Assembly (NCBI GenBank): GCA_020091685.1
Contig: CM034605.1
Coordinates: 28,458,281 to 28,522,280, forward strand
Direction of reading: 5' to 3'
Source of the DNA: Lutjanus erythropterus
Lineage: Eukaryota > Chordata > Actinopteri > Lutjaniformes > Lutjanidae
Length of the DNA stretch: 64,000 nucleotides
Part shown: positions 1 through 64,000 of the stretch, one piece after another
Layout of the letters: the number at the start of each line of letters is the position of its first letter
Position numbering within the stretch: the stretch's first letter is position 1
Notes under the pieces: generated by a model
Seen by the model: only the letters and a program-made list of their open reading frames with translations
Told to the model about the DNA's origin: nothing
The model's database searches: none
Made by a program: the position numbers and the translations under genes

Positions 1-904
1 CCTTTGTAAACTCTGGTTTGGTTGAAAGAAATCCTTACATCACCACGAGAAGGAGCGCGGAGCGAGCGTGGAAAGTGGCGCCGGACAGCGGCTGCAGCAG
101 CACTGTTTGAGGCTCTGCGGGTTTACTGAATTTATTACTGAACTTTAGGAGGACACACACTTTCACTTCCACTGTCTTACTGGTAAAACAGTCAGGGACA
201 GCCCTAGTACCTACAGTACGCAAAGCAAATGAAAGTAAACAAAAAACTTAACATTTGAGGGTTCTAAATAAAAGAATAGTATTTCTGAAGGTCCATTTAA
301 ATAGGTTGTGCTTGTCTGATTATCAGTGCTGTATAAAAAAAACACCTCCCCTTTTAGAAACCATGTAACATTTAAGTTCACCTACGGGTGTTTTGCACAA
401 AACCAAACTTTACTGTCAGCAAACATCCTGTAAACCATAAACCACCTCAATATCTTAAATCTAAATACATGTAAACAACTTTAACAGTCTATAAATACCA
501 TAAAGTATATTTGTTCCAAGGCTGGATTTAAAGCTAAAGTGACAAACAAAAATCCCACCACATATGCTAATGCAAAGATTAGCATATTAGCAATGAAGCA
601 AACAAGCTTTCTTGCATAAAAACTAGGCAGCTTTTACAAAATCCAGCTAACCTTTCCAGAAAAGGCACAACACTTGTGGGGAAATCAGCGACATTCAGGC
701 CAACTTAAACATAAGCAGCCTTTTGTGCTAATCTCTTCAGTGTCATAGCTTATAAAAACTTTGCATAACGTGTCTGCTTATTTTACATCACCATCTTTAA
801 ATCAGACATAAGAGGTGAAAGCAGTAACGGAACAAGTTTTAACAAGTCTCAGATGATCAGACCAGCTAAAGTCTGAAACGTTTGTCGTGGTTGATCCTCA
901 GCCG
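1..904 (-). other. 3' UTR and downstream flank of the TNFAIP2-like gene
   Basis: No coding sequence is supported here. The stretch follows the stop codon of the minus-strand Sec6-family gene and is probably its 3' UTR, about 770 nt long if the hexamer at 131-136 is used. The rest is A/T-rich with no recognisable repeat or RNA gene. Short open frames near 35-223 have no splice or protein-family support. Confidence 0.5.
131..136 (-). terminator. Candidate polyadenylation signal of the TNFAIP2-like gene
   Basis: TTTATT on the plus strand reads AATAAA on the minus strand. It is the only exact hexamer I see between the stop codon and the left edge. Use of the site is inferred. Confidence 0.4.
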
Positions 905-3900
905 TCACCAGCAGGCAAGACCGCAGAACCAGGGTACAGATCTGGTTATGGTTTCTTCACCGGGAATGGCGTCCAGCACCTCCCTGATCTGCCACCTAGA
1001 GAGACCCTTCCATCGCAGCAGAGCGGGCAGGAGCTCCAGATCCTCACTGCAGGAGAGGGCAAAACACAGGGGAAGAGTTAGAGAGATGCAGTTCCTCTGA
1101 TGGCCACTAGATGCTGGGTTTAAGAAAACCCTGAACCTCTGGGTTCTGGTCGAGAAGAAAGAAAACCCCGTTCAGAATCACACAGGAATTTACAATAATG
1201 CAAGACTAGAAAGGTCATGCAGCTCAGATGATAGCAACACTCCTTTACAATCAGACTTCTTTTTGCAGCCAGTGGAGTCGCCCCCTACTGGCCATTAGAC
1301 AGAATGCAGGATCAAGGCACTTAAACTGATGTTAGGCCACATAAAGCTGCAACAGATTTTTTCTGCAGTCTGTGTTTCAGTGGTATAAAGAGCAGAACAG
1401 GATGATTTACCTCCATGTGGGGCAATCCTTCTGCATGCTCGCAACTGTCAGCTTCACCGTCTCAGTGCTCTGGCAGTCCAGCAGCTCGGAGGTTTTCAGC
1501 AGAAGGAGGTTCCACTGTGGGACATCAGGGGCCTGAAACAACACAACACATACAGGTCAGACGGTCTCTGATGACTGAACATCTACAACAAGTAATAAGA
1601 ACGATTTATACCAAAATGTTCATCTCACCAAGACTGAGATGGATTTGTGAAGGAGCTCAGCGTCCTCAGTGATTGTTTGCCCAACGTCAGGACTCCAGCA
1701 CTTCTTCAGTTTTGTCTGGCTGCGTTGGACAAGATGTTGGAGGTAAATGTGAACGATGAGCTTATAGACCTCATCCATCACTCCCTGAGACAAAAAGACA
1801 GACAGAGACACAGTTTAGTCCAAATATATTTAGACAGAAACATATAAAAAAAGGCGGTCAAAATATTTTTTTTCTGCATGTAGTTTCCTTTTGGGTTCTT
1901 TTTCTACATTTTCAGTGCACTTTTTTTTGCATGTGTTGTATGTTACTTTACTATGTACTATGTACTTTACTTTCTAATTTCACTGAAGAAAGTGAAATGA
2001 AAAGATTGGTTTCTTGAGACTAAAAGATGCACAACAGTAGGAATTTTTTTTATATATTATACCAGACTCAAAATGACAAAATCTGTACAGTTGTTTTTCA
2101 TTGTTTCTGTCATTGTTTAATGGTGTTAAATCTTTAAAGATTTAAGTAGAAAAAAGGTGTTTCATACTTTCCTGTAGCAAATGTTGCCGATATATTTTTT
2201 AATGTACCTTTTGAACATCCTGACACCACGACAGCTTTGGGAAACACGTCTCTACTTCAGGGATCAAGTAGAATTCCTTGTTCTCCCTTTTGAAGTAATT
2301 CTTCAGGTTTCTCTGTGGGACAAAAATCAGGATTTTGATAAAATTATTTTTCTGCTATTTCCATGGTAAATAAAGAACGTTCATGCTCAATAGAAATATG
2401 TGCATTACCTCTGCAATGTCAGCAACAATTTCCATCAGGAGCTTCAAAGTAAAAGCCTCCAGGTTCTCAAGCATTTCCACAGTTTCCACAGATCCTGTGA
2501 TGCCTTTACCTTTAGTCTGGACGTGCTGCCTGAGAGTAAATATCAGCATCAGTTATCATGATCATATTTATTTTCTTGCAGTACGTTTAACCTTAAATAC
2601 ACAGTTCATCCCATGGTGATTCAGTCATGTTGTACCTGCATTTCTGCATTGTATTGGCTGCTTTAATAGTGTGTTTTTATTATACTATCAAGTTTGCAAA
2701 TCAAATAGGAACAGGAACTGAACTGAATTAATATTTGACAAAGAGACAAAAAAGGCTCAAACACTCACTTGAGTTGTTTGCAGATGTTCAAAGTCTTGAG
2801 GAACTGTGTCGTTTCTGGTTTGGCTGTTTTTGCTGTTTTTCTAAGAACCTCAGTCTGCTCAGTGGCATACCTACAAAAAAAGAGAATATGTGGTCTAAAC
2901 AATGCATCATACCGACTTTAACTGGTGATATTTATGTTAATTTCATTACAAGGGCAAAACTGAGGTCTTAGATCATCATGATCAAAAATATTTTAGCGAG
3001 TCTGGGTGAAAATCTGTGTAGAAAAATTTGTTCCTGAGGTAAAATTCAATTCTCACCTCTCCAGAAACATCCGCAGCTCTTGGAAACAAACCTCCCGCAC
3101 GTCATCAGACAATTTTGAGCTGATTTCTTCTGCTACTTTGGGCGTGGCATACGTGCACTGATAGAAAACAAAATAAATACATTATTACACAACAAATAAA
3201 TGGACAGACAAAGAAATTATGAAAAATAAATATTTAATGTAAAAGAAGAGAATCATTATCAAAATTTGTTTTTTCAAATAGAAAATACATAAAGCAAATT
3301 ACAAATAAATCTATTTTTAAAAGTTATAAATTGACACATTTATATTACCTGAATAGTGTCCACATAGAGTTGAACATAAACTTCATCATCACTACAACTT
3401 TCTTGGCATCTCTCATTCTGCAGGATTTTCTCCAGAGACTCTCTGACCTCTTTCTGTGGACAAAATCACACAAAAAAAATGAGAACCATGTGGTTTTCCT
3501 CAGAACTGTAACACTTGACAGGAAAAAAAACCAAACAAACACACTTTTATGCCACCTAGTGGTGCTCTGAAAAAGAGGCACAGCCACAGCAGACCAAAAG
3601 ACTTCACCAGTTTTCATGAGTCTCAATTTTCCACAAACAAAAATTCATATCATAACAACAAGTTAACAGATGCTTTAACCACACACATACTCTACATATA
3701 TGAGTTTTAAATAGTGTCATTTTCAAGCAAACATTTGTCAAATAAAGTTCAAAGCAAACAATCTGATTTATTTTAACCTTGCACTCTCCCCTGCCCACAT
3801 TCCCCTGTGACTCACGATAAGATAAGCCTTTAGTAATTCATTTGAAAGCATAGGCAGCCCTAGCAATCAATGTTAGTCTTTTTACCTGCACATTTTCAAG

Positions 3901-6900
3901 CAGTTTGCCCTTTGCTTTTGCCACCCATTCGGTGCAGAGCAGGAGGTCGACTTTTTTTATTGGATCCATTTCTTGAAAGTCCGGATGACCAAGCATCTCC
4001 TGACTGGGAAAGTACCACAGATACCAGTGTCACCAACAGCTTTCACTTCTGCAGCTAATATTGTAAAAATCTGGAATAATAAAAGAGTCATCCACAGCAC
4101 AAAAGATAGAATTTACAAATACCAATATGTTTACATCTGTATCTTTAATCGAAAAATGTATACCAGTCTCATATATGTCTGTTAAATGTGAGTCTCCAGC
4201 CAGCAGGAGATTAGCTACCATAAAGACTGGAACCAAGGGGAAATAACAAGCCTGGCTCTGTGCAATAATAATGAAATACTCCACACAGCACATCTGAGGC
4301 TTACTTAATAACACATTATGTCATCCTTTTACATCGGGTCATGTGTTTCTTGACCAGGATAAGTAGCCTAACTTCTTGGACTTCTTGAAGTGTTTAATAT
4401 GCAGTGTTGGTTGTCATCCACTATGACATATCAGTTTTTGCACCCAAAGCCCACTGTCGTTCCTGACCTGACCCGATGCCCTACGACTACCAGATCGGAC
4501 TGTAATCAGACCGGTATCTGGTAGTCCGAAACTTGCATGAGACAGAGCTAGACAAGCTGTTTCCCCATTTCCAGGGTTGTGTCTGAAAGGGAAGCCTTGA
4601 TTTGCAAAAATTCTTGCAAGATTTGCACTTTTAAGGACAGAAAACCCTGGTTAGGGTTGGGAAGGATCATGGTTTGTGTAAAAATGATCAATCAATGATC
4701 AAGATTTTTTGTGGGTTTTGTCTTCCCCTCTAGACAAGACATGTTCCCAGTCTTTATGCTAATCTAGGCTACCTATCTGCTGGCAGTAGATAAATTAATC
4801 CTTTCATTCAACTCTTGGCAAGAAAGTGAATATTTCCCATAATCTTTAACTATTGCACCATCAGATACACAAATCAACATTGTATGTCAATGTTTGAAGA
4901 ACATGTTTGGTTCTTTATGTCTGTCACCTCTCAATGGATTGGTACATGTGTAAATGTGGTCATTAAAAACAAATAAAGGTAAACGAAGATACAATAGGTA
5001 AAATGCAGAGATAAATACCTCAGATATGTATGTAGGACCCACTTGATCAGCACAAGGCAACTCTGGGAGGAGCGGACATTCAGGAGCAAATCATTGAGGT
5101 GAACGATGGTCTGACGATGGAAGCAATCAATCAGACATCCCATCAAGTCCATATTCTGCAAAATGGGACCCAGCTTGACAAGGTCGTTGTGCACAGTTTC
5201 CTGCACTTTTACCAGGTACTGCTGAAGGCTCTGGTCCAGATCTGCTGGTGGCTGTGGGAACGCCTGGGATACATATCGTTGTATGAGGCTCTGGTTATGG
5301 TGCTGTGCAGGCTGCACTGAGCAACAAAACCCATCCACAGAGGTGTTGTTACCAGGGGTCACACCAAGAAGTTCAGCTAGCACCTTCTCTGACGAGTCCG
5401 CAGTCTGCAAAAGCTGTTCCTCATGGGTGTTGAGGGTGTTCTGAGCCCAGGGGTTGTCATACCCAATAATTGCCTGGTTGTTTCCTATAAAGGGATAGAT
5501 TTTAAGCTTTTAATTGAGAGAGCAGCAAATATAACTTTAATACAAATTAATTTGCATTGTAACAACTTTGGTAACCCTCTGACTATCTAACGCCACTCTC
5601 AAGTCAGCTGTATTTTTTGTTTGGAGCTAATGTTAGCATGCTGGCACGGGAAACTAATCATGGCAAACGTATTTGCTAAACATCAGTATGTTAGCATTGT
5701 CATTATGAGCATGTTAACATGCTAAAGTTAGTATTTAGCTCAAAGTACTAACTACTACTACTTAATACTTGCTTCAAACACTATAATAGTAATAAACATA
5801 TTCAGATGCTTATTTGTTTTTTATTTTACTCACTCTCTCTTTTAGCTCTCATGTTTTGACCATTGTAGCATGCGAACTTTAGCTTTTAGCTCAAAGTACC
5901 ATTGTGCCCAAGTGCAAACAAACTGTTAGCATGGCTGCAGACTTATTTTTAAATCTTATTTGTACTCAGCTTGCTGTTACTCACGTCCCATGTCAGCAAT
6001 AAAGGGTCATAGTGATGGTAATAAAACCATAAAGTCATAGTAATACAGTTATTCTATTTTTTTCTGAATTTGCTCTCTCTTTCTTTTTGCTCTTGTGTTG
6101 ACATTTTAGCATGCTAACTTTAGCTTTTATGCTAAACTCACAGCTTACTGTGAGTACAGCCTCAGAGAGCAGCATGGACTACATTTAGAGCTGTTGGAAC
6201 AATAACAGTTCTGTGTTGCCAAAATACAGAGCATACATAGAAATTTATATTTTATATTTTATATTTATGACTCTTGACTTTTACAGTACTTGGCTTGTTT
6301 TCTTTTCTCTTACTTTGTTTATTTCAAGCTTTACGCATGAACGCCAAGGCAAATTCCTATTTGGCAGTAAACCTGTCTCTGATTCCAATTTATGTTTTTT
6401 ATGTTTCTAATTTTATTCTACTCATTAATTTTGCATTGAGTTCACAGTGTAGGATTACTAGTTTCAACTCGCTTCTTGGTTGCCAAGCACATTTTTTTTA
6501 CATTCACTCATATCAAAGCAGAATAACAGGTTTGTTTTCTGAGGAGGAGGGAACAAAAATAAAATCAGGCCAATAAAAAGTTTACACGCACAAGTTTCAT
6601 AGCTGGCAAACACCGGAAGAAATTATGTGACAACCTACTCATTCAAAAGTGGTTTCAAGTGCAACAATAGTATGTGTACTATGTACAGCACTCCCCATGG
6701 TGAGCTCAGCTTTCTTCTGCACATGGGAATTCCGAGCATGCCCAAAGGCCGTGCCACTGTAAGATCTGTTCAGATCTTATCGACACAGTCATAGTTTTCC
6801 TAATGCTGCAGTTGATTACAGTTTTAAATGTTATCTGTGTCTTTTTAAAAAAGATCTGATCTTGAAACAGACTTCAATAGACTTGGTTTTAAAGAGAGCC

Positions 6901-7266
6901 CAAGAAAGAGTACAGGTACAGTTTTTTTATGTTTGTTTGTTTGTTTGTTTTTTGGTGCCATCAGTCTTTTCAGGAGTTATTCACTGTACATTTCACACAC
7001 ATAACAGTATTTATCATTATACCAGCTTGGTTTGATAGGTCAGTAGCCTCATTTCAAGCTGTATTAAAATAAAAATCTACACTGAAAAGACAGACGATAG
7101 CAGATGAGGAAAAGAAGCCCAGAAGTGCATAGTTCTCATGCAAATCAAACACACCCATAATGATAAGACGACTCTTACCATTTTGTACGTCGTTGTTGTT
7201 ATTCTCTATCAAAGGTCTTCTGCTGTCGTTCTTCTGAGGTTTAAACCTTCTTTTAATTTTTAACAT
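905..7266 (-). CDS. tnfaip2: TNFAIP2/EXOC3-like (Sec6-family) protein, 11 coding exons, 541 aa
   Basis: Coding exons in transcript order: 7179-7266, 5019-5484, 3886-4003, 3349-3453, 3057-3157, 2769-2870, 2409-2529, 2208-2312, 1629-1784, 1411-1532, 905-1046. All junctions are GT-AG, phases match and the sum is 1626 nt, exactly 542 codons. The Sec6-like body begins in exon 2; recognisable family segments are HTYLSQEMLGHPDF across the exon 2/3 junction, LLLCTEWVAKAKGKLLENV in exon 3 and VMDEVYKLIVHIYLQHL in the exon at 1629-1784. The N-terminus is basic (KIKRRFKPQK), which recalls the phosphoinositide-binding basic stretch of M-Sec/TNFAIP2. That family remodels membranes, including tunnelling nanotubes, and is related to the exocyst subunit Sec6. 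Human TNFAIP2 has 654 residues, so this model is short at the N-terminus and an upstream or alternative exon may be missing. Linkage to eif5 and mark3 fits TNFAIP2 or EXOC3L4; I cannot separate these two without a phylogeny. Confidence 0.82.
1280..1291 (-). promoter_or_regulatory. CTCF-type core motif
   Basis: The minus strand reads CCAGTAGGGGGC, a full match to the CTCF core CCASYAGRKGGC. It lies in the last intron of the TNFAIP2-like gene. A 12-bp degenerate motif alone does not show binding. Confidence 0.35.
3551..3562 (-). promoter_or_regulatory. CTCF-type core motif
   Basis: The minus strand reads CCACTAGGTGGC, a full match to CCASYAGRKGGC, in a TNFAIP2-like intron. The same dodecamer type can be spread by fish repeats, so binding is uncertain. 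Confidence 0.3.
5625..6190. repeat. Degenerate fish interspersed repeat (TTAGCATG type)
   Basis: This part of intron 1 of the TNFAIP2-like gene has many variants of TTAGCATG and its complement (near 5632, 5690, 5712, 5867, 5924 and 6108), plus phrases such as TTTAGCTCAAAGTACC and GTACAGCCTCAGAGAGC that I know from a very common teleost repeat. At least two decayed copies seem to be present. Ends cannot be fixed by eye. Confidence 0.6.
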
Positions 7267-9787
7267 TTTTATATTCTCCAGTTTTAAAGTTTTAGAATTG
7301 CTGTACAGAGATATGTGCCGACTCCGTCTCTTAGCAGTGATGCACGTTCCTGCTCCAAGCTGTGTGTATCTGAGACTCTGCAGCCTTGTGATCCACTTAT
7401 ACAGGCTTGCAGCAAAGGGATTTTCCCATCACATCATCACTTTACTTTCGTTTTCCTCCTGAAGTGCCCGCCAGTGATGACAAAGTTGTTTCATCATGTA
7501 TTAATCATACAGGTTCTACCACCACTACTGCTAATTGTTAATTCTTGCCCTTGGAAACAGTAGTGGACATGATAATGAATTGACAGCTCTGTGTGCACTG
7601 TGCATGATAGTATATCGTTATTTATTTGAAAATTGTAATCCTACTAATAATTCCCATTTTCATTACATGTAACTGTAACCTGATTACATCTTTTTTTTAT
7701 ATGTAACTGTAATGGAATACAGAAACATGTTATTAACCACCCAGCCAAATTTGAATGATTAATAAAATCAGTAAGTATATAAAAATGGGTCTCTAAATCA
7801 TGAAAAAGTGAGCAGTGATGAGCAGTTTTCTGTGCTCTGAAACACTGAGGGTGTGTCCGCTCTGCTGTCTCCACCTGAAACATGGACGCTCCATCTGGCA
7901 GCTTTATTGGACGTGTTTGAGCCACCAGAGCCAGAGGACGGTGACAGGATGGTAGACTCCAGCACTACTGTATGTAGCTCTCAGTGTGTTCACATTTTTT
8001 CATCAATGATTTTCTAACATGTATAACATGTTTAGAAGAAAAACTACAGCCTAAGAGTTCCTGTTTCCTGTCGTTTGTTGCCGTTAACAAACTCTGCTCT
8101 CAGTTTCAGTTTCAGTCGGTTTCTTGTTTGCTGTCACTCTGCTGCTCCGGATCACAGTTCTCTCAGTTTCTCTGCAGAACTGATTGGAAAAGCACAGATT
8201 TAAATAAATAAAATGCATGATGGCTGAATTCCATTTATCTGTGTCAGTTTCAGGTGCTGCTGTTGTTCATGCTGGCTCACTGTCACTCACTTAATTACAA
8301 GGAAACTTGATGGAACTCAGCCGTCGAAAATGTTATTAGTAAAATCTGTGTTTTCTACTACTGATGATACCATGATGATGATCATTGTCTGGTGACGGTT
8401 CATTATTTGTTATAATGTTTCTTATGTATTATTTAAACATAAATTAAGTCCACTAACTTATGCCATATGGAAATCTTTGCACTTTTGGTCTCTTTAAGCA
8501 AACTGTTTTGGTTTTTAGGACACAACTTTTAATGTTTTAGTTCAGTTCAAGCGTAGTTTTTAGCAAACAAGCGCTCATAAACCCTCTGTACATGACCAGG
8601 TCAGCACCTGCAGACAACAGCAGACTAGCTGTTGTTGCTTGTTTGCTTACTTTTGTGGATTACATGACTTTTGTATTCGCTTATAATTTGCTCATTGAGG
8701 TGAGATTCATTCTATAAGCCTCTAGGTTTATTTATAAATCTCACCTGCACAATTTTCTCCTTTTCTTTTGTTGTCGTGTTGTTGCTGCTTTGTTTTATTG
8801 TCCAAATAAATAAATAAATAAAACCAATTAGCAGCTAAAAAGCTAAATACTCAGAACTTGGTGGAGACCAAACCAGCACAAAAAGACATAACTCCAGATG
8901 AATGCTAATGCTTCATGTGTGCTGGATGTGTAAATTAGCATCTGTTTGCTAACATGATTGTCTTAACAACTCTGTGCTTTTTTTTGTTTTGTTTTTTTTT
9001 TGTTACAGTATCAATAACTTATAGTATGGACTTAAAAATGCAAAACCACTGGGAGGTGTACGACCTTTTTGCATTTCAGCTAACCAGAGAGGAAAACCCC
9101 TTGTGCACCTGGGTTTAGTACTCACAGCTGTCATGCTAACATGTTCGTATTGGGAAATTTTAGCTGTGCAACAATTCTTGTGTGACTGGCTCACTTTAGC
9201 GTTAGCAAAAGAATGTACGCCATTCAGCTCCTGAGTCATACTTCCGGGCCCTTATTTTTTTTAGGTGAAAACAACTGTTCTGATTTGACTGGCGGTCAGT
9301 ACAAACAAAGGTCTTTGCCAGTTTAAACGCATAAAATAAGAAAACCGTGTCACTGTTTAGGTATGAGCCCAGATCCTCTGGCCAGTCAGGTGAACAACAA
9401 GGGTCCTGTCAGTCCACTGCCATCAAAGTGCACAAACCTGACATATACAAGTACCTTATTGAATGTTCAAGTCATGTTTTTCAGACATCCGTCACTTTTT
9501 AATATCATATTTTGCTGTTTTGGTGCTGTTGAACCAAACTCCATTCTGAAAACAGGTGTTTTATGGTAGGGTTGCCTTTTTTTCACAGTAAAAACATAGT
9601 TCCACCATAACTGAGGTGCTTTCTCATCTAAAAGTCCAAATCAAGTTCATGTTTTTACACAAAAGAACTGTACTGTACATAACCTACATCCTATCGTCAT
9701 CTTTTCACACTATAGAAATTTTGATTGGATCGGACCAAGATCAGCTTGACCAAGGTTTGGCTGTTTGGTTCCACGCCTGTATTTTAG

Positions 9788-9823
9788 TTTGGATCAAACT
9801 GGAAAGTCCCAGTTTGATCCAAA
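9788..9823. repeat. Perfect 15-bp inverted repeat, 6-nt loop
   Basis: TTTGGATCAAACTGG at 9788-9802 is followed by AAAGTC and then its exact reverse complement at 9809-9823. Weaker related words lie just upstream (TTGGATCGGACCAAGATC), so it may be the centre of a decayed palindromic element. Confidence 0.7.
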
Positions 9824-10261
9824 GGTACGTGGTCAGGTACGCAGGTAGACAGGCAGGTGGACAATCCAGTTGTTTATTTTGGGCCAAATTAAATAATTGG
9901 ATTAAAGGACTACAGCAGCCACAGATAACAGATTTTCTTTCTTCTTTTTTTGTCAGAGCATTTGATTTATTGTTTGTTGTCAGGTTGTAAAGAGAATTTT
10001 AACAATTTTAACAAAACTACCTACCGAGCCTTGAGATTAAGAGTAACTCATGGAGGCGTCCTATTAGTCTGAGATTTAACAAAAAAGCACCGCCCGTCTT
10101 ATCTTATCCACACTGCACTAAAACAATACAATGGTTAATCATGTTTCACTAAAAGCCAGAGCCTCAAAGCTTTATTTAGTTTTTATGGCTACACACAGAC
10201 TTCATACCTGAGATGATGAAACATCAGGTAACTGAGTGGGAGTCACTACCTGTGCCTGCAG

Positions 10262-10264
<3 letters not shown>

Positions 10265-10297
<33 letters not shown>
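10265..10297. repeat. (TG)n microsatellite
   Basis: An uninterrupted TG tract of 33 bases in intergenic DNA. Confidence 0.95.
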
Positions 10298-10301
<4 letters not shown>

Positions 10302-11028
10302 CAGTAGTTATGAGGCGTGCCATTTCAATGAGTCACAAGTGGAAAGTTGTTGTGATGTCTATGCTACTCTCACTGGTAAACTGTTATGAAAATGAAAAAT
10401 GCACAAAAGGAATTCAAATGTGAAAGTATTTGTTTATTTAGATTATCATTACATTTCCCATTTGGTATTTTATTCAACATGAACACTTCTCCATGACTGA
10501 GTAACATTTATTGTGTTTAGATAATTTCTTCTTACTAAAGATTAATCATTAATCGTGTGAATCATTGACTTTAACTGTGTAAATAAAATATGTTTGGTGA
10601 ATTCATATCAGCTGAAAGTTTGTGTGGGTGGAAAACTCTCGTGGTAAATTTCTCCCTCAGAGAACAAAAGCCATTAGGAATTTCTGAGGGATATTCCACC
10701 CTGACTTCTCCACATGGAGAACACGGGAATGTCCATCATCCAACCGTTGGTTCAGGAGACTGGATATTCCCTTAAATCCCATCAAATCAGTGCTGTGAAT
10801 TTCAAATATCTAGAATGAATCTCATTGGTTGAATGGTGGGCGGGCCAAAATACAACCGCCAGCTGCTGCTGCTGCTGCCGTCAGATGTGGTTGCAGGGCT
10901 GTTTGTTTCAGTTGCTTTGAACAGAGTGCAGATTGCAGTCGAGTCTCATGAGAGCTTTTGTCTGACAGTGAAAACTGCAAATGCACTCAGGAGCTGAGTC
11001 ATGAAGAGAAAATAAGAGAGGGACCTGG

Positions 11029-11091
11029 CTGCAGGGAAGATGGCGGACAAGGGCGCCGCCATAGCTCTACTCCATACCGGAAGTCGGTCTT
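11029..11091 (+). promoter_or_regulatory. Left terminal inverted repeat with YY1- and ETS-like motifs
   Basis: The repeat contains AAGATGGCGG (a YY1-type core-promoter motif), its approximate inverse GCCGCCAT, and ACCGGAAGT (an ETS-type site). Such motifs are typical of TATA-less vertebrate promoters and the YY1-type site faces into the element. Promoter function is inferred. Confidence 0.45.
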
Positions 11092-11479
11092 CCTCGTGTA
11101 TCTTGTCGCTTATAAGGCGGTCCGTCATCACGGAACGTCCAGACAGTTGATACGAAGAGATAGAAAGTACAGCGTGTTATCTAAGATACAATTCTATGCT
11201 ATCTACAAATGTAATGTATCAAAGAATTAGAGTGACATGAGTTGGGAAGGCTGTTTCTCCGCTCGACTCGATGGTCCGGGCTAACGTTAGCTTAGCTAAA
11301 GAAAGTGTGCAACATCGCCACCTGCGTTATGCGCTGAAGGACAGGACATTATAAGCAAAAAGAAGCACACGTGGTGTTAACCTTTATGATCTGTAAAGTT
11401 TTCTAGATATCAATGTTGTTTAACATCTCCTTTTTCAGATGCACCCCTCTATTTAACCTAAGAATCCAGTCTGGAGCGC

Positions 11480-12261
11480 ACGGTCTTGTCGTCCTCTGAA
11501 TTTGGGTGTCCTCTCTGTCCCAAATTCATTACTAAAACTGACAGTGTGATCCAGAGGAACCTTGAAAACCACTCAGCAAATGCAGTGCATTTCCAGGGTA
11601 TGATGATAAGTATCTGTCTGAGATCATATAATTTTTATTTGTTGAATGATAATGTGTTTTTGGATGTATAAGCTTGCCATAATTTAATCAGTGTTATATT
11701 GAGTTGCACTGCTTTATAGTGCAGTTTAACACACGGTTGTCTTTAGACTCCTTGATGCTAGATTATCTGGATTACAATTTTCATGACATATTTGCCAGAT
11801 AGGCATGGATCTGATTCTACAAATTGACTTGCCCAGGCAACCACGGCAGAGACGGCCTCTGATAACGAACGACTGTGCATGGCTGACCTAAAGTTGTTCT
11901 GTGTTTTCCAGACATCACAAAACACAGGACAGAGGTGGGTTTAAAAGTTAATTTAAGAACTGAACACTTCAAGGCCTATTCACTGTTTTTAAGAAAGTGA
12001 CTATCTTTTGTATTTGTGAAAATGCTTTCACATCAATGTACAAGGATAACAATTGGATAGTGTATGTGTTTAATTTCAAACATAAAATGTTAACGTCTTT
12101 TATGCGGTTAGACTGTTATACCCAGATGCTGCGTCTCTGGAATGGGTGCAGTGCCAAATGTGCAAGGTCTGGCTGCACAAAGATTGTGCCGGAAAGTGCC
12201 ATAAACATCTCAATGATGACTCATTCAACTGTGGATGCACAGATATGAATGACAGACCAAG
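11480..12261 (+). pseudogene. Exon-like remnants of a zinc-finger/PHD protein inside the 3.26-kb element
   Basis: Two coding-looking blocks lie here. The first (about 11480-11597) reads a C2H2-like pattern: CPLCPKF, then NLENHSANAVHF, ending at a GT site. The second (12126-12261) follows a good AG and reads SLEWVQCQMCKVWLHKDC, then FNCGC, the C-terminal half of a PHD-type finger, ending CCAAG/GTACTA. A small possible exon around 11910-11933 could join them. A stop codon precedes the first block with no ATG, so the reading frame looks incomplete. The parent protein is unknown to me; a transposon-encoded or captured host gene are both possible. Confidence 0.45.
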
Positions 12262-14209
12262 GTACTACTACTTAAACATCTGTATGTAGTGTCACACAAA
12301 AATAAAGAGGAACACTGACATACTAAGCCTGCACTTTTCAAAGAAAGGCTTAATGAACCTTTATTTAAACCCTATGAGAAAATGCCAGCTTGGGGAGAAT
12401 TATTAACCCAAAATATTAGCTGTTTTCACAGGCAGTGTTAAAAAAAGTCTGCTCTCTAAAACCATGTCCTGTAAAGACAACATAATGTTCCCAAAAGAAT
12501 TTAAAGTTTTGTAAAGAAGATAACAGTTTTGACCCACAAGCATTACAATCATATTTTTATCACAAAATGTCAGGTGAATTTCAGGTGGAGGTAACTTCCT
12601 GTCTATAATCTGGAGATGCTTACTGATAAATGATTTTGCAGTAGCTGCTGGCAGTCCTCTTTTTTTTTTCATCTTTGCAGGATAATGGATGCTGTTGAGC
12701 AAGGAGAGGGAGATCAAGGTAACTTTCAAATAGACTGTGTTGTTGGTAATTACATTCTCTATCAGTGATTACATGTTCACCCTTTACCCTTTGGTTTCAG
12801 AGCTTACACGATGATCTGATGAATGGAACGATCCGTTCCAATAGGATGTTCCTATGGCAGAACCCATCCACCTCAATTAATCTGAAACAGCACTTAAAAC
12901 TGAGGACCTGAACTTTAGTGACCAGCGGTAAATCAAAATGTCATCAGTCGTTTGTGTGTTTCTCATAGATGTAACATATAAAAGATGAATTTATTGATTT
13001 GTACTTTTCTTTTCAATAGATCTTTGAGCTACTGAGGGTCATTGAGGAGGTCACAGGTGTAGGAGCGCAAAATAAAGAGGGGAGATAAGACTCCTGGATT
13101 TTGTCTTGATGTTATGCTCCCAGAGTAAGATAGTCAATCTAGCTTGCTTGGGAAATGAAAGGAAATTGTGGTTATTGAGTATTTTATTCCTTTGGAAAAC
13201 ATAAAAACAAAGCGGTGCACTCTCTAGAGCACCACAAGATATGACTGGATCATTTAAGTGTTTTTCAGAAGCTGATCAAAATCTTGAAGAAGAAGCGCTG
13301 ACCCGACTGCAGGCAGAAATATGATGGCCAGTGGGAGCTTGATTTAACTTTTGTTTTATTGTTCATTGTTTTGTTTTGTTTTTTCATTGTTTCATGTTCT
13401 GTTTCATTTGCTCATCTCCATTGTTGTTCATACTTTTCCCCTGTTTTTGATTTTATTTCTTTGTATGTTTGTTTTTCTATTTTGGAAGATTTGGAGATGG
13501 AACGCAATAAAACTTTTATCACAAAAAAGAGAAGTCCAAGTCAAACTCTTAATGTTGTCAGCATGATAATGTAATGTGTTTAACTGTATTCCAGAAATAA
13601 AATAGAATTAATAGAATACTGACAATCTGACAATAGGAAAATCTAATTATTGCATTCATTGAATAGTTAAACCTGGAAATGAACACATCTCCAGACCCAG
13701 GAACTCTCTGTTCTGTTGCAGTGGGTGAGGAAACGACCAGCAGGATTGAAAGGAATCTTCTGGTGGGGAACGCTGGGTCATATACAGGAAAGGTAGGGAG
13801 AGCATGTCAGCTTCCTGCAAACAAGATCCTGCATAATATCTGGGCAATAGTCTTTACACTGTATTACCACTAATGATTTACAGTGCTGGCCTCCTTTTTA
13901 ACACTCAACATAAATAACAATTACATTAACCATGCTAATGTGAAGGTGATTATTGTTCAGTTCTAGTGTGACACACACACATTGTATTCACGTTGTTTAA
14001 TAATGTCTTAATATTAATTGTAAATCAATGAAACATTAACATGACTTAGTAATTATTTTAGGCTTCTACTTGCTAAGATCTCAGTTTTACATACTGCATA
14101 AAGACTGTAATATTTCCACCACTGACGCTTGATTTTTATGTCGAATTGTGTGAACAATCCTTGTCTTAATTTATATACGTTAAATAAAGTTGTTGTTTTT
14201 TTTTTTAAA

Positions 14210-14285
14210 AAGACCTACTTCCGGTTTGGACTTCCAGTATGGAGTAGAGCTATGGCGGCGCCCTTGTCCGCCATCTTCCCTGCAG
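14210..14285 (-). repeat. Right terminal inverted repeat of the 3.26-kb element
   Basis: This is the inverted partner of 11029-11091. Read on the minus strand it has the same YY1-like stretch and two GGAAGT cores; the left copy lacks about 14 bases including one of these. Confidence 0.75.
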
Positions 14286-14520
14286 ACGGGTACTCTTGGG
14301 GGGAAAATAACAGTCAAGCAAGAGAGAAAGCACTTAAATGAAAAGGATGGAAAATTAAGATAAATATATCAATGCAGGTATTAAAATATTTATATTAAAA
14401 TACTGCAGATAAATACAGGGTAAAATTTGACAGTAAAACAACTAATATGGCTGACATGGCTACCTGGGCATATGGTGCATTTCCACTGTGTTGTACTGGT
14501 TTGACTCTGTTCTACTTGTT

Positions 14521-14557
<37 letters not shown>
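14521..14557. repeat. (TTG)n microsatellite
   Basis: Twelve consecutive TTG units in intergenic DNA upstream of the candidate LTR. Confidence 0.95.
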
Positions 14558-14559
<2 letters not shown>

Positions 14560-14609
14560 TCGATTAGAAATAGTATCCTGCTAAGCTTTATTTTACTTTT
14601 TATCAGTTG

Positions 14610-15036
14610 TGTGACAGCCACAGGCCTCAGGTCAGTTCCTGTTCCTGCCTCTGCTTTCCCTTGCAGGTTCCCTCCCTGGTTGCTTGCCCCTCCCTCCTCG
14701 TTGGTGGATTGCTTTCACCTGGGCATGGCCTTTAAAAGCTTGGGAGAATGCAAGATGGCTCTCTCTCTCCCTCCTGGCAGGCTGGTGCCTTTCAGGCACC
14801 CACTGGTTTTGTTTGGTTTGGACTTTGTTTAGCTTAGCTTTGGTTTCTCTTTTACACATTGCTTATGTTAGCACACACATTCAGCACCCATCACCTTCAT
14901 TACACTACTGATTCTCATACTTAGTCATTTGGTTCTTTATGTTGCTTTATTTTCAATAAATTAATTATTTGTTTAAAAGCTGTTATTGTGTGGATCTCCC
15001 TTCTTTGTTATGCTCTCCAGTGAGCTTGGCATAACA
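14610..15036 (+). mobile_element. Candidate solo LTR, 427 bp
   Basis: The segment begins TGTGACAG and ends GGCATAACA, the usual TG...CA form of LTR ends, and is flanked by a direct GTTG on both sides (14606-14609 and 15037-15040). Inside are a TTTAAAAG box near 14731 and AATAAA near 14955, in the order expected for an LTR promoter and polyadenylation site. No internal retroelement genes lie beside it, so it would be a recombined solo LTR. The 4-bp duplication is short and could be chance. Confidence 0.5.
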
Positions 15037-16206
15037 GTTGCTTCTCCTATAGACGAATCCAACGACCGCTTTGTGTGTTTCAGCGTCAAGCGGTGCCGCC
15101 ATCACTGCTGCTGGTTGTGTCTTGAAGTAAACCCAAAATTTGCAAAACAGTCATGAGTTTTTCTTTATTTTCTTTCTTTCTTTTTTGTTATGGTTTCAGT
15201 TAAAATGCTCACCCTCATGAGATCTTGTGGGTCTGGGGTTCGCTTCTAGACACCATGGCTGATAGCTGGATTGGTGACGTTAAACAGAGGCCCTCAGTAA
15301 CTGATGAAGGTTCCTTTTTGGATGCCGATATTAACATCCTTAAAATTTTATATAGTAGTTAGATGTTGGTTGTGACAACAGTCAGAAATGGATAAAGAAA
15401 AAGAGAAAAAATGGGCCACCTCTGCCACGTTTCTCTCTTCTGTTTTTTTTCTAAAGTTGAAATTTGACACGACTGTTGGAGCTGCACAGATTCTTCCCAG
15501 CTTCCTAAACATTGCTGACATGGCTTCTCACAGTGAGCTCACATACTGCAAACACCTTGTCTCACCCTCTCCTTCCAAGCATGTTAGAAAACCTTTCCAT
15601 TCTGGGTTAATGTAGAAACATGGTGGTGCAACATGGTGGCATGTGGAATATAAACACAGAAAATCTCATTTTCAGATAATTATATATTGATGAAAACATA
15701 CATATGAATATTATATTCCATTTCTGCAATTTTCAGTCAATAGAGCCCCCTAAATCTTTAATACATCGAACTATAAAATCAGAAACAACATAAAGTTAAA
15801 ATTAAATTTCATGGAATCTCTATCTGAACCATTGCAGGCTCATGATTGAAAGAACTGACACTTGAGACAACACCACACATCGATTCAGCAAACATTAAAA
15901 GGCAAAGTGTGTCGAGGGGAAACCAGAGGAACAAGAAACCCGCAAATGACGCAAACTCCAACTCCATAAAACTCTGAGTGATAAATCCGGGACAAGAATC
16001 ACCATTACTTGAAAAAGTTTATTTTCCCTCTTTTGTTTCAGCAAATTAGCTGGAGCCTTATGAGAGAGGACACACCCACTGGCCCTCAAGGTCCACACAG
16101 TGAGATCAGAGAGCCTGTTCCCTTTAACTGGACTGACCTCAGTGAGGATGGACGTGTCTTAAACTGGAGTTAAACTGGCTGCTGCTGTTTGTCCGGAGGA
16201 CTGATC
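15037..16206. other. Upstream region and probable 5' UTR of fam216a
   Basis: No coding sequence is supported. The last 100 or so bases before 16207, including a TGACCTCAGTGAGGA stretch, probably contain the fam216a transcription start and 5' UTR. No TATA box is obvious. Confidence 0.4.
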
Positions 16207-19200
16207 ATGAAAAAACAAGTGAAATTTGCAGAGACTCAGACGGTTCACAGGCTCCATCAGGCTGAAGCTCTGCCAAGGTAAAGTTTTGATCAAAATAAGA
16301 AATATTCTGTCCTAATTCTCTTTTTTGACCTTTAATTTTGTATTAGACAACAATTTTCTGTTACTCTTTCTGTTGCAGGAGTACTGGGACAAATGAGTTA
16401 CAAATGGGTGAGTTTAAATCCTGCAAAAAGACAGTTTTTATCAAAGCAAACAGGTCAGCAGTAAAGAAAAGTACAAGCAGAAATAATGACTCCACTGTTT
16501 CATCTTTTATAATCAGCGTTAAATCCACTGTATTCTGTCCATTTTGCTGTCTTTCCTCAGGTCAGATTTCAGAGCTGCATGCACTATCTCCTCGTTAAAT
16601 AAACAAAACATGTCCAGTATCCTGTCTGCTTTGAAACTCGAGCGTCAGGTTTTCTTTTGGGGACGCAGCAGCAGCAGCAGTGTGAGGAGCTCAGAGGAAA
16701 TCCTACACCCGAACCTGACCCGGGTCACGCCCGATCGCTTACAGGAAGAGCGCTCTCTGCTCGTGCTGTTTTCTAATTAAAAGCTCTTTGGTTTGACTTG
16801 TTAACTAAGCCCATTGACAGGCCTTCAGTTATGACTCACGTGTGCCAAAGTACACCAGACAGTAGAGAACCTTTACCAGCCAAATGTCACCTCTTAAACT
16901 GAAAAAGGAAGGGTTATACCTGAGTGTTAGGGTTAGTATGGAGTTGACATACCTAACTCAGATTGACTGGGATTTTATTTATCAGCTTAGAGACACTTAA
17001 ACATACTACAAGAAGTTTTAAACTGGTTATGATGCTTCTATATGACCTACATAAGAAAATAAGACCATCAGTGAGACTGGCTGTTTCTATATAGTTTTAT
17101 TTTTACATCAGTTCATTGAATTTTTTGATGAATTTATTGATGTTAAAATAACATAAAACAAAAGTCCTAGTCTTATCCCATCTTACTCTTAATACACTTA
17201 CAACAACAATTTATGGCCCTCGGTGTTTGTGATATTTTAATTCAGTCAGCTCAAGACAAATCAACCCATTTGCACAAAACAAGAACAAAATAATCAGAGC
17301 TGATACGTCAAAAACGATACGTAAAAACTTTCCAAAAGACTTTGTTTCCTGCCTTTTGGTGATTTTTACAGAATGAAAATAATTAAATAATAAGAGGACT
17401 GTAACAGCATTTTTATGCTAAGTGTTTTTAATTTATTTTTAATTCTCAGGAAATACACATGAACTTCTGTAATTTTTTTAATTATCAGTTCTCTTTCATT
17501 CATGTATTTTTTGCCCCTGCCCCTCAAAAAATTGATGTGGCTGATTTTTAAAAAATGCATGCATGTTTTCTTTAAAACTTTCCTTAAGAAACAGGAAGTC
17601 TGGTTTGGTGTAGCTGCATTGTTGTCTGGGTGGAAACAGAAGATGGAGGATAAAATGGGAGAAAGAGGTGTGAAATTTTAAATGAATAAATCTGGAGACA
17701 TACAGGAGAAATGTGAACCAGAGAGGAAATAGTTTCCAGGGGAAATCAGGAGGGTTTGTTAGTATGACCATAGGTTCTTCAATGGGCCTGGAAGTGGAGG
17801 GTGAGATGAGTTGGTTGCAATCTGCAAGCTAACTGCTAGTTGCCTCTAGATCCTGCAAACCGGACGTTGTTTTTCATGCACCATTTGGTGATATCAGGTT
17901 GGTTTGAAGAATTCTTAGACCTTCACCTCTCAGCAAAAGTCTAACTATGTTTTTTATGCTTTTTTTTTCAGCCACTGAGACATTGATCAGTCAAATTGTC
18001 TGTCTGTTTTCTCTCTGGTAGCAGCATTAAAGGATGCCAGCATCAACTTCAACAGTGGTTCAGAAATCAACAGACTGCCAGCTGCCAGATGTGACCCACA
18101 GCTGCAACACGAGACGGCCATACAAATCCCCAAAACCATGACCGCAGCCCCGTTCCTGAAGGTATAACTACTTTTCGTCGTGCTCTCTTTACACACCGCT
18201 GCCCGCTGTGCTCCAGTAATCAATTGAGATTAACTGATGTGATTGATCTGATTCACAGTAGTGAAAGGTTAGTAGAGTCCAACACAACAGAATGAAGTGC
18301 AGTAAGAGAGAGAGGAAATGTATCAGCGTGAATCTCTGCAGTGAAACCTGACCTGTCTGATCCTCAGCACTCAGCGCTGACACCAGCTCAGAAGGAGTAT
18401 CTGTACACCATCGCAGCTTCCTACAGCACCGCACACGTCCGTGACCTCATCAGACAGCACTACATGAACGTGCTGCACAGGTGTATACGAACAGGTGAGG
18501 AAAGAAAAGGTGTGTCCAAGCCTGGTTTGTCCTTTGAGCCTTTCAAGGACTGTGCAGATCCATAATTACATTTCTTACACTTTGCACTATATACATTTTT
18601 TATACACCAGCACACTTCCTATAATTTTGTGGTTTTTATTGACATTGTTTTCAATGTTTAAGATACAAAATTAAAAATTTCTTTATTGTTACGTCCCATT
18701 ATACAAGTACAACAGAGCAAAATTCTCAGGTTTTGGTCCCTTGACTTTGCAGCAACAACAATAAAAAACAGCGATATAAAAGGCAGTAAAAGAGCACGAA
18801 ATAAAAAGCAATGCAATAAAAAATTATATAAATATTGGTCAGTCTGTGTAAAGGTGCAAATGTACATATTCATATGTAGCATTTGCATGTTGTGTATGTT
18901 TGTATAAATGCAGCTACATGTGGTTTGTGTGTTTTATTGGTATAGTACTCATCAAAACCAGCACTACAAAGTGCTCAACAAGAAAATACACACAGCAATG
19001 TATGAATAACCATGAAATAAAACAGGAATAAAAATTTAAAACTTAAAAACAATAGGTGACCAACAACCGTGAATAAAATACAGAGGGTGAAATGGAAAAA
19101 TGAAATGGGTCAATTAAACCTAAAACAGATCAGTGCAAAACTTAAATACAACACCAGTAAAAAAAAAACAGTATAATTCAATAGTTACAAATTAAAATAA

Positions 19201-20651
19201 ACCTAAAAATTAAAAGAGTTCCTCAGGGATTTTATGAGCTCTCATTGTTTTCTTTGTTTTCTTTAAATAGGCTATAAATTGTAGTTTTACTTTTCTAAAA
19301 CATGTTGAGACACTTTTGAGAGATAAAACATTTCAAACCAACTGTGACCTGATCTGACACGGGCCAAGCAGCTATTTTGCAGTTGCAGATTTCTTTCTTT
19401 TTTTCCAGGAAGTTTCAAATGAAGGGGGAATTCTGTCACCCTGCTTTATATCTTGAGCAGAACAAAAACAAATGTTTGTCACGGCTCTGTTCGTAGGTCT
19501 CGACTCTGAAGGGGATGACCTCGTTGGGACTTTACCGAGGACTGAGGAGAGAAACAAACATCGATCAGAGGGTCCCTCGAGGGCAAAGCACAAGGAAAAG
19601 ATGAATATTAGTGCAAAGAATCCTGGGAAATCCTTTCCTCCAAAAATCCCAAACAGGCAAGCCGGGTGGGACAAACACTTTATACAGATATTTGGATACA
19701 AAAACATGATTTAAAGGAGATTAGATAGACATATTATTTTCAAGAAGATAAATCAGTATTCTGAAAGCAGCTGAAGTTGAATGTTATGCCATAAAAAGTA
19801 GCAGAACATATATATTGTTTGAATGCATTTTCTTATAATCTCGCCTTGTAAAGAACTGTTCTACAGAACCTGTAAAGAACATGTAACACTAATCTGACAC
19901 TGTTTGATTAACATCGCAGACTTTCCAACCCGTCGGCATCAAAACAAAGAAATGTGAAGAAACGTACGACGACTTCACCCAAACCGAGGAGAAAAAGTCC
20001 CAGAAGTAAGTCAAAATGTTTTCAGTTTTTTTCTCAGTTAAGAAAAATGTCTTTGAACATGTGGTCATTTTAATTTTAGTGTAGCTTTATTTCATAGTGA
20101 GCATCAATACAACACATCAACAAACAACACAATGCTGAACAAATACAACAAAACCAGCTGTTAGGGGCAGCAAAGACACATAAGCATTATTATTCTGAGT
20201 TAATCCATGATTTAACAGTTCATTGGCATCATGTTTCATGTAAATGGATTATTTACATGTCAGTTTTTCCACTGAATAGTTGTCCTGAACAATCTCAACA
20301 ACTGTTTTCTCCCCAGAGGCTCTGCTTTATACTATTTTCCTAGGAATTTTAGAGTTAATTTTGTGGACAAACATCTGTAAAAATCTATGATTATTATGTT
20401 TAAAATATGTACGTCTTTGCACCAGATGCTTTATGGTTCACCTAAATGAGCAGATAGTTATTTTTTATATGTAAAAACCATTTGTAAGTCAAAAACTTTG
20501 TTTTTTGTTGCCAGGAGTCAAGACCAGGTTGCCGGGGGAGGAGGATGAGGATGAGGAGGATGAAGGATTGGACGACTCTCTGAGTGAATGTCTGAGTTTA
20601 CTCTCTGTGGCAGACTGGGATGATGACACGTTCTCAGATTTATCACAGTAA
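16207..20651 (+). CDS. fam216a: FAM216A family protein, 7 coding exons, 252 aa
   Basis: Coding exons: 16207-16277, 16379-16407 (only 29 nt), 18022-18161, 18368-18494, 19497-19665, 19920-20005, 20515-20651. The sum is 759 nt, 253 codons with the stop, and human FAM216A is of similar length (273 aa). The diagnostic FAM216 segment is in exon 4: LTPAQKEYLYTIAASYS, then DLIRQHYMNVLHRC. A basic stretch (KKRTTT, KPRRKS) and an acidic C-terminal tail (EEDEDEEDEG) with a DWDDDTFSDL motif follow. The function of the family is unknown. The gene is convergent with vps29, as in human. The exon 5 donor has two in-frame choices, GT at 19666 or GC at 19657, which changes the product by three residues (249 aa). 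Confidence 0.9.
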
Positions 20652-20669
20652 CATTTTGTGTAACCTGAG

Positions 20670-20675
20670 AATAAA
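20670..20675 (+). terminator. fam216a: Polyadenylation signal of fam216a
   Basis: An exact AATAAA 19 bases after the stop codon, giving a very short 3' UTR. Confidence 0.7.
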
Positions 20676-22861
20676 GATCCGTCAGTTTCACAGCTCCAGG
20701 TGACGTACAAACCTCTGGGGGGGACAAATGATTAGTGAAATGCAGAAAACAGAGTAAACACACACACGTTGGCGCCTGAGAAGCAGCTCGGTCTGCAGTG
20801 ATGTTGTTTAAACTGCACCAGGTCATTTCAGACTCCAGTGCCCCCCGGTGGCAACAAGAGAAAATACTTTAAAGACCTCATTTCCCGGAAATTAGTGCCT
20901 GTTATTGTGAAACAAAATAAGCACTGGGATCACATCTCATGGCTAAACTTGTAAGCGTTCACAACCACATCCAGCTTTATTGACAACTTTGTGTTCATCT
21001 AAACAAACAGTTACAGAAAGGCTACTGTTTTTACTGCAATCTATCACATGTGGATGATATATTCAGTTGTGGAAATGATATTTCTGACATCAGACTCACC
21101 TTTATTAATTGTAAATCTCAGATTCTCCTCACATGCTTCATATGTTCTGTATTAAGTGAAATAAGGTTCTGCTAATTTACTTATTCTGAGAAATAAACCT
21201 TTATTTTACGACCAAACCTCTAAAACCCTCTTATTTTATTACTGTATGTGCAATGAAATATTTAACACTTAAATAAATTACTAAAAATGTGTCTCCTGTC
21301 TTGTCTGATCTTTGTCCAACAGGATACTTTTGTTACATTAAGAAAACACACCGTCTTCTCAACAGTTTTAGTCTAGAAAGCCAAAACCAAGAAACCTCGA
21401 ATGGCCAGAAACAACACTGACAGTACAACTACAGTTTTGATCAGTTTTCAACAAAGCCCCTTAGTTCCAGCGAAGAATAATCTTTATTCTACAACACACA
21501 GTAATATTTTAGACAGCAGTGTGCTTTCAAATTTGTGTCGACACTTTGAGGAAGGACCTCTTTTAAAGGTCAGAGGTCAACTTTATTGTCAGTGGGCAGC
21601 TGCTGTGCAGATCCTGGGAAGCAGCTCCTCACAGTGACCCCGTGCACAGAGCGGCTCCATGAAGAGTTCGATGCAGGAGAACTCTGACCTCAACCACATC
21701 CAACACTGCTGGGACAAACTGGAACGCCAACTGTGAGCCAGACCTTACTGCCAAACATCAGGAGTCGAGCAGACTGATGAGTTTGTGCTAAATGGGAGCA
21801 AAGGAACCTGCAGTCAGGATCCAGCGGTCTAAAAACCAGAGCAGTGGAGGCTGTTAAAGCAGCAGATTAATGCTCCTGGTTCTGTAATGAGATGTTTAAC
21901 TCTCACATGTGGGTGCAAATACTTTTGGTCTTCATCTTGATCCAGGACATCTTTTGGAGGTTTTTTTGTTGGATCTACTACTGCGGTTCCCAACATTTTT
22001 CCTTAAGGGACACCTTTTCTATCATTGATCATTGATTGATCCAAATAGTGAACACAGTAAAAACAACAATTTTGTGTAAAATTAGCGATTTGGATGAATT
22101 CTGAGCAGATTATTTCCTGAATATAGCATCAAAGATGAGTTTTACTGACATGTTTAGGAACTTGTTATTATAAAAACTGTCTATATTGTTTTTGAAACAT
22201 ACTTACTAGGTTCTCTCTCTTTTTTTTAAACAAATTAATTTTTCTTCTCTGACTCTGGGTCATTGTTCTGTTAGTTCTTCAGTTGTTTTACCTGCACACT
22301 CTTCTAATGCAGGACGAGGTTGTTTAGTAGAGAGTGAAGGCTCTGTAAATATCATTTGTGCAGCTCTGTAATCTGATTTGTGTTCCGATCTTCACCGTGT
22401 CCTACTGTGAGACTTTATTATAGTTTCTATCTGAAATAATAGTCAAAACTTAAGAATAAATTAAATAATTTCCTTTAATTTTCTTAAATGAAATAAGTAA
22501 ATGAATGCCCCTTAAAACCAAGCATGTCTCGCCCCTGGTACTGGATAATACTGTGATGGCAGGTAGTAGAGAACGATTTTTTAAAGCTTCTTAAGAACCA
22601 GTGATTTATTGTACACTTTAGAAAAATATAAGGAAGTGCATCTGTAAGTGTTAATACTAATTTTAAACATTAAGAACGGTAACAGTTAAAAAACAATATT
22701 GGGATTTTCCCTTAACTGTTCCTTCTCTACTACTTACTATCACAAATTACCCATTACATTCATCACATTGTGCAACATTAATGGTTTGCACCATCAAAAA
22801 AGCAGAAGTGAGATTTTCAGTGTTATTTAAGACAAAACAACCGATGGAGTGAAATTAGATC
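20676..22861. other. Gap between the convergent fam216a and vps29 genes
   Basis: This holds no supported gene. It contains a near-CTCF motif on the minus strand at 20840-20851 (11 of 12 positions), an AT-rich stretch, and the dead Tc1-like element described separately. Confidence 0.5.
21541..21930 (+). mobile_element. Degenerate Tc1/mariner-like transposon, 3' part
   Basis: The sequence aligns by eye with the end of fish Tc1-like transposases: a stretch reading DLNHIQHCWDKLERQL near 21688-21736, then the ARP...QTSG and EQWRLL segments, interrupted by in-frame stops and frame shifts. It ends at GCAAATACTTTTGGTC (to 21930), very like the usual Tc1-family terminal CATACTTTTGGTC. The 5' half is missing and the copy is inactive. 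Confidence 0.8.
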
Positions 22862-22867
22862 TTTATT
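22862..22867 (-). terminator. vps29: Polyadenylation signal of vps29
   Basis: Plus-strand TTTATT reads AATAAA on the minus strand, about 405 bases beyond the vps29 stop, within a GATCTTTATTGTGG context typical of a 3' end. Confidence 0.6.
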
Positions 22868-23192
22868 GTGGGGATGAAATGAACGACTGAAGGCCGACTA
22901 CATGAAGCTAAAGGCCTGTCGGTTACATGTACAGGACATGACGAGGGAAAAAATAAACAAAAACAAAAAAAAAAAGAAAGGAAAGAAAAAGAAAATGGCA
23001 CCAAGTATTTCTTTTGATAACAAATACATGTGATATTATTGCGTTCTCTACAGTTACCAAATGACAGCTTGGATACAAGCAAATGCTGATGACATATAAA
23101 CAATATAATACATAGGTTTTTGTTTTTTAAGAGTTAAGTTACTCATCAGTTTGTTACAGCATTAACATTGTGGTGACTGCAGGGGAGCTGCT

Positions 23193-23204
23193 GCCCCCTG
23201 GTGG
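23193..23204 (-). promoter_or_regulatory. CTCF-type core motif in the vps29 3' UTR
   Basis: The minus strand reads CCACCAGGGGGC followed by AG, a full match to the CTCF core and the strongest such site in the window. It lies between the tails of fam216a and vps29. Confidence 0.45.
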
Positions 23205-23273
23205 AAAGGAATGAAACGACACACTGAGCCACATTAACTCTCATCCTCCTCCTCCTCCTCCTCGCGCCACTGT

Positions 23274-23843
23274 TTAAGATTTCTTGTACTCGATTCTCTC
23301 CACCTTGACGTCGTCACCGATCAGCTGGTAAACATACGTCACCACTGTAGACGCCTGGATGTCCATTAATACAAAAGAGGGGATGATGTTGCTGTAAGGA
23401 GAGAAGACAGATGTGTTTTAGGGTCAGGGGTTTTCCTGCACTCCTCGACGCCTGTAATTACAGTCAGCCTCGCTCTACTTTTACACCTTTACACCTGTAC
23501 TGTATGTCACACTGAGGAAGATCATCAGCTGCAGTGTCTTCTTCCAGAAAATCTATTTATTTCATAGAAAGTAGTTCCCAAAGACGGTGCTGTTGAATTG
23601 CTTTCGTTGTTAACCCTATATTGTGTTGTACATTTCTAACACAAAGCAAATAGTCACACTCAGTTCACAGTGTCCCAATTCAAATTAATCCTGTTCACAT
23701 GAGAAGAAATCTGATGTTTTATAATCTGTGCAGAATACAAATAAGACTGCATGAAGGCCACTTTGTCAGTTTGGATTTGGGCTGAATGCATACGTGCAAC
23801 AAGTGCTTTTTTTATTTGAATGATTAAATTAGCGTTTGCAGCC

Positions 23844-23913
<70 letters not shown>

Positions 23914-25186
23914 AGTGACGGTGTGAATGTCTCCTCTACCTATCAGGTGCGCTGTAGGCTCCTGTGGCCGACCCAGGGTTGATGTAGAACTTGTTCTCGT
24001 TCTCAAATGCCTCGAACTTGTGCGTGTGCCCCGAGATGAGGATGTCGACATCCAGCTGCCTCTGGAGCAGCGCCAGACTGGCCATGTCGCCCCAGGGGAT
24101 CACCTGGTGGCCGTGGATGAGACCGATCTTAAACTGGCCCACTGTGACCACCTTCTGCTCCGGGTAGTTCAGGTTCTGAGAGAAGAGGAACGTGTGACAA
24201 AGAGAAACAAGTACTGTTATGCTCTGTTGCTTTAATTTAAATTCACTGTTTGCTGTGTTGAATTAAAAAAATCAATCCTGCTGTTACCTGACTTTCCCTG
24301 AAAATGTCTGTACTTGCATTTAAAAATAAAAGAATATTCTTTAAATCACACGAAAGGCAATGAAAATGCGATCATTTTATCTATTTCAGCCATATGTGGT
24401 TATACTGACCGCACGGAAAATGTTGCAGTTATGTTTTCACTCTCTCTTCACTCTTTCTCTTTATTAGGTATTTATCATTAGAGTTCTAGTAATTGTAAAC
24501 TTCTGGCACTTCTAGTGTTTAGCCAGTGAAATCCGCTCTGTATGGCAGTTTTTTTTAATGTGGCTGTTTCTAAAAATTGTGAACTAGGCAGGTAAAACTC
24601 AATTTGCGAGAAGAGAGCAATTACAATTCATTACGCAGAAATCGGTCTTTAGTGCCAGCAGGAGACTCATTCCCTTCTGTCTTGCAATTAAACATTCAGC
24701 CACATAAATTCTGCCTTTTTTACCCCCATCTGTGTCTTCAGTTCAAAACCTCTCATTTAAAATTCTTTCAAATAAAAATTCTGCTGGATTTGAAGAAAAA
24801 TGTCATGCCCCCAACACATTATTATGAAAGTACTTAACAATTTTGCACCCACACTGACAGCTAAATTAATTTGACTGAATTAATTAATATCTTGCCTTTG
24901 GTCTCTCTTTTTCTCACTTGTGTTGTGGTGTGTAATGAATAAAGCTCTAGGTTATTTTACTTTTGTCTGTAAAACAGACACAGACCTCATCGAAGTCTCC
25001 CCGCACTATGTGGACGTCTCCAGCGAGAGTCTTCAGGTAGTCATAGCTCTCCTTGGTGCAGAGGTTTCCTGTGCAGAGGATGTGCTGGATCTTCCCCGGG
25101 ACCAAGAGCTTCTTGAACTTGGCTGGCAGGGTGTTGCACCGGTGGGGGATGTGCAGGTCACCTAACACCAGGACCAACTGATAGCA

Positions 25187-25221
<35 letters not shown>

Positions 25222-28200
25222 AACAGACAAATTAGTCAACCGTGTCTGTGTGATGTAGCAGCTGAACACTGAAAAAGGAAGTGGGCCGAGGATAGAGCCC
25301 TGCGGGATGCCGCAGGTCAGGATGAACACAGACTTCACCAGATCCATTATACTCCTCTGTTAGTTATTATTAAAGGGATAGTTTTGTTTTTTTGAGGTAC
25401 TAGGTCAGTGTATTAACTACAGTAGATTCCTCAGTTTCGAGGAGCAACGGGAGCACCACTGCAGAAAACAAAGCAATGTACTGCTGTGGACCGGGTCAGC
25501 AGTGAAGCGTATTTTAGCAACACCCCGTTATCAGTTTAAGTATCTTTATTACATTTAGAGTATTTTCACCACTTTACCTTGCTGTTAAACAACCTCTTCT
25601 GGCAAGAAACTGCTCTTATATGAGCCTTTAATCACCATGAGACTCCTTTGGCAAAAACAGTCATTTTAATTTGCAGAAAACAGGAGTTGCTGGTCTACTT
25701 TCTGCATCGATCAGTTAGTTTGTTTGTTGTATTGTGTGTGGTGGATCTAAACTAACCCTTTAAAACACTGAAGTTACACACTAACATAAACAAACTAACT
25801 GATCGAGGCAGCAGTGGAACAGCAACTCCCGTGTTCTGCGAGATAAAATTACTGCTTTTGCCAAAGGAATCTGGCAGTTTTGGAGAGAGCGATATTTAGT
25901 TTGTATAACAGCAGTTTCCTGTTGAAAATGACCGCCTGATGGCAAGTTAAAGCAGTGAAAATATTATACATATAGTATATACTTTAACTGATATTGAGTT
26001 TTTTTAGGGGGGCTTTTTTGGTGGATAAAATATATTTTGCTGCTGACGCTGTCCACAGCAGGACATTGCTTCACTTCCATGCTGGTATTCCTCTCCCCCA
26101 AACTGGGGGCCTGATGACCTCCATCTACTGTAGGTAATACACTGACTACTTTATATAACCCCACTTCAAATAGTCAAAACTATCCCCTTAAGTTGTGTTG
26201 TATCTTGTTTAAAACCAATCAAAAACTGTCATGATTTATGTTATTGCACCCAAACAACCTACTACAGATTAATTCAGAATTGTGGATAAAAAGGCTTAAT
26301 TCATAAAGCTCAAACTTGTAAATAAGCAATGTGAGTGAGTAACAAGCTGAGTTTATTAAGTGTCTGAGTTCAAACTGAGTTGTGAATTTTATTCCTTGCA
26401 TAATATTAAAAACAGCCCATTGTAGAAAAATATGGATTGAATCAGCACAGCTGGATTTCAGACACTCAATAACAGATAAAAGAACATAGGAGCAAAATAA
26501 TTATGTTTTAACACAATACAAGTCAATAAGAATAAAACATCAACAAACCTGAACATTTATACTACATGTGAAAGACATAAGTAACCTTTTAACTCCACTA
26601 GCCGGCAGAGAGATGCTGTAAATATGATTTTTTTTTTGTAGCATGTTACTGCTTTGGTGAGAATCAAACCTACATTTCAGGGTTCTATCCTGCACCATGT
26701 TTCACCAGGAACCGTGACAATAAAAGTTAAACATGAAATTTTTGTCACTTCATACACATGCATTTCAAAAACACTAGTAAGTTTTTTGAATTAGTCACTA
26801 AATTCCTGAAGCTACTGCATCAAACGCTCATTCACTCTAAACATAAAACTGTAAACTTGGCCCAGATCGGATTTCCTCACCAAAGAAACGCGCCCAATCA
26901 GGACAGCTTATTGTTTCTGAAGTTGAAAGCCTTCATTCACAATGACTTCCTGTTTTGAAACAGATGAGTCACTTGTCAGGATTCCCAAATAAGGGATCAC
27001 TTTAATTTGTGAAATGTGACCTTAAAGCCTGTTTGAGTCATCTTAGATTTGGTTCTTGAAATCTAATATGGGACCTTTAGGTTACCTAGTCTGACTTATT
27101 TCTAGATTATTTTGGGCAGATAAGTAAAAAGCAATTTCTTGTTTAGAACAACAGCCGAGAGCAGGTGTAACTAAAGGATCATAGCCTGCCGGACACCAGA
27201 TCCCTGCACTGCAGTTGCTGAATTAGCAGCAGCTAGTTTCTCTGAAACGCAGAGACAGCAAACCTCCACACAACTGTGCAATCCCAATCCCGTGTTAGTG
27301 CGCCAGGCAGAAGAATGAGCAGAAAACAGGGACCCAACACAAAGCGAGGGCACTTACCCGGTGACCAGCCTGGTTGATTGGAGAGTGGGTGAGATAGAGA
27401 GAAAGGCAGGATGTGCATGGAGAGAACGACACGAGGCATAATTAAAGACAAAAAGAAAGAGTTGGGACAAGAGGGGAAAACTGAAATTAGAAATTAAAAA
27501 GTGAATGGATTAAGGAGACAGATATTAATCATTCAAAAACAAATAAGAAAAGTTAAACGACAATGTGGTTGAATCACTTGTTAATGGTTGATGGTTAGTG
27601 ATAATGATAAGTCAGTTTTCGCCTGACTGAGTTGAGTATAGCAAATGCAAAATTATGTGGTGAAGCAAATCAAAGTGCTGACTGGAATTTGGTTTTACTT
27701 TAGTTATTAAGAACTATAGGGCTGCACGATATTAGGAGTGTCACAATTTCAATATTAAATCGATTGAAATGAGCTTTCAGTTTCAAAAATCGAAATCAAA
27801 GGCAGACTCAGTGATTCTGTTTTTTCTTTTGCAGTGTCCAGCACACGTCCAAAGAAACACCTCAAAGATGACACAGCCCACCTTAGCACCTATTAAATCA
27901 CACTTTGTACTCTATAGACCCCCTTTTAAAGATAAATTTGAAAATGTAAATCACAGTTGTCATGGCATAAAATCAATGATCTGTTGATATTTACAACTCC
28001 AGACTTAATAGTCTAAAAATAGCGTAGCCATCAATGCTAAAATGTTCCAATCAAAAAAAATTAATTAAATTGTGACTTTAAAATCAAAAGTCAAATGGAA
28101 TCATAGATTTGGAGAATGGTGACACCCACACACAGTATTGTAAAAGAATAAATATATTTCAATTATTTAGACAGACACTGTAGTTGTGGTATATTTCACA

Positions 28201-29056
28201 ATTAGGGAAAATTATCATTTTTGCATCACAATTTTAATTTTCACACAAAAAAGCAGCCCTAGTGGTTAGTGAAAATAATAAAGCAAATATATAGTTTTTT
28301 GCCTGACTAAGTGTGAGTAAATGCAAAATCATGTTGTGAAGCAAATCAAAGTGCTGACTGGAATTTAGTTATAATAAACCAACTACACAGATTTAAACTG
28401 CACTGAAAGTTAATGTTTTTACAAATATTTTGCTCAACAACCTCTGAACAGTCCGGATAGGAACAGAAAGACACAGAGAGAATGAATGAGTTAATGAATA
28501 ACATGTAGCTGTAGTCAACAGTTCTGTTGAACTTGTTGTCTCACTTCAGAAATAATTTTAACTTTAAGAAAGTTACAGTTCCGGTTAATAACTGTGATAA
28601 ACATCATAATTGCTGCACAGGAAAACGGGTACATAAGATAATGTAGCTGTTAGCATGTTGTTAGCCCAGCTAGCTAACCGGTTGGCAACCAAGGAAAAGT
28701 ACAAAAATGTCGTGAAATAAAAAAACACAAACAAGAAAGGTGGTTGATGAACAAACATGACAAACCGAAAGACCACCGTGCAAATGAGAAGAGAGACTTT
28801 AGGGGAGCTTGCGGCTTGTTGAACTGAATTTTGGGGGACTAAACTGTTCAGCTGTCATGTGATCGTTGATCCATCTCGGAATGAAGCTTCACTAAAAAAA
28901 AACCTGAAATTAAGACTGTGAGGACGCGCTGAAACCAAGATGTCGCCCTCCTCACGTCGCCAACGAGTCAAAGACAACATCATGCAAGCAAAGTGCTCGA
29001 AACACGGGCTGTAAATGTGGTAAATTGTGGCCTTTTCGCCATTTCATACTCACCAT
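23274..29056 (-). CDS. vps29: VPS29 retromer subunit, 182 or 186 aa
   Basis: Exons in transcript order: 29054-29056 (the ATG alone), optional 27358-27369, 24986-25177, 23940-24175, 23274-23391. Without the microexon the sum is 549 nt (182 aa); with it 561 nt (186 aa), the two lengths known for mammalian VPS29. The protein has the metallophosphoesterase fold: GDLHIPHR (Asp8, His10), TGNLC (Asn39), RGDFDE (Asp62, with Phe63 where active enzymes have His), LIHGHQ (His86) and SGHTHKFEA (His115, His117). VPS29 binds the C-terminal half of VPS35 in retromer and acts as a scaffold at endosomes for cargo recycling rather than as an active phosphatase. The gene is intact and the C-terminus IEYKKS is typical. 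Confidence 0.97.
23845..23911. repeat. (GT)n microsatellite beside a vps29 splice donor
   Basis: A pure tract of about 67 bases. In the vps29 sense it is (AC)n and starts about 27 bases after the donor of exon 23940-24175. Confidence 0.95.
25188..25217. repeat. (CA)n microsatellite beside a vps29 splice acceptor
   Basis: In the vps29 sense this is about 15 TG units ending some 10 bases before the acceptor of exon 24986-25177. It occupies the place of the usual polypyrimidine tract. Confidence 0.95.
25370..26191. mobile_element. Foldback element with TTAA ends, copy A (822 bp)
   Basis: The element starts TTAAAGGGATAGTTTTG and ends with the near-inverse AAAACTATCCCCTTAA. Its arms pair with each other over most of their length: the stretch around 25645-25730 (CTCCTTTGGCAAAAACAG ... 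CGATCAGTTAGTTTGTTTG) is the diverged inverse of that around 25790-25872. The TTAA at each end suggests a TTAA-targeting (piggyBac- or Kolobok-type) non-autonomous element. No protein is encoded. It lies inside the second vps29 intron. Confidence 0.7.
27358..27369 (-). other. vps29: vps29 12-nt microexon encoding Ala-Gly-His-Arg
   Basis: On the minus strand GCTGGTCACCGG is bounded by ...CAACCAG upstream and GTAAGTG downstream, both strong splice sites. Included between the ATG exon and the next exon, it gives a protein starting MAGHRLVLVLG; skipped, MLVLVLG. Both starts are known for mammalian VPS29. Confidence 0.9.
27590..28375. repeat. 110-bp direct duplication flanking a repeat with GGGCTGC ends
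   Basis: The stretch 27590-27703 recurs at about 28262-28375 (shared words TGGTTAGTGA, GCAAATGCAAAAT and GAAGCAAATCAAAGTGCTGACTGGAATTT). Between them, about 27717-28262, is a segment that starts TAGGGCTGCACGATA and ends AAGCAGCCCTA, so it has short inverted ends. It lies in the first vps29 intron. Confidence 0.65.
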
Positions 29057-29200
29057 CTTCTATTTTGCTGTTTCTGCTAGTCAAGTTGAGGAAGCGCCTA
29101 CGCACGTAGAGCGTCAAGCCGTCAGCCAATGGGAAAGGAGCATATTAACGTATGCGTCAAACTAGATATAATACTTCCTGTTGTCCTTTCAAAATAAAAA
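29057..29200 (-). promoter_or_regulatory. vps29: vps29 promoter and 5' UTR region
   Basis: Directly upstream of the vps29 ATG exon. It contains CCAAT at 29128-29132 (plus strand) and several CpGs, and no clear TATA box. The 5' UTR is probably short. The eif5 start lies about 1 kb away in the opposite direction, so the two genes are head to head. Confidence 0.4.
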
Positions 29201-29769
29201 ACGTGGAACGTTAGTTGAGTACGGTAAAATAAGAAAAACTTTGTGATCCTAGATAATTACTTTTTAACAGCAGCTCAAGGGTCAAAGGTAGAAAACAAAT
29301 GAGTGATGAATAAAAAGACAAATAAAATAAAAAATATAAATAAAATAAGTAATTGTACAGGATTATTGCACGCATATTAAACTAAGATTTTTTTTTTTAA
29401 ATGCTTCCCTGCAAAATGGAGAATTACACTGAGATTTGGTTGCACAGCAGGAGAGTCACAGGATAGTTGCACAGTATATATAGATATAATTGCACAGGAT
29501 GATTGCAAAACATAAATATACACTGCATAGAATAACTGCACAATAGAAATGTAAAGTTTTACTGCATGTATATATAGATATATAGAAACCAAACAAATTG
29601 GAACAACTAAAACAAAGTCCATAAATGTTTGTAATCTGTTCTGAAAGACAGATTATATGGCTAACATTGTTTGAGTGATTCTGAAAACATTGCAAATGGA
29701 AACTCTCATGTTTCATCTTAAAGTAGTGGTTCTCAAATATGGTCTATGGTTAAAAAAGACATTATTTTT

Positions 29770-29787
29770 TATTATTATTATTATTAT
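29770..29787. repeat. (ATT)n microsatellite
   Basis: Short ATT/TTA tract upstream of the eif5 5' region. Confidence 0.85.
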
Positions 29788-29989
29788 CATTGTTGTTCTA
29801 CAAAAGGCTTTTTATGGCCTGTATTTATTTTATGATTAGATCTGTATTGTCATGATGCAACATGATGCAAACATTTTCAATGTTTATTGTCTAATATCTT
29901 TCTAATACATTTCTCTTGTCTTGTTTTTTCACATAACTACGTACAGGCTATCTCAAATTATTTCAAGGGACATATATGAGGGCTCTCTC

Positions 29990-31244
29990 GCTCCCTGGCC
30001 AAGAAAAAGATCGAGAACCTCCGTCTCCCAACGAAGGCGGACGTTTAATTTGAAATTATGCTATCATCGGAAGTTGCTAACACTGTTATATCCGTTAGCT
30101 TAACACTCGTCACTAAAACCGACGTGAGTAGCAGCATTTCGCAGAACATTCGAGAGGTAAGGTGCGAAATAATTTCATCACTTTTTCCTCGGCTCATCCT
30201 GACGTGGCTTTCACATCGATGGTCGTAATTCCACATAGACAATTCAGCTAGCTACCCAGCGTTAAGAATAAAACGTAAACATATTATCTTCACCCAACCG
30301 CGTCGACAGCGCTTGGCTAGTAAGTGCGTTAGCTTCGAGATGTCAGTTGGCTTCGCTAGTTTAGCTCCGTGGCTCGGACTATTTCTTGGAGTCCTAACAT
30401 TACGAGAGACCGTATTTATAACGGACAAGACTAACGGTTAAACTGTGGACGTGTAATAAATGTGTCACTTTGAGGCTAACCACATATTTATGGAACTAAC
30501 GCTATAATCCAGGTATCTAATCTTAATTTGGGTGAATTTTGCCATGAAACACGTGTAATGTTAACTTTAGCCAGTTAGCTGGCTGCCCTTAGCTACGTTT
30601 TTTTGTCCCAGGAGGGCAAAGTCAAGTCCCGCCTTACCCGGACTGTGATTGGGTGACTCGTTGCATTTGTTGGTTTTGATTGGTTCGGTTTTGGTAAGAG
30701 GACTGGTGATTGGGTAAAAATATCAGGGTAAGCCAATCGGAGGCAGAGAAGGGCGGGTAATGCCTTCGCCATCCTGGGGGGGAATATCGCCTACCGTTAC
30801 CTGCTCATTTAGTTATATAACGTTTAAACAAATTGACATAACGCAACGTTTGAGAATTATTCCAGCTTCGTTTATTTCTTACAACAGTTTGCGGTACATT
30901 GTACGTGACGGTGGAGCCACGCAGCCAATGAACGACGGCGGCTGTCAGAGCCAATGATGCTAACGTTAGCGTTTTAGTCCGCAGTTTGTGTGGATAACAA
31001 TACGCTTCTTCTCCCAAAGGTCCCCAAACCCCGAGGACGTTCCAGATAGCCCTCTTTTGTCTCTGAGCCTGGCACCTGCACTGTTTGGACGCTCAAGGGT
31101 GTTTAACTGTGCATCTTTGAGAGCCGAAAAAATCATTAAGAACCCTGCTGCAATCAATACAACACCAGCACCAGCTATCGACCACCGTTCACTGCGGCTC
31201 TTGGACGATCAGCGTTGTGTTTATGTCTTTGTTTTGCGAAAACG
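29990..31244 (+). promoter_or_regulatory. eif5: eif5 5' region with two candidate non-coding first exons
   Basis: Two good donors occur upstream of the coding exon: CGAGAG/GTAAGG ending an exon at 30156, and AAAACG/GTAAGT ending one at 31244. The DNA around both is relatively CpG-rich, and inverted CCAAT boxes (ATTGG) occur near 30648, 30679 and 30710. Either could be spliced to the acceptor before 33004, giving alternative 5' UTRs. Exact transcription starts cannot be read from sequence. Confidence 0.45.
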
Positions 31245-32182
31245 GTAAGTTATACGAACAATTTCTGACACATTTTAAATGTTTGTCGAGACAGATTATA
31301 TGTAGGAATGTTTTCTCAAAGTAAATAAGTGCTGTTGTGCAATATTGCGTGTTTTCTGTGCCCACTATATCAAAATGGCGTCTCCCAGTCACCTCACTCG
31401 TGTGCAGTGACTGTATGACGCACTCTGCACCAAGCAGTCAGCTAAGCTAGCTAGCTTCCTTCTAAAATAGACTCGACCTCTGCCCTTCTCTAACACCTCT
31501 GCTCTGGACACTGTCTGACGAGTCATGAGTCATTTCATGTCGAATCACACTGACATGGCTGAGAAAATGACTGCTACAGACTGGGTAGTTGGTATGAAAA
31601 GCCGTCAGCAGGGGGAGAGTTGTTTGGCAGCTGCTAGGCCTCCTGTTTTTGACCTAATAACAAGAGAAGGCCTTATGTGACTAAAGCCAGAGGCCCTCAT
31701 GTAAGACAAAGGGCTTTTACAAAACCATTTTTGAATGTATGTGGCCACAAAAGCATCCAGTTTAGTGGCCGGGTTTTATTTTTCCTCTGTGGACGGATCT
31801 ATCGTGCATGGTCACTGTTGGATCACATGAACGTTTGCTGGATTTGATTTTGTCAGCAGTATTTTCTGACCACTGAGGCTGTAATGCGGCCTTTTCATAT
31901 TTGTAATCTATCTGGCAGTGCAAGCAATTGTGCTCAAACTTGTTTATGTTGAGAAATATTTCTGTAACAGACTCCAATATCCCTCAGCTGTCTCTGGACT
32001 CTTCTCTTGCCTGTCCCTCTGGTTTGGCATACTTAATGTCACAACTCAGTCTGGTCTGGTTAAATATTGGCAGCCACACAAGAATCATCATGCACCACAG
32101 GAATCGGTTTCATTTTATGCCTGTTAATTGTGGGCTATCAAGAGATCAAAAGCTCTATCAATTATGAAATAAATGACATAAC

Positions 32183-32400
32183 CAGGGCTGCAACTACCAA
32201 TTATTTTCATAATCTGTTTCCTCAATTGGTTGATTCCTAATCTGTCAAACAATAATGAAAATAAATCTCCCGGAGCCTTAATTGACATCTTCAAATTGTT
32301 TATTTTGTTTGACCATCAGTCTAAATTCTCAACTATAGAGTTTTGTATCGTACAAAAAACTAAGACAGCTAGTGAGTATTTACATTTTGAGCCAGAATAA
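32183..32400 (+). repeat. Interspersed repeat starting GGGCTGCAACTA
   Basis: The start AGGGCTGCAACTACCAATTA, followed by AT-rich words on the ATTAATCGATT theme, is a common teleost repeat. Related copies in this window lie at about 50444, 54738, 58468 and 62418. Confidence 0.6.
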
Positions 32401-32655
32401 AAGCACAAATTAGTGATGTTTTTTTGCTTGAAGACACCTTTAAGATAAATCATCAAGGTTCACAAATACATTAGACTTCTCCCTGAGTACTGGCACAGAC
32501 TTAATGCTGCAACATAACTGCAAATGTAAACATGTGGCACTGGGAGCACTACTTTGCATTCAATGCAAAGCATTTAATTAAAAGAACTGATCAAATATTT
32601 TAGTAATGATGATCTCTATTTAGTCAAGTTGGCTAGAACACATATGCAGTTATTG

Positions 32656-32943
32656 TTAAAGGGACAGTTCACCTCAAAATGTAAAATGCATACTTTTCCT
32701 CTTTACCTGTATTTATCTGATCAGTCAGACTCTATCTTGTCTATTTCGCACGATTTGCAGAGTTTTGGAGACATCTGCTTTTTCTCCAGTACACTAGATA
32801 GTAGTCAGCTTGTGGTGCGCAAAGTGCCAAAAAACTCAACAGCAATGTCTCTTTCCAAAAATTATGACTGTTTTTGTTTTGTTTTTCCTAAGATAATCCA
32901 GGAAAAATATCTGTTTGTAATTTTGGAGTGAACTGTCCCTTAA
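32656..32943. mobile_element. 288-bp TTAA-flanked miniature element
   Basis: It begins TTAAAGGGACAGTTCACC and ends GGAGTGAACTGTCCCTTAA, giving inverted ends of about 16 bp with TTAA at both sides. It is a widespread type of fish MITE and encodes nothing. It lies in the eif5 5' UTR intron, 60 bases before the coding exon's acceptor. Confidence 0.8.
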
Positions 32944-33089
32944 ATGTTTTTTTTTTCCCCCAATGAAATATTAATTTAAAATTTTTTGTCTCTCCCCTTT
33001 CAGAGCTGTTGCGCAGCCGTTGGAACCTGTGTGGTGGAAATCTAGCCTTCAAGCAAGGAGCTTGCGGCCACAGCGGCACAGCGTTTTTC

Positions 33090-33275
33090 ATGTCAGAGAC
33101 CGAGCACGCTTGCAGTCGTTTATGTCATCCCCTCTTTTCCAGACAGAAGATCCCGAAAAATCCCCAACCAAGATCCTTTTATCTTACTGATAGTGCTAAC
33201 ATCCAGCCAAAATGTCTGTCAACGTCAACCGCAGCGTGTCAGACCAGTTCTATCGCTACAAGATGCCCCGTCTGA
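33090..33275 (+). CDS. eif5 overlapping upstream ORF, 61 codons
   Basis: An ATG at 33090 (TTC before it, T after it: a poor context) opens a frame out of phase with eif5. It runs over the main start at 33212 and stops at 33275. It sits in the exon that begins at 33004. eIF5 translation in vertebrates is known to be restrained by upstream ORFs and by eIF5's own effect on start-codon stringency; this ORF fits that scheme. The peptide itself is probably not functional. Confidence 0.5.
33122..33190 (+). CDS. eif5 short upstream ORF, 22 codons
   Basis: ATG at 33122 in a poor context (TTT before, T after), stop at 33190, 21 bases before the main ATG. It is in a third frame relative to the overlapping upstream ORF. 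It is regulatory if used at all. Confidence 0.45.
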   Translation: MSSPLFQTEDPEKSPTKILLSY

Positions 33276-36200
33276 TTGCCAAGGTAACGGCTCGCTGTTA
33301 AAACGTTTTAAAGTTACATTTTGAATTGCTGTAAATGTTTGAAACGTTATTGCAGAGATGGAGAGAACACCAGCTTCATCATGTTGAGTCTAACCCAATC
33401 AAAGTTGCCTGTAGTTCCCTCTGTATTAATAGCACTGTCATGTTCTCCAACAGTTTTCTTTTGGGTGTTGATGGTCTGTATTCTGTCTCTTTCTTATCCA
33501 GGTTGAAGGCAAAGGGAATGGAATCAAGACGGTCATTGTCAACATGGTTGATGTTGCAAAGGCACTGAACAGGCCTCCAACATGTAAGTAACACCATGTG
33601 CAGCAGCATCATGCTCTGTTTGTTCTGTTCCCACCACGTGGCTGACATCAAACCAAACCCTGTTGGAAAAGTCAATTAACCAAATGCCAGAATTTATCTT
33701 GAAATTTACAGCTGCTTTTAATTCCTTTTTGTCCTGTGTTCATACTTGAAGATTGACTCACATTTCTCCTTCCTTTTCACCACTCAATTTGTAGTTTAAA
33801 CAATGTTTACATTGTTCAAATTGGATTATGTAAAAATTGCTTTAACCCAACAAAGAGGCTACAAAACCAAGTTACTCCCCCTCATCTCCCCTACAAAATA
33901 TTATCATTATTACCTTTAAGCAAACGTCCTCTCCTACTCCTGAAGTTTAGGTCATGAGAAAATGTGACTTTGATGGTTTTGTTTTGCTTCTTTAAGTTTT
34001 CATGTGTCTGGTTGAGGCAGGATGTTGGAGGGCAGAAAAGGTTAGTGTTAAAATTAAGCTGTGCGTACTTATGAAGTTTGCAAACTCAAGATTATTATTA
34101 TGAATACAGTAGAGTTGTTGACTCAATACCAAAGTGTATACAGAATAGGAAACGGGTGTTATTGAAGGGTTTTTGTTTAGTTAGAGGACTTATGGAAGGG
34201 GTTTAAGGGAGTATATTCTGTAAAAAAAAATGATTTTATGGAATGGGATCATGTAGAATTTCTTTCTGCAAATACAAAATAGTTCATTATATACAAATCC
34301 ATATAAATAAATACGTAGCCTCTTACAAAAATGGCAGAAACTGAAATCATGCAGTCAAAAACATCACAGTAAAGTAATGGAACATAACAGACACTTCAGT
34401 TCAGAAAAGGTGTAGGCTGAAGCTACAGTTTATAACGCCTACCCATGTAGCAGCACATCATATTTAACAACAGTGAGATCAAGCAACAAAACATGTAGAA
34501 AGCAAATAAAAAGGAAAACTTCTTCAGGAATTAGAAAATAGCGTTTTTGATCATTATGAAAATTGGCATTGGTTTAAATCGGTGCTTGCTGCTTACTTTA
34601 GAAGGGGCTAACCAGGGGGCAGTTAAGTTTTATTAATCCCAGTGTGACGTCTGATGTCATTTCTTTTCTTCTCCTCAGACCCGACCAAGTTTTTTGGTTG
34701 TGAACTCGGTGCTCAGACCCAGTTTGATACCAAAAACGACCGTTACATCGTCAACGGATCCCACGAGGCGAACAAGTTGCAGGACATGCTTGATGGGTTC
34801 ATCAGAAAATTTGTGCTGTGTCCCGAGTGTGACAACCCTGAAACTGATCTGGTAAATGTTTCACAACATCTGTAACATACCTTAGATCCTCAGAAGTTTA
34901 AGAAGCAAATATGTTCATGAACAGAATTCCAAAAAGTGAGATAAAGCACTGATATACTGGATTCCCAAAAATAATATTTTAAAGAGTAAAGCAGAGATGT
35001 CTTCTTAATTGGTTTATGTAATAAGATTTTATTTGTCGTTTTTTTTTCCAGCATGTCAATCCCAAGAAACAAACCATTGGCAATTCCTGTAAGGCCTGTG
35101 GATATCGCGGCATGCTAGACACCAGACACAAACTCTGCACGTTCATCCTCAAAAACCCACCAGGTGAGATTTCGCACAATGCAAGCAGTGTGGATGGTCC
35201 AGCTCTCTCTAGTGTTGAAAATCTTTTTAACTTTAGCTCATGCCAGTTTGATAATTAACAGTTTTGCTTCTCCAATAATAGAGAGCACTGATAGTGGATC
35301 CGCATCTGTAAAGAAAGAGAAGGAGAAGAAGAACCGCAAGAAGGACAAAGAGAACGGCTCTGGCAGCGGAGAGGCTGGAAACCACGACAACTTCGATGCT
35401 CCTGAGGCTGTGGTGGGTTTCCTTCCCTTCAACAGGTGTCCTGCTGGAAACTAGAGAGTCTCTTTGCGAGCTGAATTTCCACTGGTGTGAGAGAAAGTTA
35501 TGTGACCAGATGTTTCTCAACAACAAACACACAACCTGATAACAGTCGGACTCACACAGAGTTATTTGCTCACTCTTGGAACTTAAAGTTGCGCTGTCTT
35601 GTCACAGAGTTCAACGTCCCCGTGAGCAGCTGACTGGGAACTCGCTGCTGAAACAACGTCAAAAATCTGTCCCGGTCACACAGTTCAGTGTTACTTTTGA
35701 TTGTCATGACTAACCTTTATCAACTAGTTTATATTTTTGTGGACAAAAATTGTTTTACCTTTTTAAAACTAATAGTTGAACAGCTTTCCTTCTACAGACT
35801 TTTCCAACACAGACTTGAGCAAACTTTTGCAGTTTCCAAAAATAATGAGGCTGTTAACTCTTCTGTCCAGAGGTCATCTTGAGTTTGCTTTTGCCTTTCA
35901 ATAACAGGCTCTCAAACAGAGGATTCACTTTAGTGTAGTGCCGGGAGGAGTTTTTGTTTCAGAAATCAGCTTTTTATGTTTACTGTAGAAGAGCCTACAG
36001 TAAAAAAATCCAAGCATTTTTAATCACTGCTTTCTTTTTTTTTTTTTTTTTTTTCTCCCTCTTTCCATCCGATTAGGACGGAGATGATGATGACGAGGAT
36101 TGGGCAGAGGAGACTACAGAAGAGGCGCAGAGGCGGCGAATGGAGGAGATCAGCGACCATGCCAAGAACCTCACGCTCAGCGAAGACCTGGAGAAACCCC

Positions 36201-39200
36201 TGGAGGAGAGGGTCAACCTGTTCTACAACTTTGTGAAAGTAAATGTTCCCCGACATTTGATTCTTAATTAGACTTTACTGAAAAGGTCCGTGCTGTGCGC
36301 CCTCTCCACGTCTACTAATGTTGCTATAATGATGGAGACACAACTGCCAAGGTCGAGTTAATCAAGATTCTTCACTATAGGATTGCAACTAATTGCTGTT
36401 ATTTTCTATTACTTAGTCTGTTGAGAAACCCTTCAGTGTGTAACGTGATGCTGAATGACTCTAGCAACTCTTGTTAGGGGAAATTTGTCAAAGAATAAGC
36501 GTGAGACCATACACAAAAAGTATACTGAAGTATTTATTAATGAACTAAAGAAGAATCACTCAACAAGTTTAGATCTTTAACTTCTTTTGTTGTTTGACGA
36601 ATAGATTAATCTTTTAGCACTGCTTGAAAGTTTAAGTCAGAAGAAGGAAACATCTGTGAGGAGAAAAAAATCTTAAGCTTTACCAGCTTTATTATTGGCA
36701 TGTAGGTATAAATTCTCTCACATGATGGGAACACTCAGAATATATCTTGTTTCCACCCTCTAACTTTACTGCTTTCTGTTTCCAGCAAAAGAAGGAGAGT
36801 GGAACCATCGACGGAGCCGATAAGGAGATCTTGGCGGAGGCGGAGCGTCTGGATGTGAAGGCCATGGGCCCCCTCATCCTCAGCGAGCTGCTCTTCAACG
36901 AGAACATCCGCGACCAGATCAAGAAGTACAAACGGCACTTCCTGCGAGTGAGTTGAATAATGCCTGACTGCGGTTGTCGTTGGGATTGAAAAGTGAAACG
37001 TCATACTCTCCCGCAGCTGAAAACAGTTCTGCAGTAAATTTTCCACCTGAGCTGAGTCGACAGTGTTGTTGCTTTTTATGACATTAGAGCGATTGTTGGG
37101 TATTTGTCTCATGATTTTTATGATTTTCACCTCAGTTCTGCCACAACAACAAGAAGGCCCAGAAGTACCTGTTGGGAGGTTTCGAGTGTGTCGTGAAGCT
37201 GCATCAGGTCCAGCTGCTGCCTCGTGTTCCCATCATCCTCAAAGACCTGTACGACGCAGACATGCTGGAGGAAGATGTCATATTTGCCTGGGCAGAGAAG
37301 GTGAGTGTGGGAGTGAGGCTGTAACCTTATACTGAACTTTAAATAAATATTACACTTGCATAACGGTCAAAGCACTGTGCTTTTTGACCCAGACGAGGAA
37401 GGAATGAAATGCTGCACATGGATGTTGTTTTGGACAAAAAAATCAAGAAAAATGAGTAGAAATTTCTAAGTTGTGAGCATTAACTGATAAAATCACAAAA
37501 AGCAATGTTAGTATCTGCTCTGTGTTTTGTTCTGATTATTTGATTCCATGAGTGTAAAGCTTAATCCAACTGTTTAATTAGAATCATCACCAATCATGGT
37601 TATCAACCAGTAATTCCCCTGGACGCAGTTGGATAAACCTACAATTTATCAGAGGAATTAAATGTGTCCCGTTGTGCTGAGTGACTAATGCAAGTTGGTG
37701 TGTGGTTTGCACCGTTCTAAGCAGGAAAAATTGGCAGCTTGGTCATGAACTTTCTCAAATTACAGCTAAACAGTCAGTAATACGTTTCTGAAAACATTTA
37801 AGGAGAGACACAGGCAGTTTCGCCTGACAGTCTGACAGTTTTGCAAGCCAGAGACTTTTACAATATTAAAATCATATCAAACCTGCCTCATATTAAATAA
37901 ACGGTTGGGATTAATCTGACAAGGGCTGGTGGAAATTTATCTGAAGGAAAATGGGGCCAGACATACAAAACCTGAACTTGCAGATTTCTTCTGCTTCTCA
38001 CGCTATGAACATGCACCAGTTTTACACATTTAATACTAAAATTCAGATTTTTATCAGGCAGTATAGGTGGAGAAAACATCAAATATCTGTCTTGAAAGTT
38101 TCCAATTAATGAGTTGAATTGCCCCTTAATAACTGTTGCTCATTTTCATGTTATATAATTTGCTGTATAAACGATGAACAGTGGGCAGCTAATTTTACTT
38201 GGAGCACAGCCTTAAATAGCTTTAAGAGGAAAAGCTGTTAACAGAAGGCAGGAGACGTGCAGAAGATAAACTATTAAAATCACCTCTACTAATGCTGTGG
38301 ATTAAATGCGTCTCAAGCAGAGGTGTTTGGATTATCTGTCTTCGTCCTTAATTTACAGGGCAACACTTAATTAGACTGTCGATGATTTAACGTGAGCCGT
38401 GACCAACCTGACTGTTTTTGTCCACCAGGTTTCTAAGAAGTACGTCTCTAAGGAACTTGCCAAAGAGATCCACGCCAAGGCTGCTCCGTTTGTCAAATGG
38501 CTGAAAGAGGCAGAGGAGGAGAGCGAGGGCAGCGAAGAAGAGGAGGAGGAGGAAGATGAGAACGTAGAGGTAACAGACAAACTTTGTTTTACAGTCTCAT
38601 GTTTACCTGAAGTGGTCCCTCGGCTGCTTTTCAGCTTATATTTCTAAAGTAGAAAGCTTTAAAAACAAATATCAGTGGCTGCAGTGCATACAGATGTGCA
38701 GTCAGTCCACTTCTCAACAAACCAGTTCAGCAAAACGTTGAAATTTTCTTTTTACGTGCAGTTATCAAAAGTCTCCCAAAAGTACTTCGGACTACCAAAC
38801 CTGGACTGAAGACTCAGGCTGCGTATCATTCAAAGGTTTTAGATACAGATACCAGTAACTATACTGGTTCTTGAACAGTTCTCTTTTTTTTTTTTTTTTT
38901 TTTCTTACAAAATTAAAATTAAATCACATTATGGTACAAATGATTAGATTAGTTTTTCAGATTTTTACATGCTAAGAAGTTTCATAACATAATATACTCT
39001 TTACCACAAAGTGATTAAACTTCCATTACAGCTTTTTAGTTCTATGTTTTAGCACCTTGGCTCTTTTCCACTCAAAGCAGTTTTACAACAGAAAAAATAC
39101 AAATCACAACCTGGATATTTCCTCCTGAGGTACCAATGACAAGGCATTTTTTGATACTCAATAGTACTGAAGCAGTTTGGTCAAGTATCAATGTTGAACA

Positions 39201-39769
39201 CGATATTTTGTGTTCAGCAGTTAAACATGAAATGAGCAATATTTATATATTCATAAATTGTGGAGTTTGTAAATGAGGGAGCAGGGGTGGGTGCTGTGAT
39301 TTTTGATCCAGGTAAGTGGAAACACATCGGACATAAATTATTAGTCAAAGCAGAGTATTAAAACATGTCCGGAGGGAATATTTAAAGACTAAATACTGAA
39401 TACCTGATCAGTGTCGTACTCTTCTTTAGTAATTCTTTTAATCAGTCATAAGTTTGTTTTATTGGACAAACTTATGTTACAGCTGCTTGTGTTATAACAT
39501 TAGAAAACTTTCTGTTAAGTTCTTTTGTTAAATAATAAAAAGGTTTTGTTGTAAAACACTTTATTACCAAAACCTGGCTCCTCAGTGTTATTGAAGACAC
39601 CAGTGTGAGTTAAACGTTAACTGTAATTTCAAACCCCCGTGGTCAATGTAAATCTGTTTCCTGTCCTCAGGTGGTGTACTCGTCCTCTGCCCGCGAGCTC
39701 ACAGTGGAGACGGTGAAACCGGACACGCCTGAAAAAGACGAGGACGACATTGACATTGATGCGATCTGA
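33212..39769 (+). CDS. eif5: Eukaryotic translation initiation factor 5, 432 aa
   Basis: Coding exons: 33212-33283, 33502-33583, 34679-34851, 35052-35163, 35282-35412, 36077-36238, 36786-36947, 37136-37300, 38429-38569, 39671-39769. The sum is 1299 nt, 433 codons with the stop; human eIF5 has 431 residues. The N-terminal GTPase-activating domain starts [18 protein letters not shown] with the arginine finger Arg15, and a zinc ribbon follows (CPEC ... CKAC). A lysine-rich linker ([14 protein letters not shown]) leads to the C-terminal W2/HEAT domain, which ends in acidic/aromatic boxes ([11 protein letters not shown], then a run of Glu and DIDIDAI). eIF5 stimulates GTP hydrolysis by eIF2 in the scanning 43S complex and sets start-codon stringency. 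The gene is intact. Confidence 0.98.
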
Positions 39770-39880
39770 GAGACTCGGACGACAACAATGATGATGCTTT
39801 TCTTGTGTTGTGGCTTTGACTCACGATGCCCTGTACCACCTAAATGGCTGGCCTTTCCCTCCTTTACTGGACCCCCCACT

Positions 39881-39881
<1 letters not shown>

Positions 39882-39962
<81 letters not shown>
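39882..39962. repeat. (CA)n microsatellite in the eif5 3' UTR
   Basis: About 40 uninterrupted CA units start some 112 bases after the eif5 stop and will be present in the mature mRNA. Homopolymer C and T runs follow at 39978-39986 and 40158-40181. Confidence 0.95.
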
Positions 39963-39967
<5 letters not shown>

Positions 39968-40202
39968 CACAAACCTTACCCCCCCCCACCAACGCTTTGT
40001 GGCATGACTTAACATAGCGCTTTACTTGCTGCACATTAACTCTGTAATTTTGAGATGTATTCAGTTGATGAAATGAAGTCGCTTTGGAGGTTTTAATCAT
40101 GGGTGTTTGGGGATCAATTTGACTGCACAGTTTTTTTTGTTGTTTTTTTTGTTTGGGGTTTTTTTTTTTTTTTTTTTTTTTGGTCCCTGTATTTTTCCAG
40201 TC

Positions 40203-40208
40203 AATAAA
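40203..40208 (+). terminator. eif5: Polyadenylation signal of eif5
   Basis: Exact AATAAA about 434 bases after the stop codon, preceded by a T-rich tract. Confidence 0.75.
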
Positions 40209-43200
40209 GAATGAATGTTTTGCTATCCACCACACTTTATTGTTAATTTGTGATGATCACTGTTAAATCTTTAATTTGATGAACGGACAACTTTGTTTTT
40301 CTGTAGAGGTGAGCAGGTTGTAATGTGAAAACGTTACAGATGACGGTTCCTGCAGTCACGTACGGAAGAGCTGCAGTTTAACCAAGAAGGTAATCATTTC
40401 AATAGTTGATGGTCATTTGAAAGCAAAAATGCCAAAAACTTTAGTTTGCCTCCAGCTTCTCAAAGGTCAACATTTGATTGTTTTCTTTGACCTCTTTAAT
40501 AGTAAACAATAGTTTTGGGGGTTTGAACAGTCAAATATCTTGTGATGACCATTTTTTCACTATTTTCTGCCATGAAATTAGAAATTGAAGGGTTATTTAA
40601 ATGTCCAGTAATATTTTTTCACGTTAAACAGGAGACCTGACAGGCCAATCTCTTATTTTGACAGTTTACCTAACAGTTCATACAACATTTCAAAATACAC
40701 TCGTTTTGAGATTAAATATGTAAAAAAAAAATTGGGCATTTTAAGGAAAAATCAATTGAATCAAATGTCTTATCAATGATGACTTCAACCTTCTTTATAG
40801 GGATGTGTGGACACAAAACTGCAGGGAAAAGCTTTAGTAATGTGGAAATGTTAAAGCAGTAGTGGAGGTTGTTCAGATCCTTAAGGAAACACTGTAAAAA
40901 TATTACAAGTAATACATCAAGTACAAGTGTTCATATTCATTTTTAACCAAATACCCAGAAATCAAATCGAAGTACGTTTAAATTCAGTCTAGACAGCAGA
41001 AGAAAAATTTATATTTTTATAACTCAAAATTCTTCTTCTGTTGAGAACTTGAGGTAAAATGATCGCAGACTCCCTAAAACCTTCACATGTCCTGCAGACG
41101 GGTGTGGTTGTGCAGGACGTAGCAGCGCTCGCTTCAGCAACTTCATGAGTGAGATCTGTGACTTTCTCAGCCCGAGTACACGACAAAAATTGGACTGAGA
41201 GGCAAATGTGGGTAAATTTTATTAAGAAAGCTTGGAAAATTCTTGCAATATGAGATATGTTTATATGATGTTTGCAATTCCAATTGGATAAGATATTACA
41301 CTGATATCAGATTATATCTTGTCCAGATATTTTAGCACTGTTTAGTTCAGGGGCATAAAACCCAAGTAAACTCAGTTTATTTACGTCTCCAGTAAAATGT
41401 TATGACGCTCAGTTTGAGAATTAATCTGCAGTCAGGTGAAAGTCATTTGACACTGCAGTGAAGTCTTAATGTTAGGTGAAGCTGCAGCGGTTCAGTATTA
41501 CAAAGAGCCAAAATCTAAGTGTATCATCGTTAATTGATGATCACAAAAGTACAAAAAAAATCTCTGTTTGAAGTTACAGTCAGGCAGGAGGTCTCCTGTG
41601 CCTTTAATTTTGGGTTTAAGGCAAAAATTAGGTTAGTAAACAACTTTTTAGGTCACAGTTTTGCCACTTTATCCAGAGAGTGATGAGACTGTGTAGTAGG
41701 CACAACCCTGTGTGTGAGAAGCAGGATGTAAAACTCCACCCCGGGCAAAACACCATGATTTTAGGGAGTCCCAGAACAATTCTACTCCTCTGAGCATGTG
41801 CAAAGTAAGTGTCATCACTCAGGCTTCTTTCTGATTGGAGAAACTGAATGGTTACAATAGCCCCTGTTACAACTGGCCCCACTCCTCCCTACCTAAGTGT
41901 AGTACTTGAGTAAATTTACTTTTCAGTTATTTTCCACTACTGGTAACTCGTAACTGAAGCTGTCAGATATATGTAAAAAGTAAGTAAAAAGTAAATTTCC
42001 CTCTGAAATGTCGTAGAGTAGAAGTAAAGAAAAAAAAAAATGGAAAATACTCGAGTAAAGTACAAATACATAAACCTTTTACTTAAATACTTAAGTAACT
42101 GTACTTAGTTACATTCTACTACTGTGTGTAAGTAGATAAATATTGTCCAGAAACTCGTTGTGTTCATGTAAAGTCGAATAGAAAGAATGAGAAGGAGTTT
42201 TTGTCTTGTTATTCTGTTTCCTCCCTTTAATAGGTGAATTAGTGAATGACGTATAATTCAATTAAAACAAAATCCTAATTTCCTTTGAAGTCAAGTTAAT
42301 TCCCACAGAGACGTTTCCTCCTGAGTGATGACAGTCCTCTCTGTACTTTCTGGTCCAATGGGACTGAGGTCAGCCGGTTTCCTCACTTCCTCCACCCGTT
42401 CAGCTGGACACACTCATGCTGCGTTCATGGGCTGTCGGAGATATATAATCTAACCTTTCAGCACAACAAACCACACTATCTGATGGTAAGTATTGTGCAT
42501 ATATTTTGGAGCTGCATTTTGTTTGAAGTTACTTTTTCAAATTTACTGTGTCATGATTTTAAATAACTTGGAAATTCTGAGTAAATACACGTTAAATAAA
42601 GGGGGACGTGCACACACCACACAGAAAGACTCTAATAAGGATTATATCCAGGATTTTAGAAGTCAGGAGTCCTAATTCCCTCAACACAACTCCACCCAGA
42701 TAAAACAGTTTGACGAGCCATTAGGAAAAAAAATAAAATCACACAATTTCACATTTAATTTGGTTAATTCTTACCTTTTAATTATATATTCTGACAATTT
42801 TATCCACCTATATTGATGGTCTGGTGACAGACATTTAATTCTGATGGAGAATAAATCCTCCAGTTCAGCCTAAGAAATATCAGAATCAGTGTCAAAGAAT
42901 AATTATACATATAAATACACTATTTTTAAAGGAACAGTTCACCCCACAATTGAAAATATATGTTTTACTCTTACCTGTTTGTGCTTTTTATCCAACTGCA
43001 AAGTTTTCATGTGAGTCGCCACGTTTTGGAGATATTGGCAGTAAAGACGCCTATCTTCTCTCCAATATAATAGAACTAGATGACACATAGTTTGTGGTGT
43101 TCAAAGTGCCAAAAAAAAAAAAAAATTTTAAAAACTCAACAGCAATATGTCTTTCCAGAAATCGTGGCCCGGTTACTCAAGAAAATCCACAGACCTTGTT

Positions 43201-44400
43201 ATGAGCAGTTTCACATATGAAATATTTTCTTTTAAACCTGCCAATCTTTATCGCCACGTAGAAGGACGTGTGCATCTACCCATGGACGAGAGATTACAGC
43301 TCAGCCGAGGAGGACGCCATTCATGTTTACATCCTCTGCTGTCACAAGCACAAGCCTCTCATCCATGACTAGATGCACGCTTCATTCTGCACAGTGATAC
43401 AGTTGGTGGGTGTACTTCAGTATAGAGAAAGTAGTTCCTTATACTTATATTTTGAGTAACCAGGTCATGAATTTTGGAAAGAGACATTTATTTATCATTT
43501 AAAAGACAAAGCATTCTCTGGCTCCTACTTCTCTAATGTGAGGATTTGCCATTATTTTCTGTTTTATATGATTGTAAACTGAATATGTGCAATGAGGATA
43601 ATGTGTTAACTTTTGAAATGTGGGGAAAATGAGCATTTTTCCCAACTTTTTTTTTTTTTTGAAAATTACAGTAGAAATTTGCTGCATAGTTTCACAAAAA
43701 GATACTTGAGTACTTTGACATTATATTCAACTTGTAGAAAATAAATAAATAAATCTTCTAATCAACTAATTGAGACAATAATTGATAGAACAGTGGTGGA
43801 AAGTAACTAAATACATTTACATAAGGTGCAATTTTTTACATCTTTACAACTTATACTGAAATATATACATAAACTTACATTTTTGCAAGGATCCCTCAAA
43901 TATGGTTATTTTATTATTATTATTGTTGTTGTTGTTGCTGTTGTTGTTTGTTTTATTTATTTAGTTTATGCTATTATTCTCTCACCTCATTGCCTTTAGT
44001 TTACTGTATAATTTATTATTGAGTTGTTAGAGGGAATAAGTTGCACTGCTCTTGCATAATTGAGAATTTGAAAATAAAATATTTCAAAAATAAGTAGCAT
44101 AAAATGGAAATAATTCATTGATGTACAAGAACCTCAAATTTGTACTTATGTACATTACTTGAGATTCCATCACTGCTGCAAGCTGCCATTCTTCATAAAG
44201 TACTGATTACTTTGATACTTTAAGTACATTTTGCTGATATTTCTATGCTGAATAAAGTACAGCAATAATACAGTATTTTTAGAGTATGGTATTTCTACTT
44301 TTTTGTAAGTAAAGGAATATTAAATTCTTAATGAAAGAGTCAGCTGTTGTTCTGTCTGCTGATGAGAAAACTCTGACGTCGGAGGTCCGTGAACGCAGCC
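40209..44400. other. Intergenic region between eif5 and mark3
   Basis: No coding exon is supported. The content is mostly fish repeats: fragments of the AGTACTTGAGTAAATTTACTT-type repeat near 40850-40980, 41890-42125 and 43795-44270; a TTAA foldback copy at about 42926-43490; an ATT/GTT microsatellite near 43911-43948; and GCTGCGTTCA words facing each other near 42418 and 44388. Confidence 0.5.
42926..43490. mobile_element. Foldback relative of the TTAA miniature element, decayed
   Basis: The start TTAAAGGAACAGTTCACCCC and the words CAAAGTGCC and CTCAACAGCAATATGTCTTTCC match the 288-bp element at 32656-32943. Two arms, 43145-43180 and 43440-43484, are inverted copies of each other (GTTACTCAAG against TTTGAGTAAC). 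The right end is not clean. Confidence 0.55.
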
Positions 44401-45015
44401 TAATCCAGCCCAGCCGCTGAGTAGCCATTTTGGTCCCACCTAAAACAGACAGACCAGCTTCACTTTGGGCCGTCGGAGATGGAAGAAACCGAGTCGACGG
44501 CGAGTATTTCAGCCACCCAAACCTTTTAAATCCCTCCAAGAAACATCTACAGGTGACACTCGACGCCATGGCTTGTTTCTAGACTGAGTTGTTTTTGGGG
44601 GAAAAAAAAACAAGCCCGGGGCGATTTTTGGAAGTGGCGACCGACAGCGCCTTGACGTTAGTTTAGTTAGCTTCACTGACTCAAACCCAAGCGGACAGAC
44701 GGACACTGATTTCGTTCGCCTGTCGAGTTTGAACACAGGCCATGAACGGTATGTACGCGCCATGAAAATACTGAACACGGGGATTATTATGCTCTTTAGT
44801 GAGGATTTTTTCGGTCCCTAACAGTTGAGGTGCTCGGCTCTAACACGTCCGGTCTGGTTTGAAAATTGTCACGATCCATGCTGAGACCGTTTCCCCCGGA
44901 GAGAGCTGCAAGGCAAAGCAATAATCTCATTTTTCCGCTGTCGGATTGAAGAAGGTGTCGGCGGATTTTTTTTTGGACTTCAGACGGTGGCTGGTGGAAG
45001 AAGGACGAATAAAAT
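44401..45015 (+). promoter_or_regulatory. mark3: mark3 promoter and 5' UTR region
   Basis: A CpG-richer stretch upstream of the mark3 start codon without a TATA box. A possible 16-codon upstream ORF lies at 44479-44529. A second splice-like site, CATGAACG/GTATGT at 44747, is phase-incompatible with the next coding exon and is not used in the model. Confidence 0.4.
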
Positions 45016-48000
45016 ATGTCAACAAAAACTCCTTTGCCTACGGTCAACGAGAAGGTGACGGAAAGTGTAAGTATAAAGGGTTGATTATTGGGATATTTAT
45101 CTGTAAAATATCATTGAATGGCATCTAGAAGGAGGTTGATGTTACACTTAAATTGTGGGTCGTTAATGCCTTTTGTTGCATTATTAGACTGGATGATAGT
45201 TAATTGTTTCACACTTCGTTGGTAAATCGTAAACATGCATATTCTCTACTTCTAACACGCCCTTTAATTTTATCCTGTGTCCATTTTGAGATTTATTTAA
45301 TGTAAATCTTATTTTTTATCAGCGAGTGGTAAGTTTTCATGTGACTGTAGGTAATTAGGATGTAGTCAGGATATTTAGGCCCAGCCACGAACAAAACTAC
45401 AGTACTTTGCCTGCTGGTTCTGGCAGGCAACAGTAGTTTGTGTTCTGGCTCCCCATTGGCTGCCCCAGCTGTCACTCAAAGGTTTCAACCGTTCAGCTTC
45501 CAAATATGGGCTTCAGTAGACCCGCCTCCGCGTGACAACAGAATATCCTGTCTGGAAGAGCCTTGTCAAGGTGGCGACAACGTAACAATTATAGCTTCCG
45601 GTCTGGATTTTCAAAATTAAACTAATCTCTAACGCGTGATACAGGCATAGGGAAATTGCAGCAAGCATTGAACAGTTTATGTTGTTATCATGTTCTCCTT
45701 ATTAACATAAAGACATTAAAATGTGCAAAAGAGATTTCATTGTAGCTGCAACTGTTTTTTTTAGTTATCAGGTAAAATATCAATTGTTTAAAATAATTCA
45801 GCTTCACTTCTTCAAAGCCTAAGGTGACATCTTTGAATTGTTTGTTTTTGCTTTTTTTGTTGTTGTTTTGGATAAATATTCCATAACCCTTTTCAGCCAA
45901 TAATAGCCACTTTACCATTCTAAATGTATTGCACATTTTAACTGAATTGTTGAGTAAACACAAGAAACTGTGATGAATGGTTATTTCCATCCATTACCGT
46001 TATGTGGCTATTAGGATTATTACTTAGTGGCACCAGTGCTCCAATTAGAGAACCATTATACTGGTGCAGAGAAGAGGATGCAACAAGATGATGCGATGAG
46101 CTATGAGGAGACTGTCAGAGCAGAAACAGCTGATCAGTGTGTGTATAAATGATCACTTTGTCAGGACTTACACAAGTGCATTAACCCTGTTTTGGAAAAG
46201 GCAAGAATTTTTCAAACTGTGCAAAAAAAAAAAAAAACATTGATAAAAAGAAGCTTAATGATTTAAAACACAGAAAATCAGAAAATCCTCACATTGGAAA
46301 AGCTGAAACAAGATGTCAGATTTGCTGTATATTTGACTGCAATTGACTGCTGTTTTTTTGGTCAGTGATTAATCAGCAAATCTTTGAGCTTCAAACTACA
46401 TAGTCGATGAATCTTTTCTTCTTCTTCCCTTTTTTCAATATCATAAAGTGATGTCTTCAACACTTAAAAACTGTTTTTTTTATATATAAAACAGTTTAGT
46501 GGCAAATCATCACATTTAAGGAGCAGCAACCAGTAAATATTTGGCAGTATAACTGTAAATGACTAACGATAAAGTTCTGAATTACTCCCAAACATACACC
46601 TGCTAACACTATGGATGTGTAGTAGTTGTTTATCTTACTTTCTGGACCACTCATGTGCAGACGGTATTCGGTAGCTTCATTTTGCATAGTGGCTTTGTGG
46701 AGATGTCTGGGCAGTCACATCAAATTGGATTTATAGGGATATCTGCACAGATATGGATGGATATAGATGTATGAAATGAAGAAAAGCAGCAGCTCCTGAC
46801 AATTGAGATGCTGAAAACAACAAATCTTTGGCATTTTCGCTCAATAAATGCACACAAGTAAGTGGTCATCAGAATTATTGGGCTTTAATTTGCTGGCGAT
46901 CGACTAATTGTTTCAGTGCTATATAACATTAACTCTTGTCAGGAAATGAAGCAATATGAGCCACTGTACATACATTTTTTATTACCCTGCTCAACCTTTA
47001 AATTGCACAACCTTTAAAACCTATATAGCTGCTTTATTCATTCTCGTAATGCTGTAACACCACACTCCATCTTTGTCAGCATTTTCTGTTTGGCATCTGT
47101 TGAATTCAGTTGTTTGTATAAATTCAAACTCAACTTTTCTCCTTCTCGTTGTATCCTCGCCATACATTCCTTTATTCTCCCCATATCCCATCTGTTTAAC
47201 TGCAACCGTGTAATGTCCACATGTGATATCATGAGAATCTCATGACTCATCACGGTAGCAGCAGCAGAGAGTCAGCTGGAGATAAGACTTATCCTGCACA
47301 AACACAGCACTGTGGGTGATAAGATGTGGTGAAACTTTATTGATCCACCTTGGAGAAATCAGGCCACTTCAGTAGCTGCATATGCAAAGATTTAATCGAT
47401 TGAAAACATGGCTTGAAACCAGAAGCAATAACGAAAACGGAAGAAATAGCAATTTTTCTGTGGAGCAAAAGATAATTTATGGAAGTCATTTTTTTCAAAG
47501 AAAAATGGCAAACATTTGGTGGTTCAGGTTCTCAAATGTCCTCAATCAGGTTCCCTATTGCCTACAGATTGTTTTGATTTATAAGTGGTTACCAAATAAC
47601 AACAAAGCCTAAAGTTAACTCTCAGGTTTAATCTTAGCTGCAAGCAAGATGTTGTCGGCTCTTGTTATGGTACTCCAGAAACATTTTTTTGGAAACTTGA
47701 CATGCCTTTGAAAAACAACCTTGTGTTATCCTTCATGCACTAAAAACTTGTTGCTTGAGTTTCGCCTGATGAAGCTGACCAACTAAAGTCCTATGTCCAA
47801 AATAACTGAAGCACTCGCTCGCGTTACCGGTCATAAACTTTGCCTTTACCGGCCAGCATTTTCTTGTGAGTGCCTGATCGGTACTGCACATTTACTACTC
47901 TCAACAGAGTGGAGATGGCTCGCTCCTTAGCAACATCCATCTTCAACGATGTGAAAAAAAACCTGTGTGTTTAAAAGGCCATTATCTACGTTATTTTCCA

Positions 48001-51000
48001 GGTTTGTCAAATGTAAACTTCCACTCAGCCAATAGAGATGTGACTGTTAGCATGTGTTCTTACTCTATACATTATATCATCATGCTGAAACCTATGTCGA
48101 GTCACATGTGAAAGCATTTTTAGAGGAGCTGCAGAAAATGGCATTTATATTGTAAAACATTCACACTTGGGCCAAAATTTGAATAAAGGGAAGGAAGGAA
48201 CACTTCTAGGAAGCTACAGAATGATACAAAAGTATTTTACTTCCCCCAGACAATCCTTATTTTTGAGCCTAATTTATTGTGAATTTAATATGTTTGTTTT
48301 TAGGACCTTTGGCTGAACTAAACATAACGTGATGTAGAGCCAAACAGATATATCAGACTGCAGATATTATTAGTCTGATATTGATAAATCACAGCTATAA
48401 TGGTATGTATATTGTCTGATACGAAAACTTTACTTTTGACAGAACATAATGCAGATTGGTTTTTAATTAATTATATGTATGTAATTATATGTGTATATAT
48501 ATATTTCAAATTTTTTTTTAGATAAGTTAACCAAGATGAGAACATATTTTGCTGGCAATTTCAGCATGAGAGAAAAAAAGTCCTTCAAAAAGAGAGAGAC
48601 GACTACACATAATCTCCACAAAGCTGGGGAAGCTGCAGACTAAATGATTTACTTGTATTTGATCACACATAAAAATTCCAACTTTATATATACATGAACA
48701 GATGAAATGTGATGGTGAGGTGCAAACAACCCAGAGGGGCTTGATCGGGGCACTCTCCAGTAAATGCTTTTAATCTGAAAGGATAGTGTCTGGTTTCCGG
48801 TTTTTTGGTGTGTCTGCCTCTAGCAGGCTTGACATGAGATCAGTGCCGCTGCGCCCCCCCTACATCCCCCACCCCACCCCCCCCGCTGCTGTCTTCCCTC
48901 TCTGGTCTGTCTGTGGTTATCTGGGCTCTGAGTTGGGAAAATCTGGTGTTGTGGGAATCTCTATGGGCATCATCAGCAGGGCAGAGCGTTTTCCTGTTCA
49001 AACATGACGGGCGCCCAGGCAGCCAGGAGACACCGCAGCCTTGTGAGTAACCACCGAAAAGGAAAGGGTCGTATTCAACAGGGAGATGTTTTTTTTCCTT
49101 CTACTTGCAGGAAGTTGTGAGCTGGGAAACTGGAAATGTTGGTTTTTAAAAATGTTGGTCCTTTATGATTAGCAGATAATACAGTGGAACGAAAAGAAAA
49201 AAACAGTTTAATGTTCCCTCAGGGGTTTTTTTGGCCGTGTGTGTGTGGTATTCAACAGTGACCTTATCCTAGTTGCTAATATTTTTATCTCCACTGCTAT
49301 CACTGTAGAAGCCCTAAAAAATTCCTTTAGTGACTTAAAGTGTGTGTGCTGCTTTGTAGAGAGTGACCTTATTGTGCTTTATGACCTTTTATATCTCCTG
49401 TGGTTTATCTAAAATAGTTCACATGGAGATTTTTAATGTGTGTGGTGTTAATTAAGTTTATTGTGACCTTGTCCTACCTAATGGTAACTTTATATTAACT
49501 TTATATGACATGATTTTAGCTGTAATGTCTGCACAACGTCTTACAGAATTAATTCTATGACATTTCTGAATCTTTTTAATGTGATGGGTGCACTCACTGT
49601 GGAGTCAAAATATAAAGTATAGATAAGATAGATTTCTTGCTTATCATGTTTGACCTCTTTTCTGGTTTTATTTAAAGTTAGAATTTTGCAAGAAAGTCTT
49701 AATTTTCTGTCTTTATCACTGTCCTTTTCATTGTCACCAGGGTGAATGGGGTCAGTTCGGTTTGTGGACTGGAAGGGAGGGGCTGGGTAGAGCCGGGCGG
49801 GGCAGAGGGCAGCGCCACTGCTAATGAGGCATCGGTCGGTCAGTCGATACCGAGGCTGCACCGAGTATCTATCAGATTTTTTTTCTTTATTAGCTGATGG
49901 GACACAGAGGGGTGCTTTTGATCACAGCACCCCAAAAAAATCAATGCCTCCATTGGTGGTACTGTCAGAGCTGTGCGACACAAAATCACGATACCGAGCA
50001 GTTGAGCTTTGATTGCACTTCAATCCAGAATGCAATGAGTTTTGTGAATGTTGAGTGTTTCTGAGGAATTAGCATTCTGTTATCTGAATATATTCTTTTT
50101 GCATCTTTTTACAGCCTCCGAAAACAGTATAATACAGCCAGATGTTCTGATTCTGTCAGTCAAAGCTGAAAAGTGCCACTAGCTCTGTTGAAATCTGTGT
50201 CAGACATGATGAGATTGAAAATAATAATCAATAAACAGCGTTTCTGACGTTCCACACAACAGATGTCAGATATTTTGTTTTAAGTGTCATCTGTTCGCTA
50301 AACTGATCACGAGATGCATCAAGATCCGTGTGGTTTACAAAACAGAGCTAAACTTTTTTCTTCCTGGTAAATCAGAACAGTAGTGTGGTAACTGTATTTG
50401 AACCAGACTGCTGTTATGGATTGATCCTTTTAGCTTTTCAAATAGGGCTGCATTATTTTCACAATTAATCAATGAATCGTTTAGTCTTTAAAATGAAAAA
50501 AAAAAGGGGAATATTGCTTATTACAATTTCCCAGAATGTGGTGTCTTTAAATTACCTCTTTTGTCCAAAGCAAACACTCATCATTAAGCTGGAACCAGCA
50601 TTTTTTTTTGACATTTTAGCTTGAAAAATTAATGAAATGATCAGTCTATTTTTGCATTTATTTTCTTTTGACCGATGAATCAACTGATTTTCAAATAACC
50701 TTTTTGAAACCTCATTTGTTGCTTTATGCTCTGCTGTTCAGAGGCATTGCATGCCCAAATATGACATTGACTGTAGCTGCAGATATTGTATTTTTTTAAA
50801 GTTAACCTTTCAAACATAGAGGCACTTAACTATGCTTTACATTTAAGCAAAAAAAAAAAAATGCACTGCAATTAAATGTAAACACACGATGCAAACAAAC
50901 AAACAGGAAGAAAACAGTTTCTGTTTTGCTTGGGTTGTTTGTGGTATTTGCTCTTATGGCAGATAAGCTGTTAAAAAGGTAAACAGCTGTTACTCAAAAC

Positions 51001-54000
51001 AAGACAAGGAAATGAGGAAGACAAAAGGGAAAAATATATGAAACAAGCAACAAAAAAGCTGAGAACAGATTTCTTCTCTTCAACCTGGTCACATTTTTTC
51101 AGTTTAGTTGTCCATTACTTGTGTGTGAATGTGACCTTGATTAACATGTAGGAGTCAGTGACTGAGGAAGTCTTTCAGTGCATTCTGGGTGCAAAAAATC
51201 TGATTTAAATCAAAAATCAACTGGGCAAACATCCACACACAGCAGAAAAAGTTCCCAAACTACTTCATTAAAGTTCCTATCAGTGTAACTTGAGTGTTAA
51301 ATGATTTGTTTTAAACCTAGTCAAACATAGTCGATCAACAGGATATTTATCTACAACGGTTTTGTAATAATAGATTGTTTCATCCTTCAAGTATTTTTTT
51401 TCTAGAAAATGTGTTAAAGTAAAAGGTTCCAGGCTCTTAGATGTGAGGATTTTGTGTTTTTTGTCATGTCACATGGTAGGAAACACAATCTTTGGGTTTA
51501 GAACTGTTCACCAAGGACACCAAGGATTACAAAATTATCACCTTTTTAAAATTGATGTTTATAAGAAATTGTACAGGAGGTAAAAAGTGCCTAATGTGAT
51601 GTCTTCCAGTAGCTTTAAAGCTCCGATATGTGGCAGATCAAATGGTGAAACTGCCTGGAAAATCAGTTTTATCAGCCATCTGTGGCTGGTGGAAGAAAAG
51701 CTCACTTTCCTCGTCTGGATGTAGAACTATAAATATCAGTAGTTCTTCCTGCAGAGCCTAAGTGGATACGTCACAGTGGGTCAACATGAGTCATGGCTGA
51801 TACATGTACATGTTTCACAGTGAGAACGATTTAACGACCAGCACGTCTAAACTAATGTGTCTTTTTTTTTTTTTTTTTCCCCACAGCACACGTCTCACAG
51901 TAATGGGCGTCAGGAGATCAGCACACGCTCGGGCCGGACCGGCGTACGATCCCGCAGCTCTGAGGAGCCGCAGCAGCCCCACGTCGGCAACTACCGGCTG
52001 CTCAAAACCATTGGGAAGGGCAACTTTGCCAAGGTCAAACTGGCCCGACACATCCTCACCGGCAGAGAGGTGAGCTGCACACAGACGCTGGCCGTTTTTA
52101 TACAGAGACGTCATTATCTGTCTCTGTATTTGGATAGAAGACCAGAAGTGGGTGTCGTTTCTAAATCAGGCAAATGTTTTATTTTCCATCCTAATAATCA
52201 CCAGCAGTGCAGTTGTTCTGCCATCATAGCAGCAAATTTATCTTTGTATGATAAGCTAAACTAAGTTTTATGAACTGTCTGAAGCCCACCATCACCTCCC
52301 CTTTAACAAGACGGTATTGAAAAATCAGAAACTATCAGACAAAATACATGAATTGAATGATTCTGTTTTGCATCGAAAATAGAAAAACTACAGTTAAGAT
52401 AAAAAAAAAATCCTTCAGTTTAAGTGTATAATCTTAGTGCATTAAATCAGTGATTGATTAAGTTAGATGCAACCTTTTTTTTAAGCTTTGCTGATTTTTG
52501 CTGAATAATAATGAGCAACTTCGTGTAGAAGAAATATCCACCTCCATACCATTATTTGTGCTTTCCTCATTAACTTATTCGGACTCGGGTACATCCGTAC
52601 CACATATCAATAAACCCATGAATTTGAAAGCCAAAACCACAGCAATCTTAGAAATCTGGTAAATAATATTCCAGTGGTTTGTCCTGTAGTCTTTTAAAAA
52701 AAAAAAAAACATATGAAAAGATTAATACTTGAAAAGATTACTTAAAGTACATGTAACCCTTGGAAAACCTGTCCTTCCTTGCATGTATCATCTGAGCTTT
52801 GTGAGCCTGAATGTCAGCACCAACAGTTGGATATTTTGTGCCAGTATTGCCATTAAATTTGACCAATCCATGTTTGTTACAAATCCCATAAAGGTAGTCC
52901 AACTTATTTACTTGAGTTTGGAAAAAGCTTAATTTTAAGCGTTTACTTTTTCAAGGTTACGAGTATACTTAAATTTGAACATTCTCATTGAAGGATGCTT
53001 GATTTTGAGCATAATCTGGTGTTTTATCTACATGCTCTCTCCTGTAAAAAAAAAAAGAAAAAAAAGTATAAAATCTTTGAAATGAAACGGTCTCCCAGTG
53101 TCTTGAACCGAACATGGAGTGGAGCTTGATTGACTTCATCATATCTAAAAGGTGGTATCTGTCCAGCATCACCATTTAGACATGATGATAAAGGCTTTGA
53201 GAGTCTGGAAACTTTGGGTATAGGTCCCTTGAAATTACTCTTAAAAAGCTGTACGAAGCTCTGCGAGTTGACTAAAAAGAACAATTTTTGATCAGAGTTT
53301 GCAGTTCCTGAAGATGGTGTGAATCAGTATCACTGCAGGTTTTTACACATCACACTGTCTGAGTTCCTGTCTGTGATTTTGGCGGGGAATGACACTGCCG
53401 GGCTGACATTCAGTTCTTATTGCAAGTCATAGCTCAGTGCTTCTTTTATATGGATGGAGATGTGAAGCGAGAAAACTGTCAAGTACCAAAATTTCGCACT
53501 GAATTTTCAGCCAGATTCCAAGTTTTATTCTTTGACAGTTCATGATTGAATGAAGAATTTTGCCAGTTTTTCGACCATTGTATTTGGGCAGAGTTTTTAT
53601 ACTCTGCTGCTGGTGTTTGAACAGTATTTAACATTAAGGAACTTCTTCTATATATATCTATGAAATAGAGGCCTTTATAGGAAAAACTTGTTTATATTCC
53701 TTAGAATAAGGCATCAAAACAGTTTTGATCTTAAAACTTCACTTGTCTCTGTAAATTTCAAACCCAGCCCCACCAGCTCTATATACTGACGTGTTCATCG
53801 CTCTGATGGTGTTGGCAGTAATGGATGTTTTCAGGGCGAGCTGCTGCCGCTGCTGCCGAGCATTTGATTTGTTCATAATTGATGAACAGAAAGAGCAAGC
53901 TTCTTCTTAACGCGGCGTACGACATTTAACGAAACGACGGTGCTCTTTTCCCCTCGATCCCCTCCTGATTCTCTGGTTAATTATTTGGCAGTTGCATTTC

Positions 54001-54298
54001 GGCATTATTTTTTTCCTCAAGGAGGAAGTTTAAACTGTCTCATTACGCTCTCATATTGGCTCTCAAGTCTTTAAATGATGTTTTCTCGTTGAAAATTCAA
54101 TGTCAGTTCCCTTTTCTGTGTTTGTCATTTTGCTTTTTAATTTCAGTGTCATATTCCACTTCCTCTTTTACACACTTCTCCTCGGCTGTTATGTCCCATT
54201 TTGCTCAGTTTCAGTGCTGTTTTTTTTTCTCCCTCTCTCCACAGGTGGCAATTAAGATAATAGACAAGACGCAGCTGAACCCAAACAGCCTTCAGAAG
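45016..54298 (+). CDS. mark3: MARK3 serine/threonine kinase, 5' part (three coding exons; continues past the right edge)
   Basis: Coding exons: 45016-45066 ([17 protein letters not shown]), 51887-52069 and 54245-54298; all are in phase 0. The N-terminus matches human MARK3 almost residue for residue. Exon 2 carries [20 protein letters not shown], the start of the kinase domain with its glycine-rich loop; exon 3 carries [13 protein letters not shown], with the ATP-binding lysine. MARK kinases phosphorylate KXGS sites in tau and other microtubule-associated proteins, control cell polarity and are activated by LKB1. The rest (activation loop, UBA, KA1 domains) must lie beyond 64000, because no further kinase exon is present in the 9.7 kb after exon 3. 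The region between RSSEEPQQP and GNYRLL is shorter than in human. Fish have two mark3 copies; which one this is cannot be told. Confidence 0.95.
49004..49042 (+). CDS. Candidate alternative first exon of mark3 (13 codons)
   Basis: ATG at 49004 (AAAC before it, a good context) opens [13 protein letters not shown] and ends at CTT/GTGAGT, a strong donor. The phase is 0, so it would splice in frame to the mark3 exon at 51887. A C-rich stretch lies 130-160 bases upstream, possibly a promoter. There is no known counterpart that I can name, so this is a prediction from splice phase and sequence only. Confidence 0.35.
50444..50700 (+). repeat. Copy of the GGGCTGC interspersed repeat
   Basis: Starts AGGGCTGCATTATTTTCACAATTAATC and carries the family words CAGAATGTG and TTTTGTCCAAAG. 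It is diverged and sits in mark3 intron 1. Confidence 0.55.
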
Positions 54299-54737
54299 GT
54301 AATTTACCTCCCCTTCTCTCTCTTCTGTTGTACTCTCACGCTGAGGCAGAGTTCGTTTACAAATTCATGAGGCACAACAGATTGAGTATTAATTGTGTAA
54401 ATGGGAAGCAGGGCATGCTGGGACTGAACGTGTGTTCTCCATATAGAGTGAAGAGCTTTTATTATTTCAGTGTGATGCTTTTGCAGTGGAGGAGATGATT
54501 CAGCTCAACATCAGCTGTTCAAACTTTGTTTTTTAACATGAAGATATTGGATTAGAAAGATTGTTGTTAAAGGGATAGTTGGATTTTTTTCAAGTGGGAT
54601 TGTATGAGGTACTGATCAGTGTATTACCTACAGTAGATGGCGATTGTCAGGTTTCCAGTATGGAGAAGCAGCGGGAGTACTGATGCAGGAAGCTAATCGG
54701 TGTACTGCAGGTGGACGGAGTCAGCAGCAAAACGTGT

Positions 54738-55935
54738 TTTAGACACTTAGAAATTAAAAATTGGCAACTACTTTGATAATTGATTTACAGTTTCAGTCAT
54801 TTCTCAAGCGAAAAAATATCAAATGTTTCAGCTTCTTCAATGTGAGGATTTGCTGATTTTCTTTGTTGTTCATGACAGTAAATGAAGAGTCTGTGGGTTT
54901 TGGACTGTTGGTTGGACAGAAGAAGCAATTTGAAGACGTCACTTTGAGTTCAGGGAAATTGTGATAAGCATTTTTCACAATTGTTTGACATTTTTTTGTC
55001 TAAAGAATAGACTTGCACCGATTAATCGGCAATGCTCGGAATCGGGCCGGTTTTCACGTGACCGGCCCTGACCGGTGACCGGCCGGTCAGCATCACAAAT
55101 CCGGTTCTGCGCCCGTCATTGTCACACACATGTTCTGCACGATGGTCACGTCATGCGCGCAGCAGACGAACTGACCGTGACATCAACACAGCGCTGATAA
55201 CAGCTACACACACTCTGACAAGATGTGTGGATGGATGAAGCTGGTGTCAGCGACAGATTCCAAGAACAGGATAAAGAGAAGACAGACAGTCTACAATGAG
55301 ACAGAGCAGCTGACAATGTCGCAAAACAGCCGTAAACTTTGTAGCTCTTCAGGCTAATGCTAGCAAGCTAGCAGCAGACTGCTGTTTACAGAGGGACAGT
55401 TAAAATCTCACCTCCTGTTCTGGCTGAAGAATAAACAACCTGTGTTGATGCGTCTCCTCAAACATTTTCTCATCCAGACTCGTTTAATTTCTGCATCTGT
55501 TTTTCTCACGGCAAAGTTTTACTTCAAACTGTTGCACCGCGTTAGTCTCCGGTTTGTTTACATCCGCTTCCACAAAAGATCACGTGAAATCGCGTCCCGC
55601 GAGATCACGTTCACCCAATTCATAATCTTAATATAAAATTATAAGAAGGCCTGGTTGTAATCTGGATGATTTTGGAGAAAGTATTAAATGAATATTTAAT
55701 AGTCAGTGTCTTATTATGAACATATTTACAAGAAAAGTTGCAAAAATGTTTGTGAATGCTGTCAATTACAGTTCTTAGAAAGACTGAAAATCGGAACCGG
55801 CCAAAATCGGAATCGGTAGGTCAGACCCCTCAAAAATCGGAAATCAGAATCGGCTAAGAAAGTTGAAATCGGTGCAAGTCTACTAAAGAATCTATTAATG
55901 AAAATAATCGTTTGAAATGCCGGAAATGAACTAAT
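54738..55935 (-). repeat. GGGCTGC-family repeat (reverse orientation), split by a hAT-type insertion
   Basis: Read on the minus strand it starts AACGATTATTTTCATTAAT near 55905 and continues after the insert with the family words AACAATCCAAAACCC-like and CTGAAACTGT. The two halves join at the duplicated octamer CTAAAGAA. Confidence 0.6.
55000..55890. mobile_element. Non-autonomous hAT-type element, 875 bp, with perfect 8-bp target duplication
   Basis: The element spans 55008-55882. Its ends are TAGACTTGCACCGATT and the exact inverse of its first 15 or so bases, AATCGGTGCAAGTCTA. The octamer CTAAAGAA flanks it at 55000-55007 and 55883-55890. An 8-bp duplication plus TAG...CTA ends point to the hAT superfamily. 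Subterminal CGGAATCGG and CCGGCC words are repeated. No transposase frame is present, so it moves only in trans. The clean ends suggest a fairly recent insertion. Confidence 0.88.
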
Positions 55936-58467
55936 GAGATGCAGCAGCGAAACTACATTAAGCTATGTATTTATATACAGTAGTGGTCTGTAATGGACAA
56001 TAGTGTATTTGAATTATACACAGTACAGTAGTTTAATTTGTGTCGTAATTTGACAGTCAGTAAATAGCAAAACTGTCAGTTCAGTTACTTTTATATTCAT
56101 GTAATAAATATACAAAAGTCAATTAGATGGCAATCTGCATGAGGTTTCCAATGTGTTTAGGATGTTTTCCTCTGCTTTACTTTGCTGCCAGATAACCTTT
56201 TCTGATGGGAAACCGAAGTTAAGTCGCTCTCTTCCTGCCACCAAAGTCCTCTGACAAAAACAGTAATTTTACCTGACAGAGCACAGTTGTTACTGGTCCA
56301 CTGCTGCCTCGATCGGTTAATTAGTTTGTGTTCTTGCATGACTTTGGTGCTTTAAAAAGATAGTTTGGATTCACCAAAGTCACACAGTAACACAAACAAA
56401 CTAAAGATTGAGGCAGCAGTAGATGAGCAGCTCCACTATTCTGTGAGGTAAAATCACTGTTTTTGCCAGAGGATTTTGGTGGCGGAAAGAGAGCGATATT
56501 TACGGCAAGGTAAAGGGGTGAAAATATTTTAAATATAGCGCACACTTAAACTGATATTGACTGATAGTTGTTAAGTGGGTAAAATACATTTTGCTGCTGA
56601 CACTGTCCACAGCAGCACATTGCTTAGCTAACTACACCGGTACTCCTGGTACTCCACTTCTCCAAACTGGAGATGTGCCGACCACCATCTACTTTAGGTA
56701 ATACACTGACTGTGGTTAAGTATCTCATATAGCCCCACTTCAAAAAACCTGAACTATCCCTTTTAACTGGAACATGAGGCCTAAAAAGAAGATTGGCTTG
56801 AATCATTTCTGCTCGGCCTATTCAGGGAAAAAAAGGAGTAAATTCAAGTATTTTGGCTGCTTTTAAAAGGCTTTTAAGATTTAGATTTGTCCTACTTGAA
56901 CACCTTTTGCTGAAAACTGTGCAGTAACGGCATTTCTCTCAACATTTATTAGCCTCCAAGAGGAACTAAATGTGATTTTTCTTCTACCTTTTTCCAGTTC
57001 ATGCTGCTTGGTTGTCATGCAACTGGGAGTGACAGTTCTGTTTTCCTTGTTAAATCAACCAAATCAGGAAGCGGGTTTGCTTTTAAAATGCAAATTTCAG
57101 AGGCTGAGAGTGAATGCTCCTTTTGCTACACAGTGAATAGCAGTTTCACTTTACAGTTTGAAGTCAGTGAGTTGAGAATGAGCTGCCCATAACCCTGTGT
57201 GTCTGTCCCTTCTCTTTTTTGTGTACGCTCATTAGCAAGGGAGATGTGTGTGTGCGTGGTTGTTTTGATCTGTGCCGCTGTACATTTTGGCTCTGTCTCT
57301 CGGCCTGGAAGTGGTTTCGGGGACGTCAGAGTGATATCGACTTGGCTGCTGCAGCTCCGGAGGCTTTTTTTTTTGCTCATCAGACAGAAGAGGGGACGGA
57401 TCAGTTCGTGGCTGTGGCGGCGGCAGCGGCGGCCACTGTAGCTCCTGGTGGTGGTGGTGGCGATGATGATGATGTGTTGACGCTCGGCTCGGCTCGGCTC
57501 CTCTCTCCCTCGTCCCGCTCAGCGATCGGCTAGTGGTTTTCCATCAGTTTTTCCAAAGCTCCATTGATTCTGGCCTTTGTATCTCAGAGGCCCGGGCCCT
57601 TTGGCGTTGGCTGTGACACTACGCTGACAGAAAAACACTGAGTCATGACAGCGCCGTTCACGGAAAGACAAAGCGTGAGGCTTTTGTCGGCAATCCTTGT
57701 TGTTTTTAGGTTACTGCTTTGTCACAGTCAAAGAAAAAAAAACTCTCTTTGAGGAATTTGTCAGGTTGTTTTTCCTGCCGGTCAACAGGGATTTAGATTT
57801 CTTTTAATGTTTATTTTAAGGACTTGAAGCACACTTGAAAAAAGAACCTACATCTCAGTACTTTTTTTTTTTTTTTTTTAGTACTTTTTCATGATTGGCA
57901 CATTAAATGTTCCCACTCCTGTCTTGTGTTCCTATGTATAGGCCAACTGTTCTTTTTTCTTTGGTGGCTGATAAGTTGGACATTTAAAGTTGAAGGAAAT
58001 CCTGACATGGATTAGATTTGTGACTGTGTAGCTCAGTAATTGAGTCTGCCACTGATCTTGATGGGTTCATATCTATGAGGGTTACTCATGTTAAAGGAAT
58101 AGTTTGACTTTTGGCTTTCTAATGTTATTTTCTTTTCTTTCCAAAGTCATGCTGTTGTTACACAAAATAGAATTACATGAAATGTATGACTGGTGACTTT
58201 CGGTCAAATGGTTGTTTATAGTGATAGAAAAATCCTCAATCAGAGAATGGTCCATATTCAACCAGTTCACCTGGATAATAATGTCAGATCCTCATAAGAC
58301 GCTAGCTGCTCTGCTAACACCAGCAGTGCAGTAGTGTCCTTGCCTTGCAAATGTCAGAACAAACTTTTAGATCAGGCCTTGTTGATCAAATGAAATGAGT
58401 GAAGATTCAGCAACTAGATTGCTTATTTCTCATAAACAGATTTTGGTTGACTTATGCCTCCTGTAAT

Positions 58468-58762
58468 CTAGGGCTCATTTCCATTGTTGATTATTTTCTC
58501 AATTAGTCCTTTTAGTCTATAATATGTCAGAAAATGGTGATCATGGTTTCCTAAAGCCCAATATGATGTCCTCAAATTTCTTGTTTTGTCCACAACCCAA
58601 AGTTAGTCAGTCATGTTGGAATATAGAAAGCAAATATTTCCATTTAAGAAGCTGAAATCAGAGAATTTTGATTTTTTTTTAAATTACTGAAAGCAATTAA
58701 TCAATTATCAAAATAGTTGGTTGATTTAATAGTTGACAACTAATCAATTGATCATTGGAGCT
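58468..58762 (+). repeat. Copy of the GGGCTGC interspersed repeat
   Basis: Contains the family words ATGTCAGAAAATGGTGA, GATGTCCTCAAAT and CACAACCCAAAG, followed by an inverted-type end with ATCAATTGATCATTGGAGCTCTAC. Confidence 0.65.
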
Positions 58763-61700
58763 CTACTTTAATCACCTAAAACAATTAACTATAAATGAAT
58801 CAATGTGCCACACATTGCATTATTTCTCTACTCACTAGAGCACCAAATGTGTATTAATTTGTTGAAAATTGTCCCCAATCAGTGCTGTAGCTACTCACAT
58901 TTGAGTAACATTTGCTAAAAACTACAGTGCCCCAATTTAGTGAGCCTTAAAAAAAATGACACTATATATTTGTGACCTGTTTTTAAAGCTTTATATCTTC
59001 AGTAGGAACCTGTGGGCTTTGAGCTGAGAGTAACAGACAGGTTGGGAAACTCCTGAGAGACGGACTAACACAGCGCTGGTCTGGAGTTTTTAATGTGATT
59101 CTTTTTACTTTTTGGTAATATTAAAAATATAAAAAGATACCAGCCGAATCCTTTAAAACATTCACTGGCCGAACGCGATCGGTCACCTCATGTTTATGTA
59201 TCAGATGTTGTGTTGAAGTTGAGCTGAGTTTTGAGGGAGTGTATCTCGTGTTTATTTTCCTCCGCGCTCCTCTCTCCTCTGAGCTGGTGCTGCTGTAACA
59301 GCCAACCTGCATCAGAGCCGACCGGCACCGCTGTGTCCTGACCTCTTATGTAACTGCAAGAATTGGCGAGAGGCTGATAGCGGGGGATATCGTCTCTGAA
59401 GCCTAAATGTTTATTTTCAGCCTCTGTTCTTAATAGTTTGGAGGAGCTGAGTCGACATTCACATCTGTCACTGGCTGCTGGCAAACAGCTCTCAGCTCCC
59501 ATTCTGTTCTTCTCTCTCTCCGTGTCCTGATTCAACCTGCAGAGGTCTGTCCTGTCCTCAGCCAGCGGATCAAAGGTCAGGGAGGGAGTGTGACACCCGG
59601 AAGTCTTGATTAAATGTAAACAATGTCCATCAAATGCTCTGAGTCTGGAACAAACCTCTGCTCTCTCTGTGTGCTGAGGTTTTGCTTTAGTTTTCATTAA
59701 GTGGTTGTAGAGCAGTTATTTAAGCCGTACATGTCATTTATAGCACCATTTTTCACTCTGGAGGCAGCAACTCCACAGTGACTCATAAAAATCATTAATC
59801 TAACAGGAAGAATTATATTTGTGAAGAGCTTTTCTCGACTTTTTATTTAAAAATAACAGCTTTAATCGTGTGAAACAGAAATTGCAGACTGTAAGCCTCT
59901 GATGTTAATTATTATTGCTTTGTATCGAACCTCAATACTTTTTGTGTACAGATTTGAAAACTACTGAAGCACCAGGTGTTTTATAGTAATTTTGATTAAT
60001 TGTTTTGTTGGGTTGGGTGTTGAGTCAAAATTTTCCAACCGACCATTGTCAGCCCATCAACTGGCAATTGGCGATATGTTCAACACCCCCCCCTTCCCAC
60101 CTCCTCCCGTCCTCTTGAGTCTGAGCTAGTAAATGTGCATGAACGCCAAGTTCATGATGAGCTTAATTAGCTCATTAACTCCTCATAAAACACACTTAAT
60201 TCAAACTAGAAAGAATAACATAAAACTCACCAAAACGGCCTTTGTTAGCAGACCATTACATCAGCAAAATAAAATTACAATTATCACTTCAGAAGAAAGG
60301 AGAAAAAAACAACCGGCGATGTATTCAGCCTGTTTTTGATAGGCAACAGATTCGTCTAGTCGCCCAGCGATATTGTTAAGTCTATAAAACATAAGAAAAC
60401 GATGACAGAATTGGTCAGCTCCTTAAGTCCAAGATGAGGTGGTCTTCTAATTCCTTTTTGTCTGACTCTAAAAAATATATTGACAATAGAATTGTTGTAT
60501 TTGTACTGTCATCAAGGAAACAAAACTGCTACAAACAAAATTATTGTCATGTAATTAATGTTTTTGTACTTTTCTTGAATCTTTGAATCTTCCATTGTGA
60601 ACTATAATATAGTTTTAAGTGTTTCCTGCAGAATGACGGCATATCTGTTGCAGGTACATGTGTCTGACATGTTGACTTTCTGTGTCACCAGTATGTTACA
60701 TTAAGTCCCCCAAAAACACAGCTAGTGCTGTGGATTTTTTTGTTCAACCGTGATTCTGCTTTCAACCAGCAGGTGAGCTGCATGTGGTGGAGTTTTGTAG
60801 TTAATGACTCAGCCTATCGAAATGATCGCAACCAAAGTGGTACCAAATGACAGTGGCACCAACCAGCTGCTCCTACCTTCTCTGTGTTGTCTGCAGATCT
60901 TTTCTGTGATAGCAGAAAGAGGTACGGGAAGAGGTAGAGCAGGGAAACCTTACCTTTTCAGGCCTCTTAACAATTATTCAAATGAAACAATCTAAGAAAC
61001 AATCACATAATATTCCTGAAATGCAGCTGCACTCGTAGAATTACAAGCAACGACAAGGGTTAACAAAAGCAGCAAAAGGTGAGGAACGTCTGCACTAAGT
61101 TGGCCTGGCCAGAACTGGTGCTTAAGTTTGTCAGTCACTTAAATCTGTAGGCATCTCTTCATAACTTCAAAAGAGACACTTTTTTTTTTTTTTTTTGCAC
61201 AGTGTCCTACACTTGGTGAGATTGGGGAAGTTAATTTGAACCAGAGTGTTTATTCCCTCAGGTTGATTTGTTTGTCCAGATGGGAACAATAACATTCAAG
61301 CTTCATAGGGACCAAATAACTCCTGTCTCTGTTGCTTAGAAAGCTGACTGCAACAAAAGCACCAGCGGTAAACTGCACTCTGGTTATTATTCTCTTAACT
61401 GAAATAAACACCGGAGGTCAATTACAGCAACGAGTGCACAGACATCCATCACTCTTAGCTGATGTTGCAGGGGCTGTAATCCGATTTGTTGTGACTCACC
61501 TCAAAGTCTCTGACCTGGTGGGATGAAAGTTAACCACAAACATGCAGTGCATGATCTAATGGTGAGCCCACGGGATTTTGTTTACAAGCCTCAGATCAGC
61601 TGCCATTATGGAAACGAGGGGAGGTTTTTCCAGTTTGGACTTCTGCAGGCAAACTGTAGGTGTGATTTCACCCCCAAACCGTGTGTCACTTGGCCTGAAG

Positions 61701-62417
61701 GTGCTTTGTATTGATCACAAGATGGATTGCGTAAGCAGGGACAGCTGTGCATCATTGTGGTGGTATGACTGGATCACCAGCAGGTTTATGTCCTCGACCT
61801 AATGGTTGTATTATGTGGTGAATCATCCCTGTGTCTCTCCTGTTTTTCCACTAATTCTGTTTACTGCATAACATACCTGACAAAGTAGTCCCATATACTC
61901 GTTGGTTTGCAGTTTTTCCAACCTCCCCAGGTGTCAAAAAGGCTTGTATCTGCTATGTAGGACAGTACAGACTGTGCCAAAGACTTCACAAAGTCTCTGA
62001 GTTTTTAAATGCTGCCCCTTTTATACATGATGTAAAAAAAGCTTCTAACATCTGGCTTTGTCTTCAGTAGGAAAGCTCACAGGGACTTTTTAGGGGTGGA
62101 AGAAAAAATTGATTGTCTCAATTATAGTAATTCTTTTCGATTTCTGAATTGATTTGTTTATCAGCACGACAGGGATTTGCATCTCCATTACAATAAGGCT
62201 ATCCATTTGAAGGTGTGTCTTTAACTGATAATGTGCTCCTGTGGAGTCGATTGGCTGTAAAACGGAGGATAAACACGTTTCATTTCCTATAAATAATTCA
62301 CAAGAAAAGTCGCCAGATATTTTCTTATTTAAAAGCTTTTGTTATGAAGCAAATAAAATGAGGAAATACTGGGTTTTTACCAGCAGTAACTTCATGCAAC
62401 TCATGCAGCTGATAGCA

Positions 62418-62655
62418 GGGCTGCAGCTGATGATTATTCTCATAGTCGATCATTTTCTTGATTAATCGATTAATAGTTGTTTTAAAATGTCAGAAAATGG
62501 TGAAAAATGTCAATCATTGTTTCCCAAAGCCTCAGACGATGTTCTCAAATGTCTTCTTTTACTCACAACCCAAAGATATTTAGTTTACTGTCATGGATGA
62601 GTAAAAAAACAAAACAATTCACATTTAAGAAGTTGAAATCTGAGAATTTGGACTC
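62418..62655 (+). repeat. Copy of the GGGCTGC interspersed repeat
   Basis: Starts AGGGCTGCAGCTGATGATTA and has CGATTAATCGATTAATAG-like words, ATGTCAGAAAATGGTGAAAA and CACAACCCAAAGATATT. It is the best preserved copy in the window. Confidence 0.7.
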
Positions 62656-64000
62656 AAACCGAGTCTCTGCTCACGTAACGTCAAACATGACACATCAGAG
62701 AAAAATAAACAACAGACAAATTCATCTGGCCGCATTTAAACAAACCTGCATATTCACACAAATTTTGTTGTAAAATCAGTGTAAATGTGTTAGTGTTTTT
62801 CTCTGAGTGACAACTTAACTACACTTAACACGTTTTTTCAGAGCTGCTGTTTCTCTCCAGTAATCAGCAAAGATGAAGCTCCTGTTTCTTGAGCAGCAGT
62901 GTTTCTGCTGTCACACAGAAAACCAGCTCAGATTTATTCCTCTGTACTTTGTGTGTGCTCAGGAGAGTATTTTGAGTATAATGATGGGCAGAGAGCGTGA
63001 TCACAGGCAGAGTGTAATGACAGTGAGGAGACCTCAGGCTCACTCCAGAGCTCTTCATCTTCCCCTCCTCCTCCTCGTCAGCAGCCAGTCTCATCCTGGC
63101 TCAGTTTGTCAACATGGCTTCCAAACCGGTCGACTCCATCCTGGAGGCCCTGCTGACTGACTTCATAATTAACCCTTCAGTTGTCTCTGAACCGCGAGTG
63201 AAAAGCGATTTATTATGTCTGTACCTCCCACAGCCGGCGTTCACTGCAGAACCCGAGTGTTTAAATTACTATATTGAAGTTACAGGATTTGAACCGATGA
63301 TTATTATCTTTGCACCAATTATATTTCAGTTTCTGAGCTGCTTTCTAGACACAAACGGAAAGATCCAGATAGATTGCGTCCTGATTAGCTGAAAACACAT
63401 TATGGAACTAAAGTATTTTATCATTTGTCAAACTTTTAAGTAAAAAAAAATGCCCATCACACGTTCTCTTCCCCCCTTTCTTACTTCTTTTTTTCACCTT
63501 CACTTTCTCATTATCAGTGATGTGGAGCAAAGAAAGGCAGGCAAATCTTTTCATTTTGTATGATTGATAAACAACTAATCATCTAATTCAACTTCTCAAC
63601 TGATCGTTTCAGCACCACATCTAATCTAGCTCCATCATCATATCAGATATATCATATCAGAAAGGAGGAGTAACATAAAATAAAGGATCTCTCATAGGGA
63701 AACTGTGATGACAGAATTTTCCCAGCGCTTAATACTTCCGCTTAAAACTTCTGGTGTCACGCATTTACGCCAGGCATTTTACAAGAAAAGACATTAATCT
63801 ATGACGGTTAACATCAGTAACATTTACTTACTTTAGTTAAGCTTATTTTAGTCTTTAATGTTCGATCTTTCTGATCTGCTGCTGCACAGAGCTGAGACTA
63901 AAAGTTTATAATTGTAGTGTCCACTGTTAGAATAAATATTAATACCATGCTTTGTATTTTACCATTGGCCCTGATTTGAAAAGTTCACTAAATGAGTTTT

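Follow-up and report, generated by a model that had tools for sequence, protein, structure and literature searches.

A probable non-autonomous transposon family with promoter-like terminal inverted repeats and remnants of a spliced gene in Lutjanus erythropterus

In a 64-kb stretch of Lutjanus erythropterus DNA (hereafter the window, i.e., all 64,000 nucleotides analysed), two identical 49-bp sequences face each other as an inverted pair at positions 11029-11077 and 14237-14285, which raises the questions of what kind of unit they delimit and why its ends look like promoters. The initial annotation had given the coordinates of this pair exactly. TG microsatellites excepted, no other exact inverted pair in the window is as long; the next have 25 and 22 bp. 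The similarity of the two arms reaches 63 nt at 95% identity, and AAGATGGCGG is found without mismatch in the two arms only. Elsewhere in the window, a further repeat family that is self-inverted (i.e., foldback-like) has several diverged copies (25370-26191, 54567-54749 and 56224-56763), an exon of the VPS29 gene lies at 23939-24262 on the reverse strand, and the ORFs near 35 and 52 kb presumably belong to eif5 and mark3.

Copies of the element were fetched from the 937.6-Mb host genome and are referred to by L-numbers (e.g., L009 and L010). Alignment of the ends from these fetched copies revealed that conservation passes about 13 bp beyond the 49-bp block and then ceases. The element is therefore wider than the bounds of 11029 and 14285 that had been proposed: its true span is 11016-14302, the last four bases of which are an extra GGGG, and it is flanked by an 8-bp target-site duplication (TSD), GAAAATAA, whose left (11008-11015) and right (14303-14310) copies match at 8 of 8 positions. 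The outer termini are GAGAGGGACCTGG on the left (11016-11028, forward strand) and ACGGGTACTCTTG on the right (14286-14298, reverse strand; reverse complement CAAGAGTACCCGT), the latter followed by the four extra G at 14299-14302. With minor variants, the left terminus is common to the left ends of other copies; the ends aligned from the fetched copies read GAGAGGGACCTGG on the left and, as reverse complement, CAAGAGTACCCGY on the right, the termini being GAGAGG..CTCTTG, and the flanks outside differ among copies. CTGCAG, TGCA and GC had each been considered as the TSD and were dropped when other copies turned out to share the outer 13 bp. As shown by arm comparison and end alignment, the right inner terminal inverted repeat (TIR; 14210-14285, reverse strand) is of a long form that contains two ETS-like words. 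The left inner TIR (11029-11091, forward strand), of which 49 bp are identical to the right arm, is 13 bp shorter and lacks the second ETS-like word; this 13-bp difference varies in other copies, too. The number of extra G between right terminus and flank is 4 in the window copy, 1 in L013 and a run of about 10 in L011, as if these bases were added at insertion. The right subterminal block, including the inner TIR, is tandemly repeated in L010, L013, L017, L022 and L023, and the window copy has one unit of it.

The ends are dispersed throughout the host genome. At least 91 ends were identified with a 35-base TIR pattern at up to 3 mismatches, and the reversed-pattern control returned 0. Forty-six of the 91 form 23 inward-facing pairs with spans of 479-9371 bp, and 23 of 26 neighbouring ends less than 12 kb apart face inward; the other 45, unpaired at up to 3 mismatches, lack a partner through decay, truncation or loss. 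Given this pairing and an interior that is also repeated in other copies, the arrangement that the initial annotation had named as contrary to its reading, lone short repeats and a unique interior, is not what is found. Twelve of the 23 pairs are shorter than 1.5 kb (short copies, 0.5-1.5 kb), and where a pair bears the gene and has no large nested insert, its length is about 2.8-3.7 kb. Beside two of the copies, 3.5 kb of sequence is duplicated at 95% identity (L014 5038-8565 and L024 1-3510). No close relative of the element was found in viral contigs or in bacterial and archaeal contigs.

Among the nine copies for which both ends were fetched, seven have an 8-bp TSD that matches at 8 of 8 positions, either at zero offset (L010, L017, L019 and L023) or once 1-4 extra bases on the right are skipped (L013, L012 and the window copy). 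The TSD of L009 is imperfect (6 of 8), and none was seen at L011. The TSD sequences are varied 8-mers. In a control with mismatched flanks, 72 pairings across different copies gave at most 6 of 8 matches (mean 1.8); the offset was zero in all of these pairings, which makes the control weaker for the three copies with an offset. The joined flanks of two of the nine copies (L023 and L013) are spanned by paralogous sequence at 71-75% identity. These alignments resemble paralogous empty sites and lend weak support to insertion, that of L023 being weak because its two matching loci duplicate each other. Inverted ends on dispersed copies together with a fixed 8-bp TSD are the characters of a TIR (class II) DNA transposon, and the earlier proposal that the unit is mobile agrees with the dispersal, the inward pairing and the TSDs, as well as with the two weak empty sites. 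A local inverted duplication or a chance inverted repeat that never moved, for which nothing speaks beyond the absence of a transposase, is refuted by the 91 ends genome-wide against 0 in the control, the inward pairing and the TSDs, and we regard it as vanishingly improbable.

The near-identity of the two arms had been taken as a sign of recent activity or gene conversion. When the window copy and twenty others were aligned to the window copy, average divergence was about 3-4% over most of the length: 3.4% in exons A-H (described below), 3.9% in introns, 4.9% in the left TIR and 2.3% in the right TIR. The divergence of 21.5% in the rest of exon 1 is taken to be misalignment around indels. Because copies differ by about 3-4%, near-identical arms in the window copy are, by rough estimate, about what age alone would give, so neither recent activity nor gene conversion is needed. 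The similar values for exons and introns (3.4 vs. 3.9%) give no indication that coding sequence was under constraint while the family last spread.

The presence of YY1-type and ETS-type words in the ends, as described in the initial annotation, was confirmed for both arms. For the YY1 motif CGCCATNTT, the window has three occurrences, of which the arms account for two, against an expected 0.8 (a count of 3 was reached in 3 of 100 shuffles); for CCGGAAGT it has four, including one per arm, against an expected 0.5 (a count of 4 was reached in 0 of 100 shuffles). ATGGCGG is present in both orientations within each TIR. An ATG in a YY1/TISU-like context lies 24 nt inside the end and is followed by the ETS words; in the window copy it marks the start of exon 1, and its reading frame (11040-11147, forward strand; MADKGAAIALLHTG...) runs for 36 codons and then meets a stop. 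AAGATG is found 24 nt from the terminus in all 16 left ends examined for exon 1, and the YY1/ETS words keep the same 24-nt spacing in these 16 and in all 14 right ends examined. With regard to two further left ends, L012 keeps the ATG and L011 reads AAGATT; over the whole family, 87 of the 91 ends retain the ATG. A splice donor, GAAAG|GTAA, follows the exon 1 ATG in 13 of the 16 left ends, and its pattern is missing in the window copy. The frame from the ATG to the donor is open in 3 of the 13 donor-bearing ends. Counted over ends with up to 3 mismatches, CpG positions show 9.5 changes each vs. about 1.6 at other, non-CpG positions outside the YY1 core (i.e., about 6-fold), which suggests that the ends may have been methylated by the host in the germline.

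The proposal that the terminal repeat is also the promoter of the element can be considered in this light. The ATG in 16 of 16 left ends, the donor in 13 of 16 and the YY1/ETS words are consistent with it; the lost ATG of L011 and the frame that is open to the donor in only 3 of 13 ends count against it. We infer a promoter function from motifs and exon layout, and consider it plausible, with ProtoRAG as a precedent. Alternatively, the YY1/TISU-like and ETS-like words may be binding sites at which a transposase or host factors act in transposition, so that their promoter-like look would be incidental. This alternative, which we hold to be a real possibility though short of probable, fits the identical 24-nt spacing at both ends (16 of 16 left and 14 of 14 right), the two orientations of ATGGCGG in each TIR, as binding repeats might have, and the short copies L011 and L012, which keep the same ends without the gene exons, though the left ATG of L011 is lost. 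In ProtoRAG, moreover, the YY1 motif is described as being important for recombination, too (PMC7481187). A pure binding site does not, however, predict that on the left the ATG opens an exon with a recurrent donor (13 of 16). The two roles are compatible and not exclusive.

The long copies share a multi-exon gene, broken in those examined, with a C2H2-like finger, half a PHD finger and an unclassified C-terminal region. All its parts in the window are on the forward strand. Exon A (11439-11597) encodes the C2H2-like finger (FGCPLC...H...H) with a stop upstream of it in the window copy, and is followed by a 23-nt microexon, exon B (11912-11934), the pattern of which is found in 16 of 18 copies. 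Exon C (12112-12261), which recurs in other copies, matches profiles of the second half of a PHD finger; the first half is absent. Exon D (12681-12718) is shortened to 38 nt in the window copy vs. 61 nt in L016, L020 and L021. Exon E (12801-12927, right bound approximate; SLHDDLMNG...) has small deletions in the window copy, exon G (13020-13125, right bound approximate; IFELLRVIEEVTGVG...) has a broken frame there, and exon H (13269-13341, bounds approximate) contains the end of the ancestral reading frame. An AATAAA lies downstream of exon H at 13506-13511, in addition to that at 14183-14188, near the right end, which had been noticed initially along with the C2H2-like block, the half PHD finger and the splice signals. 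These features are not peculiar to the window copy: canonical splice signals recur across copies for exons A, B, C, D, E, G and H, followed by a stop and AATAAA. Profile searches of the exons, which the initial annotation had recommended, gave matches to PHD_2 for exon C (E 0.0065) and to zf-C2H2_4 for exon A (E 0.05), both below the Pfam cut-offs, and exon C matched the KDM5B PHD with an E of 0.0025; no transposase model was matched by the peptides searched.

The exons join only in part. C-D-E are in phase in three of the seven copies that have D and E (L016, L020 and L021), whose G is 2 nt short, and E-G are open (79 aa) in three of the seven copies that have both (L017, L024 and L027), which belong to another subfamily; exon D is out of phase in L017 and L027, where its pattern was found. 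No in-frame join by the splice sites read was found between exon 1 and A for the C2H2 frame or between B and C for the PHD frame. As these two junctions lack matching finger frames, a complete gene is only inferred, which is most naturally explained by a loss of exons that preceded the last spread. The shared layout supports the view that the finger remnants probably derive from a single spliced gene of the ancestor. At three places only, one more exon was found between A and B (3 matches from 4 candidates in the search of the own genome). As a speculation, the missing exons may have encoded a Ulp1 protease.

It could be argued that the exons are a fragment of a host gene captured, as in Pack-type elements, by an unrelated non-autonomous transposon. 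PHD and C2H2 fingers are host-like, the structure is multi-exonic, and the peptides tested contain no recognised transposase domain. Exon 1, however, has its start in the TIR, and the matches listed from the own genome, mostly at about 80-100% identity, included no separate parent gene that is intact (exon searches yielding 44 matches from 55 candidates, 66 from 59 and 3 from 4, a part of which was checked for TIRs). We consider capture unlikely.

Where the transposase came from was addressed by domain searches and by inspection of other copies. One Pfam set consisted of 6 of the 17 L013 frames and four exon peptides, all of them from deleted copies, and in these peptides no transposase domain was matched, including those of hAT transposases (BED and hATC). 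By exon spacing, no copy has extra room, except three with one more exon and those with nested inserts. L009 (8.1 kb) was considered as an autonomous copy and rejected: its extra 5 kb, missing at that site in the other copies compared, is probably a nested insertion, and its longest stop-free frame is 152 aa. Frames in L018, L020, L021, L024, L027, L028 and L054 look by eye like reverse transcriptases from nested LINEs, and C21 (L051), a candidate intronless copy, proved to be another deleted one. The single KDZ match found in the genome is a KDZ-transposase-like gene fragment (L049, L052 and L053 on contig C168); a link to it was rejected, as this locus was found without TIR or exon similarity to the family. 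No autonomous partner was thus found among the copies examined, and assembly gaps and unfetched copies leave room for one. That the C2H2/PHD protein itself was the transposase of an unrecognised superfamily is, in our judgement, quite unlikely. The 8-bp TSDs show that a transposase existed, and this is the only gene seen in the family, beginning in the TIR and ending with a stop and AATAAA; no catalytic domain was recognised in it, however, and an ordinary DDE domain could have been encoded in the missing exons and deleted with them.

Taken together, we consider it likely that the window copy is a decayed, non-autonomous TIR transposon mobilised by a transposase supplied in trans, with a TIR that served as core promoter and an ancestral C2H2/PHD gene that was deleted stepwise. 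The trans-supplied transposase would have bound the ends and inserted copies with an 8-bp stagger. The TIR would have doubled as a core promoter through its YY1/TISU-like start and ETS sites. Transcription would have begun no more than about 24 nt from the end, with exon 1 of the gene carried by the element placed in the left TIR, and an inward transcript would also be expected from the nearly identical right TIR. The ancestral protein may have combined the C2H2-like finger, the PHD-like finger and the unclassified C-terminal region, and successive internal deletions would have led to the present family. Most likely, the family is an ordinary one of modest copy number, non-autonomous and unusual in how closely its ends resemble promoters. 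A bolder description, which we judge unlikely, is that the family is the remnant of an unrecognised vertebrate superfamily with 8-bp TSDs and a C2H2/PHD protein, whose TIR copies a housekeeping-type core promoter including the start codon, so that short-leader transcripts would run inward from each end and host YY1 would both govern the gene and mark the ends. If the ends work as TISU/YY1-ETS promoters, this would be a family with the start codon itself in the terminal repeat, and each of the at least 91 ends would be a portable host-style promoter that could plausibly supply nearby genes with new first exons. To our knowledge, ProtoRAG is so far the only DNA transposon with host YY1 at work in its terminal repeats, and the element would then be the second.

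With respect to known systems, literature searches for the TIR sequence found nothing, and those on transposons with PHD, C2H2, YY1, Zisupton or Ulp1 gave no description of the family among the papers listed. RAG/Transib elements have 5-bp TSDs and a CAC terminal heptamer, and Kolobok/piggyBac TSDs are TTAA; the varied 8-mers of the element match neither, and both memberships were rejected. IS3EU, considered on account of a 6-bp TSD and the CTGCAG palindrome, has TA..TA termini and usually 6-bp TSDs and was ruled out by the GAGAGG..CTCTTG termini and the 8-bp TSD; Dada, which lacks TIRs and has 6-7-bp TSDs in small-RNA genes, was ruled out by the long TIRs and the 8-bp TSD. The TSD length thus counts against these four groups, and is compatible with hAT, P, Merlin, MuDR or KDZ/Zisupton, for which TSDs are given as 8 bp in Zisupton (PMC12730594), about 8 bp in P and hAT (PMC3706591), and 8 bp in Merlin and 4-10 bp in MuDR (PMC10045372). 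The element shares the 8-bp TSD with these groups (MuDR within its range), but none of their transposase domains was found in the element peptides tested.

Like Pack-type and MITE-like elements, the family has TIRs, short copies and no transposase found; unlike them, its gene starts inside the TIR, and an intact host parent was not seen in the host genome. The ends also resemble the TISU promoters of genes with short 5' UTRs. The TISU element has the 12-base consensus SAASATGGCGGC. It is described as flanked by AAGAUGG and located no more than 30 nt from the start (PMC2518114), and the element has AAGATGG around the ATG, of YY1 type and at most 30 nt from the presumed start. The differences are that the word here is part of a transposon terminus and is present on either side of the element, and that the start is presumed from geometry. 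Another close parallel is ProtoRAG, a RAG-like transposon of lancelets. The TIRs of ProtoRAG carry the motif CGCCATNTT, bind YY1 and help to drive the element's own genes; YY1 mainly represses their transcription, and deletion of the motif lowers it as well (PMC7481187). The element differs from ProtoRAG in its 8-bp TSD and in having no CAC heptamer and, in the peptides tested, no RAG-like domain; what the two have in common is the same YY1 motif in both TIRs.
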